A stretch of DNA of 64,000 nt from Nannobrachium achirus (lineage: Eukaryota; Chordata; Actinopteri; Myctophiformes; Myctophidae): contig OY997641.1 in the NCBI GenBank assembly GCA_963921795.1, positions 29,388,806-29,452,805 on the forward strand. The letters are read 5' to 3'. Shown here piece by piece: positions 1 through 64,000 of the stretch; positions within the stretch are counted from its first letter, which is position 1, and each line of letters starts with the position of its first letter. Below the pieces are notes generated by a model. It saw only the letters and a list, made by a program, of their open reading frames with translations. It was not told where the DNA came from and made no database searches. The translations under genes and the position numbers were made by a program.

Positions 1-438
1 GAACCAAGGCATGGGTGTGTTTGTAATGACAACTAGTTACACATTATTGAGAAAGGGGGGAAAAACCTGACCGCAACAAATAGTGTAAAAGCGATATGGG
101 CTGTATATAAGTAGGAAAATAAGCCTAGATGTTGTTAAGTGCGGAGTTTTCCTTTAACGTTGTTTAATACAATCAGATGGCACTTTGCTGTTTGGATGCA
201 TGGCCTGCCAATGGTTGGTGTTGCAACTCTAAATTCAACGTGTAAAAAATTGTCTAGTTTTGTACTTGACTGGCTTCAGCCATGATGTGAATTTATTCCA
301 GTCGAGCTGAAAGAGTGAAAGAAGAAATGCTTTGGGCCAAAAAATTGAAATACAAAATAATAATATGGAGACAGCAACAGCAAGACATGTAATATTATGG
401 AATATTAGTTATTCTAGGGCTAGGCTGAAACTTGATAC
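1..438 (+). other. rpain: rpain intronic sequence, no coding exon seen
   Basis: This is AT-rich sequence upstream of the MITE. No exon with a family-like peptide or a good splice pair was found, so it is most simply part of an rpain intron. Confidence 0.5.
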
Positions 439-765
439 TTAAAGGAGTAGTTCACCCCCAAAATGACTTTTTTTCTATTGATTACTCAGGCCATGGAGAG
501 TAGAGTTCAATAATATTTTTTGGTTTTTGTCACATTCCTAAGACAAAATTTTGATTCGAGTAAATTTACCCCCATTGATTCCGGATGGTGACCCGTTTCG
601 AAACGGGTCACCATCCGGAATCAATGGGGGTAAATTTATTGTTATCACATTTTTGTCTTAGGAATGTGACAAAAACCAAAAAATATTATTGAACTCTACT
701 CTCTCCATGGCCAGAGTAATCAATAGAAAAAAGTCATTTTGGGGGTGAACTACTTACTCCTTTAA
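439..765. mobile_element. TTAA-flanked foldback MITE (Angel/Kolobok-like)
   Basis: Two arms of about 160 bases, 439-599 and 600-765, are near-perfect reverse complements that meet at a GTTTCGAAAC centre. The element is bounded by TTAA at 439-442 and 762-765. The ends read TTAAAGGAGTAGTTCACCCC and its complement, the terminal type known from teleost Angel-like MITEs. Few arm mismatches suggest a young insertion. It sits in an rpain intron just upstream of the exon at 861. The family name is inferred from recalled termini. Confidence 0.82.
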
Positions 766-860
766 GCATTCTGGACAAACTCATAACGGAGCTTTCAGCT
801 CCTCTAAGTTCCTGGTTCCATTTCAGCTTTCCTACTACCTGTGTTTTTTTTTCTCTCCAG

Positions 861-2287
861 ATGTTCAGTTTAATGGAGTATGATGAACTGGCAGTTTTGG
901 AGGAAATCCAACAAGAGCTCATGTCTCAAGGTAATTTCATTTCACCAGCTCTCTTCTGAGTAACATTAGTCTTTTCTTGAGTCATGAGGATATCTCCAAG
1001 GAAAGTGTTAACAGAGGAATCTAAGGAGCTATTTTTCCTACGTCCTCAGGTTAGAGGCTTGATTTATTCTCTGTTGTATGGCAACACATTGTGAACTTGC
1101 AGACTGTCTGTTTTCAAAATCAGACATAAAATCGTTTTGTCTCGTCCTGAATGTTTGGTCTGAACTAGGCTTTAAAGAACCACTTGCTATACTGTGCCAA
1201 TCTTAATTTCGCTTCAGTATAGGTTTCATTCATCTCTGACCCTAGTCATGAAAAACGGTTTTCTCTGCATTTTCTAGAGTCATCCATTATTGACGAGTAT
1301 GAGAGAAACATGCAGTTTGAGGAACAGTACATTTTATCCATTGTTGAAGGAATGGAGGACAAGGAGACTCATGTCATTTGCCCCATATGTCACATGTAAG
1401 TCTGAATTTATTATATTTTCACATGCTGGATGATGTAGCCATTTATTTTGACAGTAGCTGGCTGGGACACCTTTTATCTTACATTTTTGGAGTATGAGGG
1501 AAACTTTTTAAATGTTTTTGTCTCCTAGGAACAACTTGAACATTAATAGTCATTTCACCTCCTGCCCGTGTGGACTGTACATCAACACAAGGGTTTGTTA
1601 AACTTTTCTTCTGTTAAAAAAAAACATACAAAAACATCTGGGGCTGTTAACTTTTTTTTTTTTTAAGAACTTTTGATGGAGGGATATGATTTAACTCTAT
1701 ATGACTTAGAACAATCACAAAATAGCTGATCTACAAACTCTCATAGCGTGTTTTTTAGATCTCCCATTTTCACTATTTTGAATGATTGTTTATTACATTA
1801 CAACATTTCACTGCTTGTACCTGTATAAGTCGGTGACAAATGTCTTGTGTATTACATGTCCAGCAACGGAACATCACTGCAGAGGTTCTTCGGTGTCTCC
1901 TGGAGTCAAGAACCTCCGAACATATGGAAGGATGTTTCTGTAACCCTGTCTTCGCCATGGTGACGAGCACAGAAGGTTCTAACCTCATGATAAGCTGCAA
2001 GGTGGGACTGAAGGTTTCATGTCACTGGGTGATTTCTGTTCATGAATCATGACTAGGCATTACCACATTCTGTGCAGATAGGTACGCTTGAAATTGAACT
2101 AGGTGAAAGCATCAGCTATAAATTGCTGGGGGAAATTACATTAAAATTGGTCACTGTCCTCATGTCTAATCTTCTGTAAGATTAGAATTCAAGACACTGC
2201 TGATTTTGTGACATGCATAAGATGGACTGACTGAATTTCTCTGGTCTCTTGTTTCAGGCGTGTGACTACCTCTCCATCATTCTCTGA
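861..2287 (+). CDS. rpain: RPA-interacting protein, C-terminal part (5' exons outside window)
   Basis: RPAIN binds replication protein A and carries it into the nucleus. Five coding exons fit canonical splice sites: 861-930, 1278-1395, 1529-1592, 1864-2001 and 2258-2287 (stop TGA 2285-2287). The joined product starts MFSLMEYDELAVLEEIQQEL, which is the acidic middle domain of the family. It then shows a zinc-finger-like cysteine set, CPIC then about 17 residues then CPCG, followed by ESRTSEHMEGCFCNPVF and the C-terminal ACDYLSIIL, comparable with the ACDTWAVIL-type tail of mammalian RPAIN. The reading frame stays open over every junction. The family N-terminus, which carries the basic RPA-binding region, is not seen in 1-860, so the gene continues to the left. 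The first in-window exon happens to begin with ATG but is internal. psmd11 follows on the same strand about 1 kb downstream. The identification comes from recalled family sequence, not a search. Confidence 0.92.
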
Positions 2288-2348
2288 AAAATGGCTTCAA
2301 TCATTGCTGGTTTCGAGTTTTAAGAAGTTTATATTGTGTATTTTGTGT

Positions 2349-2354
2349 AATAAA
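2349..2354 (+). terminator. rpain: rpain polyadenylation signal
   Basis: A canonical AATAAA lies 62 bases after the rpain stop codon and is followed by T-rich and GT-rich sequence. This implies a very short 3'UTR of about 85 bases. Confidence 0.8.
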
Positions 2355-2789
2355 GATTTGTTTTAATATATACTGTGAATCTATGTAGACTGTAGTTTTC
2401 GTCATATTGTTTAGACAACTAATCATAATCGTATGTAATTCAAGCTTATTCTGTACATGAAGTTCTATACAGACATTTTATTAACATGGAAATGGTTACA
2501 TTTGTGATTTTAATAGTATAAAAGTCAAATGCCAGGATATCGGTGACCTCATTTCTATTCCTGTGTGCCGTGTGGCTTCCAAACACATGACATGGGCCCA
2601 TGGAGTCGGTCCAAACTGTATTATTTATAATACTGACTTTAATGAGAAATATTTAGGAACTGATCTCATTATGGGAGCTTCACAGGAAAAAGGTTCCCTC
2701 AAATCATGGTTAATACAATTTTAACTTGTATGAACTGCAAATCACATTTATCAGATCAGCTATCAGATGTAGCTATCATTCTAGTTGTG

Positions 2790-3080
2790 TGTGCGTACAA
2801 TAACTTGAATTTACATAGCACTTTCAAAAACCCAAGGACGCTCAACAATATAGACAAACACTTTTTCCAAAAGCCTGCTTAAACAAGTGCAGACTTGAAG
2901 GAGGGGAGCGTTCCAGAGGACTGGGGGTGCCACATTTGAAAGCTCTTATCATCGAGGGTCCGCTTATTGCTGGGAGGGATGGTGAGGAGCCCCAAGTGAG
3001 AAGATCTCAGGTTCCGCTCTGGGGAGTAGTCCTTGAGGAGGTCCGACAGGGGACTGTGGGGCTGTAGGAAGTGTTCTGTT
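2790..3080. repeat. Old dispersed repeat remnant in the rpain-psmd11 spacer
   Basis: A stretch beginning ATAGCACTTTCAAAAACCC and containing GATCTCAGGTTCCG resembles decayed fish interspersed repeats with the AGCGCTTT-type 3' end. No clean termini were found. The spacer before it (2360-2790) shows nothing that can be named. Confidence 0.3.
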
Positions 3081-3083
3081 GTG

Positions 3084-3242
3084 CAGTGGTTCTTAAACCG
3101 GGATATGGGAACCCCAGGTCCCCAGCTAAATGTCTTAATTGTGAACCAAATGTAATTCCCATTTATGGGGGTCCATGGGAGTGGATTGTGGCCCCTAATA
3201 ACTATACCTAACTCGGGAGTGTGAAAGTTTTGAGAACCACTG
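3084..3242. mobile_element. hAT-type MITE in the psmd11 promoter
   Basis: The termini are CAGTGGTTCTTAAAC on the left and TTTTGAGAACCACTG on the right, the hAT-like ends shared with copies at 7969 and 44041. The flanking octamers CTGTTGTG and CTGTAGCG match at 6 of 8 positions, which fits an aged 8-bp target duplication. The element ends 110 bases before the psmd11 start codon. Confidence 0.8.
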
Positions 3243-3352
3243 CTGTAGCGCAGTTACATCGAAACGACGACAGGTGGCACTATCGACCTGCCAGTGTAGT
3301 GACGTGAACGGAAGACTCAGGAGGAGCCAGAGAGGAGCCAGGCACAGGAAAG
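3243..3352 (+). promoter_or_regulatory. psmd11: Probable psmd11 core promoter and 5'UTR
   Basis: Between the MITE and the start codon lies TGACGTGAACGGAAG (3300-3314), a CRE-like half and an ETS-type CGGAAG core. The start codon itself sits in AAGATGGCAGC, a YY1-like motif often found at housekeeping start sites. No TATA box is evident. The function is inferred from motifs only. Confidence 0.5.
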
Positions 3353-12734
<9,382 letters not shown>

Positions 12735-13279
12735 GTAAGTCCTGGTAGGGAAACAACATTTAGCTAATTATCGTGTGCAGATTCCAGAATGAGCAAACAC
12801 GTCCAATGCAGTCAAATATAGGGCAGCTTTGATTTTCCAACTAAAGGATTTCCTTATGTCCATGTATAATTGGACAGGTTGTGTGATACGTACATTTAAT
12901 TTGTCATAATGAGAGTAACAAATATTTTGGAGTTCATTCTAAACCTGTGGCAGGACAAATTAAACTGCGCCACCACAATTGAATTACTGTAACTAATGGG
13001 AAAAGGGGTTAGTGGCCAAAATGTAATATCTTGTGGCCAGGGCCATTGGGCAGTGGGCTATGTCGACCCCTGCTTTAAACATGGTATTTATTCATCAAGC
13101 ACCTACTAACTTGTGGATACAGACGGATATATTCAGGGAAAACTATTTTAGTTTTATTTATTGTGCAGTTAGTTGAATTGAGGGCTCCTACCTTCCTACA
13201 ATTGGTTGAGAAATAAATGCTGTTGTATTTCTTTAAGTTTAAGAATTAGAGATTTATTTTTATTTTATTTTTCTTGCAG

Positions 13280-14625
13280 ACACTGTTGACCATCTGTCTC
13301 CCTGTCCGGAGCAATGTCGGCCAGTCAGACTTCTGTTGATCACGCACTTCACTTTTTGGATAAGAAGAAGGGTGGAGGAGGGAGAAAAGTAGAGGGGGAG
13401 AGTTTGAACTTTCAACAACCCAGCAAGCAAATAAACCAACTGAAGAAAAAAACAAAACAATAACAGACCAACAGAACCACAGACAGACAGGACTCGGCTG
13501 CTTGCTCTCCTCTGTTCCCATTCCTCCTCCCTCCTCCTCTCCTTCCCTCTTTTCAGTCCTTTCCTTCAGATGACGTGTTTGATCTGAAACAAAGTGTGCC
13601 CCCCCGTGGACAACTCCAGGCACTGCGCTTCTCTCCACCTAATCTCCTCCTTGACACTGGTTGTACAATGGAACTGGGCGGCCCTCTCTCTGTTTCAGTT
13701 TCTGTCTGCACTGGCCATCAGGGATCCTTGTAAAATATCAATGAATACATATACAGTACTTATACATACATGTATGATAAAAACTACAAAGAAACAAACA
13801 TAAGTTTGGTCTGTTATCAGATTGTAATGGCGGGAGGTTTGAAAGCTTGAGTCTGTTTTTTTTGGTCTCACCTCGATGGTTCTGTTCGGTTTTGTTTGAC
13901 TCGCCAATCTCCTTTGATCTTGCTCTTCCCCTCCCTCTTTTTACTTAAACCATTTCAACGTGGATGAGAAGCACTGACTCTGCCTCGCCCCCACACACAG
14001 AGAACAGCCTTCCCCATCGGCGTCCCCTCATTCCTCGTGATGGACTTGGAGCCCCACAAAAAACATCAACTTTCCACATACCAAGTGTCTCGGCCCAAAA
14101 GGCATTCTGGGGATGCGTGTACTGTGTGTGGAGTGGACAGGCCCTGAGAAACGCCACAGGGAGATCAACATTTCCTCACTACCGTGCGCGGTGTCTCCCA
14201 ACCTCGCCGGCGGCTCCTCTGCACTCTCACTTCCTGTTTGTATATAATGTTGCCAAGCGCCTCTGTCTATTGGAGGCCTGATGTATTCACACTATGCCCA
14301 CTCCCCTCCCCCCGCCCACCCCAACACACTTTTTTTTATATAACGCTAAAGAGAACAGAGTAAAAAAGCGCCACTCCCTGACTGAGGACTTGGCCGTTTA
14401 CACAAAGTGCTTTTTAATGCTCGGTTTGTACAGGGCATGACTGGAGAGGACTCTTCGCATTATGAGATGCTTTGTGGTGTACATACAGTGGGCCAGGCCA
14501 GGTTTCGCTGAAACTAAATCAAACTCTGCCGTTTGGGGGGGGTTTGATTTTTTGCAACAACTTAGAGGGATTACCATATATGACTTAGAGAAAGACAAGT
14601 GCTAATAAAAAAAAAGAAATCGGAA
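13280..14625 (+). other. psmd11: psmd11 3'UTR terminal exon
   Basis: The stop TAG (12732-12734) is followed directly by GTAAGT, a strong donor. The next good acceptor, TTCTTGCAG, ends at 13279. The remaining exon is noncoding and runs to the AATAAA at 14604-14609. The junction lies 0 nt after the stop, which would not trigger exon-junction-dependent decay. Confidence 0.7.
14604..14609 (+). terminator. psmd11: Likely psmd11 polyadenylation signal
   Basis: AATAAA is followed by an A-rich run about 1.3 kb into the terminal exon. Earlier or later sites cannot be excluded. Confidence 0.6.
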
Positions 14626-14832
14626 ACCTGAAGTGTGAATATTCAAGGTCATGAAAGTGACTAAATACTCTGAACCTTTCTGATGTTTGTGTGCATGTTC
14701 AATAACCTTAGATTTAAAGCCAGAGTCATCGTTATGTGGTATAATGGCAAGGTATTTGTTCTTTTTTTCTGTTTTCACACTACATGGGGATGAGTGAGGT
14801 TTTGGTGTGAGCAGCACCTCAAGTCGATATGT

Positions 14833-15347
14833 CAGGGCTCCCACGATCATGAAATTCCTGGAAATATTTTGAAATTAGAAAAATATTTTTCCAGTACTGG
14901 AAAAGGTTTGGAATTGATCAAGGGTCCTGGAAAGTCCTGGAAAACATATGGCTATACATTGTTTTTGGCTATTCTCCAGGATGGTATAATATTACACAAC
15001 ATAATGTAACGAGTAGTTTTTCACCGAATGGGCTGCGTGATTGCTGCCTAATGTGTGTGACAAAAATAACAGATCTACAAGCTCACAAAGTGCTGCAGTG
15101 CAGCAACAAGTGAATCGTCAGTGATGAAGCGTAAGCTATTTAACTATTATCCACTGTCCTAGGATAGGTGGTGTAGAAAAGAATTTGGCATGACATTTGG
15201 AATGGAATTATACCATAATACCATTGTTTTATTTTTGCTACACTGCCTGTCTTTGGGCATTGCACATTGGAGTAAGGGACTGGAAATTGCGTTAAATATT
15301 CTGGAAAGGTTTTGGAAATTCATTGGTAAAAATGTGTGGGAACCCTG
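14833..15347. mobile_element. hAT-like MITE with CAGGG(T/C)TCCCAC ends
   Basis: The left end CAGGGCTCCCACGATCATGA and the right end GTGTGGGAACCCTG are inverted. Internal GGAAATTC/GAAATTCC and TGGAAAGG motifs recur. ATATGT flanks both sides (before 14833 and after 15347), fitting a target duplication. Confidence 0.7.
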
Positions 15348-15378
15348 ATATGTCTACATTGTTTACACAACATATATA

Positions 15379-15484
15379 TTAAAGTAGTTCACCCACAAAA
15401 TATTTCCATCAATTATGCAACCCATGAAGCCTTGAATTCATGGAGATGGAAAATAAGTCATTTTGGGGTGAACTACACCTTCAA
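15379..15484. mobile_element. Short TTAA-type Angel-like MITE copy
   Basis: TTAAAGTAGTTCACCCACAA pairs with CATTTTGGGGTGAACTACAC about 100 bases later. It has the same ends as the 439-765 element but is internally deleted. Confidence 0.7.
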
Positions 15485-15824
15485 ATGTATTTACTGCCTT
15501 TGTCACTTTTAGCCTAATTGGTTGGTTTCATTTAGTTTCAATATTCAAGTTCATTTATCACATGAAATTAATGTTTTGTAGACTAGAGGATGTTTCTGTC
15601 TTAAACCAACATGTGTCTGGGGCCCCAATGACCACTGCTTTTGGAAGGTTTTTGTCAATATGCTAGGCTTAGAGTAAGCTCTAAAGACTGCTAGTCAGCA
15701 CTCGGCACCACTGCCCTAAACATCTAGTATTGTAGTTGACCTTGGATCCAGACTGATTTGCGCCATTGTTTTTTTTTTTTTCTCGCTCTCACTTCAAGGG
15801 ATTCTTCATTTTAATTTTTTTGAT

Positions 15825-16318
15825 AATTTTATTGTCTACTCAGGATTTTGTGAGCACCCTGGACAGTTTTTAAGTTGCTTTATTCAGTATTTAGACATTT
15901 GAGATTCATTTTATCAGACACGCACCCTTCCTATACAAACCCAGTGTAACTTCAAACTCTATTTTAACCATGTTAGATTCATCGAAAACACTGGTTCTTG
16001 GTTATGGTGACACATACTGTCCTAATACTGAGGAGGCCATGTTTTTTTTCAATTACTTCTTTCAGTTATTTTGAATAATTATTTTGGAAACAAATAAATA
16101 CAACTTTAAAAATTAGTAAGTAAATGCAAAAAACATGGCCTCACGTATTAAGAGGGTATCAGTCACCATAATGTTTTCGATGAATCTATCATGGTTAAAA
16201 TAGTTTGACGTTACAATGGTTTACATGATGGGGGTGTGTCTGATCAAATGAATATCAAATATCTAAATACTGAATAAAGCAACTTAAACAGTCTGGGAGC
16301 CTGAGTAGACAATAAAAA
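15825..16318. mobile_element. 494-bp foldback element between psmd11 and dlx3
   Basis: The ends ATTTTATTGTCTACTCAGG and CTGAGTAGACAATAAAAAC are reverse complements. The pairing continues inward for about 200 bases per arm (for example CATCGAAAACACTGG with ATTATGTTTTCGATG-type sequence) to GGCCATGTTTTTTT / AAAAAACATGGCC. The arms differ by several indels. No ORF was seen and the family was not identified. Confidence 0.75.
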
Positions 16319-17229
16319 CGTTGGAATTGATTGTAGGAATAAACAGAAACACCTGGGAGGAAGTGGAATAAGAAATGGGAGGAGCCAAACCGAGTTCCTC
16401 ATTCTACAAAAAAGAGGAGGTGGTGCCCCCAAATGCAAAAATGACTGAATGTGTTGGGTTCACAGATTGGGTTTAGAGTGAATCGACCTATGTAATCAAC
16501 CAAAAGTTTGTTCAACCATGAGCATCTCTAAGGCAGTGGGTTGCGCTGGATTCTAAAAAAGACCCCACGACCAGTTGTAGGCTATAGGGCATAAGAACAC
16601 TGGTGCATTTCTGAACTTTTGTTGTGCATTCTTGTCTGGCCCCTGACCATTTGGAGATTCAGATTTCCACCTCTTCTGCAACTTATCAGGATTCTAATAG
16701 TTACAAGTTACAACTTGAAGTCCTTTTTAATATACAAAATTGTCATATAAAAGATTGTGGAAAATAGTCTACAAGCCAGCTATTTTCACAATGTTTATCT
16801 GTGGTACAGTTAAATATGATTATTTTGGGGGGTCGTGCTCTGACAAGGCCAAGGGCCTTGGCCTATGTTACCAAAACATTCTGGCTTTGCTTTTCGTAAT
16901 CTGCATGTTTGGGATTGGAGCTGACTCAGTAGTTTGTGGCAGGCCCAAGGGGAAAGTCTCTAGTCTAGCCCTTTAACTACGAGAATATCCTTTCTAAATA
17001 GCCCCTGATTAACTGCAAACAGATCTCAGCATAGGTCGATGGCAGCATTTGGATCTATTCTGCATTTGAATAGGGACATCACCATTAAGCCTATGCGTAA
17101 ACAACCTTATCACAACGCCATTATGCATGCTTGTTCTGGATCCCATTGGCATGTTGTGAGTTAAATCTTTAACTACATTGAGTGGGTGAATCATGCCTCA
17201 GAGAGAGACTTCGTATTTAGAAACATCTC

Positions 17230-17861
17230 GAGGTGTATAAAGTTAGGGTGTTTACAGGCCATGGATGGATTTTTATGCTCCTCTGCACGGTCAGGGCAAG
17301 AGGATAGGTTTTGCTCGAGGTTTCTGTGGAGAATAGGGGAGCCAGACAGGCGACAGTCAGAGCAGTCTGGGCCCCGGAGCCCCGGGGCAGAGGCAGGGAT
17401 GAACCAATGAGAGCGCGACATCCACTCCCTCCAGCCTGCTCTGCGCGGCGCGCCCTGTAATTTGGAGTTTTACTTGGGCTGGGCGCCGCCACACCGGACA
17501 GCCCCGCTGCCTGACGACTGACTCGCCAAGGGACTTTGGATAGACGCAAGCTTACCCACACACATCTTGGAGGATTTCTGCAGCATTGAGAATCAGCAAA
17601 ACATAGTAGCCTATTCCGGCGGGTTTGGTTGATTGATTGAATACTTTATTAGAAGTTTGCAAAGGAAAAGGAACAGGACAGTATTCAGTTCACTGATACA
17701 AGGTCGACTTAAAGGATAAAGACCACAAGAACGCTTAAATTGTGGTCCCTTTTTACTTAAGTCATACAAGAGTTTGAATTGCAGACGTAGGCTGTATCGG
17801 CAGCCGCCGTAACATTGGTAAGACTAGCTTGAAAAGTGTCATTCCCAACGGGGATTTGAAC
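17230..17861 (+). promoter_or_regulatory. dlx3: Probable dlx3 promoter and 5'UTR
   Basis: TATAAA occurs at 17236-17241 and CCAAT at about 17404, inside a local GC-rich block (17280-17530). An in-frame TGA lies shortly before the first ATG at 17862. Which motif marks the start site cannot be told without transcripts. Confidence 0.45.
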
Positions 17862-20800
17862 ATGAACGGGCAGTCTTCTTACGATGACAAGAAACCTGCC
17901 GTCGCGGGTCTCAGCTCCTCTGAGCTCCCCGCGGCTGGCAGCTCTCTCCCGGCCACGAAAGACTCCCCGACGCTCCCCGAGTCTTCCTCCACGGACATGG
18001 GCTTTTACAGCGGCCACCAGACGACGCACCACGGCGGCCACCACGACTTCTACCAGACGGCGCAGCAGTCCTACGCCAGCGCGCAGCCGATGAATCCGTA
18101 CACGTATCACCATTATAATCTCAACGGAATGGGGCCGGCGAGCACCTATCCGGTCGCCAAGACAGAGTATTCTTATCCCCACGCGTCCTACCGGCAGCAC
18201 GGCCACTTCAGCAGGGAGCTCCCGTCGCCGCTACAAGACATTGGTGAGTTTTTACGCACGGGATGGCTGAGTTCTTTTTGTGTCCCTGCGGTCAGAAATG
18301 TTCCACTGTCCCACAAACTGCTCTGCTCCTATAGCCTGCTCATTTATTTTTTTCCTCTAGAAATGTGCTGATTTGGGGAGTTTTAATGGAAATTTGTTCC
18401 GTCTCGATTTCATAGTTGGCATTTGGCAAGGTCTGTAAATACGACAATGAAATACGATTATAAAATAAAACAATGGTAGCCTACACCAGCTAGTGCTTCA
18501 ACGGTTGAAGTTCAACCAACTTTAAAATATTGTTCCTGATCAATTTCCATTCAGTTTTAGATTGTAAGAATGTCAAGGATGATATGCCATGCTAACATAT
18601 CAATGAATGGTCAACTCATTAACTTGTAGCCTATTCATTGACATTTGATCTAAATGCAATGAGGCTGTGGCAATGCAAAAAAGGGGGAAAAGGCCACACA
18701 CTATTAGATATCCATCAAACCCACTTACCCACACTGATTCAATATGGACTATTTTAGTAGGCCTATGATGACGTTGACGACGTCATTCAGTAGCCTAAAT
18801 TAGTTTAATTTTGCCAACACAAGTGTATACAGGAACGGAACTTACAAGTTCAGAGGCCCTTTAGCGGAGTAGCAGGAAAAAAACTCGACAAGCTGGTATA
18901 CCGTTTTTGACATTCCAGTTTGGAAGACTCTGTCTTGGCCCCAGGGCTTTTGGCCCGGGGCCACGAGCATCAGGTGTCACGGCATGTCAATCAGTGTTGG
19001 TGTTTGACTCACTGGAAACACCAGCGGGTCGGTAGCACGCTATGTCTGTTGCTGAACCAAGTGTCTGTAAGAAAAGAAGAAAAATTAATATGCAAAACAA
19101 CAGGACAAAACAAGAGATACAATTCAACCAGGCCTACAGGCAACATGAAAAGCACCTATAAATCTCTCCCCCAACGTCTGTGGGAGACACGCAGACCAAA
19201 ATTATAAGTTACAGTGGCGTCGGAATTTCTTTGAAATTTCGGGGTTGGTTGTGTGTAGCAGCAGCAGCGTCTATTTTTGTGTCTCCAAGTCTGAATCCAT
19301 GAGTAAAATAAACATTTTTAGGATGTGCAGATTGGTGAATATAGTAGGCCTATTTATAGGCAAGGAACTATAAACTGCTACTTCCATGCTCAATGAAGTA
19401 GACTAGACTATAGTGATAGATTTTGTGCTCATTTTTTATTTCTTTTGCCTTTTCCCATCAGCAGTGAAAGAGGAACCAGAAGTAGAGGTTCGGATGGTGA
19501 ATGGAAAACCCAAAAAGATCCGGAAGCCTAGGACCATTTACTCCAGCTACCAGCTGGCAGCTCTCCAGCGGCGCTTCCAGACAGCCCAGTACCTTGCTCT
19601 GCCTGAGAGGGCTGAGCTGGCCGCACAGATGGGCCTCACACAGACACAGGTGAGGTGGATGGACATGGTGTAAAAAATCAAGTTAATAGAACCCAATATC
19701 AGTCCAAAATAGAATAGATTATATACTTCTAAATGTATAACAACCATGGCATGATTTATAGCTACTGGCTTAGAGAATAGAATAGACAAGACAATACAAC
19801 ACAACACAGTGGCTGCATATGCACTAACAAATGAAGATGAAAGCCTGTTTGTCAGTCAGCAACAGAGATCCCTATCAGTAAGTTGACGTGAGGTGAGTGT
19901 TGTTTCTCTGGTTAGAATTAGGCCGCTACCCTTTTATTGCCACATGGCTTATTTACATGTGAGTGATAAAAATCAGGGACCAACCTTGCATCACCACACC
20001 AGGCTTTCTGTTGTACCTGTTGGAAAGCCTGGTCTCCATTCCATTCATAACCAGTACCATCCAGGCTAGAGTCTGCCTACTCACAAGCATCCAGTAATTT
20101 CCATACACATAGGCTACACATATATTCACGCACACACGCACAGGCCGTTTACATATCTGGTAAAGTGACTTGATCCCAGTCTAATCAGTACATGGGTGTG
20201 TTTACTATTTCACGAGCAGTGAAGCACAGCATCATAGTCTGACGAATGTGACATTTCAGTCATGCTGAATTTACCTCAAGAAGATGTGTCGAACATGCTG
20301 TCTTTATCAGCAATTATATCCTCTAAATCAAAAACTATTGTGACTCCTTAAAGGGACAATTTAAACATCAATTAACAGCCATTGAATCGTCCCCTGGTAT
20401 CTTTAGGGGTCTCTATCATCAGGTGCTGCAGTATGGGTTTGTTTTAAACTAATCATACTCTGACTCTGTTTTTTCAGAGTATCAATCAAGCATCCTTGAC
20501 TCAATACCATGTATTTGTTCACCTGAATGTCTTCGCCAATGAAGGACCAGGATTATGAAAAACCCTCCTGGATTTTGGTGACGATTATTAAATTAGTAGT
20601 TGTTCAAGCCTACCAGCTTCTTCATATCCCAGGTCACTGATTAGACAGCTAGAATGACAAGCATGCCAGGATATCCAAGTGCAAGAAATAGGGCATATCC
20701 GTGGGCGTGGTTTACTGGTGCCACTAAAAAGTCATCCATTCATTTTTCCCATAGACTTTTACAAAAATGTTTATATAAATTAAGCCTAGTATCAAGCCAT

Positions 20801-22056
20801 CCAGGATCCTGGTGAATCATGACCATAAAACCTTTGATTCTATGAAAAGAAAAAAATTCAAACCACTAAACAAAGGGTATTTTTAACACTTAAGTTGCAG
20901 TGATTTTTTCTCTTCAATGTCCCGCGATGCCATGGTCTCCATAGACTTCCATGTAATTTATAGTGCACGGATCGTGCACGCCCATGCCTAGATGATGCAC
21001 CACGTGTGTGCACCACACTGTTCACAGCTTTCAAACAAAAACATCCGCTTGGAAATCCGTTCAGGCATTCATGATTTATCAGCCATTATGTTTTCTTCAG
21101 ATGTAAACAAACATGGCTGCCATGTTTGAAAGAATTGGTTGGTATGGGGGTTAAACATGCAATTTCGCAATCGCGATCATGCCTAATACATTTCTGGAGG
21201 TCCAAAAAACATTTTTGAAAAAGAAAAAAAGAAAAAAAAATCAGGAAACTCTGGGTTGGCACAGGGGTGGTACTTTTTCAAACTCGGGAAACTCGGGGTT
21301 GGCACCAGATATGTTAAATGGAGTATAGCATGTAATTAAATATTCAAATATATATAATTATTTCACAGAATCAAAGATTTTATGATCATAATTCACGAGG
21401 AACCTGGATGGCTTAAAATAATCAATATAAATATTATGTAAAAGTCTATAGCAAAATGAATGGCTGATTTATTAAGTGGCACCAGTAAACCACGCCCACT
21501 GCTATGCCCTATAGCTAGACTGGATAGTCATTTAAGTGTCTGAATGAAGTCACTTGAGTAACACAGAGACATCAGACAACTGTATTGAAACATATACTTG
21601 TCTCTTCTGCAGGTCAAAATCTGGTTCCAGAACCGACGGTCGAAGTTCAAGAAGCTCTACAAGAACGGAGAGTTCCCGCTTGGAGACATCCCGCTCGACC
21701 ACAGCCCAGACACCAGTGATCCCATGGCCTGCAACTCCCCAACATCCCCGGCCGTTTGGGAAAACAGCAACAACAACAACAACAACCAGACGAGCAGCAA
21801 CAATACCAGTAGCAATGGCAGTAACAACAAAAATAACGCTGCGCCAAATAATGTTGTACCTGATCCTGCCAGTCGTGGACAGGGCCCATTCCAGCCTGTT
21901 GTCAGCTCATCATCGTCAGGCTACATGGCGGAGTATTCACACCAGAACTGGTACCAGCAGCAGGGGGAAAATTTAGGCATACAGCCGCCAGGTCCAGCTC
22001 ACCACACACCCTCACCCGCACCACCTTCCACACAAAGTATGGGAGCTGTGTACTGA
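17862..22056 (+). CDS. dlx3: Distal-less homeobox 3 transcription factor
   Basis: Dlx3 is a nuclear homeodomain activator of ectodermal, placodal and craniofacial genes. The exons are 17862-18243, 19462-19649 and 21613-22056 (1014 nt, 337 aa). ATG 17862 was chosen because MNGQSSYDD aligns with the MSGQTYEKK-type starts of fish Dlx3 and a stop lies upstream in frame. Residues 33-46 ([14 protein letters not shown]) are the conserved N-terminal Dlx box, and [14 protein letters not shown] is Dlx3-specific. The homeodomain is residues 147-206 with W194, Q196 (position 50) and N197 (position 51). It is split by intron 2 between Gln190 and Val191, as in all dlx genes. [13 protein letters not shown] marks Dlx3, not Dlx5. 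Residues 241-270 are an Asn-rich run not usual for the family, and the protein is longer than the roughly 280 aa typical of Dlx3. The C-terminus GAVY is conserved. Orthology to fish dlx3a or dlx3b is undecided. Confidence 0.96.
18768..18786. promoter_or_regulatory. Paired CRE-like palindrome in dlx3 intron 1
   Basis: ATGACGT and ACGTCAT form a perfect 7-bp inverted repeat around TGACG. Each half resembles a CREB/ATF site. Function is speculative. Confidence 0.3.
20688..21513. mobile_element. 826-bp foldback element in dlx3 intron 2
   Basis: AGGGCATATCCGTGGGCGTG on the left matches CCACGCCCACTGCTATGCCCT-type sequence on the right in reverse complement. GTTTACTGGTGCCACT pairs with AGTGGCACCAGTAAAC. 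Pairing runs about 150-170 bases inward on each side. It occupies about 40 percent of intron 2 and holds no ORF, so it is a nonautonomous element of unrecognised family. Confidence 0.75.
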
Positions 22057-23875
22057 TGCTGTGAGACCCAGCAAAGGGCTTTTGGGTGCCATTTTCACCA
22101 GAGAGCTGTGGGAAGAATGTCAACTTCTGAAGATCTGCGGTAAGACTTAAAAAAGGAGAGAAAGAAAAAAATCCTGGTATGGATTTTCGGTGATGTTGGG
22201 AAAGGAGTCTTGACTGCAAACCCACAGACTTTCTTTTGTTGAAGTGGATTCCCCTGCTGTTGACTTAAGTGAAGTAAATCTTCGGGATTTAGAAAGATAC
22301 GCAACACTGAAGTTGTCACGTTGGCATGGAAATGGTGCACCTTTTAAAACTTTAAGTCCTCTGTTGTCAAGTGAAACTTTTCAAAAGTGTTTTAAAGAAC
22401 AGCCAAGGACATAGGTACAGATTGGAACAAGACACAAGATGCACATCACAAAGTGCCAAGTGGATAATTCATTGTTGCTAGATTAACAACTGAGCAAAAG
22501 CAATGACTTGACATCGCATTGTCATCACATGTGCAGGATTTGGAGAGATTATACCTCTTGGTAAATTAATGTCTTCATGTTATAAGACCAATATTGCTGA
22601 GTAGGAGTCCACATAAATTGCAAAATATTCGTAGTGTTTCATCTGTTTACTAACTACTATCTAAGTACTAAATAGATAGACTTTACAGATACAATTCAGA
22701 AGGTGTCAATTAAGTTGATAATCCCAGAAAAACAAAAAGTTTTATTTCTGAGTCTACTCGAATTGTCATTGTAATGTCCTAGATGCTAAACAACCACCCA
22801 TCTGGTATTCCAAGGATGTTAAAACACAAACAATACAAATCATTTGCAAATGGTCTTTTGAAAAAAGGGGAAGGAAAGGTGCGGGGTCAACTGAACTGAC
22901 CGGAAATACAAACATTACTCGGGTTTAGACCTTTATATGCGGACACAGAAAAGCATAAAACACAACACATACTGTATTCACAAGAGACAAAATACACAGA
23001 AAACATGTTGGACATGTTGAAATGAACAACATAACATGCAGAAACTGAGAAAGAAAGGCATAGGTGGAGGAACACAGGACACATTACCTTCACCTGACAT
23101 ATTCCCAATTTCTTCGTTCTCAGTGCAGTTGAGCAGGTTTGTGACACCTGAGAACAGATTTGTGTCAGGTTTATTTATTGTCATACCAACTCAAAGAATT
23201 GTTGTCATTCAGGTACTGTACAGTATGTGTATGCTATATGTGTGTGTATGTGTATGTATGTGCATGTGTATATATAGATCAGCCAGACATGGTCTGTAAA
23301 ATAGAGCTGTTACCTCTTTTAAAGTTGGGCTAATTTACGACACCATAGTATGAATAGGGCTTTGGATTTTGGTGTCGCATTGATTTACATTCTATTCTCA
23401 AGCACACCAGTGCGGCTTCTTTGAGCTGGCTATGTAAATCTATTTATTCAAAACTCTGTTTTGTTTTACTCCCAACATCCATACTACAAGTTCACAATGT
23501 CCCTAACGTTTTTTTTCACCATGGGCCAGACAGATGATGATCACACCACAGAGGAATGAATTTGCCTGTTAAATTATTCTCGCCTAAACAGATACGGCCT
23601 AAATCGCTCTGTTGCCTTATTCTAACTGTACATAAAGATGACATGTGTTTTGAGAGCAGATGCCATGCAATTAGTTGGTGATGAAACATATACATATATA
23701 TAAAAAAAGAAAGGTGTTTTTATTCTTCATTTACTGCGTTACTGAACTCAGGTCTGTTAATTTATATGGTGTGTAGATGGAAGGAAGATTGGCGGTCAGT
23801 GCCTTAGAACCATTTATGTGAGGAAATTGTGTCATTTTGAGTTAAGAATAAAATATTTGTATTTGTTTTAAGTAT
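22057..23875 (+). other. dlx3: dlx3 3'UTR
   Basis: Noncoding sequence runs from the dlx3 stop to the first strong polyadenylation signal. It shows no repeat family and no convincing ORF. Confidence 0.65.
23847..23852 (+). terminator. dlx3: dlx3 polyadenylation signal
   Basis: AATAAA is followed within 30-60 bases by GT-rich sequence (TATGTCTTCTGTGTTC), a good cleavage and polyadenylation context. Confidence 0.7.
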
Positions 23876-24114
23876 GTCTTCTGTGTTCACAGTATGTTGT
23901 GTGTAAGCACTGAGTGTGCACATACACATGGTTGTGTGCATGTGTAAAGTATACAAAGGTATATGCTTTCATATATGCATGTATCGTGTGTAGAGTAATT
24001 TACACAGGCAGGCACACACATACACACAACATCTCTTTATGCACATTTATCACTACGGGTCAATCTTTGCACTCAGAGTTAAAGTAACACTCAAGATTTT
24101 GTTGGGCACATATC

Positions 24115-24115
<1 letters not shown>

Positions 24116-24190
<75 letters not shown>
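24116..24190 (+). repeat. (CA)n microsatellite
   Basis: A 75-bp pure CA tract. GA-rich tracts follow at 24402-24435 and 24478-24505. Confidence 0.97.
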
Positions 24191-24194
<4 letters not shown>

Positions 24195-24588
24195 GACAGA
24201 GACGCACAGAGTTAAAGACAGTTTGCTGACTGTGTTTTCCTGGTGGACCAGTAAGAGTGAATGAGTCAGGTTGCGCCCAGCTATATATCTCACACACGCA
24301 CACACTCTGGATGTGCATGTGAAGAGGCTGTGGGAGGTGACGGAACAGCAGACACTCTGGAGTCTCTGGATCTTTAATAACACACCAGCTACAGATGAAA
24401 GGAGAGAGAGAGAGAGAGAGACTGAGAGAGAGAGACAGACAGAGAGAGGGAGGGGGAGGACAGTAGCTCTGGAAGACAGAGAGAGACAGAGAGAGAAAGG
24501 GAGAGAGACATGATAGGCTGCCTGGAAGGAAGAGGAGAAAAGTGATGTGTGTAATAAGAGGTATTGAGGGCTGTGGCAAGGTGGCAGG

Positions 24589-25030
24589 CAGTGGTGGGAA
24601 AAGTACTCACATTTTATACTTAAGTAAAAGTATCATTACTGCTATGTTTGGCTGTTACAACTTACAAGTAAAAGTTCAGTATTCAAAATGTACATACTTG
24701 AGTAAAAGTACAAAAGTACTGCCATCAAAATGTAATAATAATGTATTTATTTGTCAGATAGATGTACTGTAATTGAAATTTGTTCTCCGCCTTTGACCCA
24801 TCTCTTGGAGCGGTGAGCTGCAGCCGGGCCGTGCTCGGGAATCAATAATGGTGATCAACCCCCCCAAATCCAACCCTTGATACTGAGTAAAAAATACAGA
24901 ATTTGGATCCGAGATGTAGTGGAGTAGAAGTATAAGTATTGGAAATTGGAAATACTCAAGTAGAGTACAAATACCTAAAATTGTTCTGAAGTACATTATT
25001 GAGTAGCCTAAATGTTACTTTACACCACTT
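24589..25030 (+). mobile_element. hAT MITE, CAGTGGTGG ends, perfect 8-bp duplication
   Basis: The element starts CAGTGGTGGGAAAAGTACT and ends TTACTTTACACCACTT. GTGGCAGG stands immediately on both sides (24581-24588 and 25031-25038), a perfect hAT-type target duplication. The interior is full of AAGTAAAAGTA and TACTTGAGT motifs. Related copies lie at 50867-51286 and 57424-58782. Confidence 0.85.
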
Positions 25031-25159
25031 GTGGCAGGATGCAGAGAGACAGAGGAGGGATGGAAGGGAGGAATAACGGAGAATGGGTGCCAGAAAAGAA
25101 GGAAGAGAGAGAGTGGGGTAGGGGGGGAACGGAGGGAGGACCAGAGAGGAAGAAGAGTG

Positions 25160-25161
<2 letters not shown>

Positions 25162-25224
<63 letters not shown>

Positions 25225-25273
25225 GGATGTTCAGTCCTTTCATGTGGCGAGCAGTTGGAAAGGGGAGGAGATT

Positions 25274-25345
<72 letters not shown>

Positions 25346-25354
25346 TGTGTGTGT
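25162..25354 (+). repeat. (GA)n then (GT)n microsatellites
   Basis: GA repeat at 25162-25219 and GT repeat at 25275-25354, separated by 55 unique bases. Confidence 0.96.
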
Positions 25355-25444
25355 AGTACACGTTCACACCAGGGACGTGCAGAGAATGTTAGAGAGGCAG
25401 GGGCTGACATTTCTAAAAGGGCCTTTTGGTGGAAATATCGAAAA

Positions 25445-25470
25445 TAGCTGACCTCCTTGGAGGTCAGCTA
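25445..25470. repeat. 26-bp short inverted repeat
   Basis: TAGCTGACCTCC is followed by two bases and its reverse complement GGAGGTCAGCTA. A related TAGCTGACCT start occurs at 62182. Confidence 0.7.
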
Positions 25471-25720
25471 CACTGAACTAAGCATAATCAAAAGAGAGGA
25501 CAATTCTCTCTGCATAAGATGCTGCATTCAAGTTCAGGAGAGTTTGGACAAGGCAATTCTCTTGAATGCTGCCTTCAGGTATGGCATGGAAAGAGGAGCA
25601 TTTGCATTTCTTTCACCATAGTAAAAACTGCATCCATGGTCTGGAGAGGGCACTTTTTACAGACAGATACAAGGGCAGGGGCTCAAGCCCCCTTTGATGT
25701 CTATGTGTGCACATGCCTGG

Positions 25721-25721
<1 letters not shown>

Positions 25722-25796
<75 letters not shown>
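25722..25796 (+). repeat. (CA)n microsatellite
   Basis: A 75-bp CA tract. Confidence 0.97.
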
Positions 25797-25799
<3 letters not shown>

Positions 25800-25867
25800 G
25801 CGTGCACTCATGTATAGGCTATTTATGCATGCCAGTTTGAGGTTTGCTCCATGTTGAGTGAGATTGC

Positions 25868-26156
25868 GGGGCGGCATAGCTCAGGGGTAGAGAAACTGGT
25901 ATTAGAGCACGTAGGGTATAAATCCCGAAGGGTTCCCAGTTCGAATCCGGGCTCCCCCTGAGTTAATGTCGAAGGGTCCTTGGGCAAGACTCTGAACCCC
26001 TAATTGCCTCCGGTGAGTAGGTTGGTGCCTTGCATGGCTTCCTCCGCCACCGGTGTATGAATGTGTGTGTGAATGGGTGAATGTAATGCACAATCTATGT
26101 AAAGCGCTTTGGATTAAAAGCGCTATATAAATGCACCATTTACCATTTACCATTTA
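25868..26156 (+). mobile_element. tRNA-derived SINE
   Basis: The head carries RNA polymerase III promoter boxes: TAGCTCAGGGG (box A-like) and AGTTCGAATCC (box B with one change), ending in GGGCTCCCCC like a tRNA acceptor pairing with GGGGCGGC. The body follows. The tail AAAGCGCTTTGGATTAAAAG then CGCTATATAAATG is the L2-type 3' end shared by many fish SINEs. It closes with ACCATTT repeats. The head is interrupted relative to a real tRNA, so it is not a functional tRNA gene. ATTGC flanks both ends. Confidence 0.85.
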
Positions 26157-26276
26157 TTGCATTGCACACACATACTCATGTGTAATAAATGAGCATCCAC
26201 ACATTCATTTGTGTGTGACCATGTGTATTTATGTGTACCTGTGTGTGTGCTTATTTCTGTCTGTGCATATGCAATA

Positions 26277-27038
<762 letters not shown>

Positions 27039-27239
27039 TTGTACAAGAATTACCTTTGTACGAATCTAGCTCTAACCATCCAGCTCTTTTGTTTTTGTCC
27101 AAAAGTCCCTCAGAAATCAATTAAAAACTAATAGATAATCAACTGTAACATAGTCACTATTTTGTTTGTATTATCAGCATGCACTGTCATAGAAACATAG
27201 TGCATATAGTGCATATTTAAATAATGGGTGCTTGGGTGG

Positions 27240-27700
27240 CGCTGTGGTAAAGTCCCTGCCCACCACCAAGATAACTATAAAGAAGGTAGAGTCGCCAAAA
27301 CGGCTGGGTATCCGCCATTGACGCTCATGGGAGCCAAACTGGGACCGGAAGTTGTGTGAACTGCAATGGAGTCCATGGCAGAAGGATGACAGCCAGCTGG
27401 ACCATGCTTGTGAATAAATTATTTCTGACGTTTGTCTCCTTTGTCAGTTAATCGGTCCAGGAATATAAAAGAATGCATATCACAGGTTGTTTTCCAATCA
27501 ATTGTTTTTTTATGTGCACACTGTATAATTTTATTGAGGTATCTAAACAGCGTCATCCTCCGTCATGTATCGTTTCTGGTAGTGTTGCCAGGTTCTGAGA
27601 AATAAGCAACCAGGCCTAGGAAAACAAGACCAAAATAACCAACTAGAGCCAGGCAGGTACTAGGCTTTTATGAGCACTTACTGCTGTATTGAAAATAACC
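27240..27700 (+). mobile_element. Old repeat copy, inverted partner at 41470-41900
   Basis: Segments such as CATGGGAGCCA, ATGTGCACACTGT, TTGAGGTATCTAAA and AGTGTTGCCA appear in the same order in the reverse complement of 41470-41900. The two copies face each other across the 28-41 kb array. Termini are unclear. Confidence 0.6.
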
Positions 27701-27794
27701 ATCAACAAGCTATAGATCTGCCAAGATTTTGATAACTTGTCAAATGCGACATTCTGCATATTGAGCACTTTCTATATTGGTACTTTAATTAGTG

Positions 27795-28868
27795 GCCAAG
27801 GCCACGAAGTGGCAAATGGCCACTCATTGTTATTGGACTTCATCATAACTATTATTATTATTATTCTTCCGCCACTTTTTCTCTAGCGGCTAGACCGTGC
27901 AGTCGCTTTTTACGAAACTCGGCAGTATGGCAGAGGACTATGCCAAACGGCTAAAAGGTGAAGCTCGCAACAATCGGCCAAAGGGTGGCGCTGTAGGAAG
28001 CCTTTGAAAAATGCCAACTTTGAACAGGTGTAGCTCATGCCCTGTTTCAGGTACAGCAATGAAACCTGTATACACTTATGCGTCTCCTCATGCCGAACAA
28101 CTTGTACGCTCTGACTTTTGACCTCTGACCTTTACTTCTCCCACAATTTTGAATTATATGAAAAACAGTAAAAATGTATCTCCTCCTGGGATTTTCGCGT
28201 AATGTGCGCGAAACTTTTTTTACATGAACTTTGGACCAATACGGTCTGAAAACTTAGGCGGATTTTCTTTAAAGCGAAACATTATTTTTTAATAATTCAC
28301 TCAATGTTGCAGTTTTATGCAAATTTTTCTTCTGCCTCTAAATCATACATGCAAAGTCACACGTTCATGGCATTTGGCAAATATGTAGAGGGTTAGTCCA
28401 AATATCACTGAAAGCAATCTTACTCCAATTGGCCAAAGGGGGGCGCTATACGAAGCGTTTGAAAACTCAAACTTTAAAGGGGCATAAGTCATGCCTCGTT
28501 TCGTTTGAAGACATGCAACTTGCTTACACGCGTGCCTTGACTCAAGCGGAAGACATCTGTGTCTTTGTTAAGTAAGCTCCGCCCTTAGATTTTCCGCCAA
28601 TTTGAGCAGTTTGTAAAACACTTAAACCCGCTTTTATTCCGGAACTTTTGCGTCACGTGCACAGAACTTTTTTTACATGAACTTTGGACCAATATCTAAA
28701 GATCTGTCAGATCGGATTTTTTAAACATTGAAACATGCTTTTTTAATAATTCAATCAACATTGCAAGTTTTATGCAAATTATTCTTCTGCCTCTAAAACA
28801 TACATGCAAAGTAACATTTTCATGATGAACTACTGTAGAGGGTAAGTCCAAATATCACTGAAACCAAA
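27795..28868 (+). repeat. Array unit 1 (divergent core copy)
   Basis: Opens with AGTGGCCAAGGCCACGAAGT and a TTATTATTATTATTCTTCCG run, then the array landmarks GGCGCTGTAGGAAGCC (about 27989), GGGGGGCGCTATACGAAGCG (about 28438) and CTGTCAGATCGGATTTT (about 28705). It is more divergent than the later units. Confidence 0.7.
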
Positions 28869-29592
<724 letters not shown>

Positions 29593-30107
29593 TATTCTTC
29601 TGCCTCTAAAACATACATTCAAAGTCACATTTAAATCACACTTTGCAATAATGTAGGTTAGTGCACTGTGCACTTGTGCACTTGTAACCCACGGTTCAGC
29701 GGGAATTACAGTCATTTTATTTTATTTTTCAAATGGAATATATTCTTATTTTTCACATGCAATGTTTTGACCACGGTCCCTGAGTCACAGCTGCCGAGCA
29801 TTCGTAATCACCACACCCTGTATAAAGCCAGTTTTTTTTTCAGTTTGTTCAGTAACCTCATTGGAGCTGCTGCAGGTTTGTACACATTTCATTTCAAGAC
29901 TATTCCAATTTCTAACAGCATTACTCCATTTATATTTAACCCACACTATATTGCTTTTAGATCCACCTGACCAACTCTGATATTGACACTGAGGCTGCGT
30001 GACTAAGATAATTGGTAAGTGAACATGTGGCTCGGAAATGTTTGTTTCTGGTTTTGGGATTGGAATGTAAAAAGATTCATTTCGGGAATGTAATTATTGC
30101 TTGTAGA

Positions 30108-30262
30108 TAAGCAGATTTGTCGACTTTATTTTGTTTTAAGCTTGTAGATCGGCTGATTAGTTGATTTTTTTTAAGTTTTTTTGCCTGTGAACTGAATCTT
30201 AATTGTTTGGTTTTCAGAAAAACAACATTTCCCAGAATGCAGCAGCTAAGATGGTTGCTTGT
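30108..30262 (+). repeat. Repeat segment with ZNF143-like motif, copy 1
   Basis: GCTTGTAGATCGGCTGATTA is followed by CTGTGAACTGAATCTTAA and ACATTTCCCAGAATGCAGC. A second copy is at 39329-39484. TTCCCAGAATGC matches the core of ZNF143/Staf sites and the following AAGATGG is YY1-like. Confidence 0.6.
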
Positions 30263-30539
30263 TGGGCGTCGGCCGATTGAATCCATCTGAACAGTTTGAA
30301 CAAAACACTGCTGAGTTGAGGAGTGTGTGCTGCTCTGTTAACCGGTAAGACTGTTTGCTTGTATTTTGTATGGTCTCTTTTACCATTTTACTGTGTTATT
30401 TTGGTTCTATCGTTTACAGTGAGAATGTGTTTTATATTGTCAGGAGTGTGCAGTTGTGGATTATTGCCTGTGTCCACTATTGTTTGGGGTGTGGCCTCAT
30501 CTCTTTCTTCAATGTAAGCATTTAACTAAAGAGATGTGA

Positions 30540-30985
30540 GTATTATTGCGACTGTTAGGTCGCAGTTACTATCGAAACCTCCACCGGCTGTCACTCTGTC
30601 CGTGTGACATCATACTTTTGCCCTATTCATATCTCCGTTACCATTGCCCCTATCCATGCCAAACTTTGCACACACTCCTTGGCTGCCTGATTTCTCACAT
30701 GGCCCTCCAGCGCCACCATGAGGCCGATTCTTGCAAAACATTTGTGAACACTGCTCCTACAGATTTTGGCCTAAAATCACGCAAATTGATTGTCAAATCA
30801 CAACCTCCGTCCCTGATTTCACACATGCCCCTCTCTAGCGCCACCATCAGACAGATTTTTGCAAAACACATTTTACAACACTGCTCCTACAGATTTTGGC
30901 CTAAAATCACGCAAATTGGATGGCAAATCACAACCTCCAAATCAGCACATCTGTTGACTTTATTGTGGGCTCGCCTATAGGCGAG
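30540..30985 (+). repeat. Repeats of the AGCGCCACC type
   Basis: GCGACTGTTAGGTCGCAG starts a segment with a direct repeat of about 125 bases: CGCCACCATGAGGCCGATT and CGCCACCATCAGACAGATT, each followed by CTGCTCCTACAGATTTTGGC. It ends at the palindrome GCTCGCCTATAGGCGAGC, which opens the next array unit. Confidence 0.6.
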
Positions 30986-33469
30986 CACACTTTAGTTCTT
31001 GTCATTATTTATCTATCATGCATACTGTAGACGGGAACTTCGGTTCCGTTCTACTCCTACATACTTAGTGAGAAAATGAAAATAAAAACATCAATGTGTT
31101 CAGCTTACAGTGGCGACGCGTGCTATTACTTTTTACAGCAATCGGCCAAATGGTGGCGCTGTAGGAAGCCTTCGAAAGTGCAAACTTTGAACAGGTATAG
31201 CTCATGCTGTGTTTGAGGTCCAGCCATGAAACCTGTATACACGTATGCGTCTCCTCATGCCGAACAACTTTTACCCTCTAACTTTTGACCTCTGACCTTT
31301 AGGTCTCCCACAATTTGGAATAATATGAAAAACAGTAAAAATCTATCTCCTCCTGGGATTTTTGCGTTAAGCGCACAAAACTTTTTTCACATGAACTTTG
31401 GACCAATACGGTCAGATTTATCTCGGCGGATTTATTTTAAAGTGAAATATAATTTTTTAATAATTCAATGTATATTGCGGTTTTATGCAAATTATTCTTC
31501 GGCCTCTAAATCATACATGCAAAGTTACACGTTCATGGCATTTGGCAAAGATGTAGAGGGTTAGTCAAAGTATCACTGAAACCAATTTTATTCCAATCGG
31601 CCAAAGGGGGGCGCTATACGAAGCGTTTGAAAATTCAAACTTCAAACAGGCAAAAGTCATGACTCGTTTCGTTTTAAGACATGCAACTTGGTTACACGCG
31701 TGCTTTGACTCGAGCGGAAGACATCTGTGTCGTTTTTAAGTAAGCTCCGCCCTTCGATTTTCCGCCATTTTGAGCAGTTTGTAAAACGCGTAAACCCGCT
31801 TTTATTCTGGAATTTTCGCGTCACATGCACAAAACTTTTTTTACGTGAACTTTGGACCGATATCTAAAGATCTGTCAGATCGGATTTCTTTAAAATTGAA
31901 ACATGCTTTTTTAAATAATTCAATGAATATTGCAGTTTTATGCAAATTATTCTTCTGCCTCTAAATCATACATGCAAAGTAACATGTTCATGGCATTTGG
32001 CAAAGATGTATAGAGTGTTAGTCCAAATATCACTAAAACCAATCTTACCCCAATTGGCCAAAGGGGGGCGCTATATCATTTTGAGCAGTTTGTGAAACGC
32101 TTAAACCCGTTAGGATTTTTTTTAGCAATTTGCATGATACATTCTACATACAATCTAAGGACCTTTATCTAATATGCCTATGAAGTGCGCACACACAAAA
32201 AAAAAAAAAATAATTGTGGGCTCGCCTATAAGGCGAGCACACTTTAGATATTGTCATTATTTCTATACTAGGCAGGCATATCAAGTATCAAAAAACTTCG
32301 GTTCCTTTCTACTCCTACATACTTAGTGAGAAAATGAAAATAAAAACATCAATGTGTTCAGCTTACTGTGGCGAAGTATGCTATTACTTTTTACAGCAAT
32401 CGGCCAAATGGTGGCGCTGTAGGAAGCTTTCGAAAGTGCGATCTTTGAACAGGTATAGCTCATGCTGTGTTATAAATACAGCCATGAAACCTGTATACAC
32501 TTATGCGTCTCCTCATGCCAAACAACTTTTACCCTCTAACTTTTGACCTCTGACCTTTAGGTCTCCCACAATTCGGAATTATATGAAAAACAGTAAAAAT
32601 CTATCTCCTCCTGGGATTTTCGCGTCAAGTGCACAAAACTTTTTTCACATGAACTTTGGACCAATACGGTCAAACTGTCTGGTCGGATTTCTTTTAAAGT
32701 GAAATATAATTTTTTAATAATTCAATCAATATTGCGGTTTTATGCAAATTATTCTTTTGCCTCTAAATCATATATGCAAAGTTACGCGTTCATGGCATTT
32801 GGCAAAGATGTAGAGGGTTAGTCAAAATATCACTGAAACCAATCTTATTCCAATTGGCCAAAGGGTGGCGCTATACGAAGCGTTTGAAAATTCAAACTTC
32901 AAACGGGCATAAGTCATGACTCGTTTCGTTTGAAGACATGCAACTTGTTACACGCGTGCTTTGACTCGAGCGGAAGACATCTGTGTCGTTGTTAAGTAAG
33001 CTCCGCCCTTCGATTTTCCACCATTTTGAGCACTTTGTAAAACGCGTAAACCCGCTTTTATTCTGGAATTTTCGCTCCACGTGCACAAAACTTTTTTTAC
33101 GTGAACTTTGGACCGATATCTAAAGATCTGTCAGATCGGATTTCTTTAAAATTGAAACATGCTTTTTTAAATAAATTCCATGAATATTGCAGTTTTATGC
33201 AAATTATTCTTCTGCCTCTAAATCATACATGCAAAGTAACATGTTCATGGCATTTGGCAAAGATGTAGAGTGTTAGTCCAAATATCACTAAAACCAATCT
33301 TACCCCAATTGGCCAAAGGGGGGCGCTATATCATTTTGAGCAGTTTGTGAAATGCTTAAACCCGTTTGGATTTTTTTTTTGCAATTTGCATGAAACATTC
33401 TACACACAATCTAAGGACCTTTATCTAATATGCCTATGAAGTGCACACACACAAAAAAAATAATAACCA

Positions 33470-34005
33470 GTAAGACTCCCTAATCGGGAGATAAGCGACC
33501 GTAAGTCTCGCTAGAAGAGGGCCATGTGAGAAATGAGGGGTGGGGTCTCCGCGTTGCCTTGGCGGACGAATAGGTACCGGCCCCGGCTCTCCCGGACGCT
33601 CCTAGGCCGAGTTAGGGCATTTTATGTGAGCTGCAGTGGAGGGGGTCCTCCACTGGGGGCGCCACCACTTTTGCATCCGTTCTGGAGTAGCAGGAGTGGG
33701 TGGTCCCCGGGAATTCCCCGTGAGTAGCCCCGTGGGGGTGGTCATTTGGTCATTTTTGCACATTTGGTATTTTTTTTACACCTGGGGGTCCCCCAGGGAC
33801 CTGGGGGTCCCTGGAACTCCGGGGGTCCTTGGAGGTTGTAGTTTGGCAGGTAAGGAGTGTGTGTGCAAAATCTGGCATGGATCGGGGCAACGGTTGCGGA
33901 GATATGAGCAGGGCAAAAGTGTGACGTCTGACGTGTGACGGACTGACGCACGGACACCTGGTGGAGCTTTCTGTAGTAAGTGCGACCTACGGTCGCAATA
34001 ATGAA
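33470..34005 (+). repeat. GC-rich insert inside the array
   Basis: This 0.5 kb block, rich in GGGGGTCC and CCCCAGGGACC, interrupts the array only once. It ends with GTGCGACCTACGGTCGCA, which resembles, in reverse, the TGCGACTGTTAGGTCGCA start at 30546. Confidence 0.55.
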
Positions 34006-35544
34006 TATAGCTGCAAGCAGCGATAAAGTGGCCAAAGCCAAAAACACCTCAAATCATGAACACAGCCTGCAATGTGCGTGAAATCTTGCAAGCACATTCC
34101 CAATAGGTCAAGGAACAGATACCACCCTTCTTACATTGGCCTGTTATAGCGCCACCAGCGGGTCAACTTTTGCACAACACATTTTTGGAACAAAATGGAC
34201 CAATCTTTGACGTCAGTAACGTCAAAGAGAGCACTGCCTGCGATCTTGACATTTTGTACTTTAATAGCCATTGTTTTCTGGCTTGAAGCGAGCCCACAAT
34301 TGTTTCGAAGGAACAATATTTTTCTAGTGACAATATCTAACCGTCATATCAAGTTCTCCTCAAAACTTCGGTTCCTTTCTACTCCTACATACTTAGTGAG
34401 AAAATGAAAATAAAAACATCAATGTGTTCAGCTTACTGTGGCGACGTGTGCTATTACTTTTTACAGCAATCGGCCAAATGGTGGCGCTGTAGGAAGCCTT
34501 CGAAAGTGCGAACTTTGAACAGGTATAGCTCATGCTCTGTTATACGTACAGCCATGAAACCTGTATACACGTATGCGTCTCCTCATGCCGAACAACTTTT
34601 ACGCTCTGACTTTTGACCTCTGACCTTTAGATCCCCCAGAATTTGGAATTATATGAAAAACAGTAAAAATCTATCTCCTCCTGGGATCTTTGCGATACGC
34701 GCATGAAACTTTTTTCCCATGAACTTTGGACCAATACGGTCAAACTAGTCTCGGCGGATTTCTTTTAAAGTGAAATATATTTTTTTAATAATTCAATCAA
34801 TATTGCGGTTTTATGCAAATTATTCTTCGGCCTCTAAATCATACATGCAAAGTTACACGTTCATGGCATTTGGCAAAGATGTGGAGGGTTAGTCAAAGTA
34901 TCACTGAAACCAATTTTATTCCAATCGGCCAAAGGGGGGCGCTATACGAAGCGTTTGAAAATTCAAACTTCAAACGGGCATAAGTCATGACTCGTTTCCT
35001 TTGAAGACATGCAACTTGTTACACGCGTGCTTTGACTCGAGCGGAAGACATCTGTGTCGTTGTTAAGTAAGCTCCGCCCTTTGATTTTCCGCCATTTTGA
35101 GCAGTTTGTAAAACGCGTAAATCCGCTTTTATTCTGGAATTTTCGCTCCACGTGCACAAAACTTTTTTTACGTGAACTTTGGACCGATATCTAAAGATCT
35201 GTCAGATCGGATTTCTTTAAAATTGAAACATGCTTTTTAAAATAAATTCAATGAATATTGCAGTTTTATGCAAATTATTCTTCTGCCTCTAAATCATACA
35301 TGCAAAGTAACATGTTCATGGCATTTGGCAAAGATGTAGAGTGTTAGTCCAAATATCACTAAAACCAATCTTACCCCAATTGGCCAAAGGGGGGCGCTAT
35401 ATCATTTTGAGCAGTTTGTGAAACGCTTAAACCTGTTAGGATTTATTTTTGCAATTTGCATGAAACATTCTACACACAATCTAAGGGCCTTTATCTAATA
35501 TGCCTATGAAGTGCACACACACAAAAATAATAATAATAATGAAT

Positions 35545-36196
35545 ATAGCTGCAAGCAGCGATAAAGTGGCCAAAGCCAAAAACACCTCAAATCATGAACA
35601 CAGCCTGCAATGTGCGTGAAATCTTGCAAGCACATTCCCAATAGGTCAAGGAGCAGATACCACCCTTCTTACATTGGCCTGTTATAGCGCCACCAGCGGG
35701 TCAACTTTTGCACAACACATTTTTGGAACAAAATGGACCAATCGTTGACGTCAGTAACGTCAAAGAGAGCACTGCCTGCGATCTTGACATTTTGTGCTTT
35801 TATAGCCATTGTTTTCTGGCTTGAAGCAAGCCCACAATTGTTTCGAAGGAACAATATTTTTCTAGTAATAAATATAGCTGCAAGCAGCGATAAAGTGGCC
35901 AAAGCCAAAAACACCTCAAATCATGAACACAGCCTGCAATGTGCGTGAAATCTTGCAAGCACATTCCCAATAGGTCAAGGAACAGATACCCCCCTTCTTA
36001 CATTGGCCTGTTATAGCGCCACCGCCGGGTCAACTTTTGCACAACACATTTTTGGAACAAAATGGACCAATCTTTGACGTCAGTAACGTCAAAGAGAGCA
36101 CTGCCTGCGATCTTGACATTTTGTACTTTTATAGCCATTGTTTTCTGGCTTGAAGCGAGCCCACAATTGTTTCGAAGGAACAATATTTTTCTAGTT
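35545..36196 (+). repeat. Perfectly spaced tandem pair of the 325-bp unit
   Basis: GCTGCAAGCAGCGATAAAGT begins at about 35548 and again 329 bases later. The two copies differ at only a few positions, so this is a recent local duplication. Confidence 0.85.
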
Positions 36197-39100
36197 GTGG
36201 GCTCGCCTATAAGGCGAGCACACTTTAGATATTGTCATTATTTATTTATTTATTTATTTATATACTATATCAAGTTCTCCTCAAAACTTCGGTTCCTTTC
36301 TACTCCTACATACTTAGTGAGAAAATGAAAATAAAAACATCAATGTGTTCAGTTTACAGTGGCGAAGTGTGCTATTATTTTTTATAGCAATTGGCCAAAT
36401 GGTGGCGCTGTAGGAAGCCTTCGAAAGTGCGATCTTTGAACAGGTATAGCTCATGCTGTGTTATACATACAGCCATGAAACCTGTATACACTTATGCGTC
36501 TCCTCATGCCGAACAACTTTTACCCTCTAACTTTTGACCTCTGACCTTTAGGTCTCCCACAATTCGGAATTATATGAAAAACAGTAAAAATCTATCTCCT
36601 CCTGGGTTTTTTTCGATACGCGCACGAAACTTTTTTCACATGAACTTTGGACCAATACGGTCAGATTTATCTCGGCGGATTTCTTTTAAAGTGAAATATA
36701 ATTTTTTAATAATTCAATAAATATTGCGGTTTTATGCAAATTATTCTTCTGCCTCTAAATCATGCATGCAAAGTTACACGTTCATGGCATTTGGCAAAGA
36801 TGTGGAGGGTTAGTCAAAGTATCACTGAAACCAATTTTATTCCAATCGGCCAAAGGGGGGCGCTATACGAAGCGTTTGAAAATTCAAACTTCAAACGGGC
36901 ATAAGTCATGACTCGTTTCGTTTGAAGACATGCAACTTGTTACACGCGTGCTTTGACTCAAGCGGAAGACATCTGTGTCGTTGTTAAGTAAGCTCCGCCC
37001 TTCGATTTTCCGCCACTTTGAGCAGTTTGTAAAACGCGTAAACCCGCTTTTATTCTGGAATTTTCGCGTCACGTGCACAAAACATTTTTTTACATGAACT
37101 TTGGACCGATATCTAAAGATCTGTCAGATCGGATTTCTTTAACATTGAAACATGCTTTTTTAAATAATTCAAACAATATTGCATTTTTATGCAAATTATT
37201 CTTCTGCCTCTAAAACATACAAGCAAAGTCACATTTTCATGACAAAATAGTGTAGAGGGTTAGTTCAAATATCACTGAAACCAATCTTACCCCAAATGGC
37301 CAAAGGGGGGCGCTATATAATTTTGAGCAGTTTGTAAAACGCTTAAACCCGTTTTTATTCTAGGATTTTTTTTGCAATCTGCATGAAACATTCTACACGC
37401 AATCTAAGGACCTTTATCTAACATGCCTATGAAGTGCACACAAAAAATTATAAAATAATAATAATAAATATAGCTGCAAGCAGCGATAAAGTGTCCAAAG
37501 CCAAAAACACCTCAAATCATGAACACAGCCTGGGATGTGCGTGAAATCTTGCAAGCACATTCCCAATAGGTCAAGGAACAGATACCAACCTTCTCACATT
37601 GGCCTGTTATAGCGCCACCAGCGGGTCAACTTTTGCACAACACATTTTTGGAACAAAATGGACCAATCTTTGACGTCAGTAACGTCAAAGAGAGCACTGC
37701 CTGCGATCTTGACATTTTGTGCTTTTATAGCCATTGTTTTCCGGCTTGAAGCGAGCCCACAATTGTTTCGAAGGAACAATATTTTTCTAGTGACAATATC
37801 TAACCGTCATATCAAGTTCTCCTCAAAACTTCGGTTCCTTTCTACTCCTACATACTTAGTGAGAAAATGAAAATAAAAACATCAATGTGTTCAGCTTACA
37901 GTGGCGAAGTGTGCTATTATTTTTTACAGCAATCGGCCAAATGGTGGCGCTGTAGGAAGCCTTCGAAAGTGCGATCTTTGAACAGGTATAGCTCATGCTG
38001 TGTTATACGTACAGCCATGAAACCTGTATACACTTATGCGTCTCCTCATGCCGAACAACTTTTACCCTCTAACTTTTGACCTCTGACCTTTAGTTCTCCC
38101 ACAATTTGGATTTATATGAAAAACAGTAAAAATCTATCTCCTCCTGGGATTTTTGCATAACGCGCACGAAACTTTTTTCACATGAACTTTGGACCAATAC
38201 GGTCAAACTAGTCTCGGCGGATTTCTTTTAAAGTGAAATATATTTTTTTAATAATTCAATCAATATTGCGGTTTTATGCAAATTATTCTTCGGCCTCTAA
38301 ATCATACATGCAAAGTTACACGTTCATGGCATTTGGCAAAGATGTGGAGGGTTAGTCAAAGTATCACTGAAACCAATTTTATTCCAATCGGCCAAAGGGG
38401 GGCGCTATACGAAGCGTTTGAAAATCCAAACTTCAAACGGGCATAAGTCATGACTCGTTTCGTTTGAAGACATGCAACTTGTTACACGCGTGCTTTGACT
38501 CAAGCGGAAGACATCTGTGTCGTTGTTAAGTAAGCTCCGCCCTTCCATTTTCCGCCATTTTGAGCAGTTTGTAAAACGCGTAAACCCGCTATTATTCTGG
38601 AATTTTCGCGTCACGTGCACAAAACCTTTTTTACGTGAACTTTGGACCGTATCTAAAGATCTGTCAGATCGGATTTCTTTAACATTGAAACATGCTTTTT
38701 TAAATAATTCAAACAATATTGCATTTTTATGCAAATTATTCTTCTGCCTCTAAATCATACATGCAAAGTCACATTTTCATGACAAAATAGTGTAGAGGGT
38801 TAGTTCAAATATCACTTACCCCAAATGGCCAAAGGGGGGCGCTATATAATTTTGAGCAGTTTGTAAAACGCTTAAACCCGTTTTTATTCTAGGATTTTTT
38901 TTGCAATTTGCATGAAACATTCTACACGCAATCTAAGGACCTTTATCTAACATGCCTATGAAGTGCACACAAAAAAGTTATAAAATAATAATAATAAATA
39001 TAGCTGCAAGCAGCGATAAAGTGTCCAAAGCCAAAAACACCTCAAATCATGAACACAGCCTGGGATGTGCGTGAAATCTTGCAAGCACATTCCCAATAGG

Positions 39101-39328
39101 TCAAGGAACAGATACCAACCTTCTCACATTGGCCTGTTATAGCGCCACCAGCGGGTCAACTTTTGCATAACACATTTTTGGAACAAAATGGACCAATCTT
39201 TGACGTCAGTAACGTCAAAGAGAGCACTGCCTGCGATCTTGACATTTTGTGCTTTTATAGCCATTGTTTTCTGGCTTGAAGCGAGCCCACAATTGTTTCG
39301 AAGGAACAATATTTTTCTAGTTTTGTTT

Positions 39329-39484
39329 TAACCTTGTAGATCGGCTGATTAGTTGATTTTTCTTATTTTTTTTTATCCAGGCCCTGTTTTTTGCATGTGA
39401 ACTGAATCTAACTGATGGCTTTGTTTGGTTTTCAGAAAAACTACATTTCCCAGAATGCAGCAGCTAAGATGGCTGCTTGTTGCA
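39329..39484 (+). repeat. Repeat segment with ZNF143-like motif, copy 2
   Basis: It shares CTTGTAGATCGGCTGATTAG, GTGAACTGAATCT and ACTACATTTCCCAGAATGC (39440-39458) with 30108-30262. The motif match is closer here than in copy 1. Confidence 0.65.
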
Positions 39485-39838
39485 ATCAGTTTGATTTGTC
39501 AGCACCTGGCCGCAACACAGCTTCTCCGAGTCAGGCAATCCAAATGTTTTTGCTCTTAACCACCGAGCTCTGCTTCACTGTGTAGCTGGCTCTCGAAGGG
39601 ACTCTTCCATCGAGCAGTAAGCAAAACTCCACTATGTTCTCCTCTGTCGCACATTTGCTCTGTATTTTGCCACATTGCTAATGGTGGTTCTATCTGTTCC
39701 CATTGTAGGCAAATTAGGAGCAGCATCTGAGTCTTGGAAGAGAAATGGCATGTGTTAATGGAAGCAACGGCATACTGTGAAACATATGTTTCGAATGTAA
39801 CCCCTGTTTGTTAAGTTCTGGAAAGAAGCATATTTTGA

Positions 39839-40168
39839 GTTAAAAGCCCCGGTTTTGGGAAGAACTTTATTTCATGTTTTAGGGGAACGCCCCATTGAAT
39901 AAAACAACGCTTATTGCGTTTTCACCTTGAGAACTGTTTCCGTGTGCTGGTTTGGGTTCAGACTTCACAATACTTAATGTTTAAAAACTTTATTTGAAGA
40001 CGTGTTAAAAGCCCCGGTTTTGGGAAGAACTTTATTTCATGTTTTAGGGGAACGCCCCATTGAATAAAACAACGCTTATTGCGTTTTCACCTTGAGAACT
40101 GTTTCCGTGTGCTGGTTTGGGTTCAGACTTCACAATACTTAATGTTTAAAAACTTTATTTGAAGACGT
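39839..40168 (+). repeat. Tandem duplication, period 165
   Basis: GTTAAAAGCCCCGGTTTTGG starts at 39839 and at 40004. The two copies look essentially identical through TTTGAAGACGT. Confidence 0.9.
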
Positions 40169-40904
40169 TTACTACTTGAATTATTTGAAAACCTTGAGGA
40201 GTTCTTTGGAACTATTTTATGTCTGTTGCATATAGTCTTTTGCATACATGTTGTGTAGAGGTCAATTTGTGCTTTCACCAATAACTATGCCGATTAGTGT
40301 AAAATCGGCAGAGTCTCTGTCATTTATAGCGCCACCAGAAGGCCAAAAACGCATTCTTCGATATTACTCCTTCAGATTTTATCCGATAATCACACAAATG
40401 GGCACACAGTATCTCTACAGTGATGTAATCATGACGGATTTGTCCAATATCATATTCTATCTAATTGGCTAACATTGAATTCCAAGGTTTGCAGGATTGC
40501 TCCTTTTTGAACAAAATGTCTCAAACGCAGCCTGCTATTTGTGTGAGATTTTGCATGCACATTCCCACTAGGCCAAGGAACAGATGCCACCCTTCTCACA
40601 TTGGCCTGTTATAGCGCCACCAGCGGGTCAATTTTTGCAAAACCCATTTTTGGAACAAAATGCCTCAAATCCCGCATGCAGCGTCCGATTGCCGTGAAAG
40701 GCCAAAGAACACGTGGTACCCTTTTGACTTTGGCCTATTATAGTCACCACTAGGCCAAAAAAAAACACCTGACCTGCCGGAGACCTGTTCGGAAGAACAC
40801 TGCTTCCAGTTTTTCTTTGATTTCTTCTTTGCTTTCCCTTGATGCTTTTTTGCTTTCCTACTTTTTCTACCTTGGCCACTTTATCGCTGCTTGCAGCTAT
40901 ATTT

Positions 40905-41469
40905 ATATTTTAATATCATTCATTTTTGATTCCTGAGTTTAACTTGTGAGATTATTTCTAAATTGCTGTATTGATTGATTACTTACAGTTTGCAGAGACA
41001 GGTACAGAGAAGTAGGCTACAGTACAGTACAAGTTCTGCTAAAATTAATTTTCCAAAACAGTATAAGTATAGCTATGGCTTGTTTCCATGGGGTCCTTTG
41101 TACTCAATTGATCGAAACATTGACAATATTGATGATACTTTTACTCAAGTAAAAAACGTTGGTAGGCCTACCACCACCACCACTTAGAACCACTGGTTAA
41201 AACAATAAAAAGCCCATTCCCTTGTTACTGCATATCCTATGCAAAGTAGCCTACTGTGCTCCATCGGTCTCTTTCAATGTTATGAGATACAGAAAGTGGT
41301 TTAAAAGATATTTGAAGATAAATGGACATTTGGGGGGGAAAAGTGTAAATGAAATGTATTTATTTATTCACGTTCTTCATCAATTAAGCAATAATTTCGC
41401 GGACCCCTGCAGTACCCCCCCCCCACACACACACACACTCCCAAGACGCTACCTGCAACAACCAATATT
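40905..41469. other. Noncoding stretch, little recognisable
   Basis: Apart from a short ACC run near 41170 and a C/CA run near 41416, no repeat ends, exon or motif could be supported here. Confidence 0.4.
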
Positions 41470-41900
41470 TACAAGCAACTTCACAGACAAATAAGCCCAA
41501 AGTCGCTTATAATAAGCAAACATGGCAACACTAAATCCTTGGCACGTTCAGAACGTACATTGTACTCTTTAGATACCTCTATAAAATTGCACAGTGTGCA
41601 CATTGAAAAGTAACATAGCAGAAAAAAAAGTGTTATATGATGTCTTTTATTTTCCAGAAGTGATTATTTGACAAAGGTCCAAGACTGTCAGAATAATTGT
41701 TTGTTGTTGGTTTGTTCATGAGCTTCTCCACGGACTTCCATGGAATCCAATGCAGGCCACCAAACGTCCGGCTGCAGGGCTGGCTCCCATGGTGAGACGA
41801 ATCTGCCGTCTGGAATTGCAAGATAGCGAAAATGACGTATATGTCCCTACCTTGTTTTTAATTTCCTTGCCCACCACCACAGAGGTTGTGGGTTGAAAGC
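41470..41900 (-). mobile_element. Old repeat copy, inverted partner of 27240-27700
   Basis: Read on the - strand it contains GTGCACACTGTGCAATTTTA, GAGGTATCTAAAG, AGTGTTGCCATG and CATGGGAGCCAGCC, in the order seen at 27240-27700. Divergence is high. Confidence 0.6.
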
Positions 41901-42294
41901 CACCATGGTGCAATGGGCGTCTGCAAGAACACAATTGGCCCATGTTCAGGCCAGGGGAGGGAAGGCAGGCGGGGAGGGTGTTATTGATCATTGCTATTGC
42001 TACTATTACTAAAGGCGGCACCTGTTTGGCGGGAGGAGTAGTATGAAAGCTCTACGTCCTCCTGGTGGGGGCTCCTCACTAGCAGCCGAGTCAGTAGGAT
42101 ACAACAGCAGTGACACAGCAACACAGCAATTTATGTGGGGAGGAATCATCTTACAATAAATGCGAGAAGTCTCTGTGAGCGTGCGTGTCTGCGTGTATTT
42201 AATCCGCGTATCTCGAGAACCGTTCGTCCCACCGGCTTCAGATTCTGCGCGCACGTTCCTCGCCGCGGCGCGGAGTGCAGTACCCGGCCTCGAC

Positions 42295-42690
42295 CCGATA
42301 CGCGGTTTTCCCGAACCGGCGCAAAAGGTTCGGAATCTCCGTATGCGGAGCTGATTGTTGCTGATTGTTGACATCAGACTGTTCCGGAGGAACTGGCGCA
42401 AGCGCTGACTCATTGTGACATCACTTCATAAAAGGCTCTGACATCACGTACGCCACATGAGTCAACAAAAAATCTCTGTGAGTGTGTACTGTAGTGCAGT
42501 ACCTGGCCTCGACCCGATCCGATACGCGATTTTCCGGAACCGGTGCGAAAGGTTCAGATTCTCCTTATGCGGAGCTGATGTCTGACATCAGGGTTTTCCG
42601 GAACCGGCACTGTGTCTGCAGAGATCTCCATATATGGGTATAAAATGGACGCAGACAGACAGATACAGATATCTCCATATCGCAGATGAC
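42295..42690 (+). repeat. Direct repeat block, left side of LINE fragment
   Basis: CGGAATCTCCGTATGCGGAG, TTTTCCGGAACCGGCACTGT and GAGATCTCCATAT occur here, partly twice (about 42300 and 42523). They recur on the other side of the LINE fragment at 43548-43710. Confidence 0.7.
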
Positions 42691-42832
42691 ATCTTCTTCT
42701 TGCTCGCTGGATGCAATACCCACACCATTTCTCAAAGAGGTTGTAGACTGTGTGATTGGAGATATCCTAAAAATAGTAAATAGGGAATTTACTGGAGATT
42801 TTTCTTGCACCACACTTCCGGTTAACAGCAGA

Positions 42833-42898
42833 CATACAAGCTCACGTCGTGTCGCAGTCTAGATGCAGCCGTTGTGAGCTTGTAGATCACACTCGGCT
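42833..42898. repeat. Hairpin of the GATCTACAAG family
   Basis: ACAAGCTCACGTCGTG pairs with TTGTGAGCTTGTAGATC across a short loop. Outer arms ACACTCGGCTGC are not paired. Confidence 0.65.
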
Positions 42899-42954
42899 GC
42901 GGCACCGGAAGCTCCGTGCAACTTCTGCGCAATTGCACGATGGGATGTTGGAAA

Positions 42955-43536
42955 GTTGTGGAACAGGCAGAAGCTACTTTGAGTCAAACAAACACAACAT
43001 CTGCTCTGGTATTCCACAGGGCTCAACTCTTGGTCCTTTATTGTTCTCCCTGTATATACTGCCGCTGGGAGAACTTATTTCTGCACACGGTGTGAATTTC
43101 CATTTCTATGCTGATGACACCTAGCTGTACCTTTCGGTAGCTCCGGATGACCCCTGTGCTCTAGACCCATTGCTGACCTTTGTGTCTAGTATAAAATGCT
43201 GGATGAGTGAGAACTTTCTCAAGCTAAATGAGGACAAGACAGAAGTTCTCATAATTGGTTCTACGGCACAGAGAATCAATAATAAGTAGACTTGGTAACC
43301 TGGCTAAAGAAAGTAACACTTCTGTAAAGAACCTGGGAGTGATCATTGATGCTGAATTGAATTTTAATACACACATTAATCATGTCACGAAGATTGCCTT
43401 CTTTCACCTTAGAAATATTGCGCGAATTAGAGCTTATCTGACGTTGGATGATGCAAAACCGCTGATCAATGCTTTTGTTTTCTCTCGGCTTGATTACTGC
43501 AACGTGCTTCTCTGGTCTGCCAAAGAAAACAACTGA
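42955..43536 (+). pseudogene. L2/Rex-like LINE reverse transcriptase fragment, broken
   Basis: Translation gives the reverse transcriptase B and C motifs: [17 protein letters not shown], then FYADDT (YADD at 43107-43118), followed immediately by TAG at 43122. In the same frame LYLSVAPDD and LNEDKTEVLIIGS continue. A frameshift near 43285 is followed by NLGVIIDAELNFNTHI and SRLDYCNVLLW. Both ends are truncated. With the in-frame stop and shift it cannot be active. It sits between copies of a direct repeat. Confidence 0.85.
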
Positions 43537-43547
43537 CAGTCTACAAC

Positions 43548-43740
43548 ATACGCGGTTTTCCGGAACCGGCGCGAAAGGTTCGGAATCTCCGTATGCGGAG
43601 CTGATGTCTGACATCAGTGTTTTCCGGAACCGGCACTGTGTCTGCAGAGATCTCCATATGTGCATAAAATGGAAGCAGACAGACAGATACAGATATCTCC
43701 ATATATGGGCATAAATGGACACAGGCAAACAGATGGTCAA
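43548..43740 (+). repeat. Direct repeat block, right side of LINE fragment
   Basis: It repeats CGGAATCTCCGTATGCGGAG, GATGTCTGACATCAG, TTCCGGAACCGGCACTGTGT and CAGACAGACAGATACAGATA from 42523-42690 with few changes. Related CTCCATAT and GGGCATAAAA motifs recur at 60540-61095. Confidence 0.75.
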
Positions 43741-44040
43741 AACAGGTCCTATGACAACAGGTATAATGGGGTTTGCTTTAAAGGGTGGAGCATTTATTCC
43801 CTATTTACATCGTTTCCAAGTTGGCCGGTCCCTCGGGCGGCCGAGCTTCTAGTTTTTCGCATAATGACTCAATTGTGGAGAAAGAAGGGCCTAATAAAAA
43901 TAGCCTGGTAAACCTAGCCTGGAGTTGCTCATACTAATTCCTCACTGCGTGTTCTACCGCCAGGGGGTGGTGTTGTGCAGTCTGGTTTATTAATCAGGCT
44001 ATGGTAAACCATCCCAGTCTATGCTCAGGGCTCTGTAGTT

Positions 44041-44431
44041 CAGTGGTTCTCAACCTTTTCAGGCCACGACCTCCCAAAGTAATCATATTTTAACTGGGGA
44101 CCCCCCACACTACGAGCACTAAGAATTGAGGCATTACATTTTGTATAACATAGTTCTATTGTGAAAATAGCACATGCTCACAACGTTGTGAGCATGTACA
44201 CAATTTCTGCCTCTAATATTTGCCAATTTGGCCAATGTTTAATTTGTCATTTTAGAGGTATTAAAAGGTCCTTAAATTGTCACTTTAGAAACGTGCAGAT
44301 ACCCTCTATAGTACACTTAAACTTTAGGTTGGTTTGTTTACTGTTGAGAGAGAAAACAATGTTGCTTAAGTTATTCACCTGGGGACCCCCCAAAATAAGG
44401 GGGATCCCGACCGACAGGTTGAGAACCACTG
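44041..44431. mobile_element. hAT MITE, CAGTGGTTCTCAAC ends
   Basis: The ends CAGTGGTTCTCAACC and GGTTGAGAACCACTG are perfect inverted repeats. Flanks CTGTAGTT (44033-44040) and CTGTAATT (44432-44439) match 7 of 8, an 8-bp duplication. It carries a 26-bp perfect palindrome at 44172-44197 (ACATGCTCACAAC and complement). Confidence 0.88.
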
Positions 44432-44737
44432 CTGTAATTGACAGACGCTGATTGGTTCTTCCACTTTTTGGTTTCTGCAAAACGCCACCCAGCACCTGGA
44501 GCCAGACTGCTCTGCAGAAGAAACGTGATCATGTGAATTCACGTGACCAGGACGGTTTACCAGGCTACAACAAGAAAGGAATGGTTTTGGACATGCAAGG
44601 TTTCCACCCGACAGCAATGGTTTGAAGTGTCACAGATAGGTCTACTGACCTCCAGTTACGATCTGGACACACACTGGATTACAGTGTGTAAACATGTCCT
44701 GCATGTGTCTTTTTGCGTGTGCGCGTGCAGCCGTGCA

Positions 44738-44771
44738 CACACACACACACACACGCACGCGCGTGCGTGCG

Positions 44772-44809
<38 letters not shown>
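44738..44809 (+). repeat. Mixed (CA)n-(CG/GT)n microsatellite
   Basis: CA repeat turns through GCGCGTGCGTGC into GT repeat, a self-complementary alternating purine-pyrimidine tract. Confidence 0.9.
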
Positions 44810-45710
44810 GGGGTGTGTTTGTTCACCATGGGCCAGGTTTAACAAGCTAATATAAAGTGGCCCCTGCAGCTTAAAACTTGTTTTAATTAATATGTTTTCC
44901 TTCTCATCTCGCTCCTTCACTGGATATTTTTCTCTCCCCCTCTTCTCTCTGCCTAACCTTTTTTATTTATTCTGCTAAATATGTCCCTTGTTTCTTTTTA
45001 TTCATTAACTACTTTTTCTTCTCTCTCTCTCTTATACTATTTCTTTCTCTGAATCTCACCCTCTTTTGCCCTTTGAATGTATCTTTCTCTCTTACAATCT
45101 CCCTCTCTTTTACTCTTCTCGCTTTCTCTTTCGCTGTCTCCCTTGCTCTCTTCATCTCTGAACATCCCTCTTAAGGTTAATTCTTCACAAACAACACTGT
45201 CATATGATGGAGTAGGCTATAGATAAGATTTGATCAAACTCTCTTTGTCTCACTTTCTCTCTGTCTCTAGGTCTTCATCTATGTCTCCGTCTTTCTCTGT
45301 CTCTGTGTCTCTCTCTGCACACACATTACTGTATGTTTCCATGCGTTTCTGGGGGGCAGCAGCAGGGTTTTCTGGGCAGTGTGCAAGGTGGTCTACATTC
45401 ACTCTTCCTATTTGTGTTATTTATCCATGGTTCCATGCACTGTAAACAGGGTCTCTACAGGAGTCTAGTCGTCTATAAGAGAGTCTACGTGTCTGTCTAT
45501 GTGTCTGCAGTCTGGTCCAGAGCTAATCTCGTAAATGGGGCTCTGATGAGGCTGAAACCTTACCCAAATGGGGAGATATACGTCTAGATATTTCATAGAT
45601 GACTGACTGATGTCACAGGCTGGAACTGAGGAAGAGCATTTAGCTCCAAACATCACAGCAACTCTTGGTACATGCAATAAAGCAGTGGTTCTCAAGGTCA
45701 CCAGCACTTT

Positions 45711-46434
45711 CGCCTATAACATATTCGCCTACACGCATTTGGTCCTTTCGCCTGGCATTTTCGCCTTGGAGGAGAGTCTTTTCACCTACCTGTCTGAGCC
45801 ATTTCGCCTACCCTCAATTCTGCTGTCAGACTGTCCATGTTTGCAAATTATCTCTTTGTCATTTAAATATTATAGTGACTGTGACAGTGGTGTCAAGTGA
45901 ATCTAACAGTTTACTTGACATTTATTATTTACATCACATTTTATTCCTAAAAAATGGCAAAATAGTTTTTTATGCCTGTTGACAGGCAAGGTTGATTCTA
46001 TAGGCTATTTAGGTGTAGCATATCTTATATAGACCTATATAGGCTAATAGCCTACATATATATTTTGTATAGCCTAATGTTAAAACAATAATAGACCTAC
46101 AACACTGTTCATTTTACAATACTGTTCAATACTGCACCAAAGAATGTATAGTATCGGGACATGGATTAATTAATTATTTGGGCGCACCTGATTCCAATAG
46201 CTCTGTATTTATGTGATTACTATGGAGTGCATAGGATAGCCGTGTGTAGGTTTGACATGTAACACCACTGTCACAGTCACTATAATATTTAAATGACAAA
46301 GAGATAATATGAAAACATGGACAGTCTGACAGCAGAATTGAGGGTAGGCGAAATGGCTCAGACAGGTAGGTGAAAAGACTCTCCTCCACGGCAAAAGTGC
46401 CCCACGAAAAGACCTGGCGAAAATGTTATAGGCG
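45711..46434. mobile_element. 724-bp foldback with TTCGCCT-rich arms
   Basis: The left arm (to about 45899) starts CGCCTATAACATATTCGCCT. The right arm (46252-46434) is its reverse complement, ending GAAAATGTTATAGGCG. Pairing includes GACAGTCTGAC and the AATATTTAAATGACAAAGAG stretch. The motif TTCGCCT recurs at least five times in the left arm. A CAGTGGTTCTCAA half (45682) and a CGTTCTCAAACCTTTT half (46450) stand just outside, suggesting it lies in or next to a hAT end. Confidence 0.75.
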
Positions 46435-47568
46435 ATTATGCCTGACACCGTTCTCAAACCTTTTCATGTCAAGGACCCCCAAAATGATGTGTATTTGGTT
46501 GTGGATCCCCATCCCTGAGTAAAACATTTTCACACTTTCACATTCATTTCAACATAATTTGCGGTCAAGCAATTAAACATTTTAATCATACTAATCACAG
46601 TTTAATCATTAATTAATCATGATTATTAACAATTTCCACCCATCCCCCAATCCAGGTGAAATTCAGGAGACATGACAATTCAGGAGCACCGCAGGAGATG
46701 GGGTCGAAATTCCGAAGACTTCCGGAGAAATTCCAGATTCAGGAGGGTTGGCAACCCTGCCAGTGTGTGGCATAACTATTTCTTAAATATGCCAATTTTC
46801 TCTATATATGTTTGTGGGAACGGAAAGAAAAATGACTCTCCTTCGCTCAATCTCTCCCTGTGAGAGAAGTGTATCCATTCTTATCCTCTCTCCAATTATC
46901 TTTCTTTCTATAGGCCTATAGCTCCTTTTGAATCTCTTGCTCTCTAGCTTTCTCGTTAATCGATTGTTCAGTGAGTGGTGGTTTACCTGAATGGAGAGAG
47001 CAAGTGAGAAAGGGAAAGAGAAATGAGAGGAGGAGTACTTTTAAATGAACCAGTTGAATACTCAACTGATACAGTATGAGTGGAGAAAATCCAAATTAGG
47101 TGAATGCGTTAATATTTTAGGAATGTTGCTCAATCTCAAAGTTGAAGTGCCGTTTTAAAACTCATATCAATGACTGCTTATCAAGGCTTGGCTAGAAGCC
47201 AGGGTCGGTGGCTACATCCTTGGAGGGATTCTTGGTTGTGAAACTCGTTTGGATAATGATGATGGGATGAATACTATGGACCATAGGGTGGCGGCATGAC
47301 AGCGATGTGTCTGGAATTCCTGAATTCTCAGAAGAGGTGAGAATCCTTGTCATTGGAGGCCAGGAGTGCCAGAGCAGAATGGTCCATGGTAAGAAGAAAT
47401 TATTGAGTTAGTTGACTAAAAATCTAGCAAGCATGTGTGAGATACAGAGCACACTGACTGGCAGACATGGGAGGGTAGGGTATACCCCACTGAATGGTAT
47501 GACTGAGGACTTCTTTATCTGATATGCCTATCTGGCAGGGTCGTCCCTCTTGAACACGGATTCTCGCT

Positions 47569-47720
<152 letters not shown>

Positions 47721-47919
47721 AGGCTGGTGTTCCTGAGTGCCCCTGGGCCATAAGCGTGATGCTGCCTGTTTACAATACCACCATGCAGTGATTCTCTGTG
47801 ATCAGAGCATTCCATGAAACAAAAAAAAAACACATTGAATAAGGAATAATTGAAGCTGCATTATGTCAGCTATAGGCTAATTAAACGTAGGCTGATAGAC
47901 AACATCCCATAGCGTGCAG

Positions 47920-48790
47920 GGCTAAAGAGAGCGCTCGCCCCAAATCACACTCGGCACCATTTTTGGAGCGGTCCGCTTGTCCCCAGTGGCCACCACTCGA
48001 CTCACTTGGGAGGAACTCTCGAATGTGGTGAAGCCCTCTTCGGCCAACACGTCCCGGTAGGGACAGTATCGTAAATCCCCCCTCCCCCCCGGCCCCACTA
48101 GTCTCGGTGCCCCAAAGAAGTCAAACGTGGCCAAGTATACTGTAGGTTCTAGTGGCCAGAAATACCTGGTGGGGGCAACTGACCATTTTGAGGTTGCCAG
48201 ATTTGTGGCTCCGGGAAGCTATTTTGTAATCCGTAGGAGAAGCTTGTGGAAGGAGCGCTTGTTTTCTGTGATGACGACGGAGGCGCGCCATCTCAGACAA
48301 ACTTGATCCACATGAGACACCGCCGAGCGAGCGGCAGCGAGCAAGGCCCCATGAGCCGACTCAGCGCCGTCCGAGTTACATGGGGAATAGTAAATCTTCA
48401 TCCCCCCGACTTTCTGCACCTCCGCGCAGTCCAAGTGAACACAGCCAATCACAAGCCACGGCTTCTAATTTATTCAGCCCCGTATCCTACGGATTCCATA
48501 ATCGCGTCCGGGAATGGCCGGATTGGTGGGACCGACCACTCCGCCATCACTGGATTTGACACAGGGCGCGTGTGTTTTGGGGAAACCATTCTTATATTTG
48601 TGGAGGGACGACGATTGCTCAGCGATTCATTGTTAGGCCAGATTACAATGAGTCCAGCCAAATATGTGGAAGCACATTCAAAAGAAGCAGAGATTTCAAT
48701 ACAGTTTATTGTATCACAAAGCTGTTGAGGCTCAAATTGTTTTTTCTTCAGTGTCTTCCACATATCAAGGAGGGAAATTAGAATATTTTA
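47920..48790 (-). other. GC-rich block with broken coding-like frames, unidentified
   Basis: Unlike its AT-rich surroundings this stretch has high GC and long partial frames on the - strand (48470-48763, 48219-48452 and 47922-48134). Example pieces are NRRPSTNIRMVSPKHTRP and SVPPIRPFPDAIMESVGYG. Stops and shifts separate them. No family was recognised. It may be a dead transposon ORF or a retrocopy. Confidence 0.35.
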
Positions 48791-48958
48791 AATGATTATA
48801 AGAAAGAGGAAAGGGGGGGTTGAGAGAAGTGAAAAGGTAACAGAATAGTGCTAGTGCTTAACCACTTGGTTGATAGACCCAGGGGGCCTATACTCGGTTG
48901 CGATTCCCTCTACACAAATCTCTTTGCTGAAAATAGGTGGTCTACTAGCCCCATATAG

Positions 48959-49453
48959 ACCATCACCCTCTGCTGCATACTGTTGTGCTCCGAGATGACG
49001 TACTACGGCAATATAACCCGGCTGGGGTAGAATTCCTCCACGCCGAGGTAGATCACCCTTTTCGCGACATCGTATCCAAAAAGTAAAGGTAGTTCCATGC
49101 TCCCAGAGTATGATTTTCCGATCACCGGTGCATAAAAAATGCAAGTCGGAGTTGGGAAAGCGGAAAAGCCCCCGGCAGAATAGGGAGCAGTACTGGCAAA
49201 TGCCGCCGGGGGAGTTCCGGGTTGAACGGAAAAACATGACACTGGCTGACCAAACAAGCGCTTTAAGTGGTTGTTTCACACCGATGTGCATTTTTTATGT
49301 ACCGGTGTTCGGGAAATCATACTCTGGGAGCGTGGAACTACTTTAATTTTTTGGATACGATGTTGGCGTACCTCGGCGTGGAGTAATTCTACCCCAGCTG
49401 GGTTATATCATCTCAGAGCACAGCAGTATGCACTATGCAGCAGAGGGTGAATA
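48959..49453. mobile_element. 495-bp foldback with about 175-bp arms
   Basis: CATCACCCTCTGCTGCATAC at 48959 pairs with GCAGCAGAGGGTG at the right end. Further pairs are CCGAGGTAGATC-type/TACCTCGG, GTATCCAAAAAGTAAAG/AATTTTTTGGATAC and CCAGAGTATGATTTTCC/AAATCATACTCTGG, in to GCATAAAAAATGCA / TGCATTTTTTATG. The loop is about 145 bases. No family was recognised. Confidence 0.8.
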
Positions 49454-49459
49454 CTTACT

Positions 49460-49729
49460 GGTACTTATACTTACTGTTTGTTTAGACATACTGTTTTCTT
49501 TTTTTGTTCTCTCATTTTCTTTTCTTTACATACCTACTGCATAGTACTGTGTTCTATTTGTCTGTCATTCAATGTTATATGAGATACTTTAATGGTTTCC
49601 TGTGGAAATAAGCTTAGTCTTTTCATGGATCTCCTTTTAGTAGACCTTGTACCAGTGAACTGTACCGTCATGAACCTTTTCCTATGCAAACTTCTAATAA
49701 AGTCTTCAATCAATCAATCAATCAGGTTG
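49460..49729 (+). mobile_element. 3' tail of the same LINE family as 55568-57085
   Basis: It shares TCAATGTTATATGAGATACT, TCCTGTGGAAATAAGC, GATCTCCTTTTAGT, ACCTTGTACCAGTGA and GCAAACTTCTAATAAA with the longer copy. It ends in a (CAAT)n tail. It is severely 5'-truncated with no coding part. Confidence 0.85.
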
Positions 49730-49734
49730 AGCTA

Positions 49735-49812
49735 GTGGTCTACAAACTCACAATGCTGCATCACGATGCTTCACAACACACTGCAATGACGTCTTAGTGA
49801 GCTTGTAGATAT
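49735..49812. repeat. Hairpin of the GATCTACAAG family
   Basis: GTGGTCTACAAACTCAC on the left and GTGAGCTTGTAGAT on the right, with a degenerate middle. Confidence 0.55.
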
Positions 49813-50305
49813 TTTTTGCTGAATGGTCGCCTATTATGACATGCTCAGAATATAGTCTTTCATGTGGTTCATTATGTTTTTCAATAAACTGCACAATGCC
49901 TTTGTAATGCGTGCCTCTTTAGAAACTATGGCTTATCGCCTGAGAATTGGGACTCTTGGCCATAGAAGCCCATGCCTGGCTGGGAATGGTTGTCTCCACG
50001 GCTGGACAAAACCATTTTAAATGTAGGCTATATTTAATAGGCCTATGTGTGGGGACTGGGGAGGGGGTGGTAGGTGACATGCAGTACAGTACCTGAAAAG
50101 TTGAACCAGATTCAAACCTATGACATAACTGGTGGTATCTGTGCCATCACCATCATGTGCGTGTAATAACAAATTCAGCCACCAGGGTGCACCTTCTCTC
50201 AAACAATTTACAACGTTGGTTTTGAATTGATGCCACCATTCACAGACAATTTGAAAAGGTCAATATTTTAAAATACCATAATGATAAACACCAGGCTATA
50301 ACTAA

Positions 50306-50308
<3 letters not shown>

Positions 50309-50398
<90 letters not shown>
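50309..50398 (+). repeat. (GT)n microsatellite
   Basis: A 90-bp pure GT tract. Confidence 0.97.
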
Positions 50399-50400
<2 letters not shown>

Positions 50401-50866
50401 AATCACTGATGTGCGCTTGACAGTTTGAAGTTGGATAGCTGATGTTGTGAATCCACACGCACGCACACACACGCACGCTCGCATGCACGTGCACAGTCTT
50501 TGACCTCTCTCGTGGTCAGTGGGTCTATGACCTGCGCCACATATCAACATGTCTCTCTGTATTTTGCAGACACGGACTAACAGGGCAACACACCTGCAAG
50601 TCATTTGGATAAACGGCCCTTTTCGTCAACCAGTAAACTGTCAACGAAGACCCTTCATCCACTCTTCCTCTTGTTCTCCTTCATAATATAGGCCTATATG
50701 TGGTAAATGTGGGTTACTTTTTAAATACAAATCTTACAGATTACTGTAATTTATAATTCAATAGTTTTAAAACGAACGGTGAAGTTACTTTTTGATTGCT
50801 ACCATACACAGGGACGATGATGTTTCAATATTGAGCTGGGTGCTCGTTTTTGACCCCGCCCCTTTT

Positions 50867-51286
50867 TAAGTAGGTATTTGTACTTTACTTGAGTATTTCC
50901 AATTTCCAATACTTTTACTTCTACTCCACTACATCTCAGATCCAAATATTGTACTTTTATTCCACTACATTTATTTGAAAACTTTAGTTACTAGTTACTT
51001 TTCGGATATAAGTTATAATATTTCAAAACACACATTAACCACTTTAGCCATTATACCTAGGTTGTTTGAAAATAGCCGATCTACAAGCTCCAAACGCATC
51101 ATATCATGACTGTGAGCTTGTAGATCTGCTATTTTCCGAAAAATTTTACTTTTACTTTTGGTACTTTAAGTAGGTACATTTTGATGCCAATACTTTCGTA
51201 CTTTTACTCAAGTTCATTTTGAATTGAAGTACATCTATTGCAGTATTGATACTTTTACTTAATAAGTAAAGAGTGTGAGTCCACTG
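50867..51286 (-). mobile_element. hAT MITE of the CAGTGGTGG family, reversed copy
   Basis: It is the reverse complement of the 24589 element: TACTTTACTTGAGTATTTCC, ACTTCTACTCCACTACATCT and TACTTTTACTCAAGTTCATT. Both termini are eroded. A GATCTACAAG-family hairpin sits inside at 51070-51136. Confidence 0.75.
51070..51136. repeat. Hairpin of the GATCTACAAG family within a hAT MITE
   Basis: GAAAATAGCCGATCTACAAG pairs with CTTGTAGATCTGCTATTTTC. It lies at the same relative position as the copy at 57587 in the sister MITE. Confidence 0.7.
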
Positions 51287-51289
51287 GTC

Positions 51290-52470
51290 TTTGCCATCTC
51301 CAGGCAAACGTCACAATGCAGTGTCAGCCTGGCTTCATCAAAGTCGTCTCCATAGAATTGCACCATGCGTTTGCGGGCGCTGTTTCCGACAACACAATCC
51401 TCCACATGTGTGTTGACCATTTCCACACGTGAGAAAAACTTTAGCCTGATTCTCAAAGCAAAAAAAACGTGCTAAAAGTGTCTAGCTGCATACGCAGGCC
51501 ACGGGCTGAGTGCAATGTAGTTGGAAGCAATGGACTGCAGTCTGCAGCGATGCCGTTTTAGTGGTCCAGCGTGTGGGGCACAGGGGTCGCAGAGACGGTG
51601 CGTCTTCGTCTTGGTAGGCTACAGTATAACAGAGCTACATCATACAGCCAGGATGTGGGGCGGTCTTTGACGCTGTGTATAACAAAGCCAACGTGTGATA
51701 TCGGCCGAGTGCCAGGAATGCAGTTTGGCCAGTTTGGGAAAACTTGTGAAAAGACCGAGTGCTAGGAATTGTCGGCGAAAAATCAATGGGCTCTCATAAC
51801 TGTACGCTCAAGCACTCACGCGCCCCCTATGGTCCCGCCGCTGACCATACAATAGGCTACATCCTAAAAAGTTATGAGATGGTTACAAATTAATTAAGTA
51901 GCCTATAGCCTATAGGACATTTTAGTTGGCTATTATAAAACAACTTATTCAGCGATTTCAGATATCTTTTATAAGAAAAAAGGAATAAAATAAATGAAGT
52001 ATAAAATGGTAGCCTACGGTATCTAATTAATGTAATTGTTTTAAACAATGTAGGTATATCTGTAATGTAAAACACAGGCGCCCCCAGTCCAAAATGTAGC
52101 CATAAAATGTGTTGGTTTCATTTGTAATTTTCAACGGTTTTCCAACATGTCACAACCTTGATTTAATATTGCAATGGTATTATCAGTCATTTAAGCATCT
52201 CTCCCCTCATTTTCATCAGAAATAAAGTAAGAAATGACCTGCTTAACAACAACAAAAAAAGAAGAAAACATAAAAGAAAATAGCATTTTGTCCATCTTTT
52301 CCTTCTTTTCTTTCAGGTATAGCCTAATGGTTGCACGTGCCTTTGTCATAAATCAACAATCTGCCTATTTTGTCAAAACAAATAGACTTAATTATGGGAT
52401 ATGGGCTACTAGTAGGCCACTACCCACAAAAAAAGGAAAGAAAACTGTAATATGATAACTGTTTTAAGGT
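51290..52470. other. Low-repeat noncoding stretch
   Basis: No exon, repeat terminus or palindrome could be supported. It is locally AT-rich after 51850, with GCCTATAG-type motifs that are common throughout the window. Confidence 0.35.
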
Positions 52471-52479
52471 CACTGTAAA

Positions 52480-52830
52480 ACTGATGATAGTTACCAATTT
52501 GTGGAAATATATTTCTGTAATCCCCTGACGTGTGAATGTGTGATCCGTTACTTCCGTCATTCCCTCGTCTACTGTCGGCTGGTGGAGGGATATATTCCCT
52601 ACAGCCTGCAAATTACACATAATTACCTGCTCGTCGTCGCAGTGAAAGCTTAATTCAACAAGCTGTGCCCTAAATTACCTTTAATTGGGGTGGTCATTTT
52701 ATAAAATCATTGCCAATGTTAGCCGACTCATTCTTCGCCTCTCCAGATGTTTGAGGGAGTGAGGGATGGGAGCCGTTTCTTTGTGATTTACGACTTTGTG
52801 ATTTCTTGAAAACACCTTGGGTTACCTTAT
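52480..52830. promoter_or_regulatory. Candidate dlx3/dlx4 shared enhancer
   Basis: A repeat-free stretch about 1.4 kb past the dlx4 stop holds closely spaced homeodomain cores: CATAATTACC, GCTTAATTCAAC, CTAAATTACC and TTTAATTGGG. Dlx bigene clusters are known to carry intergenic enhancers with TAATT sites bound by Dlx proteins. This assignment is by composition and position only. Confidence 0.35.
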
Positions 52831-52837
52831 GCTCAGC

Positions 52838-53015
52838 GGCGTCAGTTCAGAAAAAGCTAAGGTATGGCAACATGACTGGTGTCCGCGCGTGCAAGACACC
52901 AGTCATGTTGCCATACCTTAGCAACAGGCACGATTACAGTACATTGTATTATGTTCCCCTGTAGCCACGGTATGGCAGCTGCCATAGCTAATTGCCATAC
53001 CCAATTGACGCCTCT
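52838..53015. repeat. Nested foldback with a perfect 28-bp hairpin
   Basis: Positions 52856-52883 and 52895-52922 are perfect reverse complements (GCTAAGGTATGGCAACATGA onward) around an 11-base loop. A second, looser pair (GGCGTCAGTT with AATTGACGCC, and TATGGCAA with TTGCCATA) encloses it. Confidence 0.8.
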
Positions 53016-53225
53016 GCTTAGGGCTTTAGGCTTAGGGTATTCTTTAAAAAAAGAAAAACGCCCAAAACAATCCGATTCAGTGTGTTTGTTTAATTTGAAC
53101 ACTGTAAAATCATTTTTTTTTAAAAATGAAGTCTACATTTCAAATGGATAAATTAACACTGAGGATTTTACTTTGAATTGTTACAGTTGCTGAAAGTAAC
53201 CATCCATCTGTATTTGAATATGTTA

Positions 53226-53560
53226 AGGGCAGCACACACTGGACACGGGCGGATGCGCAGCGTCGCGTCGTGATATCGACGCACGTGAAGTGCCGCGTGG
53301 TAACCCCAACTGGACGCGGCGCGCTGCCACACAGCACATCCATTTCCCCCGGTGGGGAGAACCATGGGAGAACATGTTCACCGCGCGGCAACGCTGGAAA
53401 AATAGAACAGCGGTGTATCGGCGCGGCAGGCGAGGCGGAAGACCCACGAATGCGCGCGTCTGACGCCACCAGTGTGGGTTAGTTCATTGAAAATAATGGG
53501 GCCGTATGTTTTGGCGCATCGCTTCCGTGCCGCCTCCGCGTCCGGTGTGTGTTCCCCTTT
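53226..53560. mobile_element. GC-rich MITE just past the dlx4 3'UTR
   Basis: The left end GGGCAGCACACACTGGACAC and the right end CCGGTGTGTGTTCCCC are inverted. GGATGCGCAGCG/GGCGCATCGC also pair. The interior is dominated by GCGCG and CGGCG, in contrast to AT-rich flanks. Confidence 0.7.
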
Positions 53561-53869
53561 AGTGTTTTTTCACACTTTTCATTAAATGTTAATTATCAGC
53601 CCGATTAACAAATGTAATTGGTGCACACCATCAGAGAGAAACAGTTAAATTTCTGAGACCATTTACATCAAGGAAAGTCAGCTGGTCAGTATTTGCTGTC
53701 ATATGAAATTACTGGGGATTTGAAGACAGGAAAAAGAAAAACTAGCTCTATTGATTGATTAAAACAGCTTACAATATTTTGACCCACAGCCATTTCTATT
53801 GGCAGAAATGTATATTTCTGAGACTCTCGGATACGCTGGAAAGTCCAACTGTCAGGAAACACAAGTTTA

Positions 53870-54203
53870 TAAAGTCTTTATTCAGTTCTTATTAAGGCCA
53901 CTGGCCCACAAAGTCAAAAAACACAGAATATATGAAACCGATAAGACCAAACGACTGAAGATCATTCATCATGGGCAATGACAAAAAAACAAGAACCAAA
54001 AAACAAGAGAGACTCCAAAGAAGGACCCAATGGGAGAACTGAGATGCTTGCTCGTAATCAAAGTCATATCCACTTATACACAATGGAGTGTTAAATGAAA
54101 CACATAGTGTTCCTGTGTACCTTGACCTGAAGCAATACTTTGTCCAAAACATGTGTGTTCTTGTTGACTGAGGCCTCCCTCCTCTCTCTCCTCCCCTCCC
54201 TCG
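53870..54203 (-). other. dlx4: dlx4 3'UTR
   Basis: On the - strand the dlx4 stop is followed by noncoding sequence to an AATAAA (complement of 53877-53882) about 320 bases downstream. Confidence 0.6.
53877..53882 (-). terminator. dlx4: dlx4 polyadenylation signal
   Basis: AATAAA on the - strand in the context GAATAAAG. It is the first canonical signal after the dlx4 stop. Confidence 0.65.
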
Positions 54204-54461
54204 TCACATCATTTGAGTCCTGGGCATGGAGTCCTGATGGTGATGACTTGGGTACCAATGTCCAAAATTGTTCATGTATCCACCGGAGTGCACGGGCGTG
54301 CCTTTATTGGCCATGGAGATGTCCCACAGAGGAGGGGGCATCCCCGGGGAGCAGGGGGAGGCAGAGGACGCTGGGTGCAGGTGGTCTCCTTCGGGTCCGC
54401 AGGGGCCATTCTTCATGATCTTCTTGTACTTGGAGCGCTTGTTTTGGAACCATATTTTCAC
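54204..54461 (-). CDS. dlx4: Distal-less homeobox 4, last coding exon only
   Basis: Dlx4 is a homeodomain transcription factor paired with Dlx3. The exon encodes 85 residues plus TGA. It starts [19 protein letters not shown], homeodomain positions 45-60 with W48, Q50 and N51, continues [11 protein letters not shown] and ends [20 protein letters not shown] then MM. The KSKY-type basic tail and HWY...QDxM...QMM ending are shared by Dlx4 and Dlx6. The tail-to-tail position with dlx3 makes it dlx4. The intron enters exactly before Val45, the same site as in dlx3. The acceptor is preceded by a TC-rich run formed by a (GA)n microsatellite on the + strand. No exon encoding the rest of the homeodomain was found up to 64000, so the other two exons lie to the right of the window. 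Confidence 0.93.
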
Positions 54462-54467
54462 CTGGAG

Positions 54468-54472
<5 letters not shown>

Positions 54473-54501
<29 letters not shown>
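54473..54501 (+). repeat. (GA)n microsatellite at the dlx4 exon 3 acceptor
   Basis: Starting 11 bases from the splice acceptor, this reads as (TC)n on the dlx4 sense strand and forms most of the polypyrimidine tract. Confidence 0.9.
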
Positions 54502-54504
<3 letters not shown>

Positions 54505-54580
54505 AGGTGTGATTGTGCGCAAGTGTCTGTAAGCTGGGGACATGAAGAAGCTCAATATTCAAAACGTGTACAGAATTGCC

Positions 54581-54902
54581 ATTAGAGTAGTTCACCCCCA
54601 AAATTACTTATTTTCCATTGATTACTCACGCCATGGAGACTTAGAGTTCAATAATATTTTTTGGGTTTTTGTCACACTCCTATGACAAAAAAAAATATTA
54701 TAGTAAATTTACCCTGATGGTTTCCCCATGCAGTGCCATGCATTTGGGTCCCCATCGAGGGCCATGCATTTGGGTCCCCATCCGGAGTCAATGGGGGTAC
54801 ATTTACTATAATCAAATGTTTGTCTTAGGAATGCGGCAAATACAAAAAAAAATATTATTGATTTCAATTGAATTCTATGGCATATTTTGGAGTGAACTAC
54901 AC
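54581..54902. mobile_element. TTAA-type Angel-like MITE in dlx4 intron 2
   Basis: It is homologous along its length to the 439-765 element: AGAGTAGTTCACCCCCAAAA on the left and TTTTGGAGTGAACTAC on the right, with the shared interior TTCAATAATATTTTTTG. It is more diverged and has an internal tandem copy of GGGCCATGCATTTGGGTCCC-type sequence. The TTAA ends are eroded. Confidence 0.75.
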
Positions 54903-55567
54903 AACATCAGCATAAAATGTCTATATGTGCAGCGTGGTATTGGGCTGGCTACTCAGCCCAATACCTACTCAGCATACTGTATTATGCAGTATTTGACAGC
55001 CATCCAGCTATTATTCTGCACTGTCTTGGTGTTAAGCCAACTATGTTGTCGTTGCCTAAAATAATTGATATTCCCAGTGTTTCCAGCATGCATGCAAATT
55101 GGGCGTCAAATTATGTGAATATGCCTGCCGGGCAACATGTTAGCTTTGCGGGGATGACGATGAATCATGAATAATTACATGCACTCAGTGAACAATGCTT
55201 TGATCTAAAAACAAGTTTTAACAGCGATATAAAAAGAGAGAAAGAAAATAAAAGGATTGCATTGCCAGGAGAAATGCGCCTAGCCATGCCCTGGGCCAAA
55301 CTGTAAACACAGCAACAACACAGAGAGAGATGAAAGAATGACATAAACATGCGACAGAGATTTCATCCTGGCACTTTGGTTGTTTGTGACTTTTTCTCAC
55401 AGACAATTCTTCAGAAATCTAATTTATCAATATTTTGGTGAATTTTATGCTTTTACTCAAGTACATTCTGAATACCAGACTTCTACTTGTAAGGGTGCCC
55501 TCACACCAAAATACCTATGGGAGTGGAATCCGCGTTCCTCCAATGCATTTAAAATAAAAAAAAATAA

Positions 55568-56809
55568 AATAAACTGATCTACGAGTTCCAGTCTGGCTTC
55601 AGAGAGTCCCATTCCACAGATACATGCCTCATCTATTTGAATGATTACATCAAACGTGAAATTCACGATGGCAAATATTGTGGCATGGTCATGCTGGACC
55701 TCCAGAAGGCATTTGACACCGTCGATCATTCTATTCTGATCGAAAAACTCAAAGCTATTGGTCTTGATAGCACAGCAGTGAGATGGATGCACTCTTACTT
55801 GGTGGGGAGGGAACAGATGGTGGAAGTCAACGGAACCCTGTCCCCCCCCCTCCCAGTAAACTGTGGAGTACCTCAAGGGAGTATACTAGGACCACTGTTG
55901 TTCTTAATATACGTAAACGACATGTCATCTGCTTGTGACTGCAATCTGTTTCTGTTCGCGGATGACTCGGCTCTCCTAGTCTCAGGCAGAGACATTTTGC
56001 AGGTTGAAAAGGCCCTTAACTGTGAACTTAACAAGATCTGCACCTGGCTCAATGACAACAGACTCTCAATTCACCTAGGCAAAACTGAATGTATCCTCTT
56101 TGGATCTAGTCAGAAACTTAGCCTAGTTGAGAACTTCACAATTAAAGTAGGTGACACTGTGATAGAAAGAAAAAACCACATCTGCTACCTGGGTTGCATC
56201 CTGGAGGCTAACCTATCCAGTGAAAAAATGACCACCAAGGTAATCAATAAAGTCAATCAACGAATTCGCTTCTTGCAAAGAGTTGCCCCACTGATCAATA
56301 TTAAATCCCGAAAGACACTAGGAGGTGCTCTTATTGGGCCCCTCATTGATTACGGAGTCCTTGTCTGGTATCGCGACGCCCCAGCTGCCTTAAAGCTAAA
56401 GCTCCAAACAGCCCAAAACAAACTAATTAGGGTTGTGCTTGGTCTCCCTCCTCTGACCCACCTTACCGAGCATCACCACGAAAGCGTGGGGTGGCTCAAA
56501 GTAGCTGACAGAGTACAGCATCTTGCAATGGGCCTGGTGTACAAGATACACTACACCTCCAAGATTCCCATGTACCTGACAAACTACTTCTTAAAGGTCA
56601 AGGATGTTCACGATCATAACACCAGAGGCAGCTCCACTAATCATCATCAGCGTAGATTTAACACTAAACAAGGCGCTAACTCGTTCTCCTGCTATACCAT
56701 CAACATGTGGAACGCCCTTCCACAAGCCCTAAAGGAGAGCAAATCCCTAGCCTCCTTCAAAATTGGTATGAAAAGTCACCTTCAGACAGCAGCTACCCGT
56801 GACTTGTAA
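55568..56809 (+). CDS. LINE reverse transcriptase, 5'-truncated, open frame
   Basis: A 413-codon open frame encodes the reverse transcriptase core of a jockey/I/L2-like non-LTR retrotransposon. It opens with QSGFRESHSTDTCLIYLNDY, then motif A MLDLQKAFDTVDHSILI, motif B GVPQGSILGPLLFLIYVND and motif C FADDSALLVSG with catalytic FADD at 55954-55965. These are followed by WLNDNRLSIHLGKTE and HICYLGCILEANLS. The C-terminal region has AQNKLIRVVLGL and MWNALPQALKES. The endonuclease domain and 5' part are missing, so it cannot be autonomous. The frame is nonetheless intact, which suggests recent insertion. It is not a host gene. The likely element span is 55549-57085. Confidence 0.9.
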   Translation, partial: NKLIYEFQSGFRESHSTDTCLIYLNDYIKREIHDGKYCGMVMLDLQKAFDTVDHSILIEKLKAIGLDSTAVRWMHSYLVGREQMVEVNGTLSPPLPVNCGVPQGSILGPLLFLIYVNDMSSACDCNLFLFADDSALLVSGRDILQVEKALNCELNKICTWLNDNRLSIHLGKTECILFGSSQKLSLVENFTIKVGDTVIERKNHICYLGCILEANLSSEKMTTKVINKVNQRIRFLQRVAPLINIKSRKTLGGALIGPLIDYGVLVWYRDAPAALKLKLQTAQNKLIRVVLGLPPLTHLTEHHHESVGWLKVADRVQHLAMGLVYKIHYTSKIPMYLTNYFLKVKDVHDHNTRGSSTNHHQRRFNTKQGANSFSCYTINMWNALPQALKESKSLASFKIGMKSHLQTAATRDL

Positions 56810-57085
56810 ATAGACTAAGCCCCCATGCTCCCCCCCCCCTTTTTCTCTGTATTCTGCCTTTTGTTTTTGATGTTATGCTTTTGAAACTGATATTATCCTA
56901 GATAAAGTACTATGTTCTATCCGTCTGTCTTTCAATGTTATATGAGATACTTAAAGTGTGGTTCCTGTGGAAATAAGCCTCGGCTTTCTAGGATCTCCTT
57001 TTAGTTGACCTTGTACCAGTGATTTGTACTGTCATGAAACTGTACTTTTTTCTATTGCAAACTTCTAATAAATTCTTCAATCAAT
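56810..57085 (+). mobile_element. 3'UTR and (CAAT)-type tail of the LINE
   Basis: It contains TTATATGAGATACTT, CCTGTGGAAATAAGCC, GTACCAGTGATTTGTACTG and CTTCTAATAAATTC before TTCAATCAATTTCAATGAG. It matches 49460-49729 through the whole tail. Confidence 0.85.
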
Positions 57086-57210
57086 TTCAATGAGAGTGAA
57101 GCGGTTTCATGCCAGCAGAGGATTTCTGCAAAAAACGCTCCCTTATCATTGAAATGCATTGGAGGAACGCGGATTCCACTCTCATAGGTATTTTGGTCTG
57201 AGGGCACCCT

Positions 57211-57373
57211 AAGGGTGCCCTCACACCAAAATACCTATAGTCGAATCCGCCAATGCATTTCAATGAGAATGGAGCGTTTTTTTGCAGAAATCCTCTACTG
57301 GCAAAAAACGCTCCATTCTCATTGAAATGCATTGGCGGATTCCACTATAGGTATTTTGGTGTGAGGGCACCTT
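57211..57373. mobile_element. Intact MITE, AAGGGTGCCCTCACACC ends
   Basis: The ends AAGGGTGCCCTCACACCAAA and TTTGGTGTGAGGGCACCTT are inverted. The whole 163 bp folds as one near-perfect hairpin through CCAATGCATTTCAATGAGAA and its complement. It directly follows the split copy, head to tail. Confidence 0.88.
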
Positions 57374-57826
57374 AACAGAGTATTTCCGCATTGTAGTATT
57401 GATACTTTTAGTAACAAAGTAACCAGTGGTGGAAAAAGTACTAAATTTCTTTACTTGAGTAAAAGTATCAATACTGCAATGTAGAAGTAGTCCGTTACAA
57501 GTAAAAGTCTGTAATTCAAAATGTACGAAAGTGTTTGCATAAAAATGTACTTAAAGTACCAAAAGTAAAAGTAAATATGTTTGAAAATAGCTGATCTACA
57601 AGCTCACAACGCGTCGCAGAATAAAATAGGGCATGGTGGTTTATGTTTATGGTGTATGTTTTATAATATCATAATTTATATCTACAAAGTAGCTAGTAAC
57701 TAAAGTTTTCAAATAAATGTTGTGGAGTAAAAGCACAATATTTGGATCTGAGATTTAGTGGAGTGGAAGTAAAAGTATTGGAAATTGGAAATACTCAAGT
57801 AAAGTACAAATACCTCAAAAGTGTAC

Positions 57827-58405
57827 TTAAAGGTGGAGTGACATGGCCAAAACAGCTAATTAAGGCTATCAAATTAGACAATTTTTTAATGATGTCATGT
57901 ACCCCCATGTTAAATGACCCAATCAAATTAATTTATTGTAGTTACTGTACTGAAAGTAGTACTTTCTGTACAGTAACTGAAATAAATTAATTTGATTGGG
58001 CTAATATGGGGGGAGGGGTGGAGTCGATTATCCATATCATTATCTTTTGAAACTGCCCCAAAAAAAGCTGTCCGAGGTGTGTTTCCGACTTTCTAAACCA
58101 ACTTTAAAACTATCAGTTCTAGGGGTAAAAATTATATAGCATTCGCTATAAAATCAATGGTTAGACCGATGAAAAAGTACATGTCTTCTTCAAAAAAGGT
58201 GTCAAAAAAGGTGTACGAGGGTCAACACGCTTCTCCCCGTCTATGAGACGGTTTTGTCGGCCATACCCTGCTGTCTACTGCCCTAAACCTTACTGGAGCA
58301 CCCGGGACACCGGAGCAAGCGTAACGAGGGTCCAGCGATCTCCTCCTCCGACCTCCGCAGAGGAGGTCCGTCACTCCGTGGCTCATACACTCTGTGTGTG
58401 TGTAG

Positions 58406-58475
<70 letters not shown>

Positions 58476-58752
58476 TTCGCGCGCGCGCGTGTGTGTGTAC
58501 ACACACAATAGCTCTCGCAAATAGCCATGCGGTGCAGGGCTAGCCGGGCTAAACGCTAACAACAAGGCATCACGTTGTGCGTGGCACCGCACGACGGACG
58601 AAGTATACATTACGCGGCACCGCGCGACGGACGAAGTATACATTCACTACTAACTGATACGGCCCCGCCTCCTTTTCAGACTGTTTGAAGAAACACCACG
58701 TGACTTACTGTATCATAATGTTAAATTTCGGCCGGTGTCGCCACTCCTTTAA
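57827..58752. mobile_element. TTAA-flanked 0.9 kb element inside the hAT MITE
   Basis: TTAA stands at 57827-57830 and 58749-58752. The ends TTAAAGGTGGAGTGACATGG and GTGTCGCCACTCCTTTAA are imperfect inverted repeats. The interior holds a hairpin of about 100 bp (57901-58013), a GT tract at 58395-58497 and a 33-bp tandem pair at 58581-58650. No transposase was seen. Confidence 0.75.
58395..58497 (+). repeat. (GT)n microsatellite ending in CGCGCG
   Basis: GT repeat passes into TTTCGCGCGCGCG and back to GT. Confidence 0.95.
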
Positions 58753-58821
58753 GTAAATGTACTTAGTTACTGTACACCACAGAAAGTAACAAATGTGAGT
58801 ACTGTTTTACTCCACCACTAG

Positions 58822-59715
58822 AGATGTGGCACCCACATCCTTGTAAAAATGATATCCTTGTAAAAAATAAATCTCATTACAGTGCTCGTTCAGATCGATT
58901 ATAAATGTGTAGGAAAAAAAATATCAGACCACCCGACAATCGGAAAATTGTCTTATATGGCCACAACTGACTTCATTTTAAATGTGGTTAGGCTATATCA
59001 CAAAGAAGGAATGCAACACTTGACAAACATTTTATGACAGTATTTTTCATGCTTCGAGTCATTTCAGTGGAGGTAAATTACAGCCAGTATGAAATTAGTA
59101 TCGAGGTTGGCAAAGGCATAAAACCCGAACTACCCACCCACTTTATAAATGGGCAAGGTGGTTCTAATTATAGCCTATTTTTTATTATTCAAGCATTAAC
59201 TTGAAATTGCATCATAAAGTTTCAAATGGCCATTATAGTTCTTTTGTTATCATTTCTAAAGCAAAGTGCACTCAGCATAAGCCTCAGAGTTCATCTATTT
59301 TAGTAGGCTACTCTTCTTGAGTTCAAATAATACTCAGGATGTACACTGTGCAGGTTACACTGCCCTTAAAGGCAGCTTCCATGTCAAACATAACAACAAC
59401 ATATTCATAAAACCGCAGCTCGCATAACAATTACGTTAAGCAGTGGAAACCAAACCGAATGATGTGGATCTGGGCTCATGAGGCCAGTAGTCAATCAACA
59501 GCACGTTAAGTTAATGTGAATATTTGTGCGGTAATTATTGGTTTCATATTCCAGCAGTGACTGACATAGGCTGTTCAGAGCTCCACTAATGTGCCTCACA
59601 TCGAAGAGAAGGGGGCGGAAGGCTGAGAGACAGTCCAGGTGACACTGCCTGTGCAAGGATGAGTACAACATAATGAGACTGTCTGTTTATGCACATGAGG
59701 GGGTGGTGTGCACTT
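58822..59715 (-). other. dlx4: dlx4 intron 2, repeat-poor stretch
   Basis: No transposon ends were found. It contains ACAATTACGTTAAG and GTGCGGTAATTATTGG (about 59530), homeodomain-type TAATTA cores. It might include an intronic regulatory element, but no coding exon is present. Confidence 0.35.
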
Positions 59716-59718
59716 CTC

Positions 59719-59861
<143 letters not shown>

Positions 59862-60113
59862 TGTGGTGTGTTTCGATGTGCGTGTCAGGACTCGGTATAT
59901 GTGTGTGTGTGTAGTGTGTTTCGATGTGCGTGTCAGGACTCGGTATATGTGTGTGTGTGTGTGTGCGTGTGGGGGGGTCTCGCTCTTTCGAACGACCGTC
60001 ATTTCAACAAAGGAGCGTCGGGAGGGTTATCGACTCACCCCGCAGAGGTTAGGTTAGGGTAAGAGTTAGAGTTGGGTGTCGAACAGATGACACGTAGTAA
60101 CAGAGAAACGCTC

Positions 60114-60114
<1 letters not shown>

Positions 60115-60176
<62 letters not shown>
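60115..60176 (+). repeat. (GT)n microsatellite
   Basis: A 62-bp GT tract. A G run occurs at about 60291-60301. Confidence 0.96.
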
Positions 60177-60179
<3 letters not shown>

Positions 60180-60988
60180 GGAGGTGTTATATTAATGCAT
60201 GTTTTAATTGTATGAGAATGTGTACTGTAGGTTACTGTTGGTGGGGTATCATAGAAGAGAGAAAAAGAGAGAGACAGAGTCAGAATAGAAGGGGGGGGGG
60301 GTAGAGAGACTGAAAGATTTGCGAGAAAGATGAACGAGAAGTGAGAGACAAGAAGAGAAAGATGGGATAAAAAACAGAAGACGTACTGTCAGAGTGAAGG
60401 ACAGGAGAGATCATATTGGTAACAGTACAAAATACCAGTAAGATGCCTACAGGCGAAAAGCCTAGGGCGAGGTCGCACAGGACACATTTGCACAGGACAG
60501 AATCCATTATTAATCTATATCAGACCATACAGTTACCCATATATGGAGATCCCTGATACTCATATATAGAGATCCATGTACATAGAGATATGGGCATATT
60601 GGTTGGATCGGCGGTTCTACAAAAAAAGAAATTTGTTTCATACAACTGTACATTGTGCAAGTACAGTAACGGCAGGGGGAGCAGCTAAGAACATACTGTA
60701 GGGAAGAATCTGAGCTATCCATGTGCAAAGGTTGGAGTCTATAGAACCAATCGTGTGCTGTGAGACCCCAGACATGCGTCCGTGTGTGTCAGTATCTGTC
60801 TCTCAGTCCTTGTCCCCTTTTATGGGCCTATTGGTTGGATGTTGTTTTGTACAACTGTACATCAGGGATCTCCATATGTGGGCATAAAAGGGATTGTATG
60901 TATGATGTCAGACATCCTAATTTGCAAGTGTGACTCGTGTCGCGGCAGCCTCACTGGTTAAACTGCCACAATATGTCCATATATGGGC

Positions 60989-61098
60989 ATTCCCAGATAT
61001 GAGTTTAATATTGATGGCATAAAAGGAATTCTATTGTATGGGAATTCCCAGATATGGGCTTAATATTGATGGGCATAAAAGGGATTCTATTAGTGTGG
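60989..61098 (+). repeat. Tandem pair, period 55
   Basis: ATTCCCAGATATGAGTTTAA at 60989 and ATTCCCAGATATGGGCTTAA at 61044, each followed by TATTGATGGGCATAAAAG with small changes. Confidence 0.8.
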
Positions 61099-61258
61099 TT
61101 GCACTAACATCATTTGGGAATCAGATGTAAATGTCGCAACTAGTGCTTTTGGAGAGGGAGAAAATTATCACTGGTGATGAAGGCTTGTACCGATATAGCT
61201 ATATGATGGCTATCTTCTAGTGTGTTGGTGTGTGTATGATATCTGTGTTTACATACTG

Positions 61259-61269
61259 TATGTGTGTTT

Positions 61270-61325
<56 letters not shown>

Positions 61326-61398
61326 GTGCGTGCGTGTGCTTGCAAATAATATATATATTATTTTGAACAATTCTGTACAGTATGTGTGTGAATATGTT

Positions 61399-61487
<89 letters not shown>

Positions 61488-61510
61488 ACGTGCATGCATG
61501 CATGCATGCA
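61259..61510 (+). repeat. Two (GT)n tracts and an (ATGC)n tract
   Basis: GT tracts at about 61272-61325 and 61404-61485, with TGCATGCATGCATGCATGC at about 61492-61511. Confidence 0.95.
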
Positions 61511-61594
61511 TGCGTGGTGAACTTGTGTGTATCAGGATAGTCAAACAGTACTAATTATTCTTAGTGTTTGTTTTAACCTGCACAGTGTGCCAGA

Positions 61595-61646
61595 AGGGTG
61601 GAGTTTGCCTCATAAGGTTCAGGGTGGAGTTTGCCTCATAAGGTTC
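61595..61646 (+). repeat. Perfect tandem pair, period 26
   Basis: AGGGTGGAGTTTGCCTCATA plus AGGTTC occurs twice in a row. Confidence 0.9.
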
Positions 61647-62247
61647 ATATACAGTGACTGCCAAGTTTATTGAAAAATCTACCGTAATTAGAATACCAAT
61701 ATCTGACAACTCAACTGAACCGTCTGGATGCAGTAAGAACTCATGTAAACTTTGACTAGAAAATGAAAACATTAAAAAAATATTTAATCAATAAACCATC
61801 TAAAATAAACACTAGGGCTATTACATCTACAAATGCTGTTCTATCCATTTATAGTAATTTAGCTAAACTTGTCTATCCAGGGTAATTTGCCACTGAGGTT
61901 GATATCCCGGTTCAACATTACAAGTCAGTGAGAATAGGGATGTTGAAGGTTCCGTTTGACACATGAATGCATGAGTATACACATGTAGTGATAAACTGTG
62001 CACTGAAGTTTACAGTCTACCAGCACAAGTGTGTTGTTAGACATTATGACAGGCAGGGCTGAAGAACATGGAACAACTTTAACCACTTTCAATCTGGCAT
62101 CACTATTTCATGCCATGTCATTATTAGGCCTATAGGCAGGGGAGGGGAGGGATAATGAAATGTACATTTTCCAAAATAGTCAAAATAGCTGACCTACTAG
62201 CTTGGGGTGCAACACGTTGATTTATAGGCCTAAATATTTTGAAAGTG

Positions 62248-62424
62248 TAAAGTAAGTGGAATACCCCTCATTTTCAACATTGAACTATTAATATACCTTG
62301 GAGTTGTTGAGTGGAAATAAAAACGTCCCTCCCTTCTGTGTTGCCTAGAACTGGACCCACAATAAATCCTCCAAGGTATTAAAGACATAGTCCAATGTTG
62401 AAAATGAGTGCTATTCCCCTTTAA
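62248..62424. mobile_element. MITE with TAAAGGGGAATAGCACTC-type ends
   Basis: TAAAGTAAGTGGAATACCCC on the left pairs with CTATTCCCCTTTAA on the right. CTCATTTTCAACATTG and CAATGTTGAAAATGAG are perfect partners, and TATACCTTGGA pairs with TCCAAGGTATT. It probably has TTAA target preference. Confidence 0.75.
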
Positions 62425-64000
62425 GTGTTTAGGGTCCTGATTCATTACACAGTCAATACAGAACATGGTCCAAATATGCTGAATGATGGTCTTACTTTTA
62501 AGAAAATTATGTATTTATTGTATTTATTATGGCCCCAAAATGCATATATAGCATTTAGAAATAGACACATTGCACATGCATGCCAGGTTTAGCAAATAAA
62601 GGCTAATTGCAGCAGACCCTTGGCCGCGTGAGAGTTTGTGTCAATATGAGTAAACCAGCCGTGAGCCACATGACTGTGTGTCAATACAAGATGTTCTGTG
62701 TTCCATACTCCATACCAGTGGCCGCACATTAAATCCATTACAACCTAATACCGCCTAATACCAGCACTGCTATATTACAAAATGAGTGCAGTAAAAAAGC
62801 CACAGTCGCAACATCCACTTCCGAAGGGCTTAAAATACGGCAATTAAATGACACCAAATACTTGTAATTTTCAATACATTTCTGTTTCTTGTTTCGGGTA
62901 ATTGACCATAGTCACACCCCGGCCATTTTGCTCTTACTTCTTATTTGAGGGGTGGGATGAGGTGGGAGGGGTTTCTATTTGGCCTCCATTAATCATAACC
63001 ACAATCTTAAAACAATTTTCATCACATCTCCATGTCTAGTTTGAGGCAACACATTTGAGCATTACAACGTAACGTATGCATGTGGACGTAGCCAGACTAG
63101 CCACACAATACAGTTTTTGTTATTTACAAAACATCTGCCATGGGGCAATATATATTTGTGTGACTTTTCAGCATCTAAATCTAAACACATTGTTACAAAT
63201 TGACATTATGTACATCTCCATGTGCACGTAGATGTAGATACAGCCATCTCCAACTTAAAATATTTTCTTTACTATATTCATGGGGGTGGTTTGGGACCTC
63301 AAGCAGCACAGCACAGCACGGTATCCAGTAGGCTATCACTAACATCTCAAGAGCAGCACATTTGAGAATGGCAAATAATGAGATGTTTTGTCACATCAGA
63401 CACACAGATGACAGGCCACTTTTGACCCTGTATGTACAGAAAGATGGCCAGGATTTGATATCTTTAACTCAGTGAAGACACTAGAAAACAGATTTAAATC
63501 CAAGTAAGAGATGCAATTATGTTTTCGTGCCCAGATCTTATTTGTCAAATTAAAGTATATGAAAATATCACCATTTATGTTCTCCTGTAAGTGTATCCAA
63601 TGCAAGAAGTTGGAATCCGAATAGTTGTTAATGCAACCAGTGATAGCTTTGTTCATTTGATCCAAAACATAAGTAACTAACATACAGCCAAACAAAGGGT
63701 CCAAAGGGATTTTCCAAACACTGCCTCTTTGTCTGCTTAGAGGGCCCTCTTTGAACATATGCGAACACATGTACAGTAGCATGTTTTATATATATTTTAC
63801 GCAATATAATGTATATATTATACCACTGTAAATATGATAGTTTATTGTCTTTATAGCATAATTACAAATGATGCGCTAAAAAACAAACATCCAACACTGC
63901 TTAACTTAAAAAAATAAATGATCCTGACCGTACACAAACATGTCCCTTCGATGCCCTGACTGAGCATTCAATCTCAGGGAAAATCACTTTGACAAAGGGT
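62425..64000 (-). other. dlx4: dlx4 intron 2, right end of window
   Basis: AT-rich sequence without recognised repeats or homeodomain-coding exon. A 128-codon frame on the - strand (63396-63782) has no recognisable domain and is treated as chance. Confidence 0.4.

What the first reader, a model, noticed from the sequence alone, without database searches (positions are those of the whole stretch)
55400..58821. Multi-level nest of transposons in dlx4 intron 2
The order can be read from target duplications: a reversed hAT MITE was hit by AAGGGTGCCC MITEs (two, head to tail). One of these was split by a truncated LINE. The outer MITE was also hit by a sister MITE (AAAGTAAC duplication), and that sister was hit by a TTAA element that later gained microsatellites. 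It gives a relative dating series for five element families at one site.
Basis: seen in the sequence. Interest (0 to 1): 0.7.

Follow-up and report, generated by a model that had tools for sequence, protein, structure and literature searches.

The report
Mini-transposon docking site inside another transposon
The pile-up of jumping genes in this fish dlx4 intron is real, but its core is not a one-off: a young family of tiny palindromic transposons has landed again and again at the same spot inside copies of an older, abundant transposon.

Summary
The nest is real: excising each element at its target duplication restores continuous alignment at four junctions. Details of the reading fail. There are four families, not five. 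The outer hAT MITE lacks its far end. Nesting gives only a partial order (30 compatible orders). The microsatellite belongs to the TTAA element family and has only expanded here.

The main result came from the window's own genome. The AAGGGTGCCC MITEs (3-bp TWA duplications, Harbinger-like) lie at one internal site of a hAT MITE, AAATACTCTG-TTA-CAAGTAAAAGTC, in 39 of 40 copies of one subfamily and 21 of 24 of the other. Genome-wide, 1250 of 2300 exact MITE ends carry the exact 5-bp hAT flank; about 25 are expected. MITE copies differ by 1.3-1.7%, their hAT flanks by 18-19%, in both orientations, at unrelated loci. So these are many independent, targeted insertions into old hAT copies, not one composite that spread. 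Target choice beyond 3 bp is known for PIF/Harbinger; a preferred site inside another MITE looks like a new variant. Transposase not identified.

The parts
55432..55492 (-). Outer hAT MITE, inner segment, ending in the TAA target; left limit uncertain, no far terminus found
   Evidence: Alignment to sister and 24589 copy; the 39 other scored genome matches begin between 55419 and 55450, at 81-98%; no 8-bp duplication or second end
55490..55492 (.). TAA target duplication, copy 1
   Evidence: TWA duplications in the family
55493..55550 (+). MITE 1 (Harbinger-like palindromic MITE), left part
   Evidence: junction test; family copies L056-L080
55551..55567 (.). 17-nt A-rich filler at the 5' junction of the LINE; not part of the LINE family
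   Evidence: 39 of 39 other scored LINE copies match only from query base 18 or 19, i.e. window 55568-55569
55568..57085 (+). 5'-truncated non-LTR retrotransposon (LINE); open frame 55568-56809 of 413 aa with reverse transcriptase domain
   Evidence: Pfam RVT_1 E 2.4e-28; family copies about 100% identical; frame
57086..57209 (+). MITE 1, right part (first 2 bases ambiguous with the LINE junction)
   Evidence: 57088-57209 matches 10 places at 100%, one being the window
57210..57212 (.). TAA between the two MITEs
57213..57372 (+). MITE 2, near-perfect palindrome (single-strand DNA fold -85.5 kcal/mol, z -24)
   Evidence: family copies
57373..57375 (.). TAA target duplication, last copy
57376..57423 (-). 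Outer hAT MITE, middle segment, ending in AAAGTAAC
57416..57423 (.). AAAGTAAC duplication, copy 1
57424..57830 (+). Sister hAT MITE, left part, ending in TTAA
57831..58748 (+). TTAA element (Kolobok/T2-MITE-like), 918 bp, with internal hairpin and microsatellite shared by its family
   Evidence: 39 other copies scored at 94-97%, 19 of them fetched; AGGRR/TTAA definition in PMC6004289
58408..58473 (.). Locally expanded (TG) run: 66 bp, against 10-32 bp for the longest uninterrupted run in the 18 other fetched copies that have one
58753..58782 (+). Sister hAT MITE, right end
58783..58790 (.). AAAGTAAC duplication, copy 2
58791..58820 (-). Outer hAT MITE, terminal segment with the CAGTGGTGG end (last base changed)

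Best explanation
A related group of short, near-perfectly palindromic, Harbinger-like MITEs (3-bp TWA duplications) inserts with strong preference at one site inside a much older and abundant hAT MITE. The preferred target is about 20 bp, AAATACTCTG-TTA-CAAGTAAAAGTC. Each event duplicates the TTA/TAA and can go in either way round. Because TWA and half of the site survive at each edge, further MITEs can land beside the first, giving head-to-tail pairs such as the one in the dlx4 intron. Here an old outer hAT copy received MITE 1 and MITE 2 at that site and, elsewhere, a sister hAT MITE; the sister later took a Kolobok-like TTAA element, and MITE 1 was recently split by a 5'-truncated LINE. Shown: the nest, the recurrence of the site, and the independence of the insertions. 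Inferred: that Harbinger-type transposition proteins supply the target choice, and that tandem pairs arise by successive insertion.
For: Site recurrence: 39 of 40 scored copies of the MITE 2 family (the window's own copy is one of the 40) and 21 of 24 fetched copies of the MITE 1 family (25 of 40 scored were fetched; the window's own is left out) have at least one hAT flank at this site, by alignment score 35 or more (random window segments: 99th percentile 22, maximum 51, the window itself holding hAT copies); both flanks in 30 and 15. Genome-wide exact counts, free of the best-40 selection: 2300 TWA + MITE ends, of which 1250 carry the exact flank MYYTG, against 1.1% of TWA in the window, about 25 expected; 4358 exact 21-bp empty sites remain. 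Independence: median MITE pairwise distance 1.3% and 1.7%, hAT flanks 18.3% and 19.0%, flank greater in 435 of 435 and 105 of 105 pairs; orientation 12 F/18 R and 7 F/8 R; orientation and subfamily scattered on the hAT tree as in shuffles; sequence 450-700 bp away mostly unrelated (60 of 8128 segment pairs with any match, none over 90% across 150 bp). Duplications: TAA/TAA 20 and TTA/TTA 10 of 40. Target choice: filled copies differ by a mean 9.5% within 2-9 bp of the site, empty copies by 26%. Literature: characterised PIF/Harbinger elements prefer 9-15 bp targets around a 3-bp duplication (PMC2836001, passages). PF13359 Harbinger transposase stretches abound in this genome: 150 scored matches, over the cut-off.
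Against: No transposase was tied to these MITE ends: L101-L103 (three copies of one element, 1.5 kb of flank each) do not show the terminal repeat next to TWA, and none of 9 transposase hits on contig C1 lies within 40 kb of a listed MITE end. The genome-wide exact-flank share is 54%, not 94%; mutation of old flanks and tandem partners explain part (86 of 130 ends are exact in the fetched copies), but perhaps a quarter of the ends lie elsewhere. Exceptions among the 64: L032 (no hAT flank), L059 and L080 (by eye another part of a hAT copy), L073 (not at the site; an intact hAT site lies just beyond its tandem partner). Part of the enrichment may be plain motif plus host abundance: GTTACAAG occurs 3 times in the window, 1 in a hAT. 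The planned reversed-flank control pattern did not complete. Filled and empty hAT copies are not fully mixed on the tree (16 changes against 21.3 in shuffles, 2 of 300 as low), and the 26 empty copies are a small, older set, 13 of them selected by similarity.
Confidence: 0.85

Rival explanations
1. Composite element: a palindromic MITE inserted once into a hAT MITE, and the hAT transposase then spread hAT plus MITE as one unit.
For: Same internal place in nearly all copies read; filled copies cluster somewhat on the hAT tree (16 changes, shuffled mean 21.3).
Against: MITEs differ by 1.3-1.7% while the hAT flanks differ by 18-19%, the flank being more diverged in 540 of 540 pairs, with correlation -0.19 and -0.14; both orientations occur.
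Confidence: 0.04
2. Ectopic gene conversion copied the MITE from one hAT copy to others.
For: Flanks next to the site are more alike in filled copies (0.095 at 2-9 bp, 0.157 at 10-19 bp).
Against: Tracts would have to be only some 10 bp on each side while carrying 160-180 bp of new sequence; both orientations and two or more subfamilies at the same place, scattered over the tree; motif conservation is also what target choice predicts.
Confidence: 0.06
3. No special targeting: TWA-targeting MITEs land at random and hit hAT because hAT is very abundant.
For: hAT copies are dense (six model hits from five copies in 64 kb), and 10 of 19 other fetched TTAA-element copies also have a hAT-like flank.
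Against: hAT holds about 100 of 2400 TTA/TAA positions in the window, yet 60 of 64 copies use one site in it; 1250 of 2300 exact ends against about 25 expected.
Confidence: 0.03
4. One reading: a one-off nest giving a dating series for five families at one site.
For: Junctions hold.
Against: Partial order only, four families, microsatellite not later, and the central insertion step is a genome-wide recurrence.
Confidence: 0.02

Closest known systems
PIF/Harbinger MITEs (Tourist, mPing; zebrafish Harbinger3N_DR)
   Same: 3-bp TWA duplications, terminal inverted repeats, extended target preference of 9-15 bp (PMC2836001, passages read); Harbinger transposase stretches present in the genome
   Different: The target consensus here is about 20 bp and lies inside one hAT MITE family, which receives most of the insertions examined; autonomous partner not identified. 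A 17-bp target for zebrafish Harbinger3 is recalled, not read here
hAT MITEs
   Same: Host element: CAGTGGTGG ends; 8-bp duplications AAAGTAAC (sister) and GTGGCAGG (24589 copy)
   Different: Acts here as the landing site; the outer copy in the window lacks one end
Kolobok / T2-MITE (Xenopus)
   Same: TTAA duplication and terminal AGGRR motif (definition in PMC6004289, passages); internal simple repeats carried by the family
   Different: Window copy's left end reads AGGTG, not AGGRR; no transposase tested
Elements that insert into a fixed site of another repeat (Tx1L in Tx1D, R2 and Pokey in rDNA, Dada in small-RNA genes; recalled, not read)
   Same: Repeated, sequence-specific insertion into a multicopy target
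   Different: Here both partners are small non-autonomous DNA elements, and the specificity is a strong preference, not absolute
Transposon interruption/defragmentation dating (PMC2517846, PMC2672092, PMC3014933; search listing only)
   Same: Uses nesting to order element activity
   Different: Needs many nests; one nest gives only a partial order

Membership tests
PIF/Harbinger (Tourist-like MITE) | 3-bp target duplication, TWA | tested here: met
   TAA/TAA 20 and TTA/TTA 10 of 40; the other 10 differ on one or both sides
PIF/Harbinger (Tourist-like MITE) | Terminal inverted repeats | tested here: met
   MITE 2 arms 74 nt, 96% complementary; fold z -24
PIF/Harbinger (Tourist-like MITE) | Insertion preference extending beyond the 3-bp duplication | tested here: met
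   Site profile of 45 copies, filled against empty; literature 9-15 bp
PIF/Harbinger (Tourist-like MITE) | Autonomous partner with DDE transposase (PF13359) sharing the terminal repeats | tested here: inconclusive
   Transposase stretches abundant but no shared ends seen in 3 loci or near 9 C1 hits
PIF/Harbinger (Tourist-like MITE) | Myb-like ORF1 protein in the autonomous partner | not tested
   No autonomous partner identified
hAT MITE (sister and 24589 copies) | 8-bp target duplication | tested here: met
   AAAGTAAC; GTGGCAGG
hAT MITE (outer copy) | 8-bp target duplication and two ends | tested here: not met
   One end only; best candidate duplication 6 of 8. Described only as a truncated relative of the sister, by sequence similarity
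hAT MITE | hAT transposase partner | not tested
   -
Kolobok / T2-MITE (TTAA element) | TTAA duplication | tested here: met
   Window copy; TTAA on both sides in 14 of 19 other fetched copies, TTGA on one side in 4, L082 lacks the 3' end
Kolobok / T2-MITE (TTAA element) | Terminal AGGRR | tested here: inconclusive
   Right end AGGAG in the window and 18 of 19 others; left end AGGTG in the window and 10 of 19, AGGGG in 8, AGTTG in 1
piggyBac (considered for the TTAA element) | Ends beginning CCC (recalled) | tested here: not met
   Ends begin AGG
non-LTR retrotransposon (LINE) | Reverse transcriptase domain | tested here: met
   PF00078, E 2.4e-28
non-LTR retrotransposon (LINE) | Clade (L2, Rex1 or other) | not tested
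   No LINE reference library on hand

The most novel reading that the evidence does not exclude
A Harbinger lineage has become a dedicated parasite of a hAT MITE: its target recognition is tuned to one roughly 20-bp sequence that in this genome is found mostly in that hAT family, so thousands of dispersed hAT copies serve as a harmless landing pad. Several related palindromic MITE families share the site and stack up in tandem there.
Probability: 0.4. Interest if true: 0.65.

Novelty: new variant of a known kind. Interest (0 to 1): 0.45.

Why it matters
Site-choosing DNA transposons are uncommon (recalled), and one that uses another transposon as its landing site gives a natural record of many insertion events with known empty sites. 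It makes target recognition by PIF/Harbinger proteins testable, suggests how a cut-and-paste element can multiply without hitting genes, and warns that a nested pair of elements need not be a purely local history. For annotation, hAT copies holding these MITEs may be broken up or misnamed by repeat maskers.

Tried and rejected
Composite co-amplification was the first alternative once all eight fetched MITE 2 copies (the window's own among them) showed the same hAT flank; it fell to the divergence and orientation tests. Gene conversion was considered and judged unlikely. The TTAA element was first taken for piggyBac-like, then moved to Kolobok-like. The first null for the junction test was flawed because random arms included other copies of the same repeats (for instance 13 of 2000 reached the score for the outer/MITE junction against the sister); it was redone with those regions masked. 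The copy at 50867 could not test the TTAA junction. A TA duplication (mariner-like) for the MITEs was weighed by eye: it needs an indel in two ends, TAA needs one substitution. Two literature ideas led nowhere: a search by the hAT end sequence (the 8 of 451 listed looked like chance hits) and by dlx3b/dlx4b and transposable elements. Searches for a described site-specific Harbinger MITE, or MITEs in a fixed site of another MITE, showed none among the papers listed; two searches returned 0 papers, and the others list 12 each of 26, 64 and 25. This covers only the open-licence library, and I did not open most of those papers. PMC2290759 and 10.1105/tpc.010235 are not held. The autonomous partner was not found.
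Full report
THE OBSERVATION. The 3.4-kb stretch was dissected by target duplications. TAA lies at 55490, 57210 and 57373; AAAGTAAC at 57416 and 58783; TTAA at 57827 and 58749. Removing each insert and rejoining gives continuous alignments: the outer hAT MITE reads through the MITE pair (...CTCTGTTACAAGTAGAAG..., no gap against the sister copy) and through the sister, the sister reads through the TTAA element, and MITE 1 reads through the LINE. Controls replaced one arm by random window sequence with the repeat regions masked: 0 of 3000 reached the joined score for the outer junctions against the sister and the 24589 copy, and 0 of 3000 for the LINE junction; 0 of 3000 right arms for the TTAA junction against the complete 24589 copy. 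Less favourable: against the 50867 copy 1 to 6 of 3000 for the outer junctions and no information for the TTAA junction, because that copy ends before it; 35 of 3000 right arms for the TTAA junction when the 24589 copy was cut 8 bp short; 14 and 19 gap bases near the outer/MITE junction against the 24589 and 50867 copies.

WHERE THE READING FAILS. The outer hAT MITE has one end only; neither a second end nor an 8-bp duplication was found, and the 39 other scored genome matches to its left part begin between window 55419 and 55450. There are four families. Nesting allows 30 orders of the five later insertions. The microsatellite belongs to the TTAA family: 18 of 19 other fetched copies have TG runs in the same part of the element, and only the 66-bp run is local. 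The region is dlx4 intron 2 as far as can be seen: homeodomain exon 3 at 54464-54411 minus with its splice acceptor, exon 2 not found in the window; the name dlx4 rests on a recalled probe and on the neighbouring dlx3 exons.

AGES FROM GENOME COPIES. The window lies in a 1.66-Gb assembly. The LINE matches 39 other scored copies (of 3909 candidates) from 55568-55569 to 57084-57085 at about 100% (bits 2720-2734 against about 2739 for a perfect match, i.e. roughly 1-4 differences in 1518, an estimate from bits). The 17 A-rich bases before it are not LINE. Differences of the window copy from its family majority: MITE 2 4 of 160, MITE 1 2 of 179, TTAA element 6 of 530. With at most 4 of 1518 for the LINE, it is youngest (Fisher p 0.004 against the MITEs, 0.02 against the TTAA element); MITE 1, MITE 2 and the TTAA element cannot be separated. 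hAT copies differ from one another by about 18-31% and are by far the oldest.

THE UNEXPECTED RESULT. All eight first MITE 2 loci (the window's own is one) had the same hAT flank. All 40 scored copies of the family were then read: 39 have at least one hAT flank at the site and 30 have both; the exception is L032. Of the 40 scored MITE 1-family copies 25 were fetched; of these, less the window's own, 21 of 24 have at least one hAT flank and 15 both; exceptions L059, L073 and L080. One of the copies counted (L051) sits a few bases off, at the next TAA. Both sets are the best-scoring copies among 1197 and 1180 candidates, so an unselected count was made: 2300 exact TWA + MITE ends in the genome, 1250 of them with the exact hAT flank MYYTG. 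In the window 53 of 4800 TWA have that flank, so about 25 would be expected. In the fetched copies 86 of 130 ends are exact, so 54% genome-wide suggests that roughly three quarters of ends lie at the site (inference). 4358 exact 21-bp empty sites exist, some of them in a local tandem array.

WHY IT IS TARGETED INSERTION. If a hAT element carrying the MITE had spread, MITE and hAT would be about equally diverged. MITE pairs differ by a median 1.3% (435 pairs) and 1.7% (105 pairs), hAT flanks by 18.3% and 19.0%; the flank is the more diverged in 540 of 540 pairs, with no positive correlation, and both orientations occur (18 R/12 F, 8 R/7 F). The copies were chosen for similarity of the MITE, which lowers the MITE figure but would lower the flanks too under the composite model. 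On a tree of 45 filled and 26 empty hAT sites, orientation and subfamily are scattered as in shuffled labels (16 against 14.8; 13 against 12.8), while filled against empty is mildly clustered (16 against 21.3, 2 of 300 shuffles as low). The surroundings 450-700 bp away are mostly unrelated (60 of 8128 segment pairs with any match, none over 90% across 150 bp), which speaks against recent segmental duplication. Filled sites keep the motif better than empty ones, as expected if the motif is read. By eye, 11 of the 63 other fetched copies (L027, L031, L036, L039, L050, L055, L068, L069, L070, L073, L076) have a further related palindromic MITE, whole or partial, beside them, so the head-to-tail pair in the window is not unusual.

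WHAT IT IS CLOSEST TO. TWA duplications and a target preference beyond the duplication match PIF/Harbinger: a published account gives 9-15 bp for characterised members (PMC2836001, passages). Teleost Harbinger elements are described with 25-50-bp terminal repeats and 3-bp duplications (PMC9179366, passages). The genome holds at least 150 scored PF13359 transposase stretches, many in long open frames, but no element joining such a gene to these ends was found in the little that could be looked at. Membership is therefore likely, not proven. The TTAA element fits Kolobok/T2-MITE (TTAA, AGGRR; PMC6004289, passages) better than piggyBac, with the reservation that its left end reads AGGTG in the window and in 10 of 19 other copies.

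VERDICT. The nest as reported is an ordinary, largely correctly read nest with an overstated dating claim. What it led to is worth more: a MITE group with a strongly preferred landing site inside another MITE family. Extended target preference is known in this superfamily, so this is a new variant of a known kind; whether the specificity is for the hAT element or only for a motif it happens to carry is open (GTTACAAG: 3 in the window, 1 in a hAT).

Noticed in passing
window 3586-3656, 51068-51136, 57584-57618; partial at 12199, 15063, 1719, 42870: A small palindromic repeat (AAAATAGCTGATCTACAAG...) occurs alone and also inside two of the hAT copies at corresponding places, in the sister with only one arm left; probably another palindromic element or an exchangeable hAT core.
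   Followed up: partly
window 57902-58012: An 83% self-complementary hairpin inside the TTAA element; a self-complementary match in the same part was reported for 39 of 39 other scored copies, so it belongs to the element.
   Followed up: partly
L082-L100: 10 of 19 other fetched copies of the TTAA element have a hAT-like flank: hAT MITEs are frequent landing sites for this family too, perhaps only because they are abundant and hold TTAA.
   Followed up: partly
L027, L036, L039, L050, L055: Two further related palindromic MITE types (TAAGGCTGAAGCCACACC..., TTAGGGTACAGTCACACC...) sit beside MITE 2 copies at the hAT site; in L050 one of them appears to be itself split by a MITE 1-type copy (by eye).
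   Followed up: partly
window 55551-55567: 17 A-rich bases between MITE 1 and the truncated LINE belong to neither; untemplated filler at the 5' junction is one possibility.
   Followed up: no
G000:C1:5892012-5892432: Eight exact empty hAT target sites spaced 50 or 100 bp apart: the hAT target region seems to have become a 50-bp tandem repeat there.
   Followed up: no
window 50860-50870: The hAT copy at 50867 breaks off at ...ACTTAA followed by AAAGGGGCGGGGTC; no remainder of the hAT was found in the 2.4 kb searched beyond it.
   Followed up: partly
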